In this document: positions 1 through 64,000 of the stretch, in pieces | Layout of the letters: each line of letters opens with the position of its first letter | Numbering within the stretch: position 1 is the stretch's first letter | NCBI GenBank assembly: GCA_023269675.1 | Contig: JAHFSX010000027.1 | Coordinates: 1 to 64,000, forward strand | Direction: 5' to 3' | Source: Verrucomicrobiota bacterium | Lineage (GTDB): Bacteria; Verrucomicrobiota; Kiritimatiellia; RFP12; UBA1067 | DNA: 64,000 nucleotides | Position numbers and translations under genes: made by a program | Notes under the pieces: generated by a model | What the model was told of the DNA's origin: nothing | The model's input: the letters and a program-made list of their open reading frames with translations, nothing else | The model's database searches: none

Positions 1-69
1 CGAAAAATCCTCGACGGCCTCTCCGCAGAAGAGAAGGTCAAACGCTACTTCGAGGAATACGTCGCATGA
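1..69 (+). CDS. C-terminal end of a truncated upstream CDS (..KILDGLSAEEKVKRYFEEYVA*), product unknown
   Basis: Frame 1 open from the window edge to TGA at 67-69. Confidence 0.5.
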   Translation, partial: RKILDGLSAEEKVKRYFEEYVA

Positions 70-201
70 AAATCATCTCACCGCTCTATCGCCTGCGTGC
101 ATTTGTTATTGCAAGTCAGGCCGGTGAGCGCGGGCTTGCATAAGTCGCGGCCAGAAGTCATAATACCGCCGCATTTTTTACTGAAACAAGGAGAGAGTCT
201 G

Positions 202-954
202 ATGCGTAAGAAAATCATTGCCGGCAACTGGAAGATGAACAAGACGGCTGCTGAGGCCGCCGCGCTGATCGCAGGGATCAAGAAGGAAATCGAGGGCGTC
301 ACCACGGTTGAAGTCGTGGTCTGTCCGCCGTTCACGGATCTGAAGGACGCCGCCGCCGCGTGTGCGGGGTCGAGCGTGATGCTGGGTGCGCAGAACGTGC
401 ACTGGGAGGCGTCGGGCGCGTTCACGGGCGAGATCTCGGCTGCCATGCTGAAGGACCTGTGCGTGACGCACGTGATCATCGGCCACAGCGAGCGCCGCCA
501 GTATTTCGGCGAGACCGACGCGACGGTGAACAAGCGCACCAAGGCCGCTCTGGCCGCGGGGCTGACGCCGATCGTCTGCGTGGGCGAGACGCTGGAAGAG
601 CGCGACGGCGGCCAGATGGAGTCGGTCGTGGTGCGTCAGACCAAGCTGGGGCTGGCCGACCTGGGCGCGGACCTGGCCAAGATCGTGGTCGCGTACGAGC
701 CCGTGTGGGCGATCGGCACCGGCCGCACGGCGTCGCCGGAGCAGGCGCAGCAGGTGCACGCGCTGATCCGCCGCACGCTGGCCGAAATCGGCGGCGTGGC
801 GGTTGCCGACACCATCCGCATCCAGTACGGCGGCAGCATGAAGCCCGACAACGCCAAGGAGCTGATGAGCCAGCCGGACATCGACGGCGGCCTGATCGGC
901 GGCGCGGCGCTCAAGGCCGACTCGTTCGCCGCGATCATCAAGGCCGGCGTGTGA
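202..954 (+). CDS. tpiA: Triosephosphate isomerase
   Basis: MRKKIIAGNWKMNKT start, GHSERR, VAYEPVWAIGTG, QYGGS and GGLIGGAAL motifs; SD AGGAGAG upstream of ATG 202. Confidence 0.97.
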   Translation: MRKKIIAGNWKMNKTAAEAAALIAGIKKEIEGVTTVEVVVCPPFTDLKDAAAACAGSSVMLGAQNVHWEASGAFTGEISAAMLKDLCVTHVIIGHSERRQYFGETDATVNKRTKAALAAGLTPIVCVGETLEERDGGQMESVVVRQTKLGLADLGADLAKIVVAYEPVWAIGTGRTASPEQAQQVHALIRRTLAEIGGVAVADTIRIQYGGSMKPDNAKELMSQPDIDGGLIGGAALKADSFAAIIKAGV

Positions 955-1607
955 TGCGCCTGTGGCTTGAATTTTTCGGCTTTTATGTCGCACTGCCAGC
1001 GCTGCTGCTGGCCGTGCGGCTTTTTCATTTTACGGTGCCGGTGCTGCCGGTCCTGTGGCTGGCGGCCTGCCCCGCGGCGCGCTACCTCGTGGCGCGGCAG
1101 GGCTGGGGCGCGAAGGAGCTGCTCGGCTTCGCGCTCACCCGGAGCCAGGCGTGGCGGTTGGCCCTGCGGCTGGCTGTGGCTGCGGCGCTGCTGACGGGCG
1201 GCATCCTGCTGGTGGCCCCCGCGCAGGTTTTCGAGCTGCCGCGCCGCCATCCGCAGCTCTGGGGTTTCGTGATGGTCTTATATCCGCTGCTGTCCGTCTA
1301 TCCGCAGGGCCTCCTCTATCGCGGACTCTTCTACGCGCGCTACGCGCGCCTGTTCGGCACGGAGCGGCGGGCCTGGCTGGCCGGCGCCGTCGTCTTCAGC
1401 CTGGCGCACCTGGTCTTCGCCAACGTCTGGGCCGTGGCCCTGACGTTCGCCGGCGGGCTCCTCATCAATCGCACCTACCGCCAGACCGGCTCGCTGATGG
1501 CCTCCGACCTTGAGCACGCGGTTTACGGCCAGCTGGTCTTCACCTGCGGCTGGGGCCGCTTCCTCTACCACGGCACCCTGCGCCTGCTGGAAGGCCTGTC
1601 GCGCTGA
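954..1607 (+). CDS. CPBP (Abi)-type intramembrane protease family protein, degenerate motif 1
   Basis: Overlaps the tpiA stop (TGATG); multiple hydrophobic helices; YRGLFYARY and FSLAH motifs resemble the CPBP fold. Confidence 0.7.
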   Translation: MRLWLEFFGFYVALPALLLAVRLFHFTVPVLPVLWLAACPAARYLVARQGWGAKELLGFALTRSQAWRLALRLAVAAALLTGGILLVAPAQVFELPRRHPQLWGFVMVLYPLLSVYPQGLLYRGLFYARYARLFGTERRAWLAGAVVFSLAHLVFANVWAVALTFAGGLLINRTYRQTGSLMASDLEHAVYGQLVFTCGWGRFLYHGTLRLLEGLSR

Positions 1608-1771
1608 GGCGCGAGGGTGTCTGTCAACCGCGTGTGTCCCGGCTCCAACGCCGCCGTGACAGTCTGGTGGGGAGGGCGCTCCGTGCCGCCGGGGCGGTCC
1701 GGTCAGCGGCGGCGCAGGAGCGCACGCCCGACCGCTCAAGCGGACAACGTCCGCAAAAACCATCTCATCTC

Positions 1772-2824
1772 TCACAGAGTTGCAGAGAGCGCGAGGGCGC
1801 GGCGCGTGGCGGTGGAGAGGGGCAGGTCGGCCGGGCAGGCGAAGCGCGCGGGCGGCTGCCGCGCGGGGTCGGGCGCGCCCGTGTAGGCCGGCACGGCGTA
1901 GACGTGCAGCAGCAGCCTGAAGTGCGAGAAGATGTGGGTGACCGTGCCGAGCGGAACAGCCTTGGCGGCGGCGAGGCCGGTCTCCGCGCGCAGGGCGCGC
2001 AGCGCGTCGCGCCGCGTCGGCCGGCCGGTGGCCGCGGCGGACGGCAGCTCCCACAGGCCGCTCAAGAGCCCCTCCGCCGTGCGCTGCGTGAAGAGCACGC
2101 GGCCTTCCGCGTCGCGCACCAGCACGGCCACGGCCTGGCGCGTCGGCGCGGCTTTCTTGGCGGGCTTCACGGGGAATTCGGCTTGACGGCCCTCGCGGCG
2201 GGCCAGGCAGTCGCCGTGCAGCGGGCAGGCGGGGCAGGCGGGCGCGCGCGGCGCGCAGAGCGTCGCGCCCAGGTCCATCATGGCCTGGTTGAAATCGCCC
2301 GGGCGTTTAGAGGCCTCGATGTGCGGCTGGAGCCACGCGGCGAGCCTGGCGCGCGCGGGCGGCTTGCGGAAATCGTCGGGCCAGCCGAGGACGCGCGCGA
2401 AGACGCGGATGACGTTGCCGTCCACCACGGGCGTCATCTCGCTGAAGCAGATGCTGGCGATCGCGGCGGCGGTGTAGGGCCCGACGCCGGGGAGCGTTGC
2501 CCACCCCGCCGCGTCCCGCGGCAGGATGCCGCCCCGGGCGGCGACGGCCTGGGCGGCCTTCTGCAGGTTGCGGGCGCGGGAGTAGTAGCCGAGGCCCTCC
2601 CACGCCTTGAGCACGTCCTGCTGCGGCGCGGCGGCCAGCGCGGCGGCCGAGGGGAAGGCGGCGAGGAAGCGGGCGAAGTAGCCGCGCACGGTCTCCACCT
2701 GCGTCTGCTGCAGCATGATCTCGCTGACCCAGACGGCGTAGGGGTCGGGATGGCCGCGCCACGGCATCTCGCGCTTATGCGCGTCGTACCAGGCGAGCAG
2801 GCGGCGGTGGAGCGTGGCGGGCAT
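1772..2824 (-). CDS. mutY: A/G-specific adenine glycosylase
   Basis: MLQQTQVETV, LPGVGPYTAAAI helix-hairpin-helix, C-x6-C-x2-C-x5-C Fe-S loop, C-terminal NUDIX-like domain. Confidence 0.95.
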   Translation of the reverse strand: MPATLHRRLLAWYDAHKREMPWRGHPDPYAVWVSEIMLQQTQVETVRGYFARFLAAFPSAAALAAAPQQDVLKAWEGLGYYSRARNLQKAAQAVAARGGILPRDAAGWATLPGVGPYTAAAIASICFSEMTPVVDGNVIRVFARVLGWPDDFRKPPARARLAAWLQPHIEASKRPGDFNQAMMDLGATLCAPRAPACPACPLHGDCLARREGRQAEFPVKPAKKAAPTRQAVAVLVRDAEGRVLFTQRTAEGLLSGLWELPSAAATGRPTRRDALRALRAETGLAAAKAVPLGTVTHIFSHFRLLLHVYAVPAYTGAPDPARQPPARFACPADLPLSTATRRALALSATL

Positions 2825-2833
2825 GGCGGGACC

Positions 2834-3334
2834 TCACGGCTGGCGCAGGTCGAGGGCCATCGCGATCTCGGGGCAGGTGAAGGGGTTGGCGTGCTTGGTG
2901 CAGTTGATGCAGCCCATGTAGAGCTTGTGCATCACCTGGGTCTTGGGGATGGCCTTGAAGCCGAGCGAGCTGAAGAACTCCGGGGCGAAGGTCAGGACGA
3001 TCGCCTGCGCGGGCTGGAAGCGCTGGATGTTCGCGAGGATCTCCGCGACGATCCGCGTGCCGATGTGGTGGCGGCGGTAGTCCTGGTGCACCGCGACCGA
3101 CTGGATCTCGACCGAGGCGCGCTCCGGCTCCCCGATCTCGGGCAGGATCTGCCACGCGGCGCAGCCGACGATGCGGTCCCCGGCCTCGCACACGATGAAG
3201 CGGTCGATGTTCTGGATGATGTCGCCGATGGGGCGCGAGATCAGGTCGTCCTTGTGGCTGCGGATGAGGTTGAAGATCTGCTCCGCGTCTTTGAGGACCG
3301 CGGGGCGGATGACGGGTGGGGTCTGGTCGTGCAT
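2834..3334 (-). CDS. GNAT family N-acetyltransferase (ArgA-like)
   Basis: IRPAVLKDAEQIFNLI.., VAVHQDYRRHHIGTRIV acetyl-CoA binding motif. Confidence 0.85.
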   Translation of the reverse strand: MHDQTPPVIRPAVLKDAEQIFNLIRSHKDDLISRPIGDIIQNIDRFIVCEAGDRIVGCAAWQILPEIGEPERASVEIQSVAVHQDYRRHHIGTRIVAEILANIQRFQPAQAIVLTFAPEFFSSLGFKAIPKTQVMHKLYMGCINCTKHANPFTCPEIAMALDLRQP

Positions 3335-3389
3335 AGGTGTGAAGTACGATACCGCTTCACGGTGAGGGTCACAAGCAGAAACGCGCGCG

Positions 3390-4550
3390 TCACGGCTCCT
3401 CGACGAGGGGCAGGACGAGCTCGCGGGTTTTGTTCTCCCGCGCGACGGTGAGGGTCACGCGCTCGCCGGGCTTGCGCGGGTCGAGGATGGACTGGAGCTC
3501 CTCGATGGTGCGCACGGGCTTCTTGTCCACGGCGGTGATGACGTCGCCGAAGACGAGGTCGCCGAGCGCGTTGACGGCGAGGCCGGTGAGGCCGGCGGCG
3601 GCGGCGGGGGTCTTTTCGGAAACGGCGTAGAGGGCCACGCCCGTGATGTCGGCGCGGGCGGTGACGTGGTCGGGCAGGAGCTGCACGCCGAGGCCCACGC
3701 GCGTGACGTGGCCCTTCTCGATGAGCTGCGGTACCACGCGCGCGACGGTGTCGGAGGGCACCGCGAAGCCGATGCCGGCGGAGGCGCCGCTGGGGCTGAG
3801 GATGGCGGTGTTGACGCCGATGAGGGCGCCGCCGCCGGTCAGCAGGGGGCCTCCGGAGTTGCCGGGGTTGATGGCGGTGTCGGTCTGGATCACGTCGCAG
3901 ATCTTGCGTTCGGTCATGGAGGTGATGGTGCGGCCGAGGGCGCTGACGATGCCGGCGGAGAGGGTGGTGTCCAGGCCGAAGGGGTTGCCGATGGCGTAGA
4001 CCGGCTGGCCGACCTGCAGCGCGCGCGAAGGGGCGACGGTGACGGGCACGAGCTTCTCCGGCGGGGCTTCGATCTTGAGCAGCGCGAGGTCGTAGTCCGG
4101 CGCCACGCCCACGAGCTTGGCGTCGTAGCGCGTGCCGTCGCGGAAGGTGACGGTCAGCGTGTTGGCCTGGCGCACCACATGGTAGTTGCTGACGATGTGG
4201 CCCTGCTTGTCCCACACGAAGCCGGAGCCCGCGCCCTGGGGCACCTCGTAGAGCTGGAAGCCGAAGAGCCCGCTGCGCACCAGGGCGTTGTTGGCGACGG
4301 CGACGACCGAAGGCGAGACGCGCGTGTAGACCTCGGTGGCCTCGGACGCGGGGGCGGGCTCGGATGCGGGGACGGCGGTGAGCGCGGCGCGCGGCGCGGG
4401 CTGGGCGGCGGCGGCGACCTGGTTGGTGAGTGCGGCGAGCGCGGCCTGGTAAGCCTGCCAGTGCCGCTGGTTGTCGCGGAGCTGGAACACCAGGAAAACG
4501 GTCATCGCCACCAGGGCCAGGGTCAGGAAGGGTGAGCGTATCGCGTGCAT
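3390..4550 (-). CDS. S1C trypsin-like serine protease with PDZ domain (HtrA/DegP-like)
   Basis: Triad contexts SNYHVV, DYDLALLKI, GNSGGPLL; C-terminal PDZ-like region; N-terminal signal anchor from MHAIRSPFLTLALVAMTVF. Confidence 0.92.
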   Translation of the reverse strand: MHAIRSPFLTLALVAMTVFLVFQLRDNQRHWQAYQAALAALTNQVAAAAQPAPRAALTAVPASEPAPASEATEVYTRVSPSVVAVANNALVRSGLFGFQLYEVPQGAGSGFVWDKQGHIVSNYHVVRQANTLTVTFRDGTRYDAKLVGVAPDYDLALLKIEAPPEKLVPVTVAPSRALQVGQPVYAIGNPFGLDTTLSAGIVSALGRTITSMTERKICDVIQTDTAINPGNSGGPLLTGGGALIGVNTAILSPSGASAGIGFAVPSDTVARVVPQLIEKGHVTRVGLGVQLLPDHVTARADITGVALYAVSEKTPAAAAGLTGLAVNALGDLVFGDVITAVDKKPVRTIEELQSILDPRKPGERVTLTVARENKTRELVLPLVEEP

Positions 4551-4804
4551 GGTCCAAGGATAGCGCATGGCGTCCGGCACTTCGAGTGGAAAATGGGCGC
4601 GCGTCAGCCGGCGCCTTGCGTCATGAGGACGTTCGCGACGGCTGGGCCTTTCGGATGGGCCCGCGATCCGCTATTCCGCAGAGCGGAAGGATCGGTCAGG
4701 TCTCGTGGTCTTGCGGTCTGGATTGTGGCGCTAATCCCGGGAGGTGCGGGCCTTGCGAAGGAGCGCGTGACGCGGCCGCTGGCGGTTGCCCTCCGCGCGA
4801 AAGG

Positions 4805-6991
<2,187 letters not shown>

Positions 6992-7204
6992 GACTGAAGG
7001 GATTGGCAACAAGGTAATCGGATTCTCTACGCAAAGCAAGGGCGATTTGCGGGCCGTGCGGCTGCGCGGCTGGCCGGAAGCGGGTGCCCCTTGTGTTGGG
7101 GCGGGCGCAGCGCGCCTTCCCCGCCGGCGCGACAGCCCGCAGACGGCGCGCACTCTCCAATATTCCTTTGCGTAAGAGGGCGCGAGTGCGTACAATTGCC
7201 AATA

Positions 7205-9622
7205 ATGAATACCGCAGACACAACCTGCGCGCTTCGGGGGCGGTGCGGCGACGTGCTGGCCTGCCTGACGGTTTTTATGGCCGCGTTCCTGCTGTTCGCG
7301 CTGGAGTTGGTCGCGGCTAAGGTGCTGTTGCCTCGTTTCGGCGGCAGCCCGATGGTGTGGACCACGTCGATGCTGGTCTACCAAGTGCTGCTGCTGGCGG
7401 GATACGCCTACGCGCATGGGCTTGCCGGAGGCCGGTCCGGCCGCGTTCAGGCGACCGTGCACATCGGACTTTTGGCGGTGGCCGTTGCGGTTGCGTGTTG
7501 GCGGTTGCGCGTGGACGTTTTCGGCGGCGGCGATCCTGCGGCCATCAGCCGGAATCCCGTTGCCGATCTGCTCCTGACGCTGTCCGGCACGCTCGCGCTG
7601 CCCTTTATCGCGGTTTCCGCGACCAGCCCGCTGGTGCAACACTGGCAGCAGCGGTTGAATGCGGGGAGATCCTCTTATTGGCTGTACGCAGTCTCCAATA
7701 TCGGCTCCTTTGCGGGGCTTCTGGCTTATCCGTTTGTGATCGAACCGCTGCTGAGCATCGAGCGCCAGTTCGCGCTCTGGAACGTCCTGTTCGCGCTGGT
7801 CGCGCTGGGGTTGGGGGGGCTGGCGCTGCAGGCGCGCCGCGCGCCGCCGGCGCAACCGTCGGCGCTGAAGCGTGATGCGGAGCGGACGGGCGCGCAGGCG
7901 GGCAGCGGCCCGAGCACCATCGCGGCGTGGCTGGCGTTGCCCGCGGCCACCTCCGCGCTGCTGCTGGCCGCGACGAACGAGCTCTGCCTGGATCTGGCGG
8001 TCTTTCCCTTCCTCTGGGTCCTGCCGCTCTCCCTGTACCTGCTCTCGTTTACGCTGACCTTCCGCTCGCGGCCGATGCGCAACCTGCTGCCGGAGGGCGC
8101 CGTCGTCACGGTCGCGGCGCTGTGCACCTCCGCGGCTTCCCTGATGCTCCCCGCGCCGATCCATGTTGTCTCCATCGGCGCGCTGGTTCTCGTCCTCTGT
8201 CTGGCGGCGCACCGCGAGCTCTACCGGCTCAGGCCGCCGGCGCACCGGCTGACCGCGTTTTATCTGTGGATCGCTCTCGGGAGCGGGCTTGGCGCGATCG
8301 GGGTCGCGCTGCTGGCACCCGCCCTGTTCCGCGGTTTTTGGGAGTTCCAGCTTGCGATCCTCGCGTTCTGGCTGGTCATGACCGCAGTGGTCGCGGCGGA
8401 TCGGGACGGGAGCCTGCGCGCCGGCGACCCGCGCCAGGCCGTGGCGCTGGTGGTCCTTGCGCTCTACCTGGCGGTCAACCAGATTCCGGAAGGCTGGCTG
8501 CGGCGAGAGGTTCCGGCCTGGCCGGGAGCGTGGTCCGTCCTCATCCGGATCGGCGTGGCCGTCGCGTTGGCCGCGCTGCTGTGGGCGTTCTTCCTGCGCC
8601 GGCGCGCGCTGGCCCGGTCGGCCCTCTGGCCGCGCGTGCTGGCGGGCCTCGTGCTGCTCGTGGCGGAGTGCGGGCTGGTCGACCGCGTGCGGGGCGACCT
8701 GAGCCAGACGGGATGCGTGGGGCGCAATTTCTTCGGCGTGGTCCGGGTGAAGGAGGTGCTCCATCCGGCCACAGGCATCCGGATCCGCCAGCTGACGCAT
8801 GGCCGGATTAACCATGGCTGGCAGTATCTCAATCCGGAATTGCGCGCGCGGCCGACCGCGTACCACAGCCCGTCGACCGGCATCGGTCGCCTGCTGCGGA
8901 CCGTGCAGAAGCGCAAGCCGGCGGTTCGCATCGGCGTCACCGGACTGGGTGCAGGGGCGCTGGCCGCATATCCGCGAGCCTCCGATCACATCGTTTTTTA
9001 CGAGATCGATCCGCAGGTGGTGGCGCTGTCGGTCGGGAAGCGCGCCCTCTTCAGCTTCGTGAACGATTGCCCCGGCCAGGCTGAGGTGGTCCTCGGTGAC
9101 GCGCGCCAGTCGTTGCGGGTGGAGCTCGCGCGGCAGGGCGGGCGCCAATACGACGTGCTCGCGTTAGACGCCTTCTCGGGCGACGCCATTCCCATGCATC
9201 TGCTGACACATGAGGCCTTTGCCCTCTATCTTCAGCATGTGGCGGCGCCGGACGGCGTGCTGGCGGTCAACATCTCGAACCGCTTTCTCGACATTGAGCC
9301 GGTGCTGGCTGACGCCGCGTGCGCTTTCGGGTTGCACGCCGTGCTGCTTGACAGCACGGGCGACCTTCCCGTGTGCGCCCGCTCGCTGTGGGTGCTGCTC
9401 GCGCGCGACGAGGCGCTGTTGCGAGATCCTGAAATCGCCGCCTGCGCCCGGCCGTTGGCCGGGGAACGGGTCGCCTGGACCGACCACGCGTGCAGTCCGT
9501 TTCGGCTGCTGAAGTGGTGGACGCCGCACTCCCGCCACTTGCGCCTCTGGCCGAAGCGCGAGCGGGATGAGTCTGTCACGGCACCCGCACTACTACCCGC
9601 ACAAACGCCTGATACCCCGTGA
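7205..9622 (+). CDS. Fused membrane domain / spermidine synthase-like protein
   Basis: N-terminal multi-TM region (FMAAFLLFALELVAAKVLLPRFGGSPMVWTTSM), C-terminal Rossmann methyltransferase-like YEIDPQVV..LGDAR..DVLALDAFSGDAIPMHLLT; start at ATG 7205. Confidence 0.85.
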   Translation: MNTADTTCALRGRCGDVLACLTVFMAAFLLFALELVAAKVLLPRFGGSPMVWTTSMLVYQVLLLAGYAYAHGLAGGRSGRVQATVHIGLLAVAVAVACWRLRVDVFGGGDPAAISRNPVADLLLTLSGTLALPFIAVSATSPLVQHWQQRLNAGRSSYWLYAVSNIGSFAGLLAYPFVIEPLLSIERQFALWNVLFALVALGLGGLALQARRAPPAQPSALKRDAERTGAQAGSGPSTIAAWLALPAATSALLLAATNELCLDLAVFPFLWVLPLSLYLLSFTLTFRSRPMRNLLPEGAVVTVAALCTSAASLMLPAPIHVVSIGALVLVLCLAAHRELYRLRPPAHRLTAFYLWIALGSGLGAIGVALLAPALFRGFWEFQLAILAFWLVMTAVVAADRDGSLRAGDPRQAVALVVLALYLAVNQIPEGWLRREVPAWPGAWSVLIRIGVAVALAALLWAFFLRRRALARSALWPRVLAGLVLLVAECGLVDRVRGDLSQTGCVGRNFFGVVRVKEVLHPATGIRIRQLTHGRINHGWQYLNPELRARPTAYHSPSTGIGRLLRTVQKRKPAVRIGVTGLGAGALAAYPRASDHIVFYEIDPQVVALSVGKRALFSFVNDCPGQAEVVLGDARQSLRVELARQGGRQYDVLALDAFSGDAIPMHLLTHEAFALYLQHVAAPDGVLAVNISNRFLDIEPVLADAACAFGLHAVLLDSTGDLPVCARSLWVLLARDEALLRDPEIAACARPLAGERVAWTDHACSPFRLLKWWTPHSRHLRLWPKRERDESVTAPALLPAQTPDTP

Positions 9623-10499
9623 GCAGGAAGTTCACGCTGGTCGTCGGGGCTGTCGCGGTCACCGTTTTGGCAGGTGTGCGAGGGAGCGGATCCATCAGGG
9701 ACGACAGCGCGTAGAGGTCGTACACGCGGCCCGGCACACTGTTGAAGTTGACCAGGATGGCGGCGACGCCACAGGCGCCGAGCACCTCGAGGCCGGTGAC
9801 CCGGAACACCGAGGTCGGGTCGCCCGCGGCCGTGCCGGAGAGGAACTCGTCGAGGTTGGGCATGCCGTCGTGGTCGCTGTCTTGGCCGGCGTCATCGGTC
9901 AGCGGCAGCAGCGCCTGGCTGATCTCGTAACTGTCCGGCAGGCCGTCGCCGTCGCTGTCGGGGTCGGGGACGCCGCCGGCATTCGCGAGCAGGTCCCAGT
10001 CGGTCGACGAGGCGCTGCCGGGGAGGCCGGACGCGTCAGTCTCGATGTACGTCCACTGGATCTTCGCGTAGTTGAGCGAAAAGCTCTCGACTGGCGCGTC
10101 CGAGGTGTTCGTGGCCGCCACGCTGAGCGAGGTGACCAGCACCTCGCGCAGTTGGATGGCATAATAGCGCACGTGGTCAGCCGTCGTCTCTTTGGCTTCA
10201 ACCCGCACCAGCGGCACAGGCTGGGCCTCGCACAGGTGGGTCAGCAGGACGGGCGAGAGCCGGTCCACGGTTTTGACCGCGCGGAGCTCGGCGTGAGCCG
10301 CGGGGCCAACCGTGGCGGAGTCGAGCGCGTGAGCGAAGCCCAATGAGGAGATCGGCCCGGACGTGACGCCTTCGATGGTCAGGGTGTAGTCGACCGCCCC
10401 GCCCGCGCCGGACGCCAGGATCAGAAGCCCGGCGCAGAGGCCGCCGCGCACCCGGCGCAGGGGCCACGGCTGCGACGCGCAACGTTTTGTGGCGTGCAT
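9576..10499 (-). CDS. Secreted Hcp-like domain protein with TSP3-type calcium-binding repeats
   Basis: Signal peptide; Hcp1-type pattern (DYTLTIEGVTSG.., ..AVKTVDRLSPVLLTHLCEAQPVP.., VEAKETTADHVRYYAIQLREVLVTSL.., ESFSLNYAKIQWTY); DSDGDGLPDSYE and DSDHDGMPNLDEF. Confidence 0.72.
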   Translation of the reverse strand: MHATKRCASQPWPLRRVRGGLCAGLLILASGAGGAVDYTLTIEGVTSGPISSLGFAHALDSATVGPAAHAELRAVKTVDRLSPVLLTHLCEAQPVPLVRVEAKETTADHVRYYAIQLREVLVTSLSVAATNTSDAPVESFSLNYAKIQWTYIETDASGLPGSASSTDWDLLANAGGVPDPDSDGDGLPDSYEISQALLPLTDDAGQDSDHDGMPNLDEFLSGTAAGDPTSVFRVTGLEVLGACGVAAILVNFNSVPGRVYDLYALSSLMDPLPRTPAKTVTATAPTTSVNFLLTGYQAFVRVVVRVP

Positions 10500-10558
10500 G
10501 TTACGCTCCTTTCAGTCGGCAGGCGCCTCTCAGCCGGAGGGGGCCGCTTGACAGCACC

Positions 10559-11140
10559 TCAGGGAGTTGAGTTTCCCACGGTGCAGGTCGCGTTGGTGCC
10601 AAACACGGTGGCCCCGGTGAGTTTGTCGACCTCCTGGTACTTCATCTCGATCTTCGTGAAGTTGAAGCTGACAGATTCCGTGGGGCGCTCGGTCTCACCG
10701 CTTGACCCGCTCATGCTGGCCGACGAGATCAGCACGTCGCTGAGCGTATAGGTGAAGTAGGTCTGATTGTTCGGGGTGCCCAGGCTGTCGCGTCGGACTT
10801 GGAGCTCCACTTTCGGGAAGACCTTTCCGCCGCAGACGCTCGACATCAGGATCGGCGAGGCTTTGTCGATCCATTTACGCGTTGTGATCTCTTTGAACGT
10901 CGTCCCGCCGGAGTATCGTCCCGTGCCCGACCAGGTGACCGGTTTAGACACCGATTGAGAGAAGGAGAGCACCTCGATCCAGTCTTTGTGGTCGCTGTCC
11001 GCGCTTTCGCCGTCGACCCCCTCGATCTTGAGGAACATGTCGGAGGCGCCGTTGACCAGGATCAGCGGCAACAGATAAAGCAGGCCGATCAGAACAGCCA
11101 GTCCGGTTCTGATTGCCGGAAGTTTCAGCAGGCTTTTAAT
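10559..11140 (-). CDS. Secreted Hcp1-family protein (orphan), probable ATT start
   Basis: Hcp pattern (MFLKIEGVDGESADSDHKDWIEVLSFSQSVSKP.., TTRKWIDKASPILMSSVCGGKVFPKVELQV.., YTLSDVLISSASMSG.., ESVSFNFTKIEMKYQ); signal peptide appears only if the frame is extended upstream of the TTG at 11071 to ATT 11140. Confidence 0.75.
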   Translation of the reverse strand: MKSLLKLPAIRTGLAVLIGLLYLLPLILVNGASDMFLKIEGVDGESADSDHKDWIEVLSFSQSVSKPVTWSGTGRYSGGTTFKEITTRKWIDKASPILMSSVCGGKVFPKVELQVRRDSLGTPNNQTYFTYTLSDVLISSASMSGSSGETERPTESVSFNFTKIEMKYQEVDKLTGATVFGTNATCTVGNSTP

Positions 11141-11438
11141 AGTCGTCTCCTGTTCTCTAGGGAAAACTCCTGCCTGACATGACGAGGGCAGAAACCATCT
11201 CCCCTAGTGATGGGATATTTTACGCGCCGTGCCCAAGCAGCGCCAGAAAAATAAGATTAAAAAAACAGGCGGCGCGCACCTGCGCTTTGGCATGGATCAC
11301 GTCTCAAGGCGGCATAAACGAAGAGGGGCCCTGTGCATGGCGCGCCCTCACGGCTAAGCACCGGGACAAGCGGCGCCCGCTGCGGGACGGGCGCACCCGC
11401 TCTTAGCCGTGCGCCGGTGGCGGACCCGCGTGCGTCCG

Positions 11439-12533
11439 TCATACCGTCGCCATTTTGCGCAGGCGCAGCTGGCCGCAGGCGGCGTCGACGTCTTTGCCGC
11501 GCGACTGGCGCATGGTGGTGTTGATCTTGGCCTTGAGCAGGGCGTCGAGGAAGGCGAGGCAGGCGCTCTGGTCGGGGCGTTCGCCCTCGAAGCCCTCGAC
11601 CGGGCTGAGCGGGATCAGGTTGACCTTGCATGGCGTGTGGCGCAAGAGCTGGATCAGCTCCGCGGCGTGTTTCGGCTGGTCGTTGAGGCCTTTGACGAGC
11701 GTGTACTCGAAGGTCACCACGCGGCCGGTCTTCTCGTTGTAGGCGCGGCAGGTCTCCATCAGCGTCGCGATCGGCCAGCGCTTGTTGACCGGCATGAGGC
11801 GGTCGCGCAGGGCGTCGTTGGGCGCGTGCAGCGAGACCGAGAGCTCGAACTGGATGCCCTCCTCCGCGAGGCGCTGGATGCCGGGAACGACGCCGCAGGT
11901 GCTGAGGGTGATGCGGCGCGCGCCGATGCTGATGCCCTTCTGGTCGTTGATGATGCGCAGCGCGCGGAGCACGTTGTCGTAGTTCGAGAAGGGCTCGCCC
12001 ATGCCCATGACCACGATGTTGCTGGGGCGCGGCAGGAGCGACCGGGTGTCGGGCGGGACGAAGCCGGCGGGCGGGGCGGGGCGCAGCAGCTGGCAGGCGG
12101 CCATGACCTCGGCCACGATCTCGCCGGCGGTGAGGTCGCGCACGCAGCCGGCCGCGCCGCTGGCGCAGAAGGCGCAGCCGAAGGCGCAGCCCACCTGCGT
12201 CGAGATGCACTGCGTGACGCGCTCTTTGGAGGGGATCAGCACGGTTTCGATGCGCTCGCCGTCCTCGCAGGCGAGCAGCAGCTTGCGCACGCCGTCGGGC
12301 GATTCCTGGATGTGCACGGTTGCGAGCGGCGCGAGCGCGAAGCGCTCGGCGAGGGTGGCGCGCAGCCCGGCGGGCAGGGTGGTGATCTCCTCCCACGACT
12401 GGGCGAAATTCTGATAGAGCCCGGTGACGATCTGCTCGGCGCGGAAGGCGGGCAGGCCGAGCTCTTTGCAGAGGGGCTTCCACTCCGAGGGCAGGAGGCT
12501 CCAGGCGGAGGGTTTCATGACAGGCGTTTTCAT
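11439..12533 (-). CDS. rlmN: 23S rRNA (adenine2503-C2)-methyltransferase
   Basis: CISTQVGCAFGCAFCASG radical SAM C-x3-C-x2-C, NIVVMGMGEPFSNYDNV, GLNDQPKHAAELIQLL. Confidence 0.95.
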   Translation of the reverse strand: MKTPVMKPSAWSLLPSEWKPLCKELGLPAFRAEQIVTGLYQNFAQSWEEITTLPAGLRATLAERFALAPLATVHIQESPDGVRKLLLACEDGERIETVLIPSKERVTQCISTQVGCAFGCAFCASGAAGCVRDLTAGEIVAEVMAACQLLRPAPPAGFVPPDTRSLLPRPSNIVVMGMGEPFSNYDNVLRALRIINDQKGISIGARRITLSTCGVVPGIQRLAEEGIQFELSVSLHAPNDALRDRLMPVNKRWPIATLMETCRAYNEKTGRVVTFEYTLVKGLNDQPKHAAELIQLLRHTPCKVNLIPLSPVEGFEGERPDQSACLAFLDALLKAKINTTMRQSRGKDVDAACGQLRLRKMATV

Positions 12534-12805
12534 CGGGAAAGGCGTGCGGCAATGGGCATGAGCAGGACCAGGAGCCCCGCGACGGTGAAGCAGAAGGTCA
12601 TCCAGGCCTGGCGCAGCCTCAGGCGGCGCTGTTCGGGCGCGGGGGACTTGGCGATCAGGTCCCGGTAGTGGGGCCAGCAGTTGCCGCTGTAGACGAAGTT
12701 CGAGATCGGATAGCCGCGTGCGAAAAGCAGGCGGCGGATGCCGTAATAGAGCCAAGCCCCGCAGGTGAAGAAGGCGATGGCGGCGATTTGAAGGACAGTG
12801 AGCAT
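12530..12805 (-). CDS. Small two-TM hypothetical membrane protein
   Basis: MLTVLQIAAIAFFTCGAWLYYGIRRLLF..; overlaps the rlmN start by 4 nt. Confidence 0.55.
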   Translation of the reverse strand: MLTVLQIAAIAFFTCGAWLYYGIRRLLFARGYPISNFVYSGNCWPHYRDLIAKSPAPEQRRLRLRQAWMTFCFTVAGLLVLLMPIAARLSR

Positions 12806-12809
12806 GGTT

Positions 12810-13274
12810 TTATTCGGGGGCCTTGATGCCTTGGCGCGGCGCCAGCAAAGGATTCTTCTCGCGCGAGGCCTCCTTGGACTTGAAGCTGGCATCGCTGAGG
12901 TTCTTGACGGTTTCTTTGAAGGGTTTCTGCTCGGGCACGTCGCGCGGGTCCGATTTGAGGGTCGGCACCGAGATCTGCTTCTCTTGCTTGTAGGCCGTTT
13001 CGTGATCCGCCGGGGCGTCCGCCAGCTGCCGGGTGGCTGTCAGCTTTTCCCCCCGGTCGAAGAGTCGCCAGCGGCCCGGCGTGCCGGGGGCTTCGAGGCG
13101 CTTGCCTTCCGATGAGGATGGCCTGGACGGCGTATAGGCGGACTCGTGATAGGTGCGGTCGCTCAGCGAGCGGCTGGGCTCGTACGTCTTGGCTTTGAAG
13201 TGCGTCTCGTCGTCGTTCCCCCGGGAGGCGAGAGCGCAGGCGCAGACGGTGGCGAATATGAGTGGACGGATCAT
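12810..13274 (-). CDS. Secreted/exported hypothetical protein
   Basis: N-terminal MIRPLIFATVCACALASRG signal-like sequence, charged low-complexity body. Confidence 0.5.
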   Translation of the reverse strand: MIRPLIFATVCACALASRGNDDETHFKAKTYEPSRSLSDRTYHESAYTPSRPSSSEGKRLEAPGTPGRWRLFDRGEKLTATRQLADAPADHETAYKQEKQISVPTLKSDPRDVPEQKPFKETVKNLSDASFKSKEASREKNPLLAPRQGIKAPE

Positions 13275-13291
13275 GGCGGAGAGGGGCCGGG

Positions 13292-13909
13292 TCAGGTGCG
13301 GGCGTGGGAACGCGGCGCGGGGTTCTTGAGCGATTCGATGGTCTGGTGGAGCATGGCCGAAAGCTCGTGGTAGTCGGCGTTCTGGCTGACGGTCAGCCGC
13401 AGGATGGCGGTCTCCATCTGCGCGTAGAGCAGTTCGGTGGCGAGCCGCGTGTTGACTTTCCGCAGTTCGCCCTTGCGCACCCCTTCGACCACGAGGCGGT
13501 GGATGATGCGGCGCAGGCCGATGGTGTGGCGCGCGATCGTGCGCTCCAGGTTGTGGCCGGCGCGCTGCGCGGCGAGGACGTAATCGAGGATGACCGTCAG
13601 GATGATGCGCTGCTCGAACAGGAGGCGGAGCACGGCGTCGAGGATGCGCTCCAGGCGGGCGACCACGTTGTCCTTCGACAGCAGAATCTCCCCGTAGCAG
13701 CCGATCAGGATGTTGGCGACCTCCCAGATGGCGTAATTGAAGATCTCGCGTTTATTCTTGAAATACTTGTAGAGGGTCGTGCGGGCGATCGAGCAGCTGT
13801 CGGCGATTTTCTGATACGTCACGCCATCGTATCCCTGCTCGGCGAAGAGCTGGATCGACTTGGCGATGATGGCGTGGCGACGCGCTTCGTGATCGATGAC
13901 GATACCCAT
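13292..13909 (-). CDS. TetR family transcriptional regulator
   Basis: N-terminal HTH: RRHAIIAKSIQLFAEQGYDGVTYQKIADSCSIARTTLYKYFKNKREIF. Confidence 0.9.
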   Translation of the reverse strand: MGIVIDHEARRHAIIAKSIQLFAEQGYDGVTYQKIADSCSIARTTLYKYFKNKREIFNYAIWEVANILIGCYGEILLSKDNVVARLERILDAVLRLLFEQRIILTVILDYVLAAQRAGHNLERTIARHTIGLRRIIHRLVVEGVRKGELRKVNTRLATELLYAQMETAILRLTVSQNADYHELSAMLHQTIESLKNPAPRSHART

Positions 13910-14066
13910 TCAGACCTCGTGTTGGCCTTCCGGCTGAACCACATATGACACAGGTATTGTTTATAAATCGGGGGGGAGAGTCAAGCAGGGGATTGACAAA
14001 AACGAAATAAGTGTCATTTTGGTGGAAGCGGGGTAGGGATACGGGGTACGATAGCGCGCCAAAGGC

Positions 14067-14663
14067 ATGAAAGAGGAGACAGACAAAACCGCGCCGCGCA
14101 GGGGGCCTGCCCAGGCGGCGCGGGTGTTGACGACGGTTCTGCTGGTGTGTGCGGCAGCGTGGCTCCCGCGCGCCGAGTTGGGGTGGCACGGCGTGGCGGC
14201 GGGCGGTGTGGCGGGGTGGCTGGCGCTGCAGGGCGTGTCGTGGCGGCGGCTGCTGCTGAATTTGGCCGCGCTGCTGCCGGTGTCGGCCGGGATGGCGCTG
14301 TTCGCGCTGTTCGGCGCGGACGGCTGGCGGCTCTTCGGCGTGCTCCTGCTCAAAGGGGCGCTCTGCCTCGCGCTGGTTTGCGGGCTGATGCAGAAGGTGT
14401 CGTTCACGGAACTGCTGGCGCTGCTGGAGCGGGCGCGGCTGCCGGGGCCGCTGCTGACCACGCTGGCGCTGCTGGAGCGCTACCGCTTTGTGCTGCGGGA
14501 CGAGTCGCGCCGGCTGCTGCTGGCGCGGCGCTGCCGCCTGCTGACGGCGGAGCCGCCGGGGTGGACGGCGCGCGCGGCGGTGTTGGGGCGGCTCTTCTTG
14601 CGGAGTTCCGACCGTGCGGAGCGCATTTACCGGGCGATGGAAGCGAGGGGGTGGCGTTCATGA
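14067..14663 (+). CDS. ECF transporter transmembrane (T) component, CbiQ/EcfT-like
   Basis: Multi-TM protein, C-terminal RSSDRAERIYRAMEARGW signature. Confidence 0.82.
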   Translation: MKEETDKTAPRRGPAQAARVLTTVLLVCAAAWLPRAELGWHGVAAGGVAGWLALQGVSWRRLLLNLAALLPVSAGMALFALFGADGWRLFGVLLLKGALCLALVCGLMQKVSFTELLALLERARLPGPLLTTLALLERYRFVLRDESRRLLLARRCRLLTAEPPGWTARAAVLGRLFLRSSDRAERIYRAMEARGWRS

Positions 14664-15457
14664 CAGCGGCAGTGCGGGTTTCCCGGCTTTCGTATGCCTT
14701 TCCCGGCGGTGGCCGGGTTCTGGACGAGGTCGGCTTCGAGGTCGCGGCGGGCGAACGCGTGGGACTCATCGGGCCGAACGGCGCGGGCAAGTCCACTCTG
14801 CTCATGCACCTGAACGGGCTCTTGCCGGATACGCCGCCGCGACAGGTGTCGGTCGAGATCTTCGGGGTGCCGGTGGCGGCCGCGCAGATGGCCGCGATCC
14901 GCCAGCGGGTGGGTTTCCTGTTTCAGGACGCCGACAACCAGTTGTTCTGCCCGACGGTCTTCGAGGATGTGGCCTTCGGTCCGCGCCAGCTGGGGTTGGA
15001 GGGGGCCCCTTTGCAGGAACGCGTGCGGCAGGCGCTGGCGCGCGCGGGGTATGCGGGCGACTCCGCCCACGCGCCGCACAAGCTCAGCGGCGGCGAGAAG
15101 CGGCGCGTGGCGCTGGCGGGCGTGCTGGCCTGCGAGCCGGAGGTGCTGGTGCTGGATGAGCCCACGGGCGACCTCGACCCGCGCGGACGGCGGGAGCTGC
15201 TGGCGTTGCTGCAGGCCTTGCCCATGACGCAAATCCTGGCGAGTCACGACCTCGAGTTCATCTTCAAGCTGTGCACGCGCGTGCTGGTGTTGGATAAAGG
15301 CCGCCTGGTGGCCGAGGGTGATGCGAAGGCGATTCTTGCCAATGAGTCGCTCATGCTAGAGCACGGCCTGGAGACGCCGCACATCGTGCACCACTTCCAT
15401 CTGGCGAAAGACCGCGAACTCGCGTTTCACACCGAACACCATCACCACCATCACTGA
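14660..15457 (+). CDS. ECF/cobalt-nickel type ABC transporter ATP-binding protein with native C-terminal His6
   Basis: Walker A GPNGAGKSTL, Q-loop LFQDADNQLF, LSGGEKRRVALAGVLACEPEVLVLDEPT; ends HTEHHHHHH; ATGA overlap with the T component. Confidence 0.93.
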   Translation: MTAAVRVSRLSYAFPGGGRVLDEVGFEVAAGERVGLIGPNGAGKSTLLMHLNGLLPDTPPRQVSVEIFGVPVAAAQMAAIRQRVGFLFQDADNQLFCPTVFEDVAFGPRQLGLEGAPLQERVRQALARAGYAGDSAHAPHKLSGGEKRRVALAGVLACEPEVLVLDEPTGDLDPRGRRELLALLQALPMTQILASHDLEFIFKLCTRVLVLDKGRLVAEGDAKAILANESLMLEHGLETPHIVHHFHLAKDRELAFHTEHHHHHH

Positions 15458-15523
15458 AGGCAGATAGGCTGAAGACTGTTAGACTGTTAGGAGGCTCAAT
15501 GTTTTGGCTCAGGCTGTGCCGGG

Positions 15524-17872
15524 TCAGCTGAGGCGGATCTCGGTGCAGCGGGCACGCGGCTGGTCCGCCACGGCCGGCAGGCGCGACAGCAGATCGGTGA
15601 TCTGCGCCTTGGGCGAGAAGGCCACGGTCACGCTGGCGCCCTCGCCTGCGGGGCTCACGCAAAGCTCGAAGACGCACCTCTTTTTCGCGGCGGCCGGGGC
15701 CAGCTCGATCAGCCACGACTCCTGGTTGCGGCGCAGCGTGTGCGGCAGGTGAAGCTCTTTCAGCCAGGCGCTCGCGTGGTTCGCGGCCTCGCGCGGCGCG
15801 GCGGCTGTGCGGAGCTGCCAGGTGGCGCGGAGAAACGCGCCGGGCGCGAAGGCGCGGGGCAGCGCGACGGACGGCGGGTGCGGGTCAGCGTGGAGCAGCG
15901 CGGCGTCGAGCCGGGGGCCGTCGCCAGAGTCCGTGGTCACGGCCGCCGCCAGCGTCTGCGCGTTCCAGGCCTTCAGCGCCAGGACCGTTTCGCCGGACGG
16001 GATGATCTGACGCTCTTCGTTCTCGCCCGCGGAGAACAGGGCCTCTTCCGCGGCCAGGAGGTTCTCGGCCAGCTCCGGGTGGCGTGCCAGGATGCCCTGC
16101 AGCAGCCGGGCGGCGACCCACTGCGGCGAGTGGCCGCAGAAATCGTCGGGCAGGGTGGCGCGCACATAGAGCGGAACCAGCCGGCGCTTGTCCGCCTCGA
16201 GACGCGCGACCGCGTCGACCGTTTCACGCGTCACGCGCAAGGCGCGGTCGCGGCCGGTGACCTGTTCTCGGGCCTCCGCATCGGGGCAGGCCCCGCAGCC
16301 GAGGCACTCTGACGCGAGGCAGTAGCCGCCGTCCAGAAAGCGCTGCGCCATCTCCCAGCGGCTCCGCAGAAAGGGCTCGGAGACCGCCCGCGCCACGAAC
16401 GGGAAAGCCGGCGCCGCGGCGCGCGAGGTGTCCTTGAGGGGCACGGCGGCGTGCAGCAGGGCGGCTTCCTGCATGCGCCAGGGGCTGTGGTAGCTGAGGC
16501 CGCCGCAGGCGAGGGCGACGACCGCGTCGGCGGCGTCGTGGCCGCAGGCCGCGAGCAGCTGGGTGCCGAGATAGTCGGGCCAGTCGGTGGCGAAGCGGCA
16601 CTCCAGCTGGGCGCGGCGGCAGGCGGCGGCCACGCCGTCCACCGCGAAGCGCCAGGCGTCCTCGTCCAGGAACAGGCGGTCATACGCCAGCGGCGTGTTG
16701 GGCATGCGCACGAGGCGTCCGAAACTCAGCACCACGCGCGTGCCGGCGTTCGGCAGGCCGAGCCAGCCCTTCAGGCGCAGGCAGAGCTCGCCGAAGGCGG
16801 CCAGGTCCTCCGCCGCCTCGTAGCCCGTGAGGATGAAGAAGAGCTTGAGCTCGCGCACGCGGCGGTCCAGCAGGGCCTTGAGCGCGGCGGCGATGTCCTC
16901 GTCGGACAGGGACTTCGACAGGAAGGCCCGCATGCGGGCGCTGATGCCTTCGATGCCGAGCGTGAAGGAGTTCTTGCCAGCGGCGCGCTCGAGGTCGATG
17001 ATCTCCGGGCAGGCGGCGATGCCGTCGGCGCGCTGGCTCTTGAACGAGACCTTGTCGAAGAGCCGCACGCTCTGCTCGACCAGCTCGGCCAGGCCGGCGT
17101 AGGCGTTCAGGTTGAAGGCGTCCAGCTCGGCCACGCGCGCTCCGTAGCGGATCTTCAGGCTGCGCGCCTGCGCGAGCACCTCCGCCACCGCGTGTTCGCG
17201 GTAAGGCTTGCGCTCGTACCCCTCGAAACAGAAGGAGCAGAAGGCGGCGCAGCCCGCGCCGACCTGGACGCGCACGGTGCCGGCGGTCTCGACGTCCACC
17301 AGCGGCAGCGCGAGGGTGTGGAGCGGCGGCGGGAAGTGCGCGACCGCCTGCCGGACCGGCTCCGCGGGAAGCGCGCCCGTGACCCAGAAGCCGTCGAGCC
17401 CGGCCGCGGCCTGCGCCAGTCGCTCGCGCTTGCCGCCCGCGGCGGTCCGCCAGCGCCCGATGAAGAGGGGCAGCCCCTCCTCAGCCTCGCCGAAGAAGAA
17501 GAGGTCCGGCACGGCCTGCCCGTCCGGACGCACCAGGCACTGCGCGGCAAAGGCGTTCGAGCCGCCCAGGATGACAGGCGGGAAGGCCTCGGGCCGGTCG
17601 GCGGCCCAGGGCGCCACGCCGTTCGCATGCAGCAGCCAAGGCAGGTTGACCGCCTCCTGGACGAAGGAGTTGGTGACGAGGATCAGGTCAAAGCCCGACC
17701 AGTCCCGCCCGGAGAAATGGCCGTCCACGCGCGGCGCGCGCTTGGGCGGCAGGAAGGCGAAATCGATCTCGGCCGAGGGCACGGCGGTCAGCGTCAGGTC
17801 CGCCAGCACCCGGTGGGTGGACGAAGCCGCCGTGTCGCGGATGTCGGAGAGGCGTAAACAGAGAACCTTCAT
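15524..17872 (-). CDS. Radical SAM protein with N-terminal cobalamin-binding-like domain
   Basis: GAGCAAFCSFCFEGYERKPYRE (C-x3-C-x2-C), N-terminal B12-binding-like region, C-terminal cysteines ECLGCGACPDAE. Confidence 0.8.
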   Translation of the reverse strand: MKVLCLRLSDIRDTAASSTHRVLADLTLTAVPSAEIDFAFLPPKRAPRVDGHFSGRDWSGFDLILVTNSFVQEAVNLPWLLHANGVAPWAADRPEAFPPVILGGSNAFAAQCLVRPDGQAVPDLFFFGEAEEGLPLFIGRWRTAAGGKRERLAQAAAGLDGFWVTGALPAEPVRQAVAHFPPPLHTLALPLVDVETAGTVRVQVGAGCAAFCSFCFEGYERKPYREHAVAEVLAQARSLKIRYGARVAELDAFNLNAYAGLAELVEQSVRLFDKVSFKSQRADGIAACPEIIDLERAAGKNSFTLGIEGISARMRAFLSKSLSDEDIAAALKALLDRRVRELKLFFILTGYEAAEDLAAFGELCLRLKGWLGLPNAGTRVVLSFGRLVRMPNTPLAYDRLFLDEDAWRFAVDGVAAACRRAQLECRFATDWPDYLGTQLLAACGHDAADAVVALACGGLSYHSPWRMQEAALLHAAVPLKDTSRAAAPAFPFVARAVSEPFLRSRWEMAQRFLDGGYCLASECLGCGACPDAEAREQVTGRDRALRVTRETVDAVARLEADKRRLVPLYVRATLPDDFCGHSPQWVAARLLQGILARHPELAENLLAAEEALFSAGENEERQIIPSGETVLALKAWNAQTLAAAVTTDSGDGPRLDAALLHADPHPPSVALPRAFAPGAFLRATWQLRTAAAPREAANHASAWLKELHLPHTLRRNQESWLIELAPAAAKKRCVFELCVSPAGEGASVTVAFSPKAQITDLLSRLPAVADQPRARCTEIRLS

Positions 17873-18410
17873 AAGAAAAGAGTACCGGAGAATCCAGACG
17901 TCAGGAGCCAGAGGAGACTGAAGCCCTCATCGGCCATTCTGAATTCCGGCTCCTGAATTCATCCAGCCTGCTTGGCTGCAAAACGTGCTTCATCGCATGC
18001 GCATGAGGTGACGCGTCAACGCCGGACACGTTAGCGTGTTTCGTTGCCGCTTGTCAATTCCGGCAAGTGAAAGGAAGGTGTCGAAGGCCCTTCATCTTGT
18101 CAGATTGAATGAGGCCAAGCGTGTTAGTTTTAGCGATAATATAGGTAGTTATATTAATACAGATATTGATTATTCTAGACATATTCCGTTCATGCTTGTT
18201 TCCGTTATAGCGACGTGCTACTTTTTCCCCACTTGAGCAGGTATTCTATATCGCGTGCACCTGTTTCATCATCCTGGTTGCGACTCGGGTTGTTTAGCTT
18301 TCAGACTATCCGCCTGAACGGTTGCTAATCCATCGTTTATTTTCTTCCATCGTCTGGCCGTCTGCCTTGTCTTTCTTTCGCACTCTTCTTTTCACGGGAG
18401 GATTGTATTC

Positions 18411-21400
18411 ATGAAGTCTCTTCAGTTGGATCGGAGTCTCTTTTTCGCACTCGCTTTTCTCGTCGTCAATGCGGGCGGCTGGTGGTGGGTCAAATCGGGG
18501 GACCACGGGCAGAGGACGGAGCACAGAGGACAGAGAGCGGAAGACGGGGAGCCCGCGCCGGTCTTGAAGCCGCTGGCGGTGGTGAGCCTGGAGCAGGTCG
18601 CGCTCAGTCCGGAACGGCTCCAGACCCTTGCATTCACGTTCACCGGGCCGGTCGACTGGCCGTCTTTCGCCGACCGCCTTAAGCTGACCGCCGACAGCCA
18701 GCCGGTCGCCTGGCGCTTCGTCGGCAAGAACCGGGGCAACGCCTGTCAGGTCCAGACGCAGGGGGCGGTGCGCGCCGACCGCGTCACGGTGCGGATCGAG
18801 GCGGGCGTCAAACCCGGCTCGCCCGATTTCGCGGCGCTGGACGTGCCCGTGGCGCAGACGGTGCCGGTTGTGCCCGAGTTCCTGTTCGCGAAGCTCGCGG
18901 CGGAGACGCCGGCGTTCGGGCAGCCCGTGGTCACCGCCCGCTTCACGCAGATGGCGGACGCGCGCGGGGCGTCGTCGTCGATCGTCTGTTCGCCGCCGGT
19001 TCCGTATACGCTGGCGCCGGATCAGTGGGGCAACGGGCTGCGCCTGACGGGGCCGTTCGCGATCGGCACAGCCTACACCTTCACCTTCAAGTCGGGCCTG
19101 CGTTCGCGTTTCGGCCACCGGCTGGAGAAGGAGGTCCGGCGCACGGTCCTGATCCGCCACCGCGACCCGAGCCTCTCGATCCCGGTCGAGGGCCGCTATC
19201 TCGCCCCCGAAGGGGAGCTCACGGTGCCGGTGCTGGCGGTCAACGTGACCAATGTGGTGAGCTCGCTTGCCCGGGTCTTGCCGCAGAACCTGGTGCAGTA
19301 CGCCATGCGCGAGGCCGGGCTCTACAGCGGCTGGTGGCGCACCGAAGCCTCCGAGTTGTCGCAGGAGCTGACCCTGCGCGCGGAGGTCCGCACCAACGTC
19401 GTGACGGCGGCGCGCGACCAGGAACAGCGGCTGATGCTGCGCCTGCGCGAGTACGGGCAGGCGCCGCTGCGCGGGGTCTATGTCCTGAGCGTGAGCGCGC
19501 CGGACGTGCGTGAGCGCAGCCGGCTGGTGTGCGTGACCGATATCGGCCTCAGCGCCCGCCGCGACGAGGCGGCCGTGACGGTTTGGGCGACCGGCCTGCG
19601 CACGGGCCTGCCGCTGCCGGACCTTGGCGTGGACCTGTACGGCCGCAACAACCAGCTGCTGGCGCACGGCACCAGCGACGCCCAGGGCCTGGTCAGGCTG
19701 GACCGCAGGGCGGAGGACGCCGAGCCGTTCCTGGTCTTGGCGCAGACCGCGGACGGGCGGGACATGGCGGCGCTGCCGCTCACGGGCGGCAACGAGGTGG
19801 ATCTGCAAAACGCGGCGGCGCGCGATTATCTCGCGCCCGAGGCGTGCGAGGCGTTCCTGATGAGCGACCGCGACATCTACCGTCACGGCGAGCACGTTTT
19901 CGTGCAGGCGCTGCTGCGCAAGCGCGACGGGCGTCCGCCCGCGCCTTTCCCGGTGGTGCTGCATGTGATCAAGCCGGACGGCCGCACATTCAAGACGTAT
20001 CCGCTGATGCCCGACGCGTTAGGCGCGGCAATGACTCAGGTTACGCTGCCGGAATATTTGCCCTCGGGCACATACGATTTCGAAGTGCGCCTGCCGGGCG
20101 ACGGTGCGGTGCTCGGGCGGCACTCGGTCATGCTGGAGGCGTTCGTGCCCCCGCAGATCCGCGTCAAGCTGCTGGAGCTGCCAGCGTCGGTCCGCGTGGG
20201 CGCGGAGCTGTCGTTCAAGATCTTTGCCGAGCACCTCTTCGGCAAGCCTGCCGGCGGGCTGGACGCCGAGGCGGGGCTGATCTTCTCGGAGTCCGGATTC
20301 AAGCCCGCGGAGTGGCAGGGCTACCGTTTCGGCGACGCCGAAAAGAGCCTGTCCATGAGCCGGAAGGATCTGCCGCGGCAAACGCTGGCCGCGGACGGCA
20401 CGGGCACCTTCGCGCTGAAGGTCGCGGTGGACGGGCTGCCGCCGGCGCAGGTCAAGGCCGTGGTGCAGGCTCTGGTGACCGAGACGAGCGGACGGGACAT
20501 CGCGGCGCAGGCGACGGTGATCATCGATCCTTACCCCTTTTACATCGGACTCAAAACCGGCGACGAGCGGGTCATCCGCGCGGGCACACCTAGGACGATC
20601 GCGCTGGCGGCGGTGAATCCGGACGGTTCGCGCCGACTTGAGAAGACGCCGCTGGAGGTGCGGATCGAGCGGGTCGACTGGGTGAGCAGCCTGCGCAAAG
20701 ATCCCTCCGGCAGCTACCAGTGGGAGAGCGAGCGCGTCAAGTCGCCGGTCTCGGAGGCCAAGGCCGAGGCCGGTCCCGAGGATACGGCGTATACCTTTTC
20801 GGTCGCGGATACGGGCGACTACCTGGTCACCTTCACCGACCCGGTGTCGCGCGCCTCGACGAGCTGGGCGTTCGCGGCGGGCGAGGAAGGTCAGGCCGCG
20901 GGCAACTGGGACCGCACCGCTCCCGATCGCATCGAGCTGGTTTTCGACAAGCCCGACTATCGGCCCGGCCAGACGGCCCGCCTCCAGCTGCGCGCGCCCT
21001 TCGCGGGGCAGGCGTGGGTGTCCCTGCACAACGCGCGGATCCTGGAGAACCGCGTCGTGGCGTTCACGAACAACACGGCCACGCTGGCGTGGGCGGTGAC
21101 TGAGGCGTTTGCGCCGAACGTGGAGGTCGCCGTCAGCCTGGTGCGGCCGGCGGTGGCCGAGAGCGTCTGGAGCGCGCACCGGGCGTCGGGCGAAGCGGTC
21201 CTGCGGGTGATGCCGCCGGAGCGGAAGCTGACCGTGAAGGTGGCGGCCGGCGCGGAGGTGTGGCGGCCGAAGAGCACCTTGCCGGTGCGCGTGTCGGTCA
21301 CCGACGCGGCCGGGCAGCCCGCGCGCGGCGCGGCGCTGGCGGTGCTGGCGGTGGACGAGGGCGTGTGCCTGCTCACCGACTACCGGACACCCGATCCCTA

Positions 21401-23510
21401 CGGCTTCTTCATGGAGGCGCGCTCGGGGAATTTGGCGTTTTACGACGTGTACCGGAACCTGATGCCGATCACCAGCGACGCCATGTTCGGGGCCGCTTCG
21501 CACATTGGCGGCGACGGCGGGGATGAGATGCTCAAGCGGCTCAACCCGGTGGCGGCGCGCCGCTTCAAGCCGCTGGCGCTGTGGCAGGCCAACGTGCGGC
21601 TGGACGACGCGGGCACGGCGACCGTGCCGTTCGACATTCCCGAGTTCGCGGGCGAGCTGCGGCTGATGGCGGTGGCGTGGAACGCGCAGGCGGTGGGCTC
21701 GGCCTCCGCGCCCGTCAAGATCAAGCGCCGGCTGGTGGTGCAGCCCGACCTGCCGCGCTTCCTCGCGCCGGGCGACCGGGCGTTCGTCCAGCTGGCGCTG
21801 CACAACGAGAGCGGCGAAGCCTGCGCGGCGCGCGTGTCGCTGCGGACGCAAGGGCCGGTAACGTGCGATGCGGCCGTCACGGAGGTGCCCTTGAAGGCCG
21901 GCGAATCGGTCACCGTGCCGCTGGCGGTCAGCGCGCGCGAACAGGCGGGGACGGCGCAGGTGTTCGTGCGGGTCGAGGGCGCGGGCGAGGTTTACGAAGA
22001 GCCGATCGAACTGGCGGTGCGCCCGGCCTCGGCCCTGCGCGTGACCGCGGAGTACGGCGTGGTGCGGCCCGGCGAGGAGCGGTCGTACGCGCCGCCGCAG
22101 GGGGTGATGGAGGAGAGCTTCAGCCAGACCTTTTCCTGCTCGTCGCAGTCTTCGGTCAATTTGCTCGGCGCGCTGGATTATGTGGTGAGCTATCCCTACG
22201 GCTGTCTGGAGCAGACGGTCTCCTCGGCCCTGCCGCTGTTGGCGCTGGGCGAACTGGCCGGACGGCTGCCGGCGCGGGAGAGCACGCTCGCGCAGGAGTC
22301 GCCTGACCGCATCAACGCCGCGATCCTGCGGGTGCTCGCCATGCAGCGCTGGGACGGCTTCGCGATGTGGCCGGACGTCTGGGAAAGCAACCCGCAGGCG
22401 ACCGTGTACGCGGCGTTCTTTCTGGTGCAGGCGTCCCAGGCCGGCTACGCGCTGCCTAAAGAGGTCCTTCCCGAAGTGCTCAAGGGGCTGCGCACGCGGC
22501 TGCCCGACGGAGACGGCGCGTCGCGCGCATACGTCTGTCACGTCCTGGCGCTGGCGGGGCAGCCTGAACACGCGTGGATGCTGCGCCTGTACGAAGAGGT
22601 TGAATCGATGAAACGGGAAGACCGGTTCCATTTGGCGCGCGCGCTGATCCGTTCCGGCGAGGTCGATAAGGGCCGCGAACTGCTGACGCAGACGCAGTCG
22701 GTCAAGGGGCTGCGCGAGGCGGCCTTCGCGCTGCTCGCCTGGCTGGAGCTGGACCCCAAGAATCCCTTTGTGGCGGTGTGCTGTCGGGAGATCGAGCAGG
22801 CCCGCCGCGACGAAGGGCGCTGGGGCTCCACGCAGGACAACGCGCTGGCGCTGTTGGCTCTGGGCGAGGTCGCGCGGCAGACGCCGGAAGAGCCCAAGCT
22901 TTTCGAGCCGACCCTGCTGTGGGCGGATCAGACGCGGAGCGCGGCGGCCACCAACGCGTACACGTGGCTGCCGGGCAAGGAGGCTGACCGGGGCGCGGTG
23001 CGGCTGCGCAACAAGGGGCCTGGCCCGATGTACGTGGCGCGGCGCGTGTCCTGCGTGCCGCTCGCCGCGAACGAGCCGGCGGCCGACGCGGGGCTGGCTG
23101 TCCGGCGCGAGTGGCTCGATCGGCAGGGCGTGCCGGTTGATCCTGTGACGCTGCGGCGCGGCGACGTGGTGGTCGTGCGGCTGACGCTCGATCCGCTGGC
23201 TCAGGAGTGCAAGGACGTGGTGGTCGAGGACCTGCTGCCCGCGTGCCTGGAGATCGAGAACGCGCAGCTGGCGACCACCGGCGGGTTGCAGTGGATCAAG
23301 GATGACGAGGCCGAGTGGGTGCTGCACCGCGAGGTGCGCGATGACCGGCTGCTGCTCTTCGGCAAGGCCATTTCCGGAAAGGCGTGCTTCCATTACGCGG
23401 CGCGGGTGGTGAGCCCTGGCGTCTTTGTCGTGCCGCAGGTCTCCGCCTCGGCGATGTATGATCCCGCGACGTTCAGCCGCCATGGCCTCGGCCGCGTGAC
23501 GGTGAAGTGA
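18411..23510 (+). CDS. Alpha-2-macroglobulin family protein
   Basis: 1699 aa; bait-region style, thioester motif YPYGCLEQT; directly upstream of pbpC, a classical bacterial A2M-pbpC pairing. Confidence 0.92.
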   Translation: MKSLQLDRSLFFALAFLVVNAGGWWWVKSGDHGQRTEHRGQRAEDGEPAPVLKPLAVVSLEQVALSPERLQTLAFTFTGPVDWPSFADRLKLTADSQPVAWRFVGKNRGNACQVQTQGAVRADRVTVRIEAGVKPGSPDFAALDVPVAQTVPVVPEFLFAKLAAETPAFGQPVVTARFTQMADARGASSSIVCSPPVPYTLAPDQWGNGLRLTGPFAIGTAYTFTFKSGLRSRFGHRLEKEVRRTVLIRHRDPSLSIPVEGRYLAPEGELTVPVLAVNVTNVVSSLARVLPQNLVQYAMREAGLYSGWWRTEASELSQELTLRAEVRTNVVTAARDQEQRLMLRLREYGQAPLRGVYVLSVSAPDVRERSRLVCVTDIGLSARRDEAAVTVWATGLRTGLPLPDLGVDLYGRNNQLLAHGTSDAQGLVRLDRRAEDAEPFLVLAQTADGRDMAALPLTGGNEVDLQNAAARDYLAPEACEAFLMSDRDIYRHGEHVFVQALLRKRDGRPPAPFPVVLHVIKPDGRTFKTYPLMPDALGAAMTQVTLPEYLPSGTYDFEVRLPGDGAVLGRHSVMLEAFVPPQIRVKLLELPASVRVGAELSFKIFAEHLFGKPAGGLDAEAGLIFSESGFKPAEWQGYRFGDAEKSLSMSRKDLPRQTLAADGTGTFALKVAVDGLPPAQVKAVVQALVTETSGRDIAAQATVIIDPYPFYIGLKTGDERVIRAGTPRTIALAAVNPDGSRRLEKTPLEVRIERVDWVSSLRKDPSGSYQWESERVKSPVSEAKAEAGPEDTAYTFSVADTGDYLVTFTDPVSRASTSWAFAAGEEGQAAGNWDRTAPDRIELVFDKPDYRPGQTARLQLRAPFAGQAWVSLHNARILENRVVAFTNNTATLAWAVTEAFAPNVEVAVSLVRPAVAESVWSAHRASGEAVLRVMPPERKLTVKVAAGAEVWRPKSTLPVRVSVTDAAGQPARGAALAVLAVDEGVCLLTDYRTPDPYGFFMEARSGNLAFYDVYRNLMPITSDAMFGAASHIGGDGGDEMLKRLNPVAARRFKPLALWQANVRLDDAGTATVPFDIPEFAGELRLMAVAWNAQAVGSASAPVKIKRRLVVQPDLPRFLAPGDRAFVQLALHNESGEACAARVSLRTQGPVTCDAAVTEVPLKAGESVTVPLAVSAREQAGTAQVFVRVEGAGEVYEEPIELAVRPASALRVTAEYGVVRPGEERSYAPPQGVMEESFSQTFSCSSQSSVNLLGALDYVVSYPYGCLEQTVSSALPLLALGELAGRLPARESTLAQESPDRINAAILRVLAMQRWDGFAMWPDVWESNPQATVYAAFFLVQASQAGYALPKEVLPEVLKGLRTRLPDGDGASRAYVCHVLALAGQPEHAWMLRLYEEVESMKREDRFHLARALIRSGEVDKGRELLTQTQSVKGLREAAFALLAWLELDPKNPFVAVCCREIEQARRDEGRWGSTQDNALALLALGEVARQTPEEPKLFEPTLLWADQTRSAAATNAYTWLPGKEADRGAVRLRNKGPGPMYVARRVSCVPLAANEPAADAGLAVRREWLDRQGVPVDPVTLRRGDVVVVRLTLDPLAQECKDVVVEDLLPACLEIENAQLATTGGLQWIKDDEAEWVLHREVRDDRLLLFGKAISGKACFHYAARVVSPGVFVVPQVSASAMYDPATFSRHGLGRVTVK

Positions 23511-23681
23511 ACGACAAGCCCGCCGCCTGCGGAGCGGGAACAAACGAGAGGGTAACTTTTTTAACGATTAAGATTACGATTACGAAGGTTGCCGATCCCT
23601 CTTAAGCCTAATCTTGCTCTTGATCGTAATCCGTTTGAAGTTATCGACAAGCTGAATTTGACGGGGAGTGTCGCTTTTGCA

Positions 23682-23747
23682 TGGAGGGCGAGACTTTGTC
23701 GAGCTGCAGGGCGGTGCGCAACGGCTCGCGGGGACGCTCGCCCTCCA
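23682..23747. repeat. Dispersed repeat, copy 1, with inverted termini upstream of pbpC
   Basis: TGGAGGGCGAG (23682-23692) and CTCGCCCTCCA (23737-23747). Confidence 0.75.
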
Positions 23748-23779
23748 GTTGCGGTCAAGTGCGTGCAGGAAACCTCAAT

Positions 23780-26083
23780 GTGAAACAGGGATGGCAAAAA
23801 CGGTTCTTTAAGACGCTCCTGTGGCTGGTGGCCGCCGGCGCGTGCTTAGCCGTCGTCCTGTGGATCGGGTGTCCGCCGCCGTTGGCGGACGCGGCGCGCT
23901 ATCCGGCGGGGGTGATCCTGCGCGACCGCGCGGGACAGGTGCTGCGCGTGGGACTCGGCCCTGGCGATGCGGATTGCCGTCCGCATTATCGCGCCTCTTT
24001 CGACGACTGGATCGTGCAGGCGGTGATCGCCGCGGAGGACAAACGCTTCGCCTCGCACGCGGGCGTCGACTTCGGGGCGCTGGCGCGCGCGGCATGGCAG
24101 AATCTCTCGTCGCGCCGCCGCATCTCGGGCGCGTCCACCCTCACCATGCAGACGGTCCGGCTGATCCGACCGCACCGCCGCACGTGGCCGTGGAAAGTGG
24201 TGGAGTCGGTGCAGGCGCTGCGGCTGGAGCGCGCTTGGTCGAAAGAGGAGATCCTGAGCCAATACCTCAACCGCGCGCCCTTTGGCTCGAATCTCGTGGG
24301 CGTCGAGGCCGCCGCGTGGGGCTGGTTCGGCAAGTCGCCACGCCAGCTCAACCTGTCCGAAGCCGCGCTGCTGGCCGGGCTGCTCCAGTCGCCCACGCGC
24401 TTCCGTCCCGACCGCTACCCGGCGGCTGCCCAAAAACGCCGCGTCTACGTGCTGGAGCGGATGGAGCAGCTGGGGATGATCGGTCAGCGGGCGCGCGAAG
24501 CGGCCGCCCATGAGCCGCTGGTCTTGCGCCGCGCGCCGCGGCCCTTCCTAGAACCGTATTTCTGCGACTGGGTGCAGAAGGCCACGTGCGTCGAGTCGGG
24601 CGACCACACGACCACGCTTGACCCCGTGCTGCAGGACGCGGTGAAAGGCCGCGTCGCGCGCCAAGCCGAGGCACACGGGGTCGATGCCGCCGCCGTGGTG
24701 CTGGAGGTCAAGACCGGCGCGGTGCGCGCGATGGCCTGTTCCGGCGACTACTTCGCCAAGCCCGACGGCCAGGTCAACACGGCGGCCATGCCGCGGCCGG
24801 CGGGGTCGACCCTGAAACCGTTCGCCTACGCGCTGGCCATGGACCGCGGCCTGCTCACGCCCGGCTGGGTGCTGGCCGACGTGCCGCGCCGCTTCGGCAA
24901 CGACGCGCCGCTCGATTTTTCGGGTTCGTTCATGGGACTCGTGACCGCGCGCGAGGCGCTGGTGCTCTCGCTCAACCTTCCTGCGATCGAAGTGGAGGAG
25001 CGTGTGGGCCAGCCGCTCTTCTACGCGACCTTGCGGCAGCTCGGGCTGGACGCTCTCGACCGGCCCGCGGCACATTACGGCCTGGGGCTGGTGCTGGGCA
25101 ACGGGTCGGTCCGCCTGATCGAGCTGGCGAACGCCTACGCCTGTCTGGCGCGGGGCGGCGAGCGGCGGCCTTGGTGCTGCTTCGCGGAACCGGGCGGCGG
25201 CTGGCGGGGACGCTCGCCCTCCAGGCGCGGCCCAGCGGCCGGTATCGTGATGGAGGGCGAGACTCGGTCGAGCCGCGGGTCCGCGCCTTCCGGGACGCGC
25301 GTTTTTTCCGAGGGGGCGAGCTGGCTGGTGGCGGAGATGCTGAGCGGCGGCGAACGGGCGCAGGATGCGGTGGGACACAGCGCGGAGGTCGGGCTGCCGC
25401 GCTTCGCGTGGAAAACCGGCACGTCGTCCGGCTTCCGCGACGCTTGGACCGTGGCGTGGAACCCTGATTACGTGGTGGCGGTGTGGTGCGGTTTCAAGGG
25501 CGGCCAGCGCGGGCCCGCGTCGCTGGTCGGCAAGAAGATCGCCGCGCCCGTGGCATGGGAGATCATCCGCCACCTTTACCCCGCCGGCGGCGCGCCTTGG
25601 TACGCGCGGCCGGCGGCGGTGGTCGAGCGCGACGTGTGCGCGCTTTCGGGTCGGGTCGCGGGACCGCTCTGCGAACGTCGGCTGCTCGACCTGTCGCTGA
25701 GCCAGTGCTCCTCGTGCGGGATCTGTCCCGTGCATGCGCGCGACGTCTCTGGGGCGCTTCAGGCGCGCTGGCCGCCGGAGGTCGCGGCGTTTCTGGAGGC
25801 GCGTGCGCGCGGCACCGCACCGGCGGGCGGCGGGCTGCGGATCGCGTCGCCGGCGGACGGAACGGTGGTCCGGCTCGTCGACGGCCTGGCCTCGCAGCAG
25901 ATCGTCTTTAAGGTGTCGGGCGCGGCGGGCAGCTCGCCGCTTTACTGGTTCCGTAACGATGTGCTGGAGCATACGGGAACGGCCGGCGCGCCCTTCTTCT
26001 GGAAGCCGGAGCGGGGGACGCACAGCTTCGTATGTTCCGACGTCAACGGTGCGACCGCCTCTGTGACGGTCCGCGTGGAGTGA
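23780..26083 (+). CDS. pbpC: Penicillin-binding protein 1C
   Basis: GT51 motif EDKRFASHAGVD, transpeptidase GSTLKPFAYALAMDRG and KTGTSSGFRDAW, C-terminal BiPBP_C-like domain; GTG start at 23780 preferred over ATG 23681, which lies inside a repeat. Confidence 0.93.
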   Translation: MKQGWQKRFFKTLLWLVAAGACLAVVLWIGCPPPLADAARYPAGVILRDRAGQVLRVGLGPGDADCRPHYRASFDDWIVQAVIAAEDKRFASHAGVDFGALARAAWQNLSSRRRISGASTLTMQTVRLIRPHRRTWPWKVVESVQALRLERAWSKEEILSQYLNRAPFGSNLVGVEAAAWGWFGKSPRQLNLSEAALLAGLLQSPTRFRPDRYPAAAQKRRVYVLERMEQLGMIGQRAREAAAHEPLVLRRAPRPFLEPYFCDWVQKATCVESGDHTTTLDPVLQDAVKGRVARQAEAHGVDAAAVVLEVKTGAVRAMACSGDYFAKPDGQVNTAAMPRPAGSTLKPFAYALAMDRGLLTPGWVLADVPRRFGNDAPLDFSGSFMGLVTAREALVLSLNLPAIEVEERVGQPLFYATLRQLGLDALDRPAAHYGLGLVLGNGSVRLIELANAYACLARGGERRPWCCFAEPGGGWRGRSPSRRGPAAGIVMEGETRSSRGSAPSGTRVFSEGASWLVAEMLSGGERAQDAVGHSAEVGLPRFAWKTGTSSGFRDAWTVAWNPDYVVAVWCGFKGGQRGPASLVGKKIAAPVAWEIIRHLYPAGGAPWYARPAAVVERDVCALSGRVAGPLCERRLLDLSLSQCSSCGICPVHARDVSGALQARWPPEVAAFLEARARGTAPAGGGLRIASPADGTVVRLVDGLASQQIVFKVSGAAGSSPLYWFRNDVLEHTGTAGAPFFWKPERGTHSFVCSDVNGATASVTVRVE
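25205..25280. repeat. Dispersed repeat, copy 2, inside the pbpC coding sequence
   Basis: GCGGGGACGCTCGCCCTCCAG and TGGAGGGCGAGACT..GTCGAGC shared with copy 1, arms in opposite order. Confidence 0.75.
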
Positions 26084-26124
26084 GCGGGGCCTGACCGTAT
26101 TCTCCTGATCCGCCGGCTGCACAC

Positions 26125-27834
26125 TCATTTGTCACCGCGATTGTCGAGTTTCTTGGAATAGTTGTCCCAGATCTTGGCGAGGTCGCGGAAGTCGTCGTCT
26201 GTCAGTCTCCCGTGCAGGCTGTAGAGGTCGGGCACGCCCAAGCCCGGGGCGCGGCGCAGGTAGTCGAGCGTCTCCTGGCGTGATGAGGAGCCTTCGTCGT
26301 CGGTGTCGACGCTGATGCCCGGAAAGGCGGTCTTGAAGAGCTTGGCCCGGAACTCGCGGACTTCCCACAGGGAGCGCAGCTGGCCGTTGTAGTCGTGCAG
26401 CCGGCACTGGTCGGTGACCTCGGCGAAATAGGGGTGGGCGCAGCTGGTGTTGATGAGGCAATCGGGCTTGACCGCCTTGGCCGAGTCGTGGAGCAGGGTC
26501 ATCAAACGCTTCAGCAGCTCGATGCCGTAGACCCCGCGCTCGCGGGTGGCCAGGTTCCTGCCCAAGGGCATGCAGTTGGCGAAGTCGATCTTGAAGCCGT
26601 CGCAGTTGAAGCAGCCCGGCTCGGACGAGAGCAGGCGGCGCATCGTCTCCTGAACGCGGCGGCGGTAGGCGGGCGAGGTCGGGTCGGCGCCGTAGGGCGT
26701 GCAGAGGCAGTGGACGCACTCCTCGGAGCGGAGCCCCTCATTGTCCCATGATTTCATCCAGAGCACCACGCGCCGCCCCTTGGCGTGCTCGCTGTCGGTG
26801 AAGGCCCGCAGGTCGGGCCATTTGGCGGGGTCGGGCAGCATCTCGCCGTATTGGCCCTGCCATTTGTCATCGACGATGATGGCGGAGGGCTTCAGCCCCA
26901 GCTCGTCGAGACGTTTGGACATCGCGGTGTAGGCCTTCTGGTTGGCGCCAGCGTAGACATTGCCCGGGCTCAGATGGCCCTGCTCGCCCCAGCCGCAGAA
27001 GAAGGGGCCGAGCCACCAGCGGGGAACCGCGCCGCGCTCGGCCCGGCGGCAGCCGCCGGACTGGTAGAGCCATTCGGCATGGGCGGACAGGGCGGCGAAC
27101 TCGTCGGTCCCGGCCGTGAAGGTCAGCGCCGGCAATGCATATTCGCCGTCCGCCTCCGTGTACCCGAGAAAATCAGTGGAGAAAAGGCCGTCCTTGAAGT
27201 CCGCGAACTCGCAGCGGAAGTGGTCGAGGTTGTACGCGCCGGGCAGGGGGGCCAATCCGATGGCGCAACTGCCGGGAATCTTGCCGGCGAAAGGAAAGGC
27301 CAGCAGGGGAGGGGTCATGTAGCCCAGTTCGATGCTGCCGCTCTCCATCGTGTTGCGCCACTGCGGCACGGCCTGCGCGCCGCCCAGCGCGACGGGAAGC
27401 AGATAACGCGACACCTCGTAGCCGAGGCGCGCCCCGCCCTTGTCGGCCTGCGGGAAGAAGCGGAGCGTGCCCAGTTTCCCGTGCCCCTGAACAGTGACGC
27501 GAAGGACCGCCGCCGTCCCTTCGACGGACAGCGCGTACTCCTTTTTCTCCCAGTTCGAACTGCGGACCGTCCACACGCAGCGGTCTCCCTCGGCCCGGAA
27601 GGCGGGCGCGAACAGGTCCCGGTCGCGCTGACCCTCGAGGTCCACCGCCACCCGGGCCGGCAGTTCGAACAGGGAGCGGCCCTCCAGCGACACCTTGATC
27701 GCCTGGGCCGTGGCCTCGAGCCGCATCTTGCCGACCGTGAAGGTCGACCTGACGCCATCTTGGGCGGCAAGTGTATAGGCCGACAGCGCGACCGCCAGCC
27801 CCGTCCGTCCGATCTGTCCGATCCGCGTTCTCAT
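26125..27834 (-). CDS. Alpha-galactosidase-like glycoside hydrolase (GH27/GH36 clan-type)
   Basis: Signal peptide MRTRIGQIGRTGLAVALSAYTLAAQ; VDDKWQGQYG, KGRRVVLWMKSW, FNCDGFKIDFANC, ISVDTDDEGS. Confidence 0.72.
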   Translation of the reverse strand: MRTRIGQIGRTGLAVALSAYTLAAQDGVRSTFTVGKMRLEATAQAIKVSLEGRSLFELPARVAVDLEGQRDRDLFAPAFRAEGDRCVWTVRSSNWEKKEYALSVEGTAAVLRVTVQGHGKLGTLRFFPQADKGGARLGYEVSRYLLPVALGGAQAVPQWRNTMESGSIELGYMTPPLLAFPFAGKIPGSCAIGLAPLPGAYNLDHFRCEFADFKDGLFSTDFLGYTEADGEYALPALTFTAGTDEFAALSAHAEWLYQSGGCRRAERGAVPRWWLGPFFCGWGEQGHLSPGNVYAGANQKAYTAMSKRLDELGLKPSAIIVDDKWQGQYGEMLPDPAKWPDLRAFTDSEHAKGRRVVLWMKSWDNEGLRSEECVHCLCTPYGADPTSPAYRRRVQETMRRLLSSEPGCFNCDGFKIDFANCMPLGRNLATRERGVYGIELLKRLMTLLHDSAKAVKPDCLINTSCAHPYFAEVTDQCRLHDYNGQLRSLWEVREFRAKLFKTAFPGISVDTDDEGSSSRQETLDYLRRAPGLGVPDLYSLHGRLTDDDFRDLAKIWDNYSKKLDNRGDK

Positions 27835-27967
27835 ATTTTGCCCTTTCGCCCTTCCCGGCACGCCGCCGCGCGCGGGGCGGGACCGGTCTTCGTCAGTTCC
27901 TTCTTCCCGGCGGCCTCGCCCGCATCGCGGTCCCACCGCGATTCTGAATCCCCAAACGGTGCGGATT

Positions 27968-30900
27968 TCATTTCTGAGCAAAGATCCGAACGTTGTCGAT
28001 TTCAATGTCGGCAAAGCCCGAGAAGAACGAGAAGGTGTCCAAGTTCGGCAGCCAACTCTTGTCGGTGTATTCCAGCGCCACCTGTCCGTCGACAACCAGG
28101 GTCGCTTTCGGCGGCGCGAACTGCGCCACCACACGGTGCCACGTGCCGAGCTCCAGCCGCAGGCCGGGATTGCGCAAGGCTACCTCTTCGGTGTCGCGCC
28201 ACACATGGTCGGACATCTGGTTGTGCCACCCCAGACAGAGCAGGTACCCCGAACCGCGGGGCGTTCCCCACAGGCTCCGGCCGGCCGCCTCGTTCGCAGG
28301 GGTGAGCGTGGCAGCCGTCAAGGCGCCGCCGCTTCCCCACTTGCCGGCTTTGACATCGTATTCCACCCGCAGCGGCAGCGCCAGTTTGCGGGCATACGCG
28401 CAGTAGGAGAAGAAGCCTTTCGCCGCGATCACGCCGTCAGAGAGTCGGTAGGGGCTTTCCATCCAGTTGGCGGCACCGCTGAAAACCCAGTCGGTCCCCA
28501 AGCGGGGCCGGTTGAAATCGTCCGCGTAGATCAGCTTCCAGTCCACACCGCCGGCGAAAGGCAGCGTCGCGCCTTCGGGGATGGGCGCCGGCGGCCTCGG
28601 GTTCAACTCGGGCACGCCCGCGAGCTGCTCCGGCGGCAGCACCTGCACGTCGCCGGGTTCGACGCCGTCCGCGACCGACAGGCTCGCGCCGGCCCCCCAG
28701 CCCTCGCCGGCGTTGGCGACCTTCAGCAGGAAGATGTTGTCGCCTGGTTTCAGCGTGCTCGAGACTTGCCGGGAACGCGGCAGCAGCAGGGGCTCGCCGT
28801 TCAGCGTCAGCATGCCGGGGCCCACTTGGCAGACCAGCCCGAAGGGGACGGCCTTCTTCGCCCGCAGCACCACCAGCGCGAAGGCCGAGGCGGAACGCTG
28901 CGGCCCGAAGAGCTTGACGAAGTCCAGCTTCTGCGTGTTGACCGGCTCCCAGCCTCGCGGGCCCGCCAGGGTGTCGTAACGCGCCGCCAAATCCAGGCGG
29001 CGCTCGGGCCCGCGGACCGCCTTGTCGAGCTTGCCCTTGTCGTCGTTGGGGAAAGGTCCGCAAACCAGCCACCGCGTGATGGGCAGTCCCGCGCCGGGGT
29101 TGCCGACAGCGAGATCGCCGGTGCCCGACAGCGTCCAGCCTTCGCCCGCGGCGGTCCACTTGAGCGGCGCGCGGAAGGCGGTCGAGGCGCCGGGCTCGAG
29201 CGTCACCGGCAGGTCATGGCCCCAGGCTTTTCCGGGGGTGAGCGCCGCCTCGAGCGCGCCGATGCGGTATTTCAGGTGTTCCGCGAAAACGAGGGAGAGC
29301 CTGAAGGGCGGCGCATAGGTCTGGGGATCGACGTCCAGCCATTGCTTGAGCGTCCCGCCGACGCCGTCCGCGAGCGGCTTCGTGTTGTTGCACTGGGTTC
29401 TGAGGCCGGACACAAACAGCGCGTTCAGCAGCGCCTGCGGGTAGGCGCCGTTGCCGGGCGAGGCGGCCGCGAGCTTGGCCAGACCGGCGGCGCAGGCGCG
29501 GACGTCCTCTTCCAGCCCCGGCGCTTCCAGCGGTTTCACGGCCAGCCCTTTTAACCGGGCGACGGTGGCGGCGCAGCTTTCGGGGAGCGGCTCGCGCAGC
29601 GCAGACAGCCCGGCCAGCAGGCGTTCGGCGGGGTTGATGACCGGCTTGCCGCGGATCGGCTCAACCACCCGCTCGAAACGGTTGTTGCGGAGAACCGTCG
29701 CATCGGCGCCCACCGCGATCCCCACGTCGGTGTCGCTGATGACGTTCCCCTCGACGAGCGCGTTTCTGCCGCGCGCCACATTGATCAGCGCATTGTTGTC
29801 CAGCGTGTTGCCGCGGAATACGGTGCAGCGCCCGCCGCCGCTCACCATGCCGAGGTGGGCGTCGCGGTCGAAGCCCGCGCTCTCGGGCCCGCGGTAGTTG
29901 CTGCCGGCCCGGATCTCGTTGGCGAGGCACTGCATGCGCCAAGCCGGCTCGTCACGGTGTGTGGACATCTGTATCCCGCCGATGCGGGTGAAGGTGTTGC
30001 CGGCCATGATCCATTCGGTTCCGGCGGCGTAGCTCTGCACGATCGTCGCGTCGTGAAAATCATTGGCGACCAGGATATTCCGGTCGAAATTGTGGACGCA
30101 GAAGAAGATCAGCGAGCCGCCGTCCGGCTCGACCGTCCACGGCCGGTCCAGTTCGCATTTGAGCGCGTCATGGGAGACGACCCAGCGGTACTGCCCCGCG
30201 CCTTTGCCCTTCATGACGTAGAGGCAGGGCGGATGCCCCGGGGTTTTCTCGTGCCACCAGTTCATGAAGCCGTTCCAGCGCGGCTGTTTCTTGGCGTCCT
30301 CCTCGTCCAAGGCCATGCGCACGCCGTCGAGCGCGGCGACCTTGACCACGGTGTGACCGCCGCCGTCGGTGGTGAACACCTCGCCGTCGTGCCGCGGCGT
30401 CATCCCCATCCGGTTGCGGGCATAGTAGAGCTGCTTGCAGTAGACGCCGCCCCCGCGCGCCATCGGCCCGCCGTCCAGCGTGTTGTCCTCGAACACGACC
30501 CGCTGGCCCGCGAGCACGTAGATCGAGTCGCCCGCGAAGAGACGGTTGCCGCGGACCAGCGTGTCCGTGCCGGACACGTGGAGCGGGCCGTAGGAAGAGA
30601 AGATCTCGCAGCCGGTGACCTGGACATTGCTGCCGCCGAGATGGACCGCGTACGGCCCGTCCCCGATGGGCAGGAGGCGCGACGCGATCGCATCCGTGTC
30701 TTGCGCTTCGAAGCGGTTCAGGCGCAGGACGAGGCTGCGCAGGAACACGTTGCCGGCGCCGGGCGTGTCGGCGGCAGCGGAAACGATGCCCGCGCCATGG
30801 TTGGCCGCCAGCATCGTCAGCTCCTCCACGGCGAAGGAGTTGGAGCCTTGGATGAGCGCCGCCAGCGGCTCCTCGCGGTCGCGCCAGTAAAGCAGGCTCA

Positions 30901-31747
30901 GGTTCGTGCCCGCGCCCTTGAGCAGCACGCGCCGGGGAACCGCGAGGGTCCCGTTCAGCTGGAAACGTCCGCGGGGAACAGAAACGGTCCCGCCCCCTTC
31001 CGTGCCTGCGGCGTCCAGCGCCTGCTGCACGGCGTACGTGTCGTCGATGGCGTCGTTGGCGACCGCCCCGAACATCGTCACATCGAACACCTTGTTGCCC
31101 CACAGACGCGGCGGGGCTGCGATCTGGAGCTCCGCCGCCTTCCGCCAGCCGGCTGCGCCGCCGCAACCGTTGTGAACGCTGACTTGGCACGCGCCTGTGG
31201 GCAAATCCGCGGGCAGCTCGACCGTGAGCGCCCAGCCGTCCTGTTGGCTCGGCTTGAGAATCCGTTCGCGGCCGCCGCACCGGAGGGCGACCCTCGCCTG
31301 GCCGTCCACGCTCAGGCAGGAGCCGAAGAGGCGGAGCCAGCCTCCGGGCGACGCTTCCCTGCCCCCGTCGCCCTGATGCCACCACGGCTTCGGCGCGTTC
31401 AGGTCGGCCGACTCCGAACGGCCGCTGTCGGCGACGACGGTGAAACGGTAGAGCCCCGGCTTCCAGTCTCGGGGCACCACAAAACTCAGCCCTTCGTCGT
31501 TGCACAGGATCGGCGCGCACGTGACGGTCTTCAGAATTTGCGGCGGCCCGTTTTGCCCGGGCTTGCCGGCGTCGCCGTCTGCCATGTTCTGGATCTCGAT
31601 CTTCGGTTGTGCCCCCCAGCCCCAACCCTGGACCATCACGGCCTCGCCCGGCTTGACCGGATCAGACGCCCAGAACACGGCGGGCACATCCGCCCAAACC
31701 GCCGACGCCCACGCGGCGGCGGCTATCCACGCTGTGATCTTCCCCAT
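27968..31747 (-). CDS. Large secreted pectate-lyase-3-type beta-helix protein with C-terminal LamG/DUF1080-like domain
   Basis: Signal peptide; FGAVANDAIDDTYAVQQALDAAGTEGGGTVSVPRGRF; beta-helix repeats; C-terminal WKLIYADDFNR..FSFFSGFADIEIDNVRIF. Confidence 0.78.
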   Translation of the reverse strand: MGKITAWIAAAAWASAVWADVPAVFWASDPVKPGEAVMVQGWGWGAQPKIEIQNMADGDAGKPGQNGPPQILKTVTCAPILCNDEGLSFVVPRDWKPGLYRFTVVADSGRSESADLNAPKPWWHQGDGGREASPGGWLRLFGSCLSVDGQARVALRCGGRERILKPSQQDGWALTVELPADLPTGACQVSVHNGCGGAAGWRKAAELQIAAPPRLWGNKVFDVTMFGAVANDAIDDTYAVQQALDAAGTEGGGTVSVPRGRFQLNGTLAVPRRVLLKGAGTNLSLLYWRDREEPLAALIQGSNSFAVEELTMLAANHGAGIVSAAADTPGAGNVFLRSLVLRLNRFEAQDTDAIASRLLPIGDGPYAVHLGGSNVQVTGCEIFSSYGPLHVSGTDTLVRGNRLFAGDSIYVLAGQRVVFEDNTLDGGPMARGGGVYCKQLYYARNRMGMTPRHDGEVFTTDGGGHTVVKVAALDGVRMALDEEDAKKQPRWNGFMNWWHEKTPGHPPCLYVMKGKGAGQYRWVVSHDALKCELDRPWTVEPDGGSLIFFCVHNFDRNILVANDFHDATIVQSYAAGTEWIMAGNTFTRIGGIQMSTHRDEPAWRMQCLANEIRAGSNYRGPESAGFDRDAHLGMVSGGGRCTVFRGNTLDNNALINVARGRNALVEGNVISDTDVGIAVGADATVLRNNRFERVVEPIRGKPVINPAERLLAGLSALREPLPESCAATVARLKGLAVKPLEAPGLEEDVRACAAGLAKLAAASPGNGAYPQALLNALFVSGLRTQCNNTKPLADGVGGTLKQWLDVDPQTYAPPFRLSLVFAEHLKYRIGALEAALTPGKAWGHDLPVTLEPGASTAFRAPLKWTAAGEGWTLSGTGDLAVGNPGAGLPITRWLVCGPFPNDDKGKLDKAVRGPERRLDLAARYDTLAGPRGWEPVNTQKLDFVKLFGPQRSASAFALVVLRAKKAVPFGLVCQVGPGMLTLNGEPLLLPRSRQVSSTLKPGDNIFLLKVANAGEGWGAGASLSVADGVEPGDVQVLPPEQLAGVPELNPRPPAPIPEGATLPFAGGVDWKLIYADDFNRPRLGTDWVFSGAANWMESPYRLSDGVIAAKGFFSYCAYARKLALPLRVEYDVKAGKWGSGGALTAATLTPANEAAGRSLWGTPRGSGYLLCLGWHNQMSDHVWRDTEEVALRNPGLRLELGTWHRVVAQFAPPKATLVVDGQVALEYTDKSWLPNLDTFSFFSGFADIEIDNVRIFAQK

Positions 31748-31941
31748 CGTGTGTTCTCTCCCGAAGCGATACGAGCCTCATTGATTTGAAATACAGTAGC
31801 TGAGCGAGGCGAGCCTGTCAAACGCATGAGAAAGGCGGACCGCTTGATTCGAGGCCTGCAACGCCAAGAAAACGCGGTGGGCTTGCTCAGGCTGGGAAGT
31901 TCTGCTAAGTTTCATCACATTAAATTGTAAAGGGACATGCT

Positions 31942-33189
31942 ATGCACACTCGCTTCATTGTTGCGGCCCTCGCGGCCTTGCTCAACGTAACCGCGTCGAT
32001 GGCGGGAACCCTCGCGCTCAACTGGTCGACCGACAAGGAGCCGGTCTCTTATCTGCCCAACGAGACCATGACCTTCAAGGTGCAGCTCGTCGATGACGGC
32101 AAGCCGCTCGCGGGCAAGACCCTCAAATGGCTGCGCACCGGCGACGACGGGAAGAGCGCCACAGGCGAGGGCACGAGCTCGGAAGGGCAGCCGCTTGAAA
32201 TCAAGACCTCCACGGACAAGCCCGGTTTCGTGCGCATAGAGGTCTCGGTCCTCAACGCCGACGGCACGCCTGTGAAAGACGCGAAGAACGCCCCCCTGAA
32301 GTTCGAGGGCGGCGCCGGCGTCGAGCCTGCCAAGCTCGCGGGCTATCCGGAGCCCGCGGACTTCGATGCCTTCTGGAAGACGCAAAAGGCCCGCCTCGCG
32401 GCTGTCCCGCTGAAGGCCAGCCTCACCGAGGTCGCCTCCAAGAATCCCAAATGTCAGGTCTTCGACGTGAAGATCGATTGCGCCGGAGGCAAGCCCGTCT
32501 CGGGCTACCTCTCGATTCCGAAGAACGCCAAGGAGAAGTCTCTGCCCGCCCAGCTCAGCTTCCGGGGTTACAGCGTGTGCGGCGCCGATCCTGAGCCATA
32601 CGACGGCATGATCGTCCTCCAGATCAACGCGCACGGCATCGAGAACGGACGCGAGCCCGCTTACTACAAGGCCCTGCAGGAGGGCGCTCTCAAGGGGTAC
32701 GGCTTCAACAACGCGGAGAATGCCAAGCCTGAAACTGCCTACTTCAACGGCATGATGCTGCGCGTGATGCGGGCGCTGGAGTACCTCAAGTCGCGCCCCG
32801 AGTGGAACGGCAAGACGCTCATCGCCTCGGGCGGCAGCCAGGGCGGCCTCCAGGCCGTCACGGCCGCGGCGCTCGACCGCGACGTCACCCGCTGCAACGC
32901 CTCCAAGCCCTGGTGTTGCGACCTGGGCGGGATCAAGCTCGGACGCCTGCGCGGCTGGCGGCCGGACTATGCCGACGGGCTCGGCTACTACGATGTCGTG
33001 AACATGGCCAAGCGCGTCACGTGCGAGACCTTCATCAGCGCCGGTCTCGGCGATTACGTCTGCCCGCCCTCCGGCGTTTCGGTCCTTTACAACAACGTCA
33101 AGGCTCCGAAGACCATCGAGTACATCCAGGGGTCGACGCACGGCTACACCCCGCCGAACCCGAAGAAGCAGAGCATCAGCAGCAAGTGA
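31942..33189 (+). CDS. Acetyl xylan esterase / cephalosporin-C deacetylase family (CE7-like)
   Basis: Signal peptide; GYLSIPKNA, ASGGSQGGLQAVTAAALD nucleophile, STHGYTPP. Confidence 0.85.
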   Translation: MHTRFIVAALAALLNVTASMAGTLALNWSTDKEPVSYLPNETMTFKVQLVDDGKPLAGKTLKWLRTGDDGKSATGEGTSSEGQPLEIKTSTDKPGFVRIEVSVLNADGTPVKDAKNAPLKFEGGAGVEPAKLAGYPEPADFDAFWKTQKARLAAVPLKASLTEVASKNPKCQVFDVKIDCAGGKPVSGYLSIPKNAKEKSLPAQLSFRGYSVCGADPEPYDGMIVLQINAHGIENGREPAYYKALQEGALKGYGFNNAENAKPETAYFNGMMLRVMRALEYLKSRPEWNGKTLIASGGSQGGLQAVTAAALDRDVTRCNASKPWCCDLGGIKLGRLRGWRPDYADGLGYYDVVNMAKRVTCETFISAGLGDYVCPPSGVSVLYNNVKAPKTIEYIQGSTHGYTPPNPKKQSISSK

Positions 33190-33273
33190 CCCGGGCGACG
33201 CGAGGGGAATGGGTTAGGGGCTTGAAGCGCGCTTGAGCGGATAGACGCAACCGGGAACCCGGATGCAAGGGGA

Positions 33274-36042
33274 ATGCGGATGAGGAAGATGTTGGCTGTT
33301 CTGGCCGTGCTGGTCGCGGCTGGCGCGCGCGGCGTGTCGTTGGAGGAGGGGTTCGCCCAGCCGCCCCGCGAGGTGCGGCCGCAGGTCTGGTGGTGGTTCA
33401 GCACTTACAAGCAGGCGTCGGACGCATGCATCACGCGCGATCTCGAGGGCCTGCGGGCCGTCGGCATTTCCGGTTTCCATATCTACGGCGGCTCGTCGGA
33501 CCCCTCGCCGCAGTGGCGGGCCAAGGTGCGCTGGGCTCTGCACGAGGCCGCGCGCCTCGGCCTCGACGCGGTGATGATGCTCGGCTCGGCGGGCTGCGAG
33601 TCGAAGCACACGCGGCCGGAGTTCGCGCAGAAGGAGTTGACGTTCTCCGAGGCGCGGGTGAAGGGCCCTGGACGCGCCGAGGTCGCGCTGCCGAAGAAGG
33701 GCGCGTCCAAGACGCCGAAGAACGCGGACGGCTCGCCCGCATATTACTGGGACATCGCCGTTTTCGCGCTGCCGGACACGAAGGAGCCCGTGCCGCTTGC
33801 CGCGGTGCGCGACATCTCGGCGTGCCTGGACGCGGCCACGGGACGGGTCACGTGGGAAGCCCCCGCAGGCGCCTGGCGTCTCCTGCGCGTCGGCTACGCG
33901 CCGAACATCTTCGGGTGGAACGGCTGCTACATCGACCACCTGAGCCGGGCCGCGTTCGACGAGCACTGGCGCATCACGATGGACCCGCTGCTGTCTGAGC
34001 TGACGCCCGGCGAGCGCGGCGCGCTCAAGGGCGTCATGTGCGACAGCTGGGAGGCGGGGAGCGTGAGCTGGACGCAGACCTTCCCCGAGGAGTTTTCCAA
34101 GCTCCGCGGCTACGACGTGCGGCCCTGGCTGCCGGCGCTGGCGGGGGCGGTGCTGGAAGGCGCGCCGAAAACCGCGCGTTTTCAGCGCGATTTCAAGGAG
34201 ACGGTCAGCGAGCTGCTGGCGGAGAACCACTATGCCTATCAGCGCGAGGTCGCTCACAAACACGGGCTGGTCTCGATCGCCGAAGCCGCGGGCCCGCACC
34301 AGCACCAGGCAGACGTGGTGCGCCTCTCGGGGCGCTGCGACGTGTCGATGGGCGAGTTCTGGATGCCGTCCGCGCACCGGCCCTCGCCGCCGCAACGCTT
34401 TATGGTGCGCGACGCCGCGACGGCCGCGCACGTTTACGGGATCCGCGAGGTGCTGGCCGAATCGTTCACCACGATCAACACCTACTGGACCGAGTCGCCC
34501 GCCACGATGAAGCCCGCGGCCGACCGCGCGTTCTGCGACGGGCTCAACCGCATCTGCTACCACGGCATGATGCTCTCGCCCTCGCTGACGGCCAAGCCCG
34601 GCCAGGTCCGCGACGTGGGCACGCACTACAACCCGCAGACCACGTGGTGGAGCCAGTCGGCCGCCTTCAACCTTTATCTGAGCCGGTGTTCCTGGATGCT
34701 TCAGCAGGGGAGCTTCGTCGCCGATGCGCTGCTCTACCACGGCGACGGGCTCGGCCTGTTTGCGGGGCTGAAGACGCCCAGCGACGCGCTGGGCGACGGC
34801 TTCGACTATGACTTCTGCAACACCGAGGTTCTTGAGCGCGCGACCGTCAGGCAGGGGTTCATCGTGCTGCCTGCCGGTCCCCGCTACCGCGTGCTGATGC
34901 TCTCTGAGCGCAGTCCCGACGCCGCCCGCATGGGGCCCGGCAAGCTGCCGCCGCAAAAACCGTTGACGCCGGTGAAGCATCCGCTCACCTTGTCAGCCCT
35001 GCGGAAGATCGCGGAGCTGGTGCGGGCGGGCGCGACGGTGGCGGGCGCGCGGCCGGTCGGGCCTTCCAGCATGGACGACGACAGCGCGGCGTTTCATGCG
35101 CTGGCGGACGAGCTGTGGGGCCCGCGCGGCGCGACGTCAAACGGCGCCGTGCGCCCGGTCGGCCAAGGGCGCGTGATCCCCTCGCTCGCCGGCGCGCGCG
35201 AGGTGCTGCGGACGGACGGCGTCGCGCCCGATTTCACGTGCCAAGGCGTGAGCGGCAACGGGTGCGTCGACTGGATCCACCGCGCGACCGGAGACGCGGA
35301 CATCTACTTTGTGGCGAGTCGCGAGCCTGCGGAGGAGCGCGTGAGCTGTGCCTTCCGGGTGACGGGGAGGCAACCCGAAATCTGGGACGCGGTGACGGGC
35401 GAGACCGCGCCGGCGGCGTTCAACGAGGCGGACGGCGTGACGCGCGTGGCGCTCGCGCTTCCGCCCTGCGGCTCGCGCTTTATCGTGTTCAGGAAGGCAG
35501 AAAACCGGAAACTTATAATCGGGAGCCCGGCAGGAATAAACGCGGCAGCGGAGCACCAGTTGCAGGTGCTGGGCGGGCCGTGGCAGGTGGCGTTCGATCC
35601 CAAGTGGGGCGGGCCGGAAGCGGTGACCTTCGGCACGCTGCAGGATTGGACGGTGCGGCCCGAGGAGGGCATCCGGCATTATTCAGGAACCGCGGCTTAC
35701 CGGATCAGCTTTGAGGCGGACGCCGCGCTGGTTCAGGCTGGCCAACGCGTCTGTCTCGATCTCGGCGCGGTGCAGGCGGTGGCGGAGGTCACGCTCAACG
35801 GGCAGCCGCTCGGCACGCTCTGGACGCCGCCGTGGCGGCTGGAGGTGACGCGGGCGCTGAAGGCCGGCGCCAACGCCTTGGAGATCCGCGTGACGAACCT
35901 GTGGCCCAACCGGCTGATCGGCGATGCCTCGCTGGCACAGGAGAAGCGCTTCACGGAGACGAACCGCAACCCGTACACGCCCGACTCGACGCTCTTGCCG
36001 TCCGGCCTGCTCGGTCCCGTGCGGCTGCTGGTGTGCCCGTGA
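33274..36042 (+). CDS. GH106-like alpha-L-rhamnosidase
   Basis: FAQPPREVRPQVWWWFSTYKQASDACITRDLEGLRAVGISGFHIYGG N-terminus; galactose-binding-type C-terminus. Confidence 0.8.
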   Translation: MRMRKMLAVLAVLVAAGARGVSLEEGFAQPPREVRPQVWWWFSTYKQASDACITRDLEGLRAVGISGFHIYGGSSDPSPQWRAKVRWALHEAARLGLDAVMMLGSAGCESKHTRPEFAQKELTFSEARVKGPGRAEVALPKKGASKTPKNADGSPAYYWDIAVFALPDTKEPVPLAAVRDISACLDAATGRVTWEAPAGAWRLLRVGYAPNIFGWNGCYIDHLSRAAFDEHWRITMDPLLSELTPGERGALKGVMCDSWEAGSVSWTQTFPEEFSKLRGYDVRPWLPALAGAVLEGAPKTARFQRDFKETVSELLAENHYAYQREVAHKHGLVSIAEAAGPHQHQADVVRLSGRCDVSMGEFWMPSAHRPSPPQRFMVRDAATAAHVYGIREVLAESFTTINTYWTESPATMKPAADRAFCDGLNRICYHGMMLSPSLTAKPGQVRDVGTHYNPQTTWWSQSAAFNLYLSRCSWMLQQGSFVADALLYHGDGLGLFAGLKTPSDALGDGFDYDFCNTEVLERATVRQGFIVLPAGPRYRVLMLSERSPDAARMGPGKLPPQKPLTPVKHPLTLSALRKIAELVRAGATVAGARPVGPSSMDDDSAAFHALADELWGPRGATSNGAVRPVGQGRVIPSLAGAREVLRTDGVAPDFTCQGVSGNGCVDWIHRATGDADIYFVASREPAEERVSCAFRVTGRQPEIWDAVTGETAPAAFNEADGVTRVALALPPCGSRFIVFRKAENRKLIIGSPAGINAAAEHQLQVLGGPWQVAFDPKWGGPEAVTFGTLQDWTVRPEEGIRHYSGTAAYRISFEADAALVQAGQRVCLDLGAVQAVAEVTLNGQPLGTLWTPPWRLEVTRALKAGANALEIRVTNLWPNRLIGDASLAQEKRFTETNRNPYTPDSTLLPSGLLGPVRLLVCP

Positions 36043-36046
36043 GGCC

Positions 36047-36928
36047 TTATCCCGCGCCCATGGTGTGGTTGAGGAGGTAGCCGATGCCGAATGAGATGGT
36101 CGCGACGCCCGTGGAGAGGCCGGCCATCTCCAGGAAGCTCCGGCGGAAGGGCGCGTCCTTGGCCACGCTGAGGTAGAAGTTGAAGAGCGCGATGATCACC
36201 AGGGCGGAGGCGAGCATCAGGACCAGCGCGATCTTGACGTGGGGGATGAGCAGGTAGGGCAGGATGAGGACGACCACCGTGCAGACATAGGCGATGCCGG
36301 TATAGCAGGCGGTCTTGCCCGGATGACGGTCGGTGGCGTTGCCGTCGGCGCGCGCCTGCAGGAAGGCGGAGGCCGCCATGGACATGGCCGCGGCCAGGCC
36401 GGTGATGAGGCCGGTCATGGCGATGAGGCGCGAGCCGCTCAGCGCGAAGGTGAACCCCGCGAGCGCGCCCGTGAGCTCCACCAGCGCGTCGTTGAGCCCC
36501 AGCACGATGGCCCCCATGTAGTTGAGGCGCTCGTCGTCCAGCATCGCGAGCAGCGCGGCCTCGTGCGCATCCTCCTCGTCCGCGATGCGCGCGAAGCCCG
36601 GCGTGACGGCCGCGAGCGAGCGGTAGGTGTCACCCGCGCGGCTTTCGCGGTTCTCCATGAGCTTGAGGCCGAAGGTCAGGCCGAAGACCCGCGCGACCAG
36701 GATGTCGCGGGCGGCCCGGAGGCGGTTCGGCGCGCCTTCCTCGCCGAGCAGCGCGGCGAGGTGGGACGCATGGTTGCGCTCGTCGTTGGCGATGCGCTCG
36801 AGCAGGTCGCGGTTGGGCCCGGCGGGCTGACGTTGCGCGAGGCTCAGGTAGACCCTGTTCTCCGTTAGCTCATTGCGGAGTTGGGCGCGGAGTTCGGCAC
36901 GTTGGGCTGAGGTCAAATCGATATTCAT
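36047..36928 (-). CDS. Rubrerythrin-like domain fused to VIT1/CCC1-type membrane domain (MbfA-like)
   Basis: N-terminal ferritin-like ELTENRVYLSLA..NDERNHASHL; C-terminal GLNDALVELTGALAGFTFAL and ASAFLQARA typical of VIT1 family. Confidence 0.85.
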   Translation of the reverse strand: MNIDLTSAQRAELRAQLRNELTENRVYLSLAQRQPAGPNRDLLERIANDERNHASHLAALLGEEGAPNRLRAARDILVARVFGLTFGLKLMENRESRAGDTYRSLAAVTPGFARIADEEDAHEAALLAMLDDERLNYMGAIVLGLNDALVELTGALAGFTFALSGSRLIAMTGLITGLAAAMSMAASAFLQARADGNATDRHPGKTACYTGIAYVCTVVVLILPYLLIPHVKIALVLMLASALVIIALFNFYLSVAKDAPFRRSFLEMAGLSTGVATISFGIGYLLNHTMGAG

Positions 36929-37094
36929 GCCGGGCAGTGTACCGCAGACGGAGGTGCGCTCGCCAGCGGAATTGCGGCTTGAAAACGGCGCGCGCAGGCG
37001 CTAAGTTAATCGCGATATGTGCCGGGCACATTCGGAATGTGGCACGCCCATCCGTGGGCGTGCGTCGGGTGTCGGGGTAAAATGAAGGAGCGTC

Positions 37095-37859
37095 ATGAAC
37101 ATGGGCAAACCGCTGACGGGTAAGACGGCGATTGTGACGGGCGCGAGCTCGGGGATCGGACGAGCGGTGGCGCTGACGCTGGCGCGGGACGGCGCGGCGG
37201 TGGTGATCCAGGCGCGCCGCAGGGAGCGGCTGGACGAGCTGGCGGCGGAGATCGCGGGGCTGGGCGGCGCGGCTTTGGCCGTGGCCGGCGATGCGGGCGT
37301 GCCGGCGGACCTCGACGCGCTGCTGGAAAAAACGCTGGCGTGGAGTGCGGGCGGGGGCAAGCTCGATATCGCCGTGATCAACGCGGGGCGCGGTCTGGCC
37401 GGCGGCATGCTCGGCAGCGACGAGGCCCAGTGGCAGGAGCTCTACCAGACCAACGTGCTCGGGGCGGCCCACCTGATGCGCCGGGCGGGGCAGCTCATGG
37501 TTCAGCGCCAGCGCGGGGACATCGTGGTGGTGGGGTCTGTGGTGGGGCGCAACATCTCGCCCTTCAGCGGCTTTTACGGGTCCAGCAAGTTCGCGGTCGG
37601 CGCGATGGCGGAGGCGCTCCGTCAGGAGGTCTGCGCCAAAGGGGTGCGCGTGTCGACGGTCATGCCCGGCATCGTGGCCAGCGAGTTCCAGCAGGTGGCG
37701 GGTTACAGCGCGGAGAACTTCGGCAAGAGCATCGCCCACTTCGGCCAGCTGCTCGAGCCGCAGGCCATCGCCGACGGGGTGGCGTGGCTGCTGGCCCTGC
37801 CGCCGCATGTCAACGTGAGCGAGATCATGATCCGCCCGACGGGCCAGAACTATCCGTGA
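37095..37859 (+). CDS. SDR family oxidoreductase
   Basis: TGASSGIGRAVALTLA, NAGRG, FYGSSKFAVGAMAEALRQE. Confidence 0.92.
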   Translation: MNMGKPLTGKTAIVTGASSGIGRAVALTLARDGAAVVIQARRRERLDELAAEIAGLGGAALAVAGDAGVPADLDALLEKTLAWSAGGGKLDIAVINAGRGLAGGMLGSDEAQWQELYQTNVLGAAHLMRRAGQLMVQRQRGDIVVVGSVVGRNISPFSGFYGSSKFAVGAMAEALRQEVCAKGVRVSTVMPGIVASEFQQVAGYSAENFGKSIAHFGQLLEPQAIADGVAWLLALPPHVNVSEIMIRPTGQNYP

Positions 37860-37936
37860 CCGCTTGTAACGCTCCGCGCGCTGCGCGTGTACTCCGGTAT
37901 GACGCTGACGTTTTTGCGGGTGCGTTCCGCAATCCA

Positions 37937-38009
37937 AGGTAGGGACGCCTCCCCGAGGCGTCCGCCCTTCGGCTTGCGCAGGACCGGCGGACGGTTCGGG
38001 GAACCGTCC
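37937..38009. repeat. Inverted pair of 9-bp-stem/3-nt-loop palindromes (BIME/REPIN-like)
   Basis: GGACGCCTC-CCC-GAGGCGTCC (37943-37963) and GGACGGTTC-GGG-GAACCGTCC (37989-38009). Confidence 0.8.
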
Positions 38010-38048
38010 CCACCGCAGAACGAACACGCTAAAAGGCATTCGTTTGAA

Positions 38049-39068
38049 ATGGCTAAACGGAAACGAGACCCTATGTTGCATTCGGGAGTCGTGAGAAAGT
38101 TGGCGGCCGCCGCGGCGCTGTGCGCGGCGGCGCGCGTTTGCGCGCTGGAAAAGGCGTATGATCCGCTGCGGGTCGACGATACGTACAAGCCCGCCGCGCT
38201 GGACCTGACGGTGCAGGATGCTGACCGCAAGCGGGAGATCCCGGTATGGGTGTATCTGCCGGCCGGGACCAACGCCGCGCCGGTGGTGCTGTTCAGCCAC
38301 GGGCTGGGCGGCTCGCGCGAGAACAATCCGTACCTGGGGCAACACTGGGCGGCCCGCGGCTATGTGGCGGTGTTCGTGCAGCATCAGGGCAGCGACGCGG
38401 CGGTCTGGAAAGACAAGCCGGTCAAGGACCGCATGGAGGCGATGCAGGACGCGGCCGGGTTGAAGAACTTCGGGTTGCGCGTGAAGGACATTCCGGCGGT
38501 GCTCGATCAGCTCGAAAAATGGAACGGGCAGAGCGGCCACGCGCTGGAGGGACGGCTCGATCTGAAACACGTCGGGATGTCGGGACACTCGTTCGGCGCG
38601 GTGACGACGCAGGCGGTCAGCGGCCAGAAGTTCCCTCTGGGGTTGATGAACGCCACGGACCGCCGCATCCGGGCGGCGGTGGCCTTCAGCCCCAGCACGC
38701 CGCGCCGCGGCGATGCCCGGAAGGCCTTCGGCGAGGTCGGCGTCCCGTGGCTGCTGATGACGGGCACAAAAGACCTTTCCCCCATCGGACAGATCGACCT
38801 GGCGTCGCGGCTGGGCGTCTTCCCTGCGCTGCCTCCGGGAGGCAAGTATGAGGTGGTGCTGGAGGGCGCGGAGCACTCGGCCTTCGGTGACCGGCCGTTG
38901 CCCGGCGATAAAGAGGCGCGCAACCCCAATCATCATCGGGTGATCCTGGCGTTGAGCACGGCTTTTTGGGACGCTTATCTGCGCGGCGATGCCGGTGCCC
39001 AGGCGTGGCTGGACGGGGCCGGCCCGCGCGCGGTGCTGGAGCCGAACGACCGCTGGCAGAGGAAATAG
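38049..39068 (+). CDS. Alpha/beta hydrolase (dienelactone hydrolase / PAF-acetylhydrolase-like)
   Basis: [40 protein letters not shown]. Confidence 0.85.
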
Positions 39069-39131
39069 ACGGGCGGCGCCTTGTTTTCGTCGTTTATTTC
39101 CGCGCAGGGGACGCATATAATAGCGGCCACC

Positions 39132-40736
39132 ATGCACAATGTTTCGGATAAAAAGGACGCGGGTGCGCCGGGGCTTTGCGTGCCGCAAGACCGCGGGCGC
39201 CGGGCGGCTTTGGAGCACGCGGTCGACGCCTATGTGGCGCGGGAGCGGCTGGTGCCGCCGCTGACGGGCGAGGAGCTGGCCGCCCATGCCCGCTGCGCGG
39301 CTTTGGCCGCGCAGTCCGACGCCGGCGAGCAGGCGTACGTCGCGGTGCTGCTGAACAACGCGCTGTGGGCCGACGTGGTCGCCGGCATTCCCTACGAGCG
39401 CCGGCTGCTGCTGTTGCCGCAATGCCTCGCCAACACGGAGGTCTGCCAGGCGGACCGCGACGGACTCGGCCTGCTGTGCGCGCAGTGCGGCGGCTGCTCG
39501 ATCGGCTCGCTGCAGGCCGAGGCCGACCGGCTGGGCTATGTCACGCTGGTGGCCGAGGGCACGACGGTGGTCAGCAAGCTGTTGACCAGCGGCAAAGTCG
39601 ACGCGGTGATCGGCGTGGGGTGCATGGACTCGCTGCGACGCATCTTCCCCCTCATGAACGCGCACGCGATTCCGGGACAGGGCATCCCGCTCTTGGCGGA
39701 CGGCTGCACGAACACGGATATGGATGTCGCGTGGGCGCTGGAGATCATCCGTGCGGGCAAGCTGACGCTGACCGAACGCGCGAGCGCGATCGAGGCGGTG
39801 GCCGACACGGTGCAGGCGTGGTTCGAGCCCGCATCGCTCGCGTCAGTGATGGGGGTGCCGAACACCGAGGCGGAGCGGATCGGCCAGCAGTGGCTGATGA
39901 CCGGCGGCAAGCGCTGGCGGCCGATCCTGACGGCGGCGGTGTTTGAGGCGTCGGGCGGCAGCCTCGGGCAGATCATGCCGGCGGCGCTGGCGGTGGAGTG
40001 TTTCCACAAGGCGTCGCTGATCCACGACGACATCGAGGACAACGATGACGAGCGCTATGGCGCGCCCACGGTCCACAAGCGCTACGGCGTGGCCGCCGCG
40101 ATCAATGCGGGCGACTATCTGATCGGCGAAGGCTATCGGCTGCTGGCGGCATCGGAGTTCGCGGGCGAGGTGCGTGCGGGGATGGTGCTGGCGGCGGCCC
40201 GCGGACACCGCGAGCTGTGTCTGGGCCAGGGCGAGGAGCTGGCGTTCTGCCGGCAGCCGTCGCCGGTGACCGAGGCAGCGGTGCTGCGCATCTACGAGCA
40301 GAAGACCGCGGCGGCGTTCGAGGTGGCTGTGCTGGTCGGCGCGGTGGCGGCGGGCGTGGACGCGGCGACCTGCGTGCAGCTTTCCGCCTTCAGCCGCGCG
40401 GTCGGCACGGCTTACCAGATCCGCGACGACATCGAGGATTTCCGCTCGGTGCGCGGACGGGCGGCGGACCTGCTTTCCATGCGGCCGACCATCTTCCTGG
40501 CGGTGGCGTGCACGAGCGAAGTCCCGGAGGTCAGCGCGGCGCTGGGGTCGGTGTGGGGGCACGACAGCGAGGGACGCCAGCGGCTGATCGAGGTGATCGA
40601 GGAGGCCGGCCTGCACACGCGCGTGGAACTGCTGTACGCGCATTACCGGCATGAGACCGAGCGCGTCCTGTCGGGCATCCAGCACGGGGGATTGAAACGC
40701 CTGCTGCGGCGGGTAATGGTCAAAATGCTGCGGTAG
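39132..40736 (+). CDS. DUF116-like domain fused to polyprenyl diphosphate synthase
   Basis: N-terminal LLPQCLANTEVC..LLCAQCGGCSIGSLQAEADRLGYVTLVAEGTTVVSKLL..VIGVGCMDSLRR; C-terminal LIHDDIEDNDDERYG and YQIRDDIEDF aspartate-rich motifs. Confidence 0.85.
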   Translation: MHNVSDKKDAGAPGLCVPQDRGRRAALEHAVDAYVARERLVPPLTGEELAAHARCAALAAQSDAGEQAYVAVLLNNALWADVVAGIPYERRLLLLPQCLANTEVCQADRDGLGLLCAQCGGCSIGSLQAEADRLGYVTLVAEGTTVVSKLLTSGKVDAVIGVGCMDSLRRIFPLMNAHAIPGQGIPLLADGCTNTDMDVAWALEIIRAGKLTLTERASAIEAVADTVQAWFEPASLASVMGVPNTEAERIGQQWLMTGGKRWRPILTAAVFEASGGSLGQIMPAALAVECFHKASLIHDDIEDNDDERYGAPTVHKRYGVAAAINAGDYLIGEGYRLLAASEFAGEVRAGMVLAAARGHRELCLGQGEELAFCRQPSPVTEAAVLRIYEQKTAAAFEVAVLVGAVAAGVDAATCVQLSAFSRAVGTAYQIRDDIEDFRSVRGRAADLLSMRPTIFLAVACTSEVPEVSAALGSVWGHDSEGRQRLIEVIEEAGLHTRVELLYAHYRHETERVLSGIQHGGLKRLLRRVMVKMLR

Positions 40737-40747
40737 CCGGAACCCAC

Positions 40748-40882
40748 ATGACTTTTTACCACCCGGACACCAGGCGCCCCAAGGGCACCGAGTTGAAATT
40801 GGGCGTGCGAGGCGTGCTTCGCGTCTGGGCGGTGGAAACCCTGCCGGGCGCGCCGTTGATCGGGTGCGTGACGCATTCATGA
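40748..40882 (+). CDS. Candidate 44-aa small ORF (MTFYHPDTRRPKGTELKLGVRGVLRVWAVETLPGAPLIGCVTHS)
   Basis: ATG-to-TGA frame with GC-biased third positions; below the ORF-track length cut. Confidence 0.3.
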   Translation: MTFYHPDTRRPKGTELKLGVRGVLRVWAVETLPGAPLIGCVTHS

Positions 40883-40901
40883 ACAATCGAATAAGGGGTC
40901 T

Positions 40902-42338
40902 ATGCGGCAAGCGGTTCCCATTCTTGTGACGGCGGCGGCGGCGGTGCTCGCGGCGTGGGTCGTGATGGCCTGGCTCGATCGCGAGGCGCAGCCCATGGCG
41001 CTCCGCGAGGCCGCGGCCGCGGGCTCGGTGGCGGAGACGGTGGCCGCCACGTCGGCCGCGCATGAAACGGATCTGGCCGGCTGCTTCCTGGCCGACCGCG
41101 AGGTGCCGCCCGGCAGGGTGTCTGGCCTCTGGCCGGGGTTCCGCGGACCCGCGCGCGACAACGTCGCGACCCAGGCGGGCACGCTGGCGACGGCGTGGCC
41201 GTCGGGCGGTCCGCGCGTGCTCTGGTCGAGGCCCGTGGGGGACGGACACGCGATGCCGTCGCTGGCGGCGGGCCTTCTCTATGTGTTGGATTACGACGAG
41301 TCGCGCGGCGGCGACTGCCTGCGGTGTCTCAACGCCGAGACCGGGCAGCAGCGTTGGGAGCGCTTCTACAAGGTGAAGACCAAGCGCAACCACGGGATTT
41401 CGCGGACGGTCGCGGCGACGGACGGGGAGGCGGTGGTGGCGCTGGGGCCGCAGTGCCATGTGCTGTGCGTGGCGGCCGACAGCGGCGCGTACCGCTGGGG
41501 GTTCAGCCTGAAGGAGCGCTACGGCGCGAAGGTGCCGCTCTGGTACGCGGGGCAGTGTCCGCTGATCGAGGGCGGGGTGGCGATCCTCGCGCCCGCAGGC
41601 ACGAACACGGTGCTGTGCGGCATCGATGTCAAGAGCGGCGCGACCCTGTTCGAGACGCCCAACCCCGGCGGGCTGTCGATGTCCCACGCGTCGGTGATGG
41701 TGCTGGACGCGGAGGGGACGCGGCAGTACGTCTATGCGGCGCTGGGCGGCATCATCGGGGTGGGGGCGGACGGTCCCGAGCGCGGCAAGCTGCTGTGGCG
41801 CACGGACGCGTTCCAGCCCAGCGTGATCGCGCCTTCGCCGGTGCCGCTCACGGGCGGCCGTTTCTTCATGACGGCCGGGTACGGCTTCGGCGGCGCGATG
41901 TTCCGGGTGACGCGCGACGGCGGAGGCTGGAAAGTCGCGCTGCTCTTCAAGACCGACCGCAAGCAGTTCGCCAGCGAGCAGCAGACGCCGGTCTTCTTCG
42001 ACGGCTTGCTGTACGCCGTGCTGCCGAGCGACGGCGGCGGCGACCGCCAGCAGTTGGCGTGCATGACGCCGGAAGGCGAACGGCTGTGGTCCAGCGGCAA
42101 GGACTGCACCTTCGGCCTCGGGCCTTACGTGGCGGCCTCCGGCGGGCTGATGGTTCTGCTCGACGATGTGGGGACGCTGACGCTGGCGCGGGTCGGGCGC
42201 GCCGGCTTTACCGTGCTGGGGCGCCACGCCCTGATGGACGGCAAGGGGCGCGACGCGTGGGGCCCGCTGCTGTTGTCCGACGGGCGTCTCTATCTGCGCG
42301 ACGGCGAGCGCTTATACTGTCTGCAAGTCGGCGAGTGA
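40902..42338 (+). CDS. PQQ-like beta-propeller protein, membrane-anchored or secreted
   Basis: N-terminal TM; WPGFRGPARDNVA..VLWSRPVGDGHAMPSLAAGLLYVLDY; repeated W-motif blades. Confidence 0.8.
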   Translation: MRQAVPILVTAAAAVLAAWVVMAWLDREAQPMALREAAAAGSVAETVAATSAAHETDLAGCFLADREVPPGRVSGLWPGFRGPARDNVATQAGTLATAWPSGGPRVLWSRPVGDGHAMPSLAAGLLYVLDYDESRGGDCLRCLNAETGQQRWERFYKVKTKRNHGISRTVAATDGEAVVALGPQCHVLCVAADSGAYRWGFSLKERYGAKVPLWYAGQCPLIEGGVAILAPAGTNTVLCGIDVKSGATLFETPNPGGLSMSHASVMVLDAEGTRQYVYAALGGIIGVGADGPERGKLLWRTDAFQPSVIAPSPVPLTGGRFFMTAGYGFGGAMFRVTRDGGGWKVALLFKTDRKQFASEQQTPVFFDGLLYAVLPSDGGGDRQQLACMTPEGERLWSSGKDCTFGLGPYVAASGGLMVLLDDVGTLTLARVGRAGFTVLGRHALMDGKGRDAWGPLLLSDGRLYLRDGERLYCLQVGE

Positions 42339-42497
42339 TCCCGCGGGGACGGCGGCCCGGCCAGACGACTGGGGCACGAAAGCAGAGATAAACGCCGAGC
42401 TCGTTGTCACCGCCCGTCCCGCGCACGTGCAAGCCGGCAGTTCCAGGCCCGCCGGAACGTCCCGAGACGCGGCGTTGACAGCCGCGGAAAGCGGCGC

Positions 42498-43472
42498 CTA
42501 CTCCTGCTCGAGCAGCTGATCGTAGAACTCCAGGTAATCCGTGGGATGGTCACCGTCGAGAAACTTCATCGCCTCGCGCGGGTGGTGATTCATCTGGCCG
42601 GTCAGCATGTAGGGAATGTCATAGCCCCAGGTAATCTTCTTGCGCATCGGCACCACGCTTTCCTGGATGCATTTCAGGAGCGGGCGAAGGTGGTAGCGGG
42701 GGTTCTTCAGGAATCCGAGCAGGAGCTCCGTGGGACAATTGCCGGCGCCGCGGCCGAGGCCGCCGATGGTGCAGTCGAGATAACTGGCGCCGAGGATGAG
42801 CGATTCGATGGTGTTGGCGTAGGCGAGCTGCTGGTTGTTGTGCGCGTGCACGCCGATTTTTTTGCCGCCCGATTCCGCGTACTTGCGGTATTTGCGGGTC
42901 AGGACCTGGACCTCCTCCGAGTAGAGCGAACCGTAACTGTCCACGAGGTAGATCACCTCCACCTCGCTCTTGCAGAGGATCTCGAGGGCCTCGTCCAGCT
43001 CCGAATCGTTGACCACCGAAATGGCCATGAGGTTGACGCTGGTCTCGTAGCCCTTGTCGTGGATGGCCTTGATCATGTCCAGCGCGCCGGGGATCTGGTG
43101 GATGTAGGTGGCCACGCGGACGAGATCGATCACGCTCTGCTCTTTGGGAAGAATGTCGGTGTGATGGTCGCAACGCTCCACGTCAGCCATGACCGAGAGC
43201 TTGAGGCCGGTCTTGTTGTCTCCCACGATGCGGCGCACATCTTCCTCGGCGCAGTACTTCCAGGTTCCGTACTCTGTGGGGGAATAGATCTTTTTGGAGC
43301 CCTTGTAGCCGATTTCCATGTAATCGACGCCCGACTCCACGCAGGCCTGATAGACGGAGCGGACGAACTCGTCATCAAAATTACAGTTGTTCATGAGCCC
43401 GCCGTCGCGGATGGTACAATCAAGAATCTTGATGTCGGGCCGATAGGTCAGCCATGTTCCTTTTTTGTCCAT
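42498..43472 (-). CDS. HMGL-like aldolase (4-hydroxy-2-oxovalerate aldolase / isopropylmalate synthase superfamily)
   Basis: IKILDCTIRDGGLMNNCNFDDEFV, YLVDSYGSLYSEEV, IGVHAHNNQQLAYANTIESLILGASYLDCTIGGLGRGAGNCPTE. Confidence 0.88.
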   Translation of the reverse strand: MDKKGTWLTYRPDIKILDCTIRDGGLMNNCNFDDEFVRSVYQACVESGVDYMEIGYKGSKKIYSPTEYGTWKYCAEEDVRRIVGDNKTGLKLSVMADVERCDHHTDILPKEQSVIDLVRVATYIHQIPGALDMIKAIHDKGYETSVNLMAISVVNDSELDEALEILCKSEVEVIYLVDSYGSLYSEEVQVLTRKYRKYAESGGKKIGVHAHNNQQLAYANTIESLILGASYLDCTIGGLGRGAGNCPTELLLGFLKNPRYHLRPLLKCIQESVVPMRKKITWGYDIPYMLTGQMNHHPREAMKFLDGDHPTDYLEFYDQLLEQE

Positions 43473-43567
43473 GTGAGAGCAGCCTTTGCAACGAATGAGG
43501 TGAGACGTAAAGATTTGAAAACCAAGAAAACCGCTTGAGTTAGAAACGTTACTAAAACCGATTGCGT

Positions 43568-43620
43568 CGCACAAGGGCTTTGTTTGTCATTCCAAGTCCT
43601 TGTGCGTGCGACCGCACGCA
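43568..43620. promoter_or_regulatory. Two overlapping hairpins in the leader of the aldolase gene
   Basis: CGCACAAGGGCTT - 13 nt - AAGTCCTTGTGCG (43568-43606) and TGCGTGCG-AC-CGCACGCA (43603-43620). Confidence 0.6.
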
Positions 43621-43720
43621 GCCACGGCTTATTCCTGTGGACGTGCGCCACACACAAACGAACGGCCCAGCGTTCCGTCCCAACCTTCGAGATGCGAGAC
43701 GATGCCCGTGTCGCATGTTT

Positions 43721-43747
43721 AGGTAGGGCCCGACCGCCGGGCGGGCC
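43721..43747. repeat. AGGTAG-prefixed palindrome of the same architecture
   Basis: AGGTAG + GGCCCGACC-GCC-GGGCGGGCC, one A/G mismatch in a 9-bp stem. Confidence 0.65.
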
Positions 43748-43874
43748 GCTCCTGAGGTCAACGGCATAAGCCGTGCGCGTGCAGCCGGCGTGAGGATATT
43801 GGACATGATTTTCCGGCGGTTCGGGTGTATACTTCGCGTCACAATTTGTTGGGAAGGTTTCTGGAGATGACGGC

Positions 43875-46800
43875 ATGAGACTGACAGTGGCTGGCTTGAT
43901 CCTGTTGTGCGGTTCTGCGGCGTGGCCGCAGCAGCCGGATTTTTCCAAGGCCTGGGACGGGGTGCAGAAAGCGGTCAGCGAGGGCTTGCCCAAGACGGCG
44001 GTCGAGAGGCTCGCGGCGCTGGAGAAAGCGGCGGTCGCGCGGGAGCAGTGGGCGGATGCGGTCAGGGCCGTCCTGGAGCGCACAGGGATCGAGGCGTCGC
44101 TGCGCGGCGGCAAGGCGGAGGAGGGCATTCCCCAGTTCCGGGAGGCGATCGCCAAGGCACCCGAACCCATGCGGCCTTTCATGGAGCTGGTGCTGGCGCA
44201 CCTATACTGGCAGTATCTCAACGACAACCGCTGGCGCTTGAGCCGGCGGACTTCCGTGGCAGGCGGCGAGGAGGGCGCCGATATCGCCACGTGGAGCCTG
44301 CCGCGCGTCCTGGACGAGATGGAGGCTCAGTTCGAGCGCGTCATGGCATACGAGCCGGTGCTGAAGGCGACGCCGGTGGAGGAGTATGGCGCGCTTTTGG
44401 AAAAAGGCTCCGCGCCCGACGCCTACCGGCCCACGCTTTTTGATTTCGCGGCGTACGAGCTGGTCGATTTTTACGCGCTCGGCGAGCAGGCGGGCGCGAG
44501 GCCGGAAGACACCGTGGAGTTGGCTGCGGACGGGCCGGCGCTCGATGATGTCAGCGGGTTCAGCTTCATCATTCCTGACGAGGCGGCGCGGCGCTCGCAC
44601 GTGTTGCGCGCCCTCCGGCTTTTCCAGGACCTGCTGAAGTTCCATGAGAAGGACGCCGATCCTTCAGCGTACGCGGACGCGGATCTGCAGCGGCTGCAGT
44701 TCTGCCGCAACCAGGTCGTGGGAGAGGGGCGCGACCTGCGTTATGCGGCAGCGCTGGACCGCTTCGCACAGAAGTGGAAAAAGCACGAGATCCTGTCGCG
44801 GGCGCACGCGCTGCGCGCCCGGCTGGCGTTGGAGGCGGGGAACGCCACGCTCGCCTGGACCCTCGCGCAGCAGGGGGCGGCGGCGTATCCCAAAAGCGCG
44901 GGTGCGGCGCAGTGCCGCAATCTCGTGTCCGGGATCGAGGCGCCGTCGGTGTCCTTCGCCGCCGAGCAGGTGTGGTGTGAGCCGTGGCCGGCGATGGAGA
45001 TCACCTACAAGAACCTGAAGGCCGTGCAGTTCCGCGCGGTGCCGGTGACCTTCGAGGAGATGTTCAAGGACCGCACCCGCTACGCGTACCAGAGTTGCGA
45101 GTCCGGGGCCGCGTTGCTGAGACGCAGACCGGCGAAAACTTGGGACGTGGCGCTGCCGCCCGCCGGGGATTACAAGGAGCGGACCTACGGCGCGCAGGTT
45201 CCGTCCGACCTGCCGCCGGGGCTGTACGCGGTGTTTGCTTCGACTGACGGCAGCTATGTCAAAGACGGCAAGCCGGTCGCGTGGGGCGTGTTCCGCGTCT
45301 CCACTCTGGCGCTGGTGATGGCGCGCGGCGAGAACACGTTGGGCGGTTACGTGCTGACCGCGCGCGGGGGGGAGCCGGTCGCCGGGGTGCGGGTGCAGGT
45401 GTGGCGCTTCGACCGCAAGGACGCCTACAGGCGCGAACAGACCTTTGTGACGGACGAGGACGGCTATTTCGGGGTTCCCGGTGAGCAGGCCGGCGACCTC
45501 CTGTTGGTCGCGGAGAAGGACGGCCAGGCCGCGCACACGTGGGAGAGCGTGTGGAAAGGCAATGAGCACGAGCGGTACGGCGCGCCCGAGACGCACATTG
45601 CGCTCTTCACCGATCGTGCGATCTACCGGCCCGGTCAGGCCGTTCAATTCAAGGGCGTCTATTTCGTCTCGGACAGGCAGAAGGGCAATTATTATGCGGT
45701 GGGCGGCAAGAGCTTCACCGTGAAGTTCAACGATGGCAACGGCAAACACATAGCTGATCAGACGGTGAGGAGCAATGACTACGGCTCGTTCTCGGGCACG
45801 TTTGTCGCGCCGCGCGACCGTGGCACGGGGCGGATGTCGATCAGCGTGGAGAACCAGGGCCAAGTTGAATTCGCGGTGGAGGAGTACAAGCGGCCCAAGT
45901 TCGACGTCGCCCTGGAACCGCCCGAGGCGGACGCGCGTCTGGGCGCGCTGGTTTCGGTGAGAGGAGCGGCGACGTCTTACGCCGGGGTGCCGGCGGGCGG
46001 GGCCAAGGTGGACTGGCGGGTGGTGCGCGAGGTGCGGTTCCCCGACGGGTGCGGGAGGCGTGCGCCGGACAGCGCGTCGCAGGAGATCGCGCACGGGGTG
46101 ACGGCGTGTGACGGCGACGGGCGCTTCACGGTTTCGTTCTTTGCCAAGCCTGACGCGACGGTGCCTCAAAAAGACGAGCCGGTTTTCGCTTTCAGGGTGA
46201 CGGCGGATGTGACCGACACGACCGGCGAGACGCGCACGGGTGAGAGCCGCGTGGCGCTGGGTTACGCGGCGTGGCAGGCTGCGGTCGTCTGTGGCACGTG
46301 GCAGACGGAGCAGGCCCCGGTAGGCCTCGTTGTCCGCGTACAGACGCCCGACGGCGTGGGCGCGTCGGCCAAAGGGGTGCTGAAAGTGTCCACGGTGAGG
46401 CAGCCTGACCGGGTGATGCGCCCGGGGCTTCAGCCGCAACCCTGCGGGGGCGGACCCGGGCGCGGTGAGGCGGAGCCCGACCCGTCGGATCCCGAGAACT
46501 GGCCGGCGGAGAGGCCGGTCGTGGTCGAGACGGTGCAGACCGACACGAACGGGGTCGCGACGGTGAGCCGGACGCTGAAGGCGGGGCTGTACCGCGTCAC
46601 GTTCGAGGCGCGTGACCCGGCGGACAAGGCGGTGACCGCGCGGCAGCTCCTCCGCGTGGTCAATCCGGAAGCGAAAAGGTTCAACATCAAGGTGCCCGAG
46701 TATTTCGAGGCGGCGTCGTGGCGGGTGGAGCCGGGCGAAACTTTCCGGGCGGTGTGGGGCAGCGGCTACGACAGCGCGCACGCGCTGGTGATCGTGGAGC

Positions 46801-49796
46801 AGAACGGGCGCGAGCTGATGCGGCTGCGTACGGAACCGGGCGAGACCCAGCGGACGATCGAGCTGCCGGTGACCGAGGCGATGCGCGGCGGGGTGCTGGT
46901 GCGCAGGCTGTTCGTACGCGAAAACCGGATCTATGCCGACAGCCGCAGGATCGATGTTCCGTGGAGCAACAAGCGGCTCACGCTCAAATGGGAGCACTTC
47001 ACTTCTAAGCTGGAGCCCGGCAAGCCCGAGACTTGGCGGGCCGTGATCAGCGACGTCAAGGGAGCCAAGGCTGTGGCGGAGGTCGTGGCCGCGTTGTATG
47101 ACCGTTCGCTCGACGCCTTTGTCCGGAACACCTGGGCGCAGTCGTTCGAGCATTTTTTCAACCGGTGCGACGAACGCGGCTCGTTCACGTTGGAAAACCG
47201 CCTGTCGCCGCTGAATCACTTGTTCGGCGATTGGAAACGGGTGGTGGAGCCGGAGGCGTGGGTCTACCGCTCGTGGGTCAGCGGTTACAGGCGCGGCGGC
47301 GACGGCCTTGCCAAATACGCCAAGGCTCGGACGGCGGCCGTCGGGGGCGCCGACCTTTCGGCGGCCGACGGGGCGCGGCTGGGCAGGGTGTCTGAAGCTG
47401 TTGCCGCACCGGCGTCGCCTCCCGCTGCGGCGCAGGCGAAAGGCGCCGGGCCGGCGAAAACGGAGGATGCGGGCACAAGCCGGGGGGCGAGCTTCCAGGC
47501 CCGCAAAAACCTGCAGGAGACGGCGTTCTTCTTGCCGCATCTGGTGAGCGACGAAAACGGGGTGGTGACGATGAGTTTCACCATGCCCGAGGCGCTGACC
47601 GGCTGGCGCTTCATGGCGTTCGCGCACGATGCGGGACTGCGCGGCGGTTATCTCGAGGCCGAGGCGGTGACGGTAAAGGATCTGATGGTGGAGCCGAATC
47701 CGCCGCGCTTTATGCGGGAAGGCGACGAGGTGGCGTTCGCGGTCAAGATCTCGAACCGCTCCGCCAAGCCGCAGACGGGGCGGGCGCGGCTGGGCTTCAG
47801 CGACGCGGCCTCGCTGCAGAGCGCGGACGCGGCGGTCGGCAACACGCAGCCGGATCGGGAGTTCGAAGTGGAGCCGGGCGGCGCGAAGACCTTGGAGTGG
47901 CGCATCCGCGTGCCGGATGATCAAGGGTATTTGACCTACAAAGCGGTGGCGGTGACCGACGATTTCGTCGACGGCGAGGAAGGGTGGCTGCCGGTGCTGT
48001 CGCGGCGCGTGGCGGTGCGGGAGTCGCTGGCGCTGCCGATCCGCGGCAAACGTCTCAAGATGTTCAGCTTCGACTCGCTGGCGGCGTCGAAGGGCTCCAA
48101 GACCATCCGGCATCAGAACCTGACGGTGCAGATGGCGTCGCAGCCCGCGTGGTACGCGGTGCTGGCTCTGCCGTACCTGATGGAGTTCCCGCACGCGTGC
48201 TGCGAGCAGACCTTCAACCGCTACTACGCCAACGTGCTGGCGGGGCATATCGCGTCGAGTGACCCCAAGATCCGCGCTGTCTTCGAGCGCTGGAAGGGTT
48301 CGGACGCGCTCAAGAGTCCGCTTGAGAAGAACGAGGCGATGAAGGCCGTGATGATCGAGGAGACGCCGTGGCTGCGCGCGGCGGCGAGCGAGAGCGCGGC
48401 GAGGCGCAACGTCGGCCTCCTGTTCGACGAGACGCGCCTGAAGGCCGAGAGCGGCCGCGCGCTGCAGCAGCTGGAGGAGGCGCGGATTTCGGACAACACG
48501 TGGCCGTGGTTCCCGGGCGGCAACCGGAGCGACACCATCACGCTCTATATCGTGGCGGGGTTCGGGCGGCTGCGGCATCTGGGCGCGGCCGCGGACATGG
48601 GGCTGGCGACGGCGGCGCTGACGCGCCTGGACGCGTGGCTCACGGAGGAATACAGGGAGATTCAGCGCCGCGGCGAGAAAGAGGAGAACCATCTCACGCC
48701 GACGGTCGCGCTCTACCTTTATGCGCGCAGCTTCTTCCTCAAGGACGCGGCGGTCGATGCGGCCAACCGGGAGGCGGTCAGCTACTTCATCGGCCAGGCC
48801 AAGCGCTACTGGCCGCAGGCGGGGCTGCAGTCGCAGGCGCATCTGGCGCTCGCGTTGCAGCGGTGGGGCGACACCGTTACGCCGGCGGCCATCCTCAAAT
48901 CGGTCCGCGAGTCCGCGACGGTCAGCGAGGAGCTGGGCATGTTCTGGCGCGAAACGGGGCCGGCTTGGAGCTGGGCGGCCGCACCGGTCGAGACGCAGGC
49001 GCTGATGATCGAGGCGCTGCTGGAGGTGGCGGGCGACGCCGGGGCGGCCGAGGCGTGCAAGGTTTGGCTGCTGAAGCAGAAGCAGACACAGGGCTGGCGG
49101 AGCACCAAGGCGACGGCCGATGCGGTGTACGCGCTGCTGCTAGGGGGGGCGGGTGTGTTGGGCTCCGACGCGTTGGCCGAAGTGGCGTTGGCGGGTCAGC
49201 CGGTGACGCCCGAGACGGCCGAGGCCGGCACGGGCTTTTATGAGAAGCGTTTCGGTCCCTTGGAGATCGTGCCGGAGATGGGGTCGGTGACGGTGATCAA
49301 ACGCGATGAGGGCGTGGCCTGGGGCGCGGTGCATTGGCAGTACCTGGAGGAGCTCGCGAATGTGAAGCCTTACGGGGGCACGCCGCTTGCGGTGCGCAAG
49401 CGGCTCTTCATCAGGGAGCACACGGCCAAGGGGCCGGTCTTGAAGCCGGCGCTGGGCGCTTTGCAGCAGGGGTCGGAACTGGTGACGAGGATCGAGTTGC
49501 GCGTGGACCGCGACATGGAATTTGTGCATCTGAAAGACGCGCGCGCCTGCGGGGCTGAGCCTGTGAATGTCGTGTCGCGCTACACGTGGCAGGACGGCCT
49601 GGGGTATTACGAGAGCACGCGCGATACGGCCTCGCATTTCTTCATCGACTATCTGCCGAAGGGCGTTTACGTGTTCGAGTACGCCTGCCGGCTGCAGCAG
49701 AAGGGCGTTTACCGGTGCGGGATCGCGGAGATCCAGTGCATGTACGCGCCGGAGTTCAACAGCCATTCCGAGAGCTTGCTGTTGACCGTGGAATGA
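43875..49796 (+). CDS. Large alpha-2-macroglobulin family protein (1973 aa)
   Basis: FTDRAIYRPGQAVQFKGV, ENLQETAFFLPHL-type region, thioester-like FPHACCEQTFNRYYAN. Confidence 0.9.
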   Translation: MRLTVAGLILLCGSAAWPQQPDFSKAWDGVQKAVSEGLPKTAVERLAALEKAAVAREQWADAVRAVLERTGIEASLRGGKAEEGIPQFREAIAKAPEPMRPFMELVLAHLYWQYLNDNRWRLSRRTSVAGGEEGADIATWSLPRVLDEMEAQFERVMAYEPVLKATPVEEYGALLEKGSAPDAYRPTLFDFAAYELVDFYALGEQAGARPEDTVELAADGPALDDVSGFSFIIPDEAARRSHVLRALRLFQDLLKFHEKDADPSAYADADLQRLQFCRNQVVGEGRDLRYAAALDRFAQKWKKHEILSRAHALRARLALEAGNATLAWTLAQQGAAAYPKSAGAAQCRNLVSGIEAPSVSFAAEQVWCEPWPAMEITYKNLKAVQFRAVPVTFEEMFKDRTRYAYQSCESGAALLRRRPAKTWDVALPPAGDYKERTYGAQVPSDLPPGLYAVFASTDGSYVKDGKPVAWGVFRVSTLALVMARGENTLGGYVLTARGGEPVAGVRVQVWRFDRKDAYRREQTFVTDEDGYFGVPGEQAGDLLLVAEKDGQAAHTWESVWKGNEHERYGAPETHIALFTDRAIYRPGQAVQFKGVYFVSDRQKGNYYAVGGKSFTVKFNDGNGKHIADQTVRSNDYGSFSGTFVAPRDRGTGRMSISVENQGQVEFAVEEYKRPKFDVALEPPEADARLGALVSVRGAATSYAGVPAGGAKVDWRVVREVRFPDGCGRRAPDSASQEIAHGVTACDGDGRFTVSFFAKPDATVPQKDEPVFAFRVTADVTDTTGETRTGESRVALGYAAWQAAVVCGTWQTEQAPVGLVVRVQTPDGVGASAKGVLKVSTVRQPDRVMRPGLQPQPCGGGPGRGEAEPDPSDPENWPAERPVVVETVQTDTNGVATVSRTLKAGLYRVTFEARDPADKAVTARQLLRVVNPEAKRFNIKVPEYFEAASWRVEPGETFRAVWGSGYDSAHALVIVEQNGRELMRLRTEPGETQRTIELPVTEAMRGGVLVRRLFVRENRIYADSRRIDVPWSNKRLTLKWEHFTSKLEPGKPETWRAVISDVKGAKAVAEVVAALYDRSLDAFVRNTWAQSFEHFFNRCDERGSFTLENRLSPLNHLFGDWKRVVEPEAWVYRSWVSGYRRGGDGLAKYAKARTAAVGGADLSAADGARLGRVSEAVAAPASPPAAAQAKGAGPAKTEDAGTSRGASFQARKNLQETAFFLPHLVSDENGVVTMSFTMPEALTGWRFMAFAHDAGLRGGYLEAEAVTVKDLMVEPNPPRFMREGDEVAFAVKISNRSAKPQTGRARLGFSDAASLQSADAAVGNTQPDREFEVEPGGAKTLEWRIRVPDDQGYLTYKAVAVTDDFVDGEEGWLPVLSRRVAVRESLALPIRGKRLKMFSFDSLAASKGSKTIRHQNLTVQMASQPAWYAVLALPYLMEFPHACCEQTFNRYYANVLAGHIASSDPKIRAVFERWKGSDALKSPLEKNEAMKAVMIEETPWLRAAASESAARRNVGLLFDETRLKAESGRALQQLEEARISDNTWPWFPGGNRSDTITLYIVAGFGRLRHLGAAADMGLATAALTRLDAWLTEEYREIQRRGEKEENHLTPTVALYLYARSFFLKDAAVDAANREAVSYFIGQAKRYWPQAGLQSQAHLALALQRWGDTVTPAAILKSVRESATVSEELGMFWRETGPAWSWAAAPVETQALMIEALLEVAGDAGAAEACKVWLLKQKQTQGWRSTKATADAVYALLLGGAGVLGSDALAEVALAGQPVTPETAEAGTGFYEKRFGPLEIVPEMGSVTVIKRDEGVAWGAVHWQYLEELANVKPYGGTPLAVRKRLFIREHTAKGPVLKPALGALQQGSELVTRIELRVDRDMEFVHLKDARACGAEPVNVVSRYTWQDGLGYYESTRDTASHFFIDYLPKGVYVFEYACRLQQKGVYRCGIAEIQCMYAPEFNSHSESLLLTVE

Positions 49797-49802
49797 TGGG
49801 GA

Positions 49803-49850
49803 AGTTCTAAAGTTCTAAAGTTCGAGAGTTCGAGAGTTCGAGAGTTCGGA
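49803..49850. repeat. 8-bp tandem repeat, 6 copies
   Basis: AGTTCTAA x2, AGTTCGAG x3, AGTTCGGA. Confidence 0.9.
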
Positions 49851-49851
49851 T

Positions 49852-51540
49852 GTGTCGGCAATGGGCAATCGGCAATATGCTTATCGGTTGATCGCATGCG
49901 GGATAGCCCTGGCGGGAATTTTTGCGCGCGGGGATGACCGGCGTGTCCTGACGGCGGCGGAGTTTGGCGCGGTCGGCGACGGTGTGGCGGACGACGGGCC
50001 AGCAGTCGTCCGCATGCTGCAGGCGGCGGGAGCGCGGGACGGTGTGACCTACGCTTTCGAAAGCAACCGCGTGTACCGCATCCGGACGGCGGGGGACGCG
50101 CCGTGGGTGTTCGCGTGGACGAACCGCGCGGATGTGACGCTGGACGGCGGCGGCGCGCTGTTTCTGCTGGACCCCGCGGTACGGTTCATGAACGTGTCGC
50201 GCTGCCGCCGCGTGACGGTGCGGAACCTGACGGTCGATTACGGTCCGCTGCCGTTCGCAGAGGGCGTGGTGATGGCCAATGACCCTGTCACGAAGACCCT
50301 GGACGTGCGGATCGCGGAGGGCTTCGCCCTGCCGCCGCCGGGCGGTCCGACGCATGAGCGGGAGCAGTCGTACTTCGCGATGCTGTGGCTCACGGATGAG
50401 ACGGGCCGCCGCTACAGCGCGCACTACGGCGTGGGGGATCAGGCCGACGCCGGTCCGGGCAGCCGGTCGAATCGGGTGGTCCGCCTCTTTCCTGCGGCGC
50501 GCGGCGGGCACCTGCCCGATTTCCGTGCGATCAAGCCCGGCGAGACGCGGATCACGGTGCCGGTGCGCTGGATCGCGCACCGGATGGTGGCTGATCCGAA
50601 CGGGCATGTCACGCTGGTGCTGGACGAGAACCGCGATCTGCTGTTCGAGTCGGTCACGATCTGGTCGGCGCCGCTCTTTGCGGTGAGCGTGTCGCGGAAC
50701 GAGGGCACGTGCGTTTTCAGGCGCTTCGACATCGTGCCTAAACCTGACAGCGGCCGGATGACGTCCTCGTGGCGCGACGGGTTCCATGTCAAGGGCAACC
50801 GCGCGAAGCTGGTGTGGGAAGAGTGTCGGTTGGAGGGGATGAACGACGACGCCTTCAACCTTTCGACGCACGCCGCGCGGGTGGAACAGGTGACCTCTCC
50901 GACCGAGTGGGTGATCCGGCAGATCTATCCGCTGAACATCATGGACTATCGGCCGGGCGACACGGTGTGGCTGGTGGACGACGCACGCGGCGTGGCTTTG
51001 GGACGCGCGCAGGTGGTGGAAGGCGGCCTGCCGTCGGCCGACGCCCGCGGGTTCGCGCAGCCGCTGCGGGTGCGCGTTGAAGCCCCTGTGGCCGGGGTGC
51101 GCGGCGGATGCCGGATCTGGAACGTGAGCGCCGCGAATCCCGATGCCGAGATGCGGCGGTGCAGCGTGAAGATGAGCTGCCGGTTCCAGTCGCCGGGGCT
51201 GTTGCTCGACGGGTGCGCGTTCGAGGCGCTCGTGTGGTTTTACGGCGAGTACATGGAGGGACCGCTGCCGCTGCGGCTGACGGCACAGGACACGCGCTTC
51301 GCGGTGGGGCGCGGGAATCCGACGCGGGCTGTGGTCGTGGAGGGCCGTCTTCACGGCCGGAAGGGCGAGGCAACCCAGCCGGCGCAGCCGCTGATCGAGG
51401 AGGCGCGTTTCTTGCGGTGCACGGTCGACGGCGAGCTGGTCTGCGAGGATGTCGCGCGGGTGGCGTTGGCGGGCACCGTTTTCAGGACCCCGCGCGGGCG
51501 GTTTGTAGAGAGCCGGTGCGGGAACGTGACGGGGCGGTGA
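49852..51540 (+). CDS. Secreted right-handed beta-helix protein (pectate lyase-3 / GH110-like)
   Basis: LTAAEFGAVGDGVADDGPAVVRMLQAAG; VTLDGGGALFLLD; VRNLTVDYGPLPFAEG; WRDGFHVKGNRAKLVWEECRLEGMNDDAFNLS. Confidence 0.75.
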   Translation: MSAMGNRQYAYRLIACGIALAGIFARGDDRRVLTAAEFGAVGDGVADDGPAVVRMLQAAGARDGVTYAFESNRVYRIRTAGDAPWVFAWTNRADVTLDGGGALFLLDPAVRFMNVSRCRRVTVRNLTVDYGPLPFAEGVVMANDPVTKTLDVRIAEGFALPPPGGPTHEREQSYFAMLWLTDETGRRYSAHYGVGDQADAGPGSRSNRVVRLFPAARGGHLPDFRAIKPGETRITVPVRWIAHRMVADPNGHVTLVLDENRDLLFESVTIWSAPLFAVSVSRNEGTCVFRRFDIVPKPDSGRMTSSWRDGFHVKGNRAKLVWEECRLEGMNDDAFNLSTHAARVEQVTSPTEWVIRQIYPLNIMDYRPGDTVWLVDDARGVALGRAQVVEGGLPSADARGFAQPLRVRVEAPVAGVRGGCRIWNVSAANPDAEMRRCSVKMSCRFQSPGLLLDGCAFEALVWFYGEYMEGPLPLRLTAQDTRFAVGRGNPTRAVVVEGRLHGRKGEATQPAQPLIEEARFLRCTVDGELVCEDVARVALAGTVFRTPRGRFVESRCGNVTGR

Positions 51541-51695
51541 GTGCTGCGTCCGCAAAAGCGCGTTCTCGTGTCTTGCCTGTTCTTGAACATCGTGATATTT
51601 TATATCCAATCTTCGCTTTTGTGTTGGGCATGAGTGTGATCCTCTTGCGCGGGCATGGTTTTCTGTAACGGGCCGGATGCAAACGGAGGCGGGTT

Positions 51696-53063
51696 ATTAA
51701 CTCTTATGAACTGATTCGCGGTTTGATCACCAACCTGTTTGTTCTGTTGGGATTCGCCGCCGTCTGCACGCTGGCGGGTGCCTGGGCGACCTTGCGACAG
51801 CGGACGGTGCACGCGTGGTTAACCGGTCTCCTGTACGGGGCGATGAGCGTGGTCGCCATGCTCGTTCCTGTTGTCGCGCAGTCCGGAAGGAGCATCGACT
51901 GCCGTGTCGGCGTGATCGGGGCCGCCGCGCTGTTGGGAGGTCCGCGGGCGGCGCTCGCGAGTCTTCTGTTTCCCGTCGCCTACTGTTTCTGCGTGGGCGG
52001 TCCGAGCCTGTGGACGGGGCTTGCGGAGCTAGTTTGGCCGTGCGCGCTGGGTACGCTCTGTCCCATGTGGTTCGGGCGGCATAAACGCCTGACGGTGCGG
52101 CGCATTGTTTTTTTCAGTTTCCTGGTTGGGCTGGGAACCCGGCTGGCGATGGCCGCACCCTTCCTGCCCGAGGCGGCGATGAGGGGCGCTTCGGATTCCG
52201 GCCTCGCCGGAGCGGTTGCCGGTTTTTTGGTTGCCACCGTCTCCATGGCGCTGTTATGCATGCTCGCGGTGTTGGATCAGCGGCATGTCTACGCGGTGCA
52301 GTCGCGCACGGAGATGGAACGCCGGGTGCTCCACGCGCAGAAGATGGATGCGATCGGGCAGATGACACACAAAATCTCGCACAGCATTTTGAATTCTCTC
52401 ACGGTCATCATGGGCGAGGCCGAGTTGGCTAAGATGGAGAACGCGGATCCGGCCAAGGTCGATGCCCGCATGGACGGCATCATCAAGACGGTGGATCAGT
52501 TGTCGCAGATGACGTTGGAGATGGTCGCTTTCGCAACGCCGGGAACGTTGCGGCTCAGGCGCATGGATTTGAGCAAGTGTCTGGAGGGGGCCGAGCGCAT
52601 GCTCTCTAAAATCCTCGGTCCGGGCATCGAGGTCGTGGTCGAGGGTGAACGCGCGGCGGTGCCGGTGGAGGTGGATCCGAGCCTGATTGAGCAGGTGATC
52701 CTGCATCTGGCGGTCAACGCGTCGGAGGCCATGACGGGTCCCGGGCGTATCACCATTAAGGCCGCGGTGGCCGACCTGTCTGGTCCGGAGCGTGCGCGGC
52801 TGCAGGCCGGCCTATGCGAGCAGGACCGGCATCGTGGAGCTTTCGGCGTGCTTTCGGTGCAGGATACGGGGTGCGGGATGACCGAAGGGGTGGCGCGCCG
52901 GATTTTCGAGCCGTTTTTCACCACGAAAGAGAGGCCGGAAAATGCAGGCCTCGGACTCGCCACCGTGTACAACATCGTGCAACGCCATTTCGGCTTTATC
53001 GATTTCAAGACGCGGCCCGGCGCGGGGACGACGTTCTATGTCTATCTCCCCGTTGTCGCGTAG
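51696..53063 (+). CDS. Membrane sensor histidine kinase (5TM-LYT-like N-terminus), probable ATT start
   Basis: Multi-TM N-terminus; phosphoacceptor region KISHSILNSLTVIMGEAEL; HATPase motifs VILHLAVNASEAM, VQDTGCGM, FEPFFTTKERPENAGLGLATVYNIV; no ATG/GTG start in frame, TTG at 51723 is the ORF-track start. Confidence 0.85.
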   Translation: MNSYELIRGLITNLFVLLGFAAVCTLAGAWATLRQRTVHAWLTGLLYGAMSVVAMLVPVVAQSGRSIDCRVGVIGAAALLGGPRAALASLLFPVAYCFCVGGPSLWTGLAELVWPCALGTLCPMWFGRHKRLTVRRIVFFSFLVGLGTRLAMAAPFLPEAAMRGASDSGLAGAVAGFLVATVSMALLCMLAVLDQRHVYAVQSRTEMERRVLHAQKMDAIGQMTHKISHSILNSLTVIMGEAELAKMENADPAKVDARMDGIIKTVDQLSQMTLEMVAFATPGTLRLRRMDLSKCLEGAERMLSKILGPGIEVVVEGERAAVPVEVDPSLIEQVILHLAVNASEAMTGPGRITIKAAVADLSGPERARLQAGLCEQDRHRGAFGVLSVQDTGCGMTEGVARRIFEPFFTTKERPENAGLGLATVYNIVQRHFGFIDFKTRPGAGTTFYVYLPVVA

Positions 53064-53158
53064 CGGGTCCGGCATCCCCGCCCGGGGCCAGCGGGCGGTG
53101 CCTGTGGCGGGGGCCGAAAGGCGTGACGGGCACCCGTGGCCTTGGCCGCTCCGGCCGG

Positions 53159-53539
53159 TTACCTCACGTGCCTGACGCTGTTGTGTGTGCCATGCTCGTT
53201 CGGGGCCCGGTCAGCGCATTCGGGGTCGGAACACCAGGCGCCGTTCACCACGATCTTGTACTCATGCGTCCCTGCCCCGTTGAGAAGGGTCGCTCTGAAG
53301 AGGCCGTCCTCGGGGTGATAGGTCAGCGGATGCGTGGTCGGGTCCCAGTTGTTGAACGTGCCGGCGATGCAGACCCGGCTGCCCCGTTTGGCGGCGACCT
53401 CGAACGGGATCGCCTTGCCGCTTTCGAGGGCCGTCAGCCGCATCAGCCTGTCGACCAGACTGGGCCTCTGCTTCGGGACCTTTGCGGATACGCGCGCCGT
53501 TTCGGCTTTCGATGGCTTGACCGACTGGGTTGGTGTCAT
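53159..53539 (-). CDS. Stand-alone CBM48/isoamylase-N-like glycogen-binding domain protein
   Basis: RGSRVCIAGTFNNWDPTTHPLTYHPEDGLFRATLLNGAGTHEYKIVVNGAWCSDPECADRAPNEHGTHNSV. Confidence 0.85.
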   Translation of the reverse strand: MTPTQSVKPSKAETARVSAKVPKQRPSLVDRLMRLTALESGKAIPFEVAAKRGSRVCIAGTFNNWDPTTHPLTYHPEDGLFRATLLNGAGTHEYKIVVNGAWCSDPECADRAPNEHGTHNSVRHVR

Positions 53540-53901
53540 GATGACTCCAAGCGTTGGGTTCGAATGTCTAGCTGCCGCGATGCGCGACCACCGTGAAGGC
53601 TCGCTTCGTGAAGCAAGGGGATTAGTTTTAAACACATTTCCCGGATATAAAACAATCGGGCGCCACGCTGATCCTGATGTCATCATTTGTCGGCCATCGC
53701 GATAGATAAATTACCCGACAGGCAATAGGAGTAACGCTGAAAGATGAAGGCGTCAACCGGTCGTCCGAGCCTCCCGGTACGCGCTCCTCCCTCCCGTCCA
53801 CGCCCCGCTCCTGCGCGCGCGCCGAATAACCGGCGATTTAACTTTGCGTTTGCCTAATATACATATACTATAGACATTACCTAAATGAAGTTACTTGGTT
53901 C

Positions 53902-56703
53902 ATGATGACAGGCGAGCGCATTGGGGTAAAAAGGAAACGCATGAACCGTCGCCCCGCGCAGACCGAGAACCGCAACAAACGTTTGAAATTCCGAGGGGCG
54001 GCCGCCTCCTTCCTGCGGGCCATCGTGCCACGCTACGCCAGCCGTTTCGTTGTGGCTGCAACCGCGGTTGCGGTGTTCGCCGGCTACGTTCAGGCGGCGG
54101 TTTTCGTGACCAATGCGATTCCGCTGAGCACCGCGCGTCAGTTTCATACGGCGACGCTGCTCCCCAACGGGAAGGTGCTGGTCGCGGGCGGCAATAGCGG
54201 CAGCAGCGGTCCACTGGCCAGCGCGGAGTTGTTTGATCCGTCGACGGGCGCCTGGACGGCGGTCGGCCCGCTGAACACGGCCCGCTATATGCACAAGGCG
54301 ACGCTGCTCATGAACGGTAAGGTGCTGGTCTCGGGCGGCCTCAACTACAGCAGCGGCACTCTTTCCAGCGCGGAACTGTTTGATCCGGCCACAGGAACGT
54401 GGACGCTGACCGGCGCGCTGAGCGTTGCCCGCTATGATCACACGGCGACGCTGCTGCCCGACGGCAAGGTGCTGGTCGCAGGCGGAGTAAACAGCAACTT
54501 TATTTCAGGCGCGGAGCTGTACGATCCGATCACCGGCACGTGGACGGGGGCGGGGGCGCTGACCTTTGCGCGTTCACGCCATACGTCGACCTTGCTGACC
54601 AGCGGGAAGGTGCTCATCGCGGGAGGTTACAACGTCATAGACGGTTACCTCGCCAGCGCGGAGCTGTTTGACCCGGCCGCCGGAACGTGGACGGCGACCG
54701 GCGCCCAGGCCATCGGACGCTGGCAACACACGGCGACCTTGCTGCCCAACGGCAAGGTGCTCGTCGCGGGGGGTGAAGGCGGTCCCAATGGCAATGGCTA
54801 CAGGCTTGCCAGCGCGGAGCTCTATGAACCGGCCAGCGGGGTCTGGACCGTGACGGGCTCGCTGACCGCCGAACGCTATCAGCATACGGCCGCGTTGCTG
54901 CCGAACGGCAACGTGCTGGTTGCGGGGGGATCAGACGGCAACGTGTCGCTTTTCCGTGCGGAGTTTTACGATCTGTCCAGCGGGACGTGGACGGTCACCG
55001 GGTCGCTAAAAACGGGGCGGTCCAATCACACCGCGACGGTGCTGGCGAACGGAAAAGTGTTGGTTGCGGCAGGCTACAATTCCGGATCGATGTTAACGCC
55101 CGGCGGGCCGCTTGCCAGCGTGGAGTCGTATGATCCGGCGGTCGGGACGTGGACGAATTCCGACACGTTGACGAATGCCCGCAGAGGGCACACCGCGACG
55201 TTGCTACCCAACGGCAAGGTGTTGGTCGCCGGAGGGCAGGCGGGGGTCTTCCTCGCCAGTGCAGAACTCTATGACCCGGCTGCCGGCACGTTGACGGTAT
55301 CGGGTTCGTTGAATCAAGCCCGACAAGGGCATACGGCCACGTTATTGCCCAACGGCAACGTGCTGGTCGCGGGTGGGCATAGCGGGCTCGGCACGCTTGA
55401 CAGTACGGAACTGTATGACCCGGCCAGCGGGAACTGGACGGCATCGGGCACGCTGGCCCAAGCCCGTAACGGCCATACGATGACGCTCCTGTCCAACGGC
55501 AAGGTGCTGGTGGTCGGCGGTCATAATGGCGCCTTTCTTGCCAGTGCGGAGCTGTACGACCCGACCAGCGGGGTGTGGACGGCGACGGGCTCACTGTCAA
55601 ATGCCCGCAATCTGCATACGGCGACGCTGTTGCCCGATGGCAAGGTCTTGGTTGCCGGCGGATACAACGGCAGTTATCTTGCTGACGCGGAGCTTTATGA
55701 TCCGGACGCGGGCACATGGACGGCCGCCGGCACATTGGGTGCGGCCCGCGCCAATCACTCGGCGACGCTGTTGCCCAACGGCAAGGTGCTGGTCGCGGGG
55801 GGACGCGGAGTCAGTGGTCAGCGGGGGGATGCGGAGCTGTACGGGCCTGCCGCTGGCACATGGATGTTAACCGGCATGATGGGTATCGAGCGCGCCTACC
55901 ATACGGCGACGCTGTTGTCTAACGGCAAGGTGCTGGTTGCGGGCGGCAACACCGCAGGCAACGTGACGCTGGCCAGCGCGGAGCTGTATGAGCCTGCCGA
56001 CGGAACGTGGACGAAGACCGGAAACCTGAGCAGCAGCCGCTTTTGGCACACGGCAACTTGGTTGCCCGACGGCCAGGTCTTGGTCACGGGGGGATATCGG
56101 GATGATTCCTTCGGTTCTGGCGACCTTGCCGGCACGGAGCTGTATGATGTCGGTCTGGCGTTCAATGCGTCTTGGCGGCCACAGGTCGACACGTTCACCC
56201 CGCAGCTGAGTTCCGGCGGAAGCTTGGCACTGACCGGTTTGCGCTTCCGCGGCGTCTCTGGCGCATCCGGGGGAGGGGCCCCGGACTCGTCGAGCGATTA
56301 TCCGGTGGTGCAGCTGCGCAGCATCGAGAGCGGCCAGACTTTGTTTCTGCGCCCCACGAGCTGGGCGACGAACGCCTACACGTCTGCCGCGGCGAGCGGC
56401 CTGCCGCTCGGCTGGACGTTGGCGACGGTGTTCGTCAACGGCATTCCCAGCGAGGCCGTTATCCTCGAATATGTGGAGCCACCCCTTGTCATCGTCGCGC
56501 TTGACATGCAGCTTGACGGCACTGTGGTCATTTGGTGGAACAGCCTCTCGAATCATCTCTACACCGTACATCAGACCACGAACCTCGAAACGACGGCGTT
56601 CGCGCCTCTCCAGGGCGGGCTTCCCGCCATGCCCCCCTTCAACAGCTACACGACCACGACCAACGGGTCGCGAAGCAAGTTCTGGAAAGTGTCGACGCCC
56701 TGA
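53902..56703 (+). CDS. Secreted kelch/galactose-oxidase-like repeat protein, 14 repeats
   Basis: 14 copies of xHTATLLPNGKVLVAGG-type motif about 49 aa apart; Arg-rich N-terminus then TM/signal segment; typical C-terminal YTVHQTTNLE..SKFWKV module. Confidence 0.9.
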   Translation: MMTGERIGVKRKRMNRRPAQTENRNKRLKFRGAAASFLRAIVPRYASRFVVAATAVAVFAGYVQAAVFVTNAIPLSTARQFHTATLLPNGKVLVAGGNSGSSGPLASAELFDPSTGAWTAVGPLNTARYMHKATLLMNGKVLVSGGLNYSSGTLSSAELFDPATGTWTLTGALSVARYDHTATLLPDGKVLVAGGVNSNFISGAELYDPITGTWTGAGALTFARSRHTSTLLTSGKVLIAGGYNVIDGYLASAELFDPAAGTWTATGAQAIGRWQHTATLLPNGKVLVAGGEGGPNGNGYRLASAELYEPASGVWTVTGSLTAERYQHTAALLPNGNVLVAGGSDGNVSLFRAEFYDLSSGTWTVTGSLKTGRSNHTATVLANGKVLVAAGYNSGSMLTPGGPLASVESYDPAVGTWTNSDTLTNARRGHTATLLPNGKVLVAGGQAGVFLASAELYDPAAGTLTVSGSLNQARQGHTATLLPNGNVLVAGGHSGLGTLDSTELYDPASGNWTASGTLAQARNGHTMTLLSNGKVLVVGGHNGAFLASAELYDPTSGVWTATGSLSNARNLHTATLLPDGKVLVAGGYNGSYLADAELYDPDAGTWTAAGTLGAARANHSATLLPNGKVLVAGGRGVSGQRGDAELYGPAAGTWMLTGMMGIERAYHTATLLSNGKVLVAGGNTAGNVTLASAELYEPADGTWTKTGNLSSSRFWHTATWLPDGQVLVTGGYRDDSFGSGDLAGTELYDVGLAFNASWRPQVDTFTPQLSSGGSLALTGLRFRGVSGASGGGAPDSSSDYPVVQLRSIESGQTLFLRPTSWATNAYTSAAASGLPLGWTLATVFVNGIPSEAVILEYVEPPLVIVALDMQLDGTVVIWWNSLSNHLYTVHQTTNLETTAFAPLQGGLPAMPPFNSYTTTTNGSRSKFWKVSTP

Positions 56704-56835
56704 GCCGGTGGACGGGGGCAGGGGCGTGCGGTGAAAAGAAAGCACCCGTACGTACGCTCAGACCCCCGTCAGGGCGTGCGGGTCTCCGGGGCCTTCGCTT
56801 GCGAGCGTAAAACCGCCGTTTTTTAAAAGTCCGGG

Positions 56836-56864
56836 TTGACAGATCCGAAGCCATCGGTTACAAT
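56836..56864 (+). promoter_or_regulatory. Near-consensus sigma70-type promoter (TTGACA - 17 bp - TACAAT)
   Basis: TTGACA at 56836-56841, TACAAT at 56859-56864, exact 17-bp spacer. Confidence 0.75.
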
Positions 56865-56870
56865 GCAGCT

Positions 56871-57350
56871 GAAGGTTGGAGATGGAGGACTGACCTTCAG
56901 GATACAAGGTTCAGCTACAGGCCATTCAGGCTATGCCTTTTCAAAGCTCCGTAGCCCAGATGCAGGCCGTCAGATGAAAATCTTGATAATGGCCATGGGC
57001 GTGTGAAAGGCGACTGACCAGGCGATTGACGCCTACATAGACGAGGAGGGGCATGCCGAGCTGAGCAAGCGACCGTGTAACCGTCTGGCGCTTTACGCCA
57101 ACAAGGGTTGCGCGGCGATTCTTAGCGGAAGCCGGCGTGAGCGATTACTCCTTGCTAACTGGAAATGTCAGAAGGTTTTCACCGGTACACGCGAAAAGGT
57201 AACGGACAGGCTGCTCAGAGTTTGGGACGTCGCAACGATGGACCGGCTGTGAGTGGAAAGTAAAACAGAAGGGAGTTTCAGGTGACGATCAACAGAATAT
57301 GCGGTAACGCATAGAGGGTTCCCTCGATGAAGCGAGGGGGCCCTTTTTTT
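56871..57350 (+). ncRNA. Candidate uncharacterised structured RNA, about 480 nt
   Basis: Bounded by the promoter and an intrinsic terminator; 5' hairpin GAAGGT/ACCTTC, TGGCG-CTTTA-CGCCA and TATGCG-GTAA-CGCATA hairpins; no ORF listed on this strand. Confidence 0.55.
57316..57350 (+). terminator. Intrinsic terminator
   Basis: GGGTTCCCTCG - ATGAAG - CGAGGGGGCCC followed by TTTTTTT. Confidence 0.85.
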
Positions 57351-57461
57351 ATGCCCGAAAGCGCCGCGACCGGACAAGAAAACCGGCTGCCGTGTTCGCC
57401 TTGCGCGGTTATTCGATAAATGCTATTTTGGACACGATTGAATGATCATTAAAGGGGACCC

Positions 57462-58871
57462 ATGACAACTTCACGTAGAAACTTTCTGAAGGGCGCCTCG
57501 CTGGCCAGCGCTCCTTTTATTCTGCCTTCCAGCCTCTGGGCGCAGGCGACGATGTCGAACGATAAGCCGAGCATGGCCTTTATCGGGTTGGGCATTCAGG
57601 CCCGCGGCCTTTTGGGGAATTTCCTCCACCAGGATGTCAACGTCGTCGCGATCTGCGACGTCGACAGGACCCGCCGCGAAGACGGCGTGAAACGCGTGGA
57701 TGAGTTCTACAAAGGCAACCCGGACAAGGGCACGCCGGGCAACTGCAAGGCCTACAGCGACTTCCGCGAGGTGATCGCGCGCAAAGACATCGACCTCGTC
57801 TGTGTCGCCACACCCGACCACTGGCACGCCTACATCACCATCGCGGCCCTGCGCTCCGGCAAGGATGTCTACTGCGAGAAGCCGCTGACCTACACCATCC
57901 ACGAGGCCGTGGCGGTCATGGAGGCGACCAAGAAGTACAACCGGATTCTGCAGACCGGCGCCATGCAGCGCTCCAGCTTTGAATTTCTCACAGCCGCCGA
58001 GCTCGTCCGCAACGGGTGCATCGGCAAGGTCACCCGTGTGGACTGCAACTTCGGCGGCCCGTCCCGCCCGCACGCCGACCCGAAAGAGGAGATCCCGATG
58101 GAGCCGGGCCTGGACTTCGACATGTGGTGCGGCGGCGCGCCGCTCGTGAAGTACAACGACAAGCTCGCCCCGCGGGGCGTCCACACCTTCTTCCCGATGG
58201 TCTGGCGCATGGACGATCTCTTCGGTTCCGGCTACTGCGGCGACTGGGGTGCGCACCACCTTGACATCGCCCAGTGGGGCCTCGACATGGACAACAGCGG
58301 GCCGGTCAAGGTCATCAAGGCCGAGCGCACCGACAAGGACAAGGCCAATGCCGAGCTCGGGGGGCGTGCCCAGTCCGGCGTGGTGCTCGAGTTCGCGAAC
58401 GGCGTCCAGCTGAAGCACAATCCCTTCTCCACCTTCGGCACCGTGTTCTACGGCACCGAGGGTACCGTCTCCGTGAACCGCGGCAAGTTCGAGATGCAGC
58501 ACGGCAAGGAGCTGATTTGCAGTTATGTGAAGAAGGAGGACAGCGGCTCCCTCGAGGGCGCGCTCGCCAAGGCCCGCAAGGCCTTCCTGACCGACAGCGC
58601 CTACAAGACCAAGCTGTACAAGACCAAGGGCGGTCATCCGGCCGACTTCGTCGCCTGCGCCAAGTCCCGGCAGCGCGCGTGTTCCAACGAGGACATCGGC
58701 GGCCGCTCAGCCGTCCTCTGCCATCTCTGCAACATGTCCTATGTCCGGGACGCCGGCTTCGGCTGGGACCCGGTCAAAAACACCTTCGCGGCGGGCACGG
58801 GCAATCCGGGGTGGCTGGTCCGCGAGGGCGGCTATCGGAACAAGTGGGACGTCGACGCGCTCAAGAGCTGA
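57462..58871 (+). CDS. Gfo/Idh/MocA family oxidoreductase with Tat signal
   Basis: SRRNFLKGASLASAPFIL Tat motif; FIGLGIQARGLLGNFLHQDVNVVAICDVD; CEKPLTYTIHEA. Confidence 0.93.
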   Translation: MTTSRRNFLKGASLASAPFILPSSLWAQATMSNDKPSMAFIGLGIQARGLLGNFLHQDVNVVAICDVDRTRREDGVKRVDEFYKGNPDKGTPGNCKAYSDFREVIARKDIDLVCVATPDHWHAYITIAALRSGKDVYCEKPLTYTIHEAVAVMEATKKYNRILQTGAMQRSSFEFLTAAELVRNGCIGKVTRVDCNFGGPSRPHADPKEEIPMEPGLDFDMWCGGAPLVKYNDKLAPRGVHTFFPMVWRMDDLFGSGYCGDWGAHHLDIAQWGLDMDNSGPVKVIKAERTDKDKANAELGGRAQSGVVLEFANGVQLKHNPFSTFGTVFYGTEGTVSVNRGKFEMQHGKELICSYVKKEDSGSLEGALAKARKAFLTDSAYKTKLYKTKGGHPADFVACAKSRQRACSNEDIGGRSAVLCHLCNMSYVRDAGFGWDPVKNTFAAGTGNPGWLVREGGYRNKWDVDALKS

Positions 58872-58926
58872 ACGGCCTTCGGGACGGTTTTGGATGCGGG
58901 GCCGTCGTTGACGGCCGAGCCAAGCG

Positions 58927-58962
58927 AAAAGGCACACAGGCAAGATTGCACGTGTGCCTTTT
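58927..58962 (+). terminator. Intrinsic, potentially bidirectional terminator after the Gfo/Idh gene
   Basis: AAAAGGCACAC - 14 nt - GTGTGCCTTTT perfect inverted repeat. Confidence 0.75.
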
Positions 58963-59052
58963 CGTTTTCAGGGGAGCCTGGCAGGGGGAGGGGATGCGCG
59001 CGAAGCCCCAGGCAGAAAAGCCGCCAGACGCAGGTTTTATGGGGCTTTCGGA

Positions 59053-59100
59053 TGGTAGGCCTGGCGGGAGTCGAACCCGCGACCCTCAGATTAGGAATCT
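59053..59100 (-). other. tRNA-Arg(CCU) 3'-half fragment, probable att site
   Basis: Reverse complement AGATTCCTAATCTGAGGGTCGCGGGTTCGACTCCCGCCAGGCCTACCA: anticodon loop TTCCTAA, T-arm GCGGG-TTCGACT-CCCGC, acceptor 3' strand plus CCA; sequence to the right does not continue as a tRNA 5' half. Confidence 0.85.
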
Positions 59101-59221
59101 ACATGCATGACCAGTAAACAGAGGCTGTTAATAAAATCTGTAACCAAGTTGTTGCCACAAACGGGTTTTGGATGGTATCCTCACGCCATTCTATTGACAC
59201 CTAGTGAAAGACGGTGCAATC

Positions 59222-60616
59222 ATGGCTAGAGAACTAAAAGAGGATACCGACCACAAGAACCTGCTCAAGCGCGGTGCAGTATGGTACATCAAGCGCATGG
59301 TTGACGGCAAGATGCTTGTCCAGTCCACCGGCGAGACCGACCTTGGCAAAGCGCGGTTGAAACGCGACAAGGTTCTGAACCCTTACAACCTCCTTGATGA
59401 GAAAGACCGCGTTCAAGCGGTTCTTGCTAGGGTGGCGACGGTTGACCAGCAGCTAGCCAAAATTGAGGACGAAAAACCAGCGACCACCATTGCGCACGGC
59501 TGGCAAGCGTACCTTGACCAACACAACCGACCGGATACGGGACCGGAGACGCTTGCCGTTTACGAGGGGCAGTACGAAGCCTTTTCCAAGTGGTTCAAGG
59601 GTGCCTATCCCAAAGCGCCAGAGTTGCGTCATGTCACCCAAGAACAGGCCGACCGTTACGCCGGGCACCTGTTGAAGCAAGTCGGCGCGTCTACCTTCAA
59701 CCGCCACATGAACCTGCTGGCGCTCGTTTGGAAGGTTTTGGGCAAGACGGCACGTATTGACGCGAACCCGTGGAAGCAGATCGGCCGTAAACGGTTTGTC
59801 GCTCATTCCCGCCGTGAGTTAACCATTGAAGAACTGGGCGCGGTGTTCAACACGGCAAAAGGTGAAATGCGTACATTGTTGGCGTTGGGTACATTCTGCG
59901 GGTTGCGGCTGGGCGACGCGGCTAGTCTTGAATGGGGCAGTGTGGACATGGTTAGGGGCATCATTACGTTTATTCCCCGGAAGGGGGCGGGGCGGGAAAA
60001 CAAGCGCGTAACCCTGCCGATACATCGGACGCTTTACGACATGCTTGCAGAGATCCCCAAAGGGGCGCGGCGCGGGTCCGTTCTGCCGACTATGGCGGCG
60101 CGTTACAACGCCTTTGACGGTGCGCTTGCGAAAGACGTTGCACGGGTCTTTCTCTCGTGCGACATCAAAACCGGTGCGAACAAATTGACCAAGACCGAGC
60201 GCGAGGCGCTAGAGCAATCCAAGACCGAAGCCCTTGCCGAGGGCAGGGAACTGCCGACAATCAAGCACACGGAGAAACGTGCCAGCGCCGACGTTGGCTT
60301 TCATTCCCTGCGCCATACCTTTGTTTCCTTGTGCGCGGCGGGTGGCGTCAGTCAATCAGTGGTACAGTCCCTTGTCGGTCACGGTTCGCCCGCGATGACC
60401 CAGCATTACACGCACATCGGCATTGAGACCGCACAGAAAGCCATTGCCTTGATTCCCGACGTGACCCATACGAACACCCCAGCCGAACATGCGGACGCAA
60501 CAGACGCGAAACTGGCCGCAGTCGTGGCGCAACTGGACGGGTTAACGGACGGACAACTCAAGACGGCGGCGAAGAAGATTCGTGAAATCGTTGAAAAACG
60601 AAAATCGACTAAGTGA
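59222..60616 (+). CDS. Tyrosine recombinase / phage-type integrase
   Basis: Catalytic motifs FCGLRLGDAASLEW, FHSLRHTFVSLC, LVGHGSPAMTQHYTH; adjacent to the tRNA fragment. Confidence 0.95.
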   Translation: MARELKEDTDHKNLLKRGAVWYIKRMVDGKMLVQSTGETDLGKARLKRDKVLNPYNLLDEKDRVQAVLARVATVDQQLAKIEDEKPATTIAHGWQAYLDQHNRPDTGPETLAVYEGQYEAFSKWFKGAYPKAPELRHVTQEQADRYAGHLLKQVGASTFNRHMNLLALVWKVLGKTARIDANPWKQIGRKRFVAHSRRELTIEELGAVFNTAKGEMRTLLALGTFCGLRLGDAASLEWGSVDMVRGIITFIPRKGAGRENKRVTLPIHRTLYDMLAEIPKGARRGSVLPTMAARYNAFDGALAKDVARVFLSCDIKTGANKLTKTEREALEQSKTEALAEGRELPTIKHTEKRASADVGFHSLRHTFVSLCAAGGVSQSVVQSLVGHGSPAMTQHYTHIGIETAQKAIALIPDVTHTNTPAEHADATDAKLAAVVAQLDGLTDGQLKTAAKKIREIVEKRKSTK

Positions 60617-60749
60617 CTGAAATTCGGGGTTGAAGTAGAATAAGTCTCAGTTATGGACCCTGCCCTCTGATAGGTAAGCGAGACCGGCTGCTGAAAGGGG
60701 AAGCAGCGCGGGGCTCCGCGAACCGGAAACCCCGCGCCCTTGACCTAGC

Positions 60750-62252
60750 CTACGCCGCGATGCGCCTGCCACTGGTCTCTGCAACAGCACCCGACGCCGC
60801 CGCCATCCGGCACCGACCCTGAGCCCACTTCCGCAGGCCTTGGATCTGCTCGCCCATGAGCTTGGACAGCGGCACCGATTCCGAGACCGCCGCCAGCATA
60901 TCGCCGGTCCTCGGTTCCCTTGTTTCCGCGAACGCCCTGTACAGCGCATCCGTGACCGCCTGTTCGATCTCCGCGCCCGTGTGTCCCTCGCTGGCCAACG
61001 CCAAGCCCTCGACATCGAATGCTTCCGGCTTACGCCCACAGCGTCCGATCTGGATCCTCCAGATCTGCTCACGCTCACTGGCGCTGGGTAGGTCGGTGAA
61101 GAACAGCTCGTCCCACCGGCCCTTGCGCAAAAGCTCAGGCGGCAACTGCGACACGTCATTCGCAGTCGCCACCACGAACACCGGCGCCGTCTTCTCCTGC
61201 AGCCAGGAGATGAAGCTGCCGAAGACACGGGACCCTGTGCCACCATCAGCGGCCCCCGAACTCTTGGACCCCGCGAACCCTTTCTCCAGCTCATCGATCC
61301 AGAGCACGCACGGGGCCACGGCCTCAGCGACCTGAATCACGGAGCGCATGTTGGCCTCGGACTGACCCACGAGGGATCCGAAGAGCCGGCCCGCGTCGAG
61401 CCTCAGCAAGGGCCTTCCGAAGACCGAAGCCGTGGCCTTGGCCGTGAGACTCTTACCGGTGCCGGGCACGCCCACGATCAGCAGGCCCTTGGCACAGGGG
61501 AGCCGGTACTCGGCGGCCCTGCTGCCAAAGGCCTCTCTGCGCCTCAGCAGCCACTGCTTCAAGTGGTCCAGTCCGCCTATGCCCTCAAGGCCAGCGGACG
61601 CTTCCGCGACCTCCAGGAGGCCGCTGCGCTTGACCGTGGCAGCCTTCTCCCTGGCCACAGCCACGGCCACAACGGACCGGCTCTGGACCACGGACAAGGC
61701 CATTGCGTTCTCGGCTTCGGAGCAGGTCATGCCCGAGGCCGCATCCAGTATGGCCTCGCGCTCGTCGGCTTTAGGTTTCTTCAACTTCGCGGACTCGCAG
61801 ATCCCGTCCAGCACCTGTCCCAGAGCCGCCTTGTCCGGCAGCGCGAAGTCGAGTACAACGAACTCCCGCTCCAGCTCCGGCGGCAGCTGGCTCCTGCAGC
61901 CCAGCAGCACTAGGCACTTGCCCGTGGTTTTGGCATGGGCCAAGGCGTCCTTTAGGGCTCGCACCAGCACGGGGTTACTGTCAGCGAGGAACATGTGCAG
62001 ATCCCGAAGCAGGACCACGGTGTTCTCCGGCAAGCTGGCGATGGCCGTGACGGCTTCCATCGGGTCCTCCGCGCCCAGTGCGCGGCCGTCACCGGTGTCG
62101 ATGAGTCCGGTGGTGGCGGACCAGGCCACGAGGTTGTGACTGGTGGTTTCGGACACGGCCTTGAGTTCGGCCTCTGCCCTTGTCTCCTCCGGCGTTACCA
62201 GGCAGATGCCGGGATATCCGGCTCTGATGTAGTTTGTGAGCTTCTCTCTCAT
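60750..62252 (-). CDS. Ycf46-like AAA+ ATPase
   Basis: Walker A VGVPGTGKS, Walker B CVLWIDELEKGF, sensor VFVVATANDVSQLPPELLRKGRWDELFFTDLP. Confidence 0.88.
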   Translation of the reverse strand: MREKLTNYIRAGYPGICLVTPEETRAEAELKAVSETTSHNLVAWSATTGLIDTGDGRALGAEDPMEAVTAIASLPENTVVLLRDLHMFLADSNPVLVRALKDALAHAKTTGKCLVLLGCRSQLPPELEREFVVLDFALPDKAALGQVLDGICESAKLKKPKADEREAILDAASGMTCSEAENAMALSVVQSRSVVAVAVAREKAATVKRSGLLEVAEASAGLEGIGGLDHLKQWLLRRREAFGSRAAEYRLPCAKGLLIVGVPGTGKSLTAKATASVFGRPLLRLDAGRLFGSLVGQSEANMRSVIQVAEAVAPCVLWIDELEKGFAGSKSSGAADGGTGSRVFGSFISWLQEKTAPVFVVATANDVSQLPPELLRKGRWDELFFTDLPSASEREQIWRIQIGRCGRKPEAFDVEGLALASEGHTGAEIEQAVTDALYRAFAETREPRTGDMLAAVSESVPLSKLMGEQIQGLRKWAQGRCRMAAASGAVAETSGRRIAA

Positions 62253-62504
62253 TGTCTTCTCCTTTTGGGTTGGGTTTGAAAAGTGGGGGAGTCTGAGTCC
62301 TATTGTGGGTATCCGATCTATGATGGTGAAGACAACGATTTGGAACACATGAATATGCAGGCACCATTGACGTTTGGAGAGGGAGCTGTCACACTTAAAC
62401 AAACGTTGGATTAAGAACGTGTTGGGGCAGTATCCCCAAGTATTACGAATGGGCTTCAATATTAGGCGGGGCCGTAAACCACAGCCTGACACAAGGAGAC
62501 AACG

Positions 62505-62804
62505 ATGCATGAAGTAGCAGAAGTCACTATGGCACTGTACAGCGGGCTGTACCTGCGCGAAGAAGTGAAGCTCAAGACGATTGAAGCCGACGTCATCAAT
62601 CTCATGTTGGAACATGGTGATAGCCGTCGCCCCTTCTGGGTAAGCAGGGCTAATACAGAAGGTCGCTTTTTGCAACTACAGGTTAAGGGGGCGCAAAACC
62701 CGGAGACCTTGCTTGAGTTGCCTGAAGAGGAACTTGAGAACCTGTCAGGGACCGATCTGCTCTTACGACTGCGGAAAAACATGGCTAAGAGCGAGAAGAA
62801 CTAA
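62505..62804 (+). CDS. Small hypothetical protein (99 aa)
   Basis: ATG with upstream AAGGAG, MHEVAEVTMALYSGLYLREEVKLKTIEADVINLMLEHGDSR.. Confidence 0.6.
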   Translation: MHEVAEVTMALYSGLYLREEVKLKTIEADVINLMLEHGDSRRPFWVSRANTEGRFLQLQVKGAQNPETLLELPEEELENLSGTDLLLRLRKNMAKSEKN

Positions 62805-62909
62805 GGTCAACCACCGTCTCTCGCGGACAAGTGCAGGTTGAACTTCGCAGGCACAGACTCGAATGATAGGTGGGTGCGTCAAAATAAGGCCGAAAATAAG
62901 GGAGTAAGT

Positions 62910-64000
62910 ATGCCAGCATTCAATTTCTTCAGGTTATATCCCCATCTCAAGGATGATCTCATAAGACATTTGACGGTAAAGGGTTTTGTGCTGGTCGATG
63001 CCAAAACCGAACAGGACAACGGGGTATCGTTTCTTTATGAACTGTTCTTCACTCAACCCCCAAAGAATATGCCGGTGAAGTGGATTAAGGAGCTCCAGAA
63101 ACAATTTGCGCTGGATGACCACGAAGTCGATGTATATTCGGCAGTGGTGCTCGTCAGTTTTGAGAGCAAGCTCTACGCAATAAGCTATGGTGCATCCCAT
63201 TTTTATGTTTCGCGCTATTCTGACTTTGAGTTTGGCATAAACATCGCCTCGAGACTTGTTTCAGCCTACAAGACGAAAAACTCAAGAGAATTCGGAGGGA
63301 TAAAGACTAAAAGTATAGAAACGTATCTATCTCCTGACGAGTTGGCTTTTGAAGCAGGCGAGGCCGTGAACTATATCAAAGGAACTCCTGTTAATACTAG
63401 TGTTTGGGGAAAAACTATCAGCTGTGGACAATCCGTACAGCTGAGAAGAAGTGATCTCTCTGTTAAAGGTATTCATACAACATGCCAGAGGCTTGAGGCT
63501 GCATTGTCGCTGCCTGTAACAAAAGAAATACCTCGATCAATACAGGTCAAGGACAGTGCACAGAATCTGGCTCTTACGCAACAATTGATCAGTGATATGC
63601 AGCAGGGTCACTATATGGTCTCGATTTCACCGTTGCAATTGTCGGGGGTTGCCTTTCTTTTCGCCGATCATCATGAGTTCACATGTGTCGCAAATGGGAT
63701 TAGAATTGAAATCGATGAGAACAGTTCTCTAAGCGAGATCGATGCACTTGTGTCGACACATTTTGCCGGTGACTACCAGAAGCTTCTTGAAGCAACTATA
63801 GAAGCTCACGAAGATGGAATTGTCGCTTACCAGAAATCATTTATCTGCTTCATCGACTATGTAGATACTCAGAATAATTATTATCTTGAAGAAGGGAAAT
63901 GGTACCAATTCGACAAAAATTATCTCAGCAATGTCAGAAATGAGGTAAACCGAATCAAAATTGATTCAACATCTGAGATTGTTAGATTCGACGAAGCGGC
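62910..64000 (+). CDS. Truncated CDS resembling the TIGR04141/DUF6119 sporadically distributed family
   Basis: ATG 62910 with SD GGAG at 62901; frame read codon by codon is open to the window edge (363 codons): MPAFNFFRLYPHLKDDLIRHLTVKGFVLVDAKTEQDNGVSFLYELFF..SAVVLVSFESKLYAISYGASHFYVSRYSDFEFGINIASRLV.. Confidence 0.75.
   Translation, partial: MPAFNFFRLYPHLKDDLIRHLTVKGFVLVDAKTEQDNGVSFLYELFFTQPPKNMPVKWIKELQKQFALDDHEVDVYSAVVLVSFESKLYAISYGASHFYVSRYSDFEFGINIASRLVSAYKTKNSREFGGIKTKSIETYLSPDELAFEAGEAVNYIKGTPVNTSVWGKTISCGQSVQLRRSDLSVKGIHTTCQRLEAALSLPVTKEIPRSIQVKDSAQNLALTQQLISDMQQGHYMVSISPLQLSGVAFLFADHHEFTCVANGIRIEIDENSSLSEIDALVSTHFAGDYQKLLEATIEAHEDGIVAYQKSFICFIDYVDTQNNYYLEEGKWYQFDKNYLSNVRNEVNRIKIDSTSEIVRFDEA

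Follow-up and report, generated by a model that had tools for sequence, protein, structure and literature searches.

A candidate family of large structured RNAs restricted to one Kiritimatiellae family

The window analyzed here, a 64,000-nt stretch of DNA from a Verrucomicrobiota bacterium, contains at positions 56836-57350 a complete predicted transcription unit: a promoter, about 480 nt without coding signal and a strong intrinsic terminator. A preliminary description, made from the letters of this DNA, had proposed a structured RNA that is transcribed independently and belongs to no known class. We infer the same, given that no Rfam family matches the unit and that its stems covary in relatives. 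As judged by comparison of its homologues, the window RNA is a member of a lineage-restricted family of structured RNAs that is absent from Rfam 15.

Transcription signals and homologues

The promoter (TTGACA-17-TACAAT) is the only site of its kind between positions 56000 and 58000, where shuffled sequences give 0.4 ± 0.6 sites. Its TTGACA box is invariant in all 10 copies for which the promoter region was found, and the -10 box has the form TA...T in the same 10 copies. The 5' end of the RNA is a predicted one, about 7 nt past the -10 box, and the 3' end was placed in the T-run. The terminator stem (57313-57346) had been described as 11 bp long; our scan counts 14 pairs, followed by T7, and the pairing is unbroken in nine of nine complete copies. 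The promoter, the three hairpins and the terminator named in the preliminary description were all recovered (Table 1), with the 5' hairpin GAAGGT/ACCTTC formed by 56871-56876 and 56893-56898. These signals suggest that the RNA is transcribed as a discrete unit, from its own promoter to its own terminator.

We then considered the distribution of the unit. In a BLASTN search, the source genome yielded two further copies (on C79 and C66), and five other genomes of the family yielded one copy each. Two more genomes, from another genus, were added by a covariance model (R1) built on the 5' part of the core of the fold, and a fourth copy in the source genome, on C30, by a model (R2) built on the remainder of the core. 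The RNA is thus present in 11 copies in eight genomes of four genera, all within one Kiritimatiellae family, and four of these copies occur in the source genome. The R2 search of 347 genomes of the class gave no further copies, and a draw of 390 genomes of the phylum gave matches in two genomes of the source genus and nothing more; these two large model searches used stricter filters, by which remote members could have escaped. The seven other carriers were recovered in a DNA pattern scan of 85,462 species; their record titles name Kiritimatiellae, Lentisphaerae or a bacterium only, and it is through these relatives that the window is assigned to Kiritimatiellae. The scan also matched one Acidimicrobiia record, which was judged a chance match because no other conserved blocks were found in the surrounding sequence. 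There was no match to the RNA in the viral, phage and plasmid collections searched, and a phage or plasmid origin was rejected on this ground. As far as searched, the RNA family is restricted to one Kiritimatiellae family.

Nine of the copies are complete, and their length is nearly constant (478-507 nt). In all nine, conservation begins at the promoter and stops at the terminator, and the flanks are not conserved. The promoter and the terminator are therefore conserved together, and the structure between them covaries without any coding signal, as is expected of a stand-alone noncoding RNA.

Architecture of the fold and its statistical support

The preliminary description had pictured the RNA as a string of hairpins. 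Its structured nature is borne out by the conserved stems, but the string gives way to one large multibranched core with arms, closed by an 11-bp helix and followed by 3' hairpins and the terminator (Table 1). The fold varies most in genus g10. There, the 5' hairpin is formed differently, and the sequence of the core arm at 56954-57000 is almost entirely replaced while both of its sides are still conserved; by inspection, a comparable arm is still possible with the new sequence. In hairpin B, the loop reads GAAAGGA in most copies and GAAGGGA in the window copy. Alternative pairings of this purine loop with UCUUUUC, the 5' strand of the helix that closes the core, were noted as a tentative possibility, nine sequences being a small sample for judging them.

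Table 1. Positions of the transcription signals and structural elements in the window
Feature	Position	Strand	Evidence
Sigma-70-type promoter TTGACA-17-TACAAT	56836..56864	+	11/12 consensus positions
Structured RNA	56871..57349	+	Conserved unit in nine complete copies, covariation, no codon periodicity
5' hairpin GAAGGT/ACCTTC	56871..56898	+	Compensatory changes in seven-sequence alignment; 84% of cells paired
Multibranched core, closing helix of 11 bp (56932-56942 with 57193-57203)	56932..57203	+	Helix 1; 94.9% of cells paired
Core arm	56954..57000	+	Helices 3-5
Small hairpin AGGCG/CGCCT	57020..57034	+	Helix 8; compensatory change A-U to G-C
Long core arm, including TGGCG-CTTTA-CGCCA (57086-57100) and GUAAC/GUUGC helix	57038..57157	+	Helices 9-14
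3' hairpin A	57223..57246	+	Helix 15; 72% of cells paired, alignment uncertain
3' hairpin B, purine-rich loop	57262..57279	+	Helix 16
3' hairpin TATGCG-GTAA-CGCATA, GNRA-type loop	57298..57313	+	Helix 18; 96% paired; compensatory change in G004
Intrinsic terminator GGGTTCCCTC/GAGGGGGCCC, then T7	57313..57350	+	Scan; helix 19; 100% of cells paired

Next, we evaluated the pairing statistically, on a small sample of nine complete sequences from four genera. The alignment of these nine contains 120 base pairs, of which 89.6% of cells are canonical; this value falls to 38-42% when the partners are slid by 1-3 columns. Changes on both sides were seen in 20 of the 120 pairs, as against 9.6 in shuffles, and none of 500 shuffles reached the observed number. 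Most helices are preserved across genera. Given that the structure was derived from the same alignment, we repeated the pairing test with held-out sequences, for which the structure was learned without the test sequence (from six training sequences in the case of the window copy). The held-out window copy kept 103 of 119 pairs (92.8 ± 2.2 expected) and showed eight compensatory changes (3.2 expected, p=0.006). Held out in the same way, and outside the replaced arm, G024 and G010 kept 81 and 80 of 93 pairs, respectively, where 72.2 and 70.4 were expected (p=0.0002 each); their compensatory counts alone were not significant. Base pairs were accordingly kept far above chance in the window copy and in the most distant copies (p≤0.0002). 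Training on genus g1 alone also predicted the pairs of G021, G004 and G024. In addition, paired columns are less changeable than unpaired ones, with changes in 55 of 238 paired and 94 of 231 unpaired columns of the window copy. The stem conservation in relatives that had been put forward as a check on the structured RNA is thus clear, and it is accompanied by covariation.

Folding energy gave a less uniform picture. The whole window RNA has a z-score of -4.3, which becomes -2.6 when the terminator is removed, and in most relatives the z-score without the terminator is near 0. Folding energy is weak evidence here, and we therefore built the case on the comparative evidence.

Coding potential and comparison with known RNA classes

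A transcript of this size might also be translated. It had been noted that the + strand carries no ORF of at least 60 codons, and this holds: the longest within the unit has 56 codons, starting from TTG (56836-57006). In seven pairwise comparisons, substitutions fall evenly on the three codon phases, and 37 of 40 indels would shift a reading frame, their length not being a multiple of three; a coding region was rejected on these two results. On the minus strand, ORFs of about 100 codons occur in several relatives and not in the window copy. The idea that the RNA is the messenger of a small protein, or a dual-function RNA, could draw on a Shine-Dalgarno-like stretch, AAAGGAGG, near the 5' end of most copies, on the GAAAGGA of hairpin B, and on short in-frame readings toward the last hairpin that were found by eye. 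However, there is no common ORF of useful length, no codon periodicity is seen, the Shine-Dalgarno-like stretch is missing from the window copy, and it is not followed by any conserved start codon. One such reading, of 13 codons toward the last hairpin, was rejected because its ATG is present in some copies only and the hairpin accounts for the conservation. We consider a messenger role very unlikely.

We also compared the RNA with known classes. A scan of the window against Rfam 15 gave no family at the gathering score, and less stringent scans, which covered the unit and eight homologue loci, gave only sub-threshold hits that were terminator-like or implausible. Acido-Lenti-1, reported in Lentisphaerae, showed no match to the RNA, and a literature search found no RNA study of Kiritimatiellae. 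The size range, the stand-alone expression signals and several GGA motifs would be compatible with a divergent 6S RNA, tmRNA, RNase P RNA, SRP RNA, CsrA sponge or group II intron remnant. The absence of tmRNA and 6S signatures, as first reported, was confirmed: neither ARAGORN nor Rfam detected a tmRNA, with its tRNA-like domain and tag ORF, in the window, and 6S RNA (RF00013) has a separate locus on another contig in eight of eight carriers (C55 in the source genome), which excludes a 6S identity. 6S RNA resembles the present RNA in being a stand-alone regulatory RNA that has a promoter and a terminator to itself, but it is a simple long hairpin of about 180 nt. CsrA sponges of the CsrB/RsmZ type are a few hundred nucleotides long and carry GGA-containing loops. 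In these respects they are similar, whereas the window RNA is built around a single multibranched core instead of successive GGA hairpins. A CsrA gene was found in none of 112 genomes of the family, with positive controls, and a CsrA sponge is thereby excluded. Moreover, the RNA does not behave like a housekeeping RNA, being multicopy in the source genome and missing from most relatives. On these scans, which for 6S RNA covered whole genomes, membership in any of these classes is extremely improbable.

The OLE, ROOL and GOLLD families, which are included in Rfam, offer a parallel in scale. They are large, stand-alone and complex RNAs of several hundred nucleotides, in which some segments are strongly conserved and whose function is not settled (PMC12286853), OLE being about 600 nt long (PMC12054373). 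The RNA described here shares their size and stand-alone complexity, but it matches no Rfam family by sequence or covariance model. OLE is an RNA of Gram-positive bacteria (Bacillota). Homo-oligomeric assembly is a further feature of OLE, ROOL and GOLLD RNAs. The genes for ROOL and GOLLD lie in phages and prophages, close to tRNA islands (PMC12286853), in contrast to the present RNA with its lack of viral, phage or plasmid matches.

Neighboring genes, possible action and copies in the source genome

If the RNA acted in cis, a constant association with one gene or pathway would be expected. The gene located 3' of the RNA encodes a NIPSNAP protein in six genomes, a Gfo/Idh protein in the window and a PHP-like protein in genus g10 (the last named by eye, Pfam having given no match), and at C79 a GH106 gene lies between the RNA and the NIPSNAP gene. 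No constant association was found. Nevertheless, the arrangement recalls riboswitch or attenuator leaders that bear terminators, in which a structured RNA likewise ends in an intrinsic terminator with a same-strand gene downstream, and the RNA could be a very large leader of this kind, in which a signal permits read-through past the terminator into the downstream gene. Indeed, a same-strand gene follows the RNA in all nine complete copies, and in G001 about 16 nt separate the T-run from the start codon of the NIPSNAP gene; a separate promoter hardly fits into this gap, so that regulation by read-through is conceivable in G001. Short alternative pairings also exist between upstream segments and the 5' arm of the terminator or other hairpins, but we found no convincing antiterminator beyond them. 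Unlike in such leaders, neither the gene nor the gap is conserved, the latter extending from the 16 nt of G001 to several hundred nucleotides of unrelated sequence. Furthermore, the NIPSNAP gene has RNA-free relatives: in seven genomes there was no sign of the RNA within the available upstream stretch. The best model match in those seven loci (R1, 16.7 bits, L054:451-502) falls inside the NIPSNAP coding region and was taken as noise. With the gene occurring without the RNA in these genomes, and the RNA without the gene in genus g10, an obligate tie between the two was rejected. This makes an obligate role as a cis leader improbable and favors a separate RNA, and we regard the leader reading in general as unlikely.

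Several other features were noticed around these loci. Just upstream of the RNA, the window encodes a secreted-looking protein of 933 aa consisting mostly of kelch repeats (53902-56703). In L012 (G032:C503), repeated blocks (TTCAATCTCACACAAAGGCACAAAGG..., CCTTCGTGGCTTCGTGTGAGAAACAAC) occupy about 1100-1400, between the RNA terminator and the NIPSNAP gene. In L058 (G019:C100, minus strand), the opposite-strand reading upstream of the NIPSNAP gene resembles a long, repetitive coding sequence rich in Lys, Ala and Pro, perhaps for a histone-H1-like protein. On the other side of the RNA in the window, the 3' half of a partial tRNA-like sequence (about 59052-59100, minus strand), which ARAGORN did not call, lies beside a phage-type integrase gene (59204-60616, PF00589). 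The region 59050-60616 resembles one end of an integrated element, at its attachment site, with the element extending rightward, away from the RNA. Since the integrase is on the far side of the partial tRNA, the RNA seems to lie outside that element.

Based on its conserved signals and fold, we propose that the RNA of about 480 nt is probably a stand-alone, trans-acting structured noncoding RNA of a previously uncatalogued family. Transcription would begin at the sigma-70-type promoter of the unit and stop at its intrinsic terminator, and the product would fold into the multibranched core with its 11-bp closing helix and the 3' hairpins. The folded RNA may then act in trans, either as a scaffold that binds a protein or by pairing with other RNAs; in the simplest form, it would be an RNA-protein scaffold or an antisense-type regulator expressed from a strong promoter. 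As a speculation, the purine-rich AAAGGAGG and the GAAAGGA of hairpin B could pair with UCUUUUC or with C/U-rich targets. A bolder reading, which we consider unlikely, is that of a new large stand-alone RNA family, confined to a single family of bacteria, whose fold has no relation to those of OLE, ROOL and GOLLD, and forming an RNA machine, an RNA-protein machine or a catalytic RNA with an activity outside every known RNA class. To our knowledge, stand-alone bacterial RNA families of such size and complexity are uncommon, and OLE, ROOL and GOLLD turned out to be structurally unusual, with functions that are still open. Given that the RNA is compact and nearly constant in length, has clear ends and is represented by diverged paralogues in one genome, in vitro synthesis and direct probing are feasible. 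The RNA also draws attention to a little-studied phylum as a reservoir of RNA families missing from Rfam.

Finally, we examined how the four copies in the source genome are related. In a tree, the window copy groups with the C66 copy and, with weaker support, with the C30 copy, all on long branches, and the C79 copy groups with that of G001. These comparisons identify the window copy as a diverged paralogue in which the promoter, the predicted fold and the terminator are kept. The copies on C79 and in G001 both lie upstream of a NIPSNAP gene, which makes the former the probable orthologue of the copies in other genomes. The window copy might differ from its C79 counterpart in being a decaying paralogue without present function, one of a set of duplicates that spread and are now being lost. 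In line with this, the C66 copy has been cut to the promoter and the 5' part, part of the core is missing from the C30 copy, and the window copy, itself on a long branch, lacks the conserved purine-rich AAAGGAGG. However, the window copy retains both promoter and terminator, its paired columns change less than its unpaired ones, and its compensatory changes exceed expectation, as given above; we find decay unlikely. As for the truncated copy (G000:C66, about 96260-96735, minus strand, L003), its promoter now leads into a ribosome-binding site followed by a small Lys-rich ORF (MGDKKSKKDK...). Because homologues of the encoded protein occur in other families of the order, the RNA relic may now serve as the promoter and leader of this ORF.
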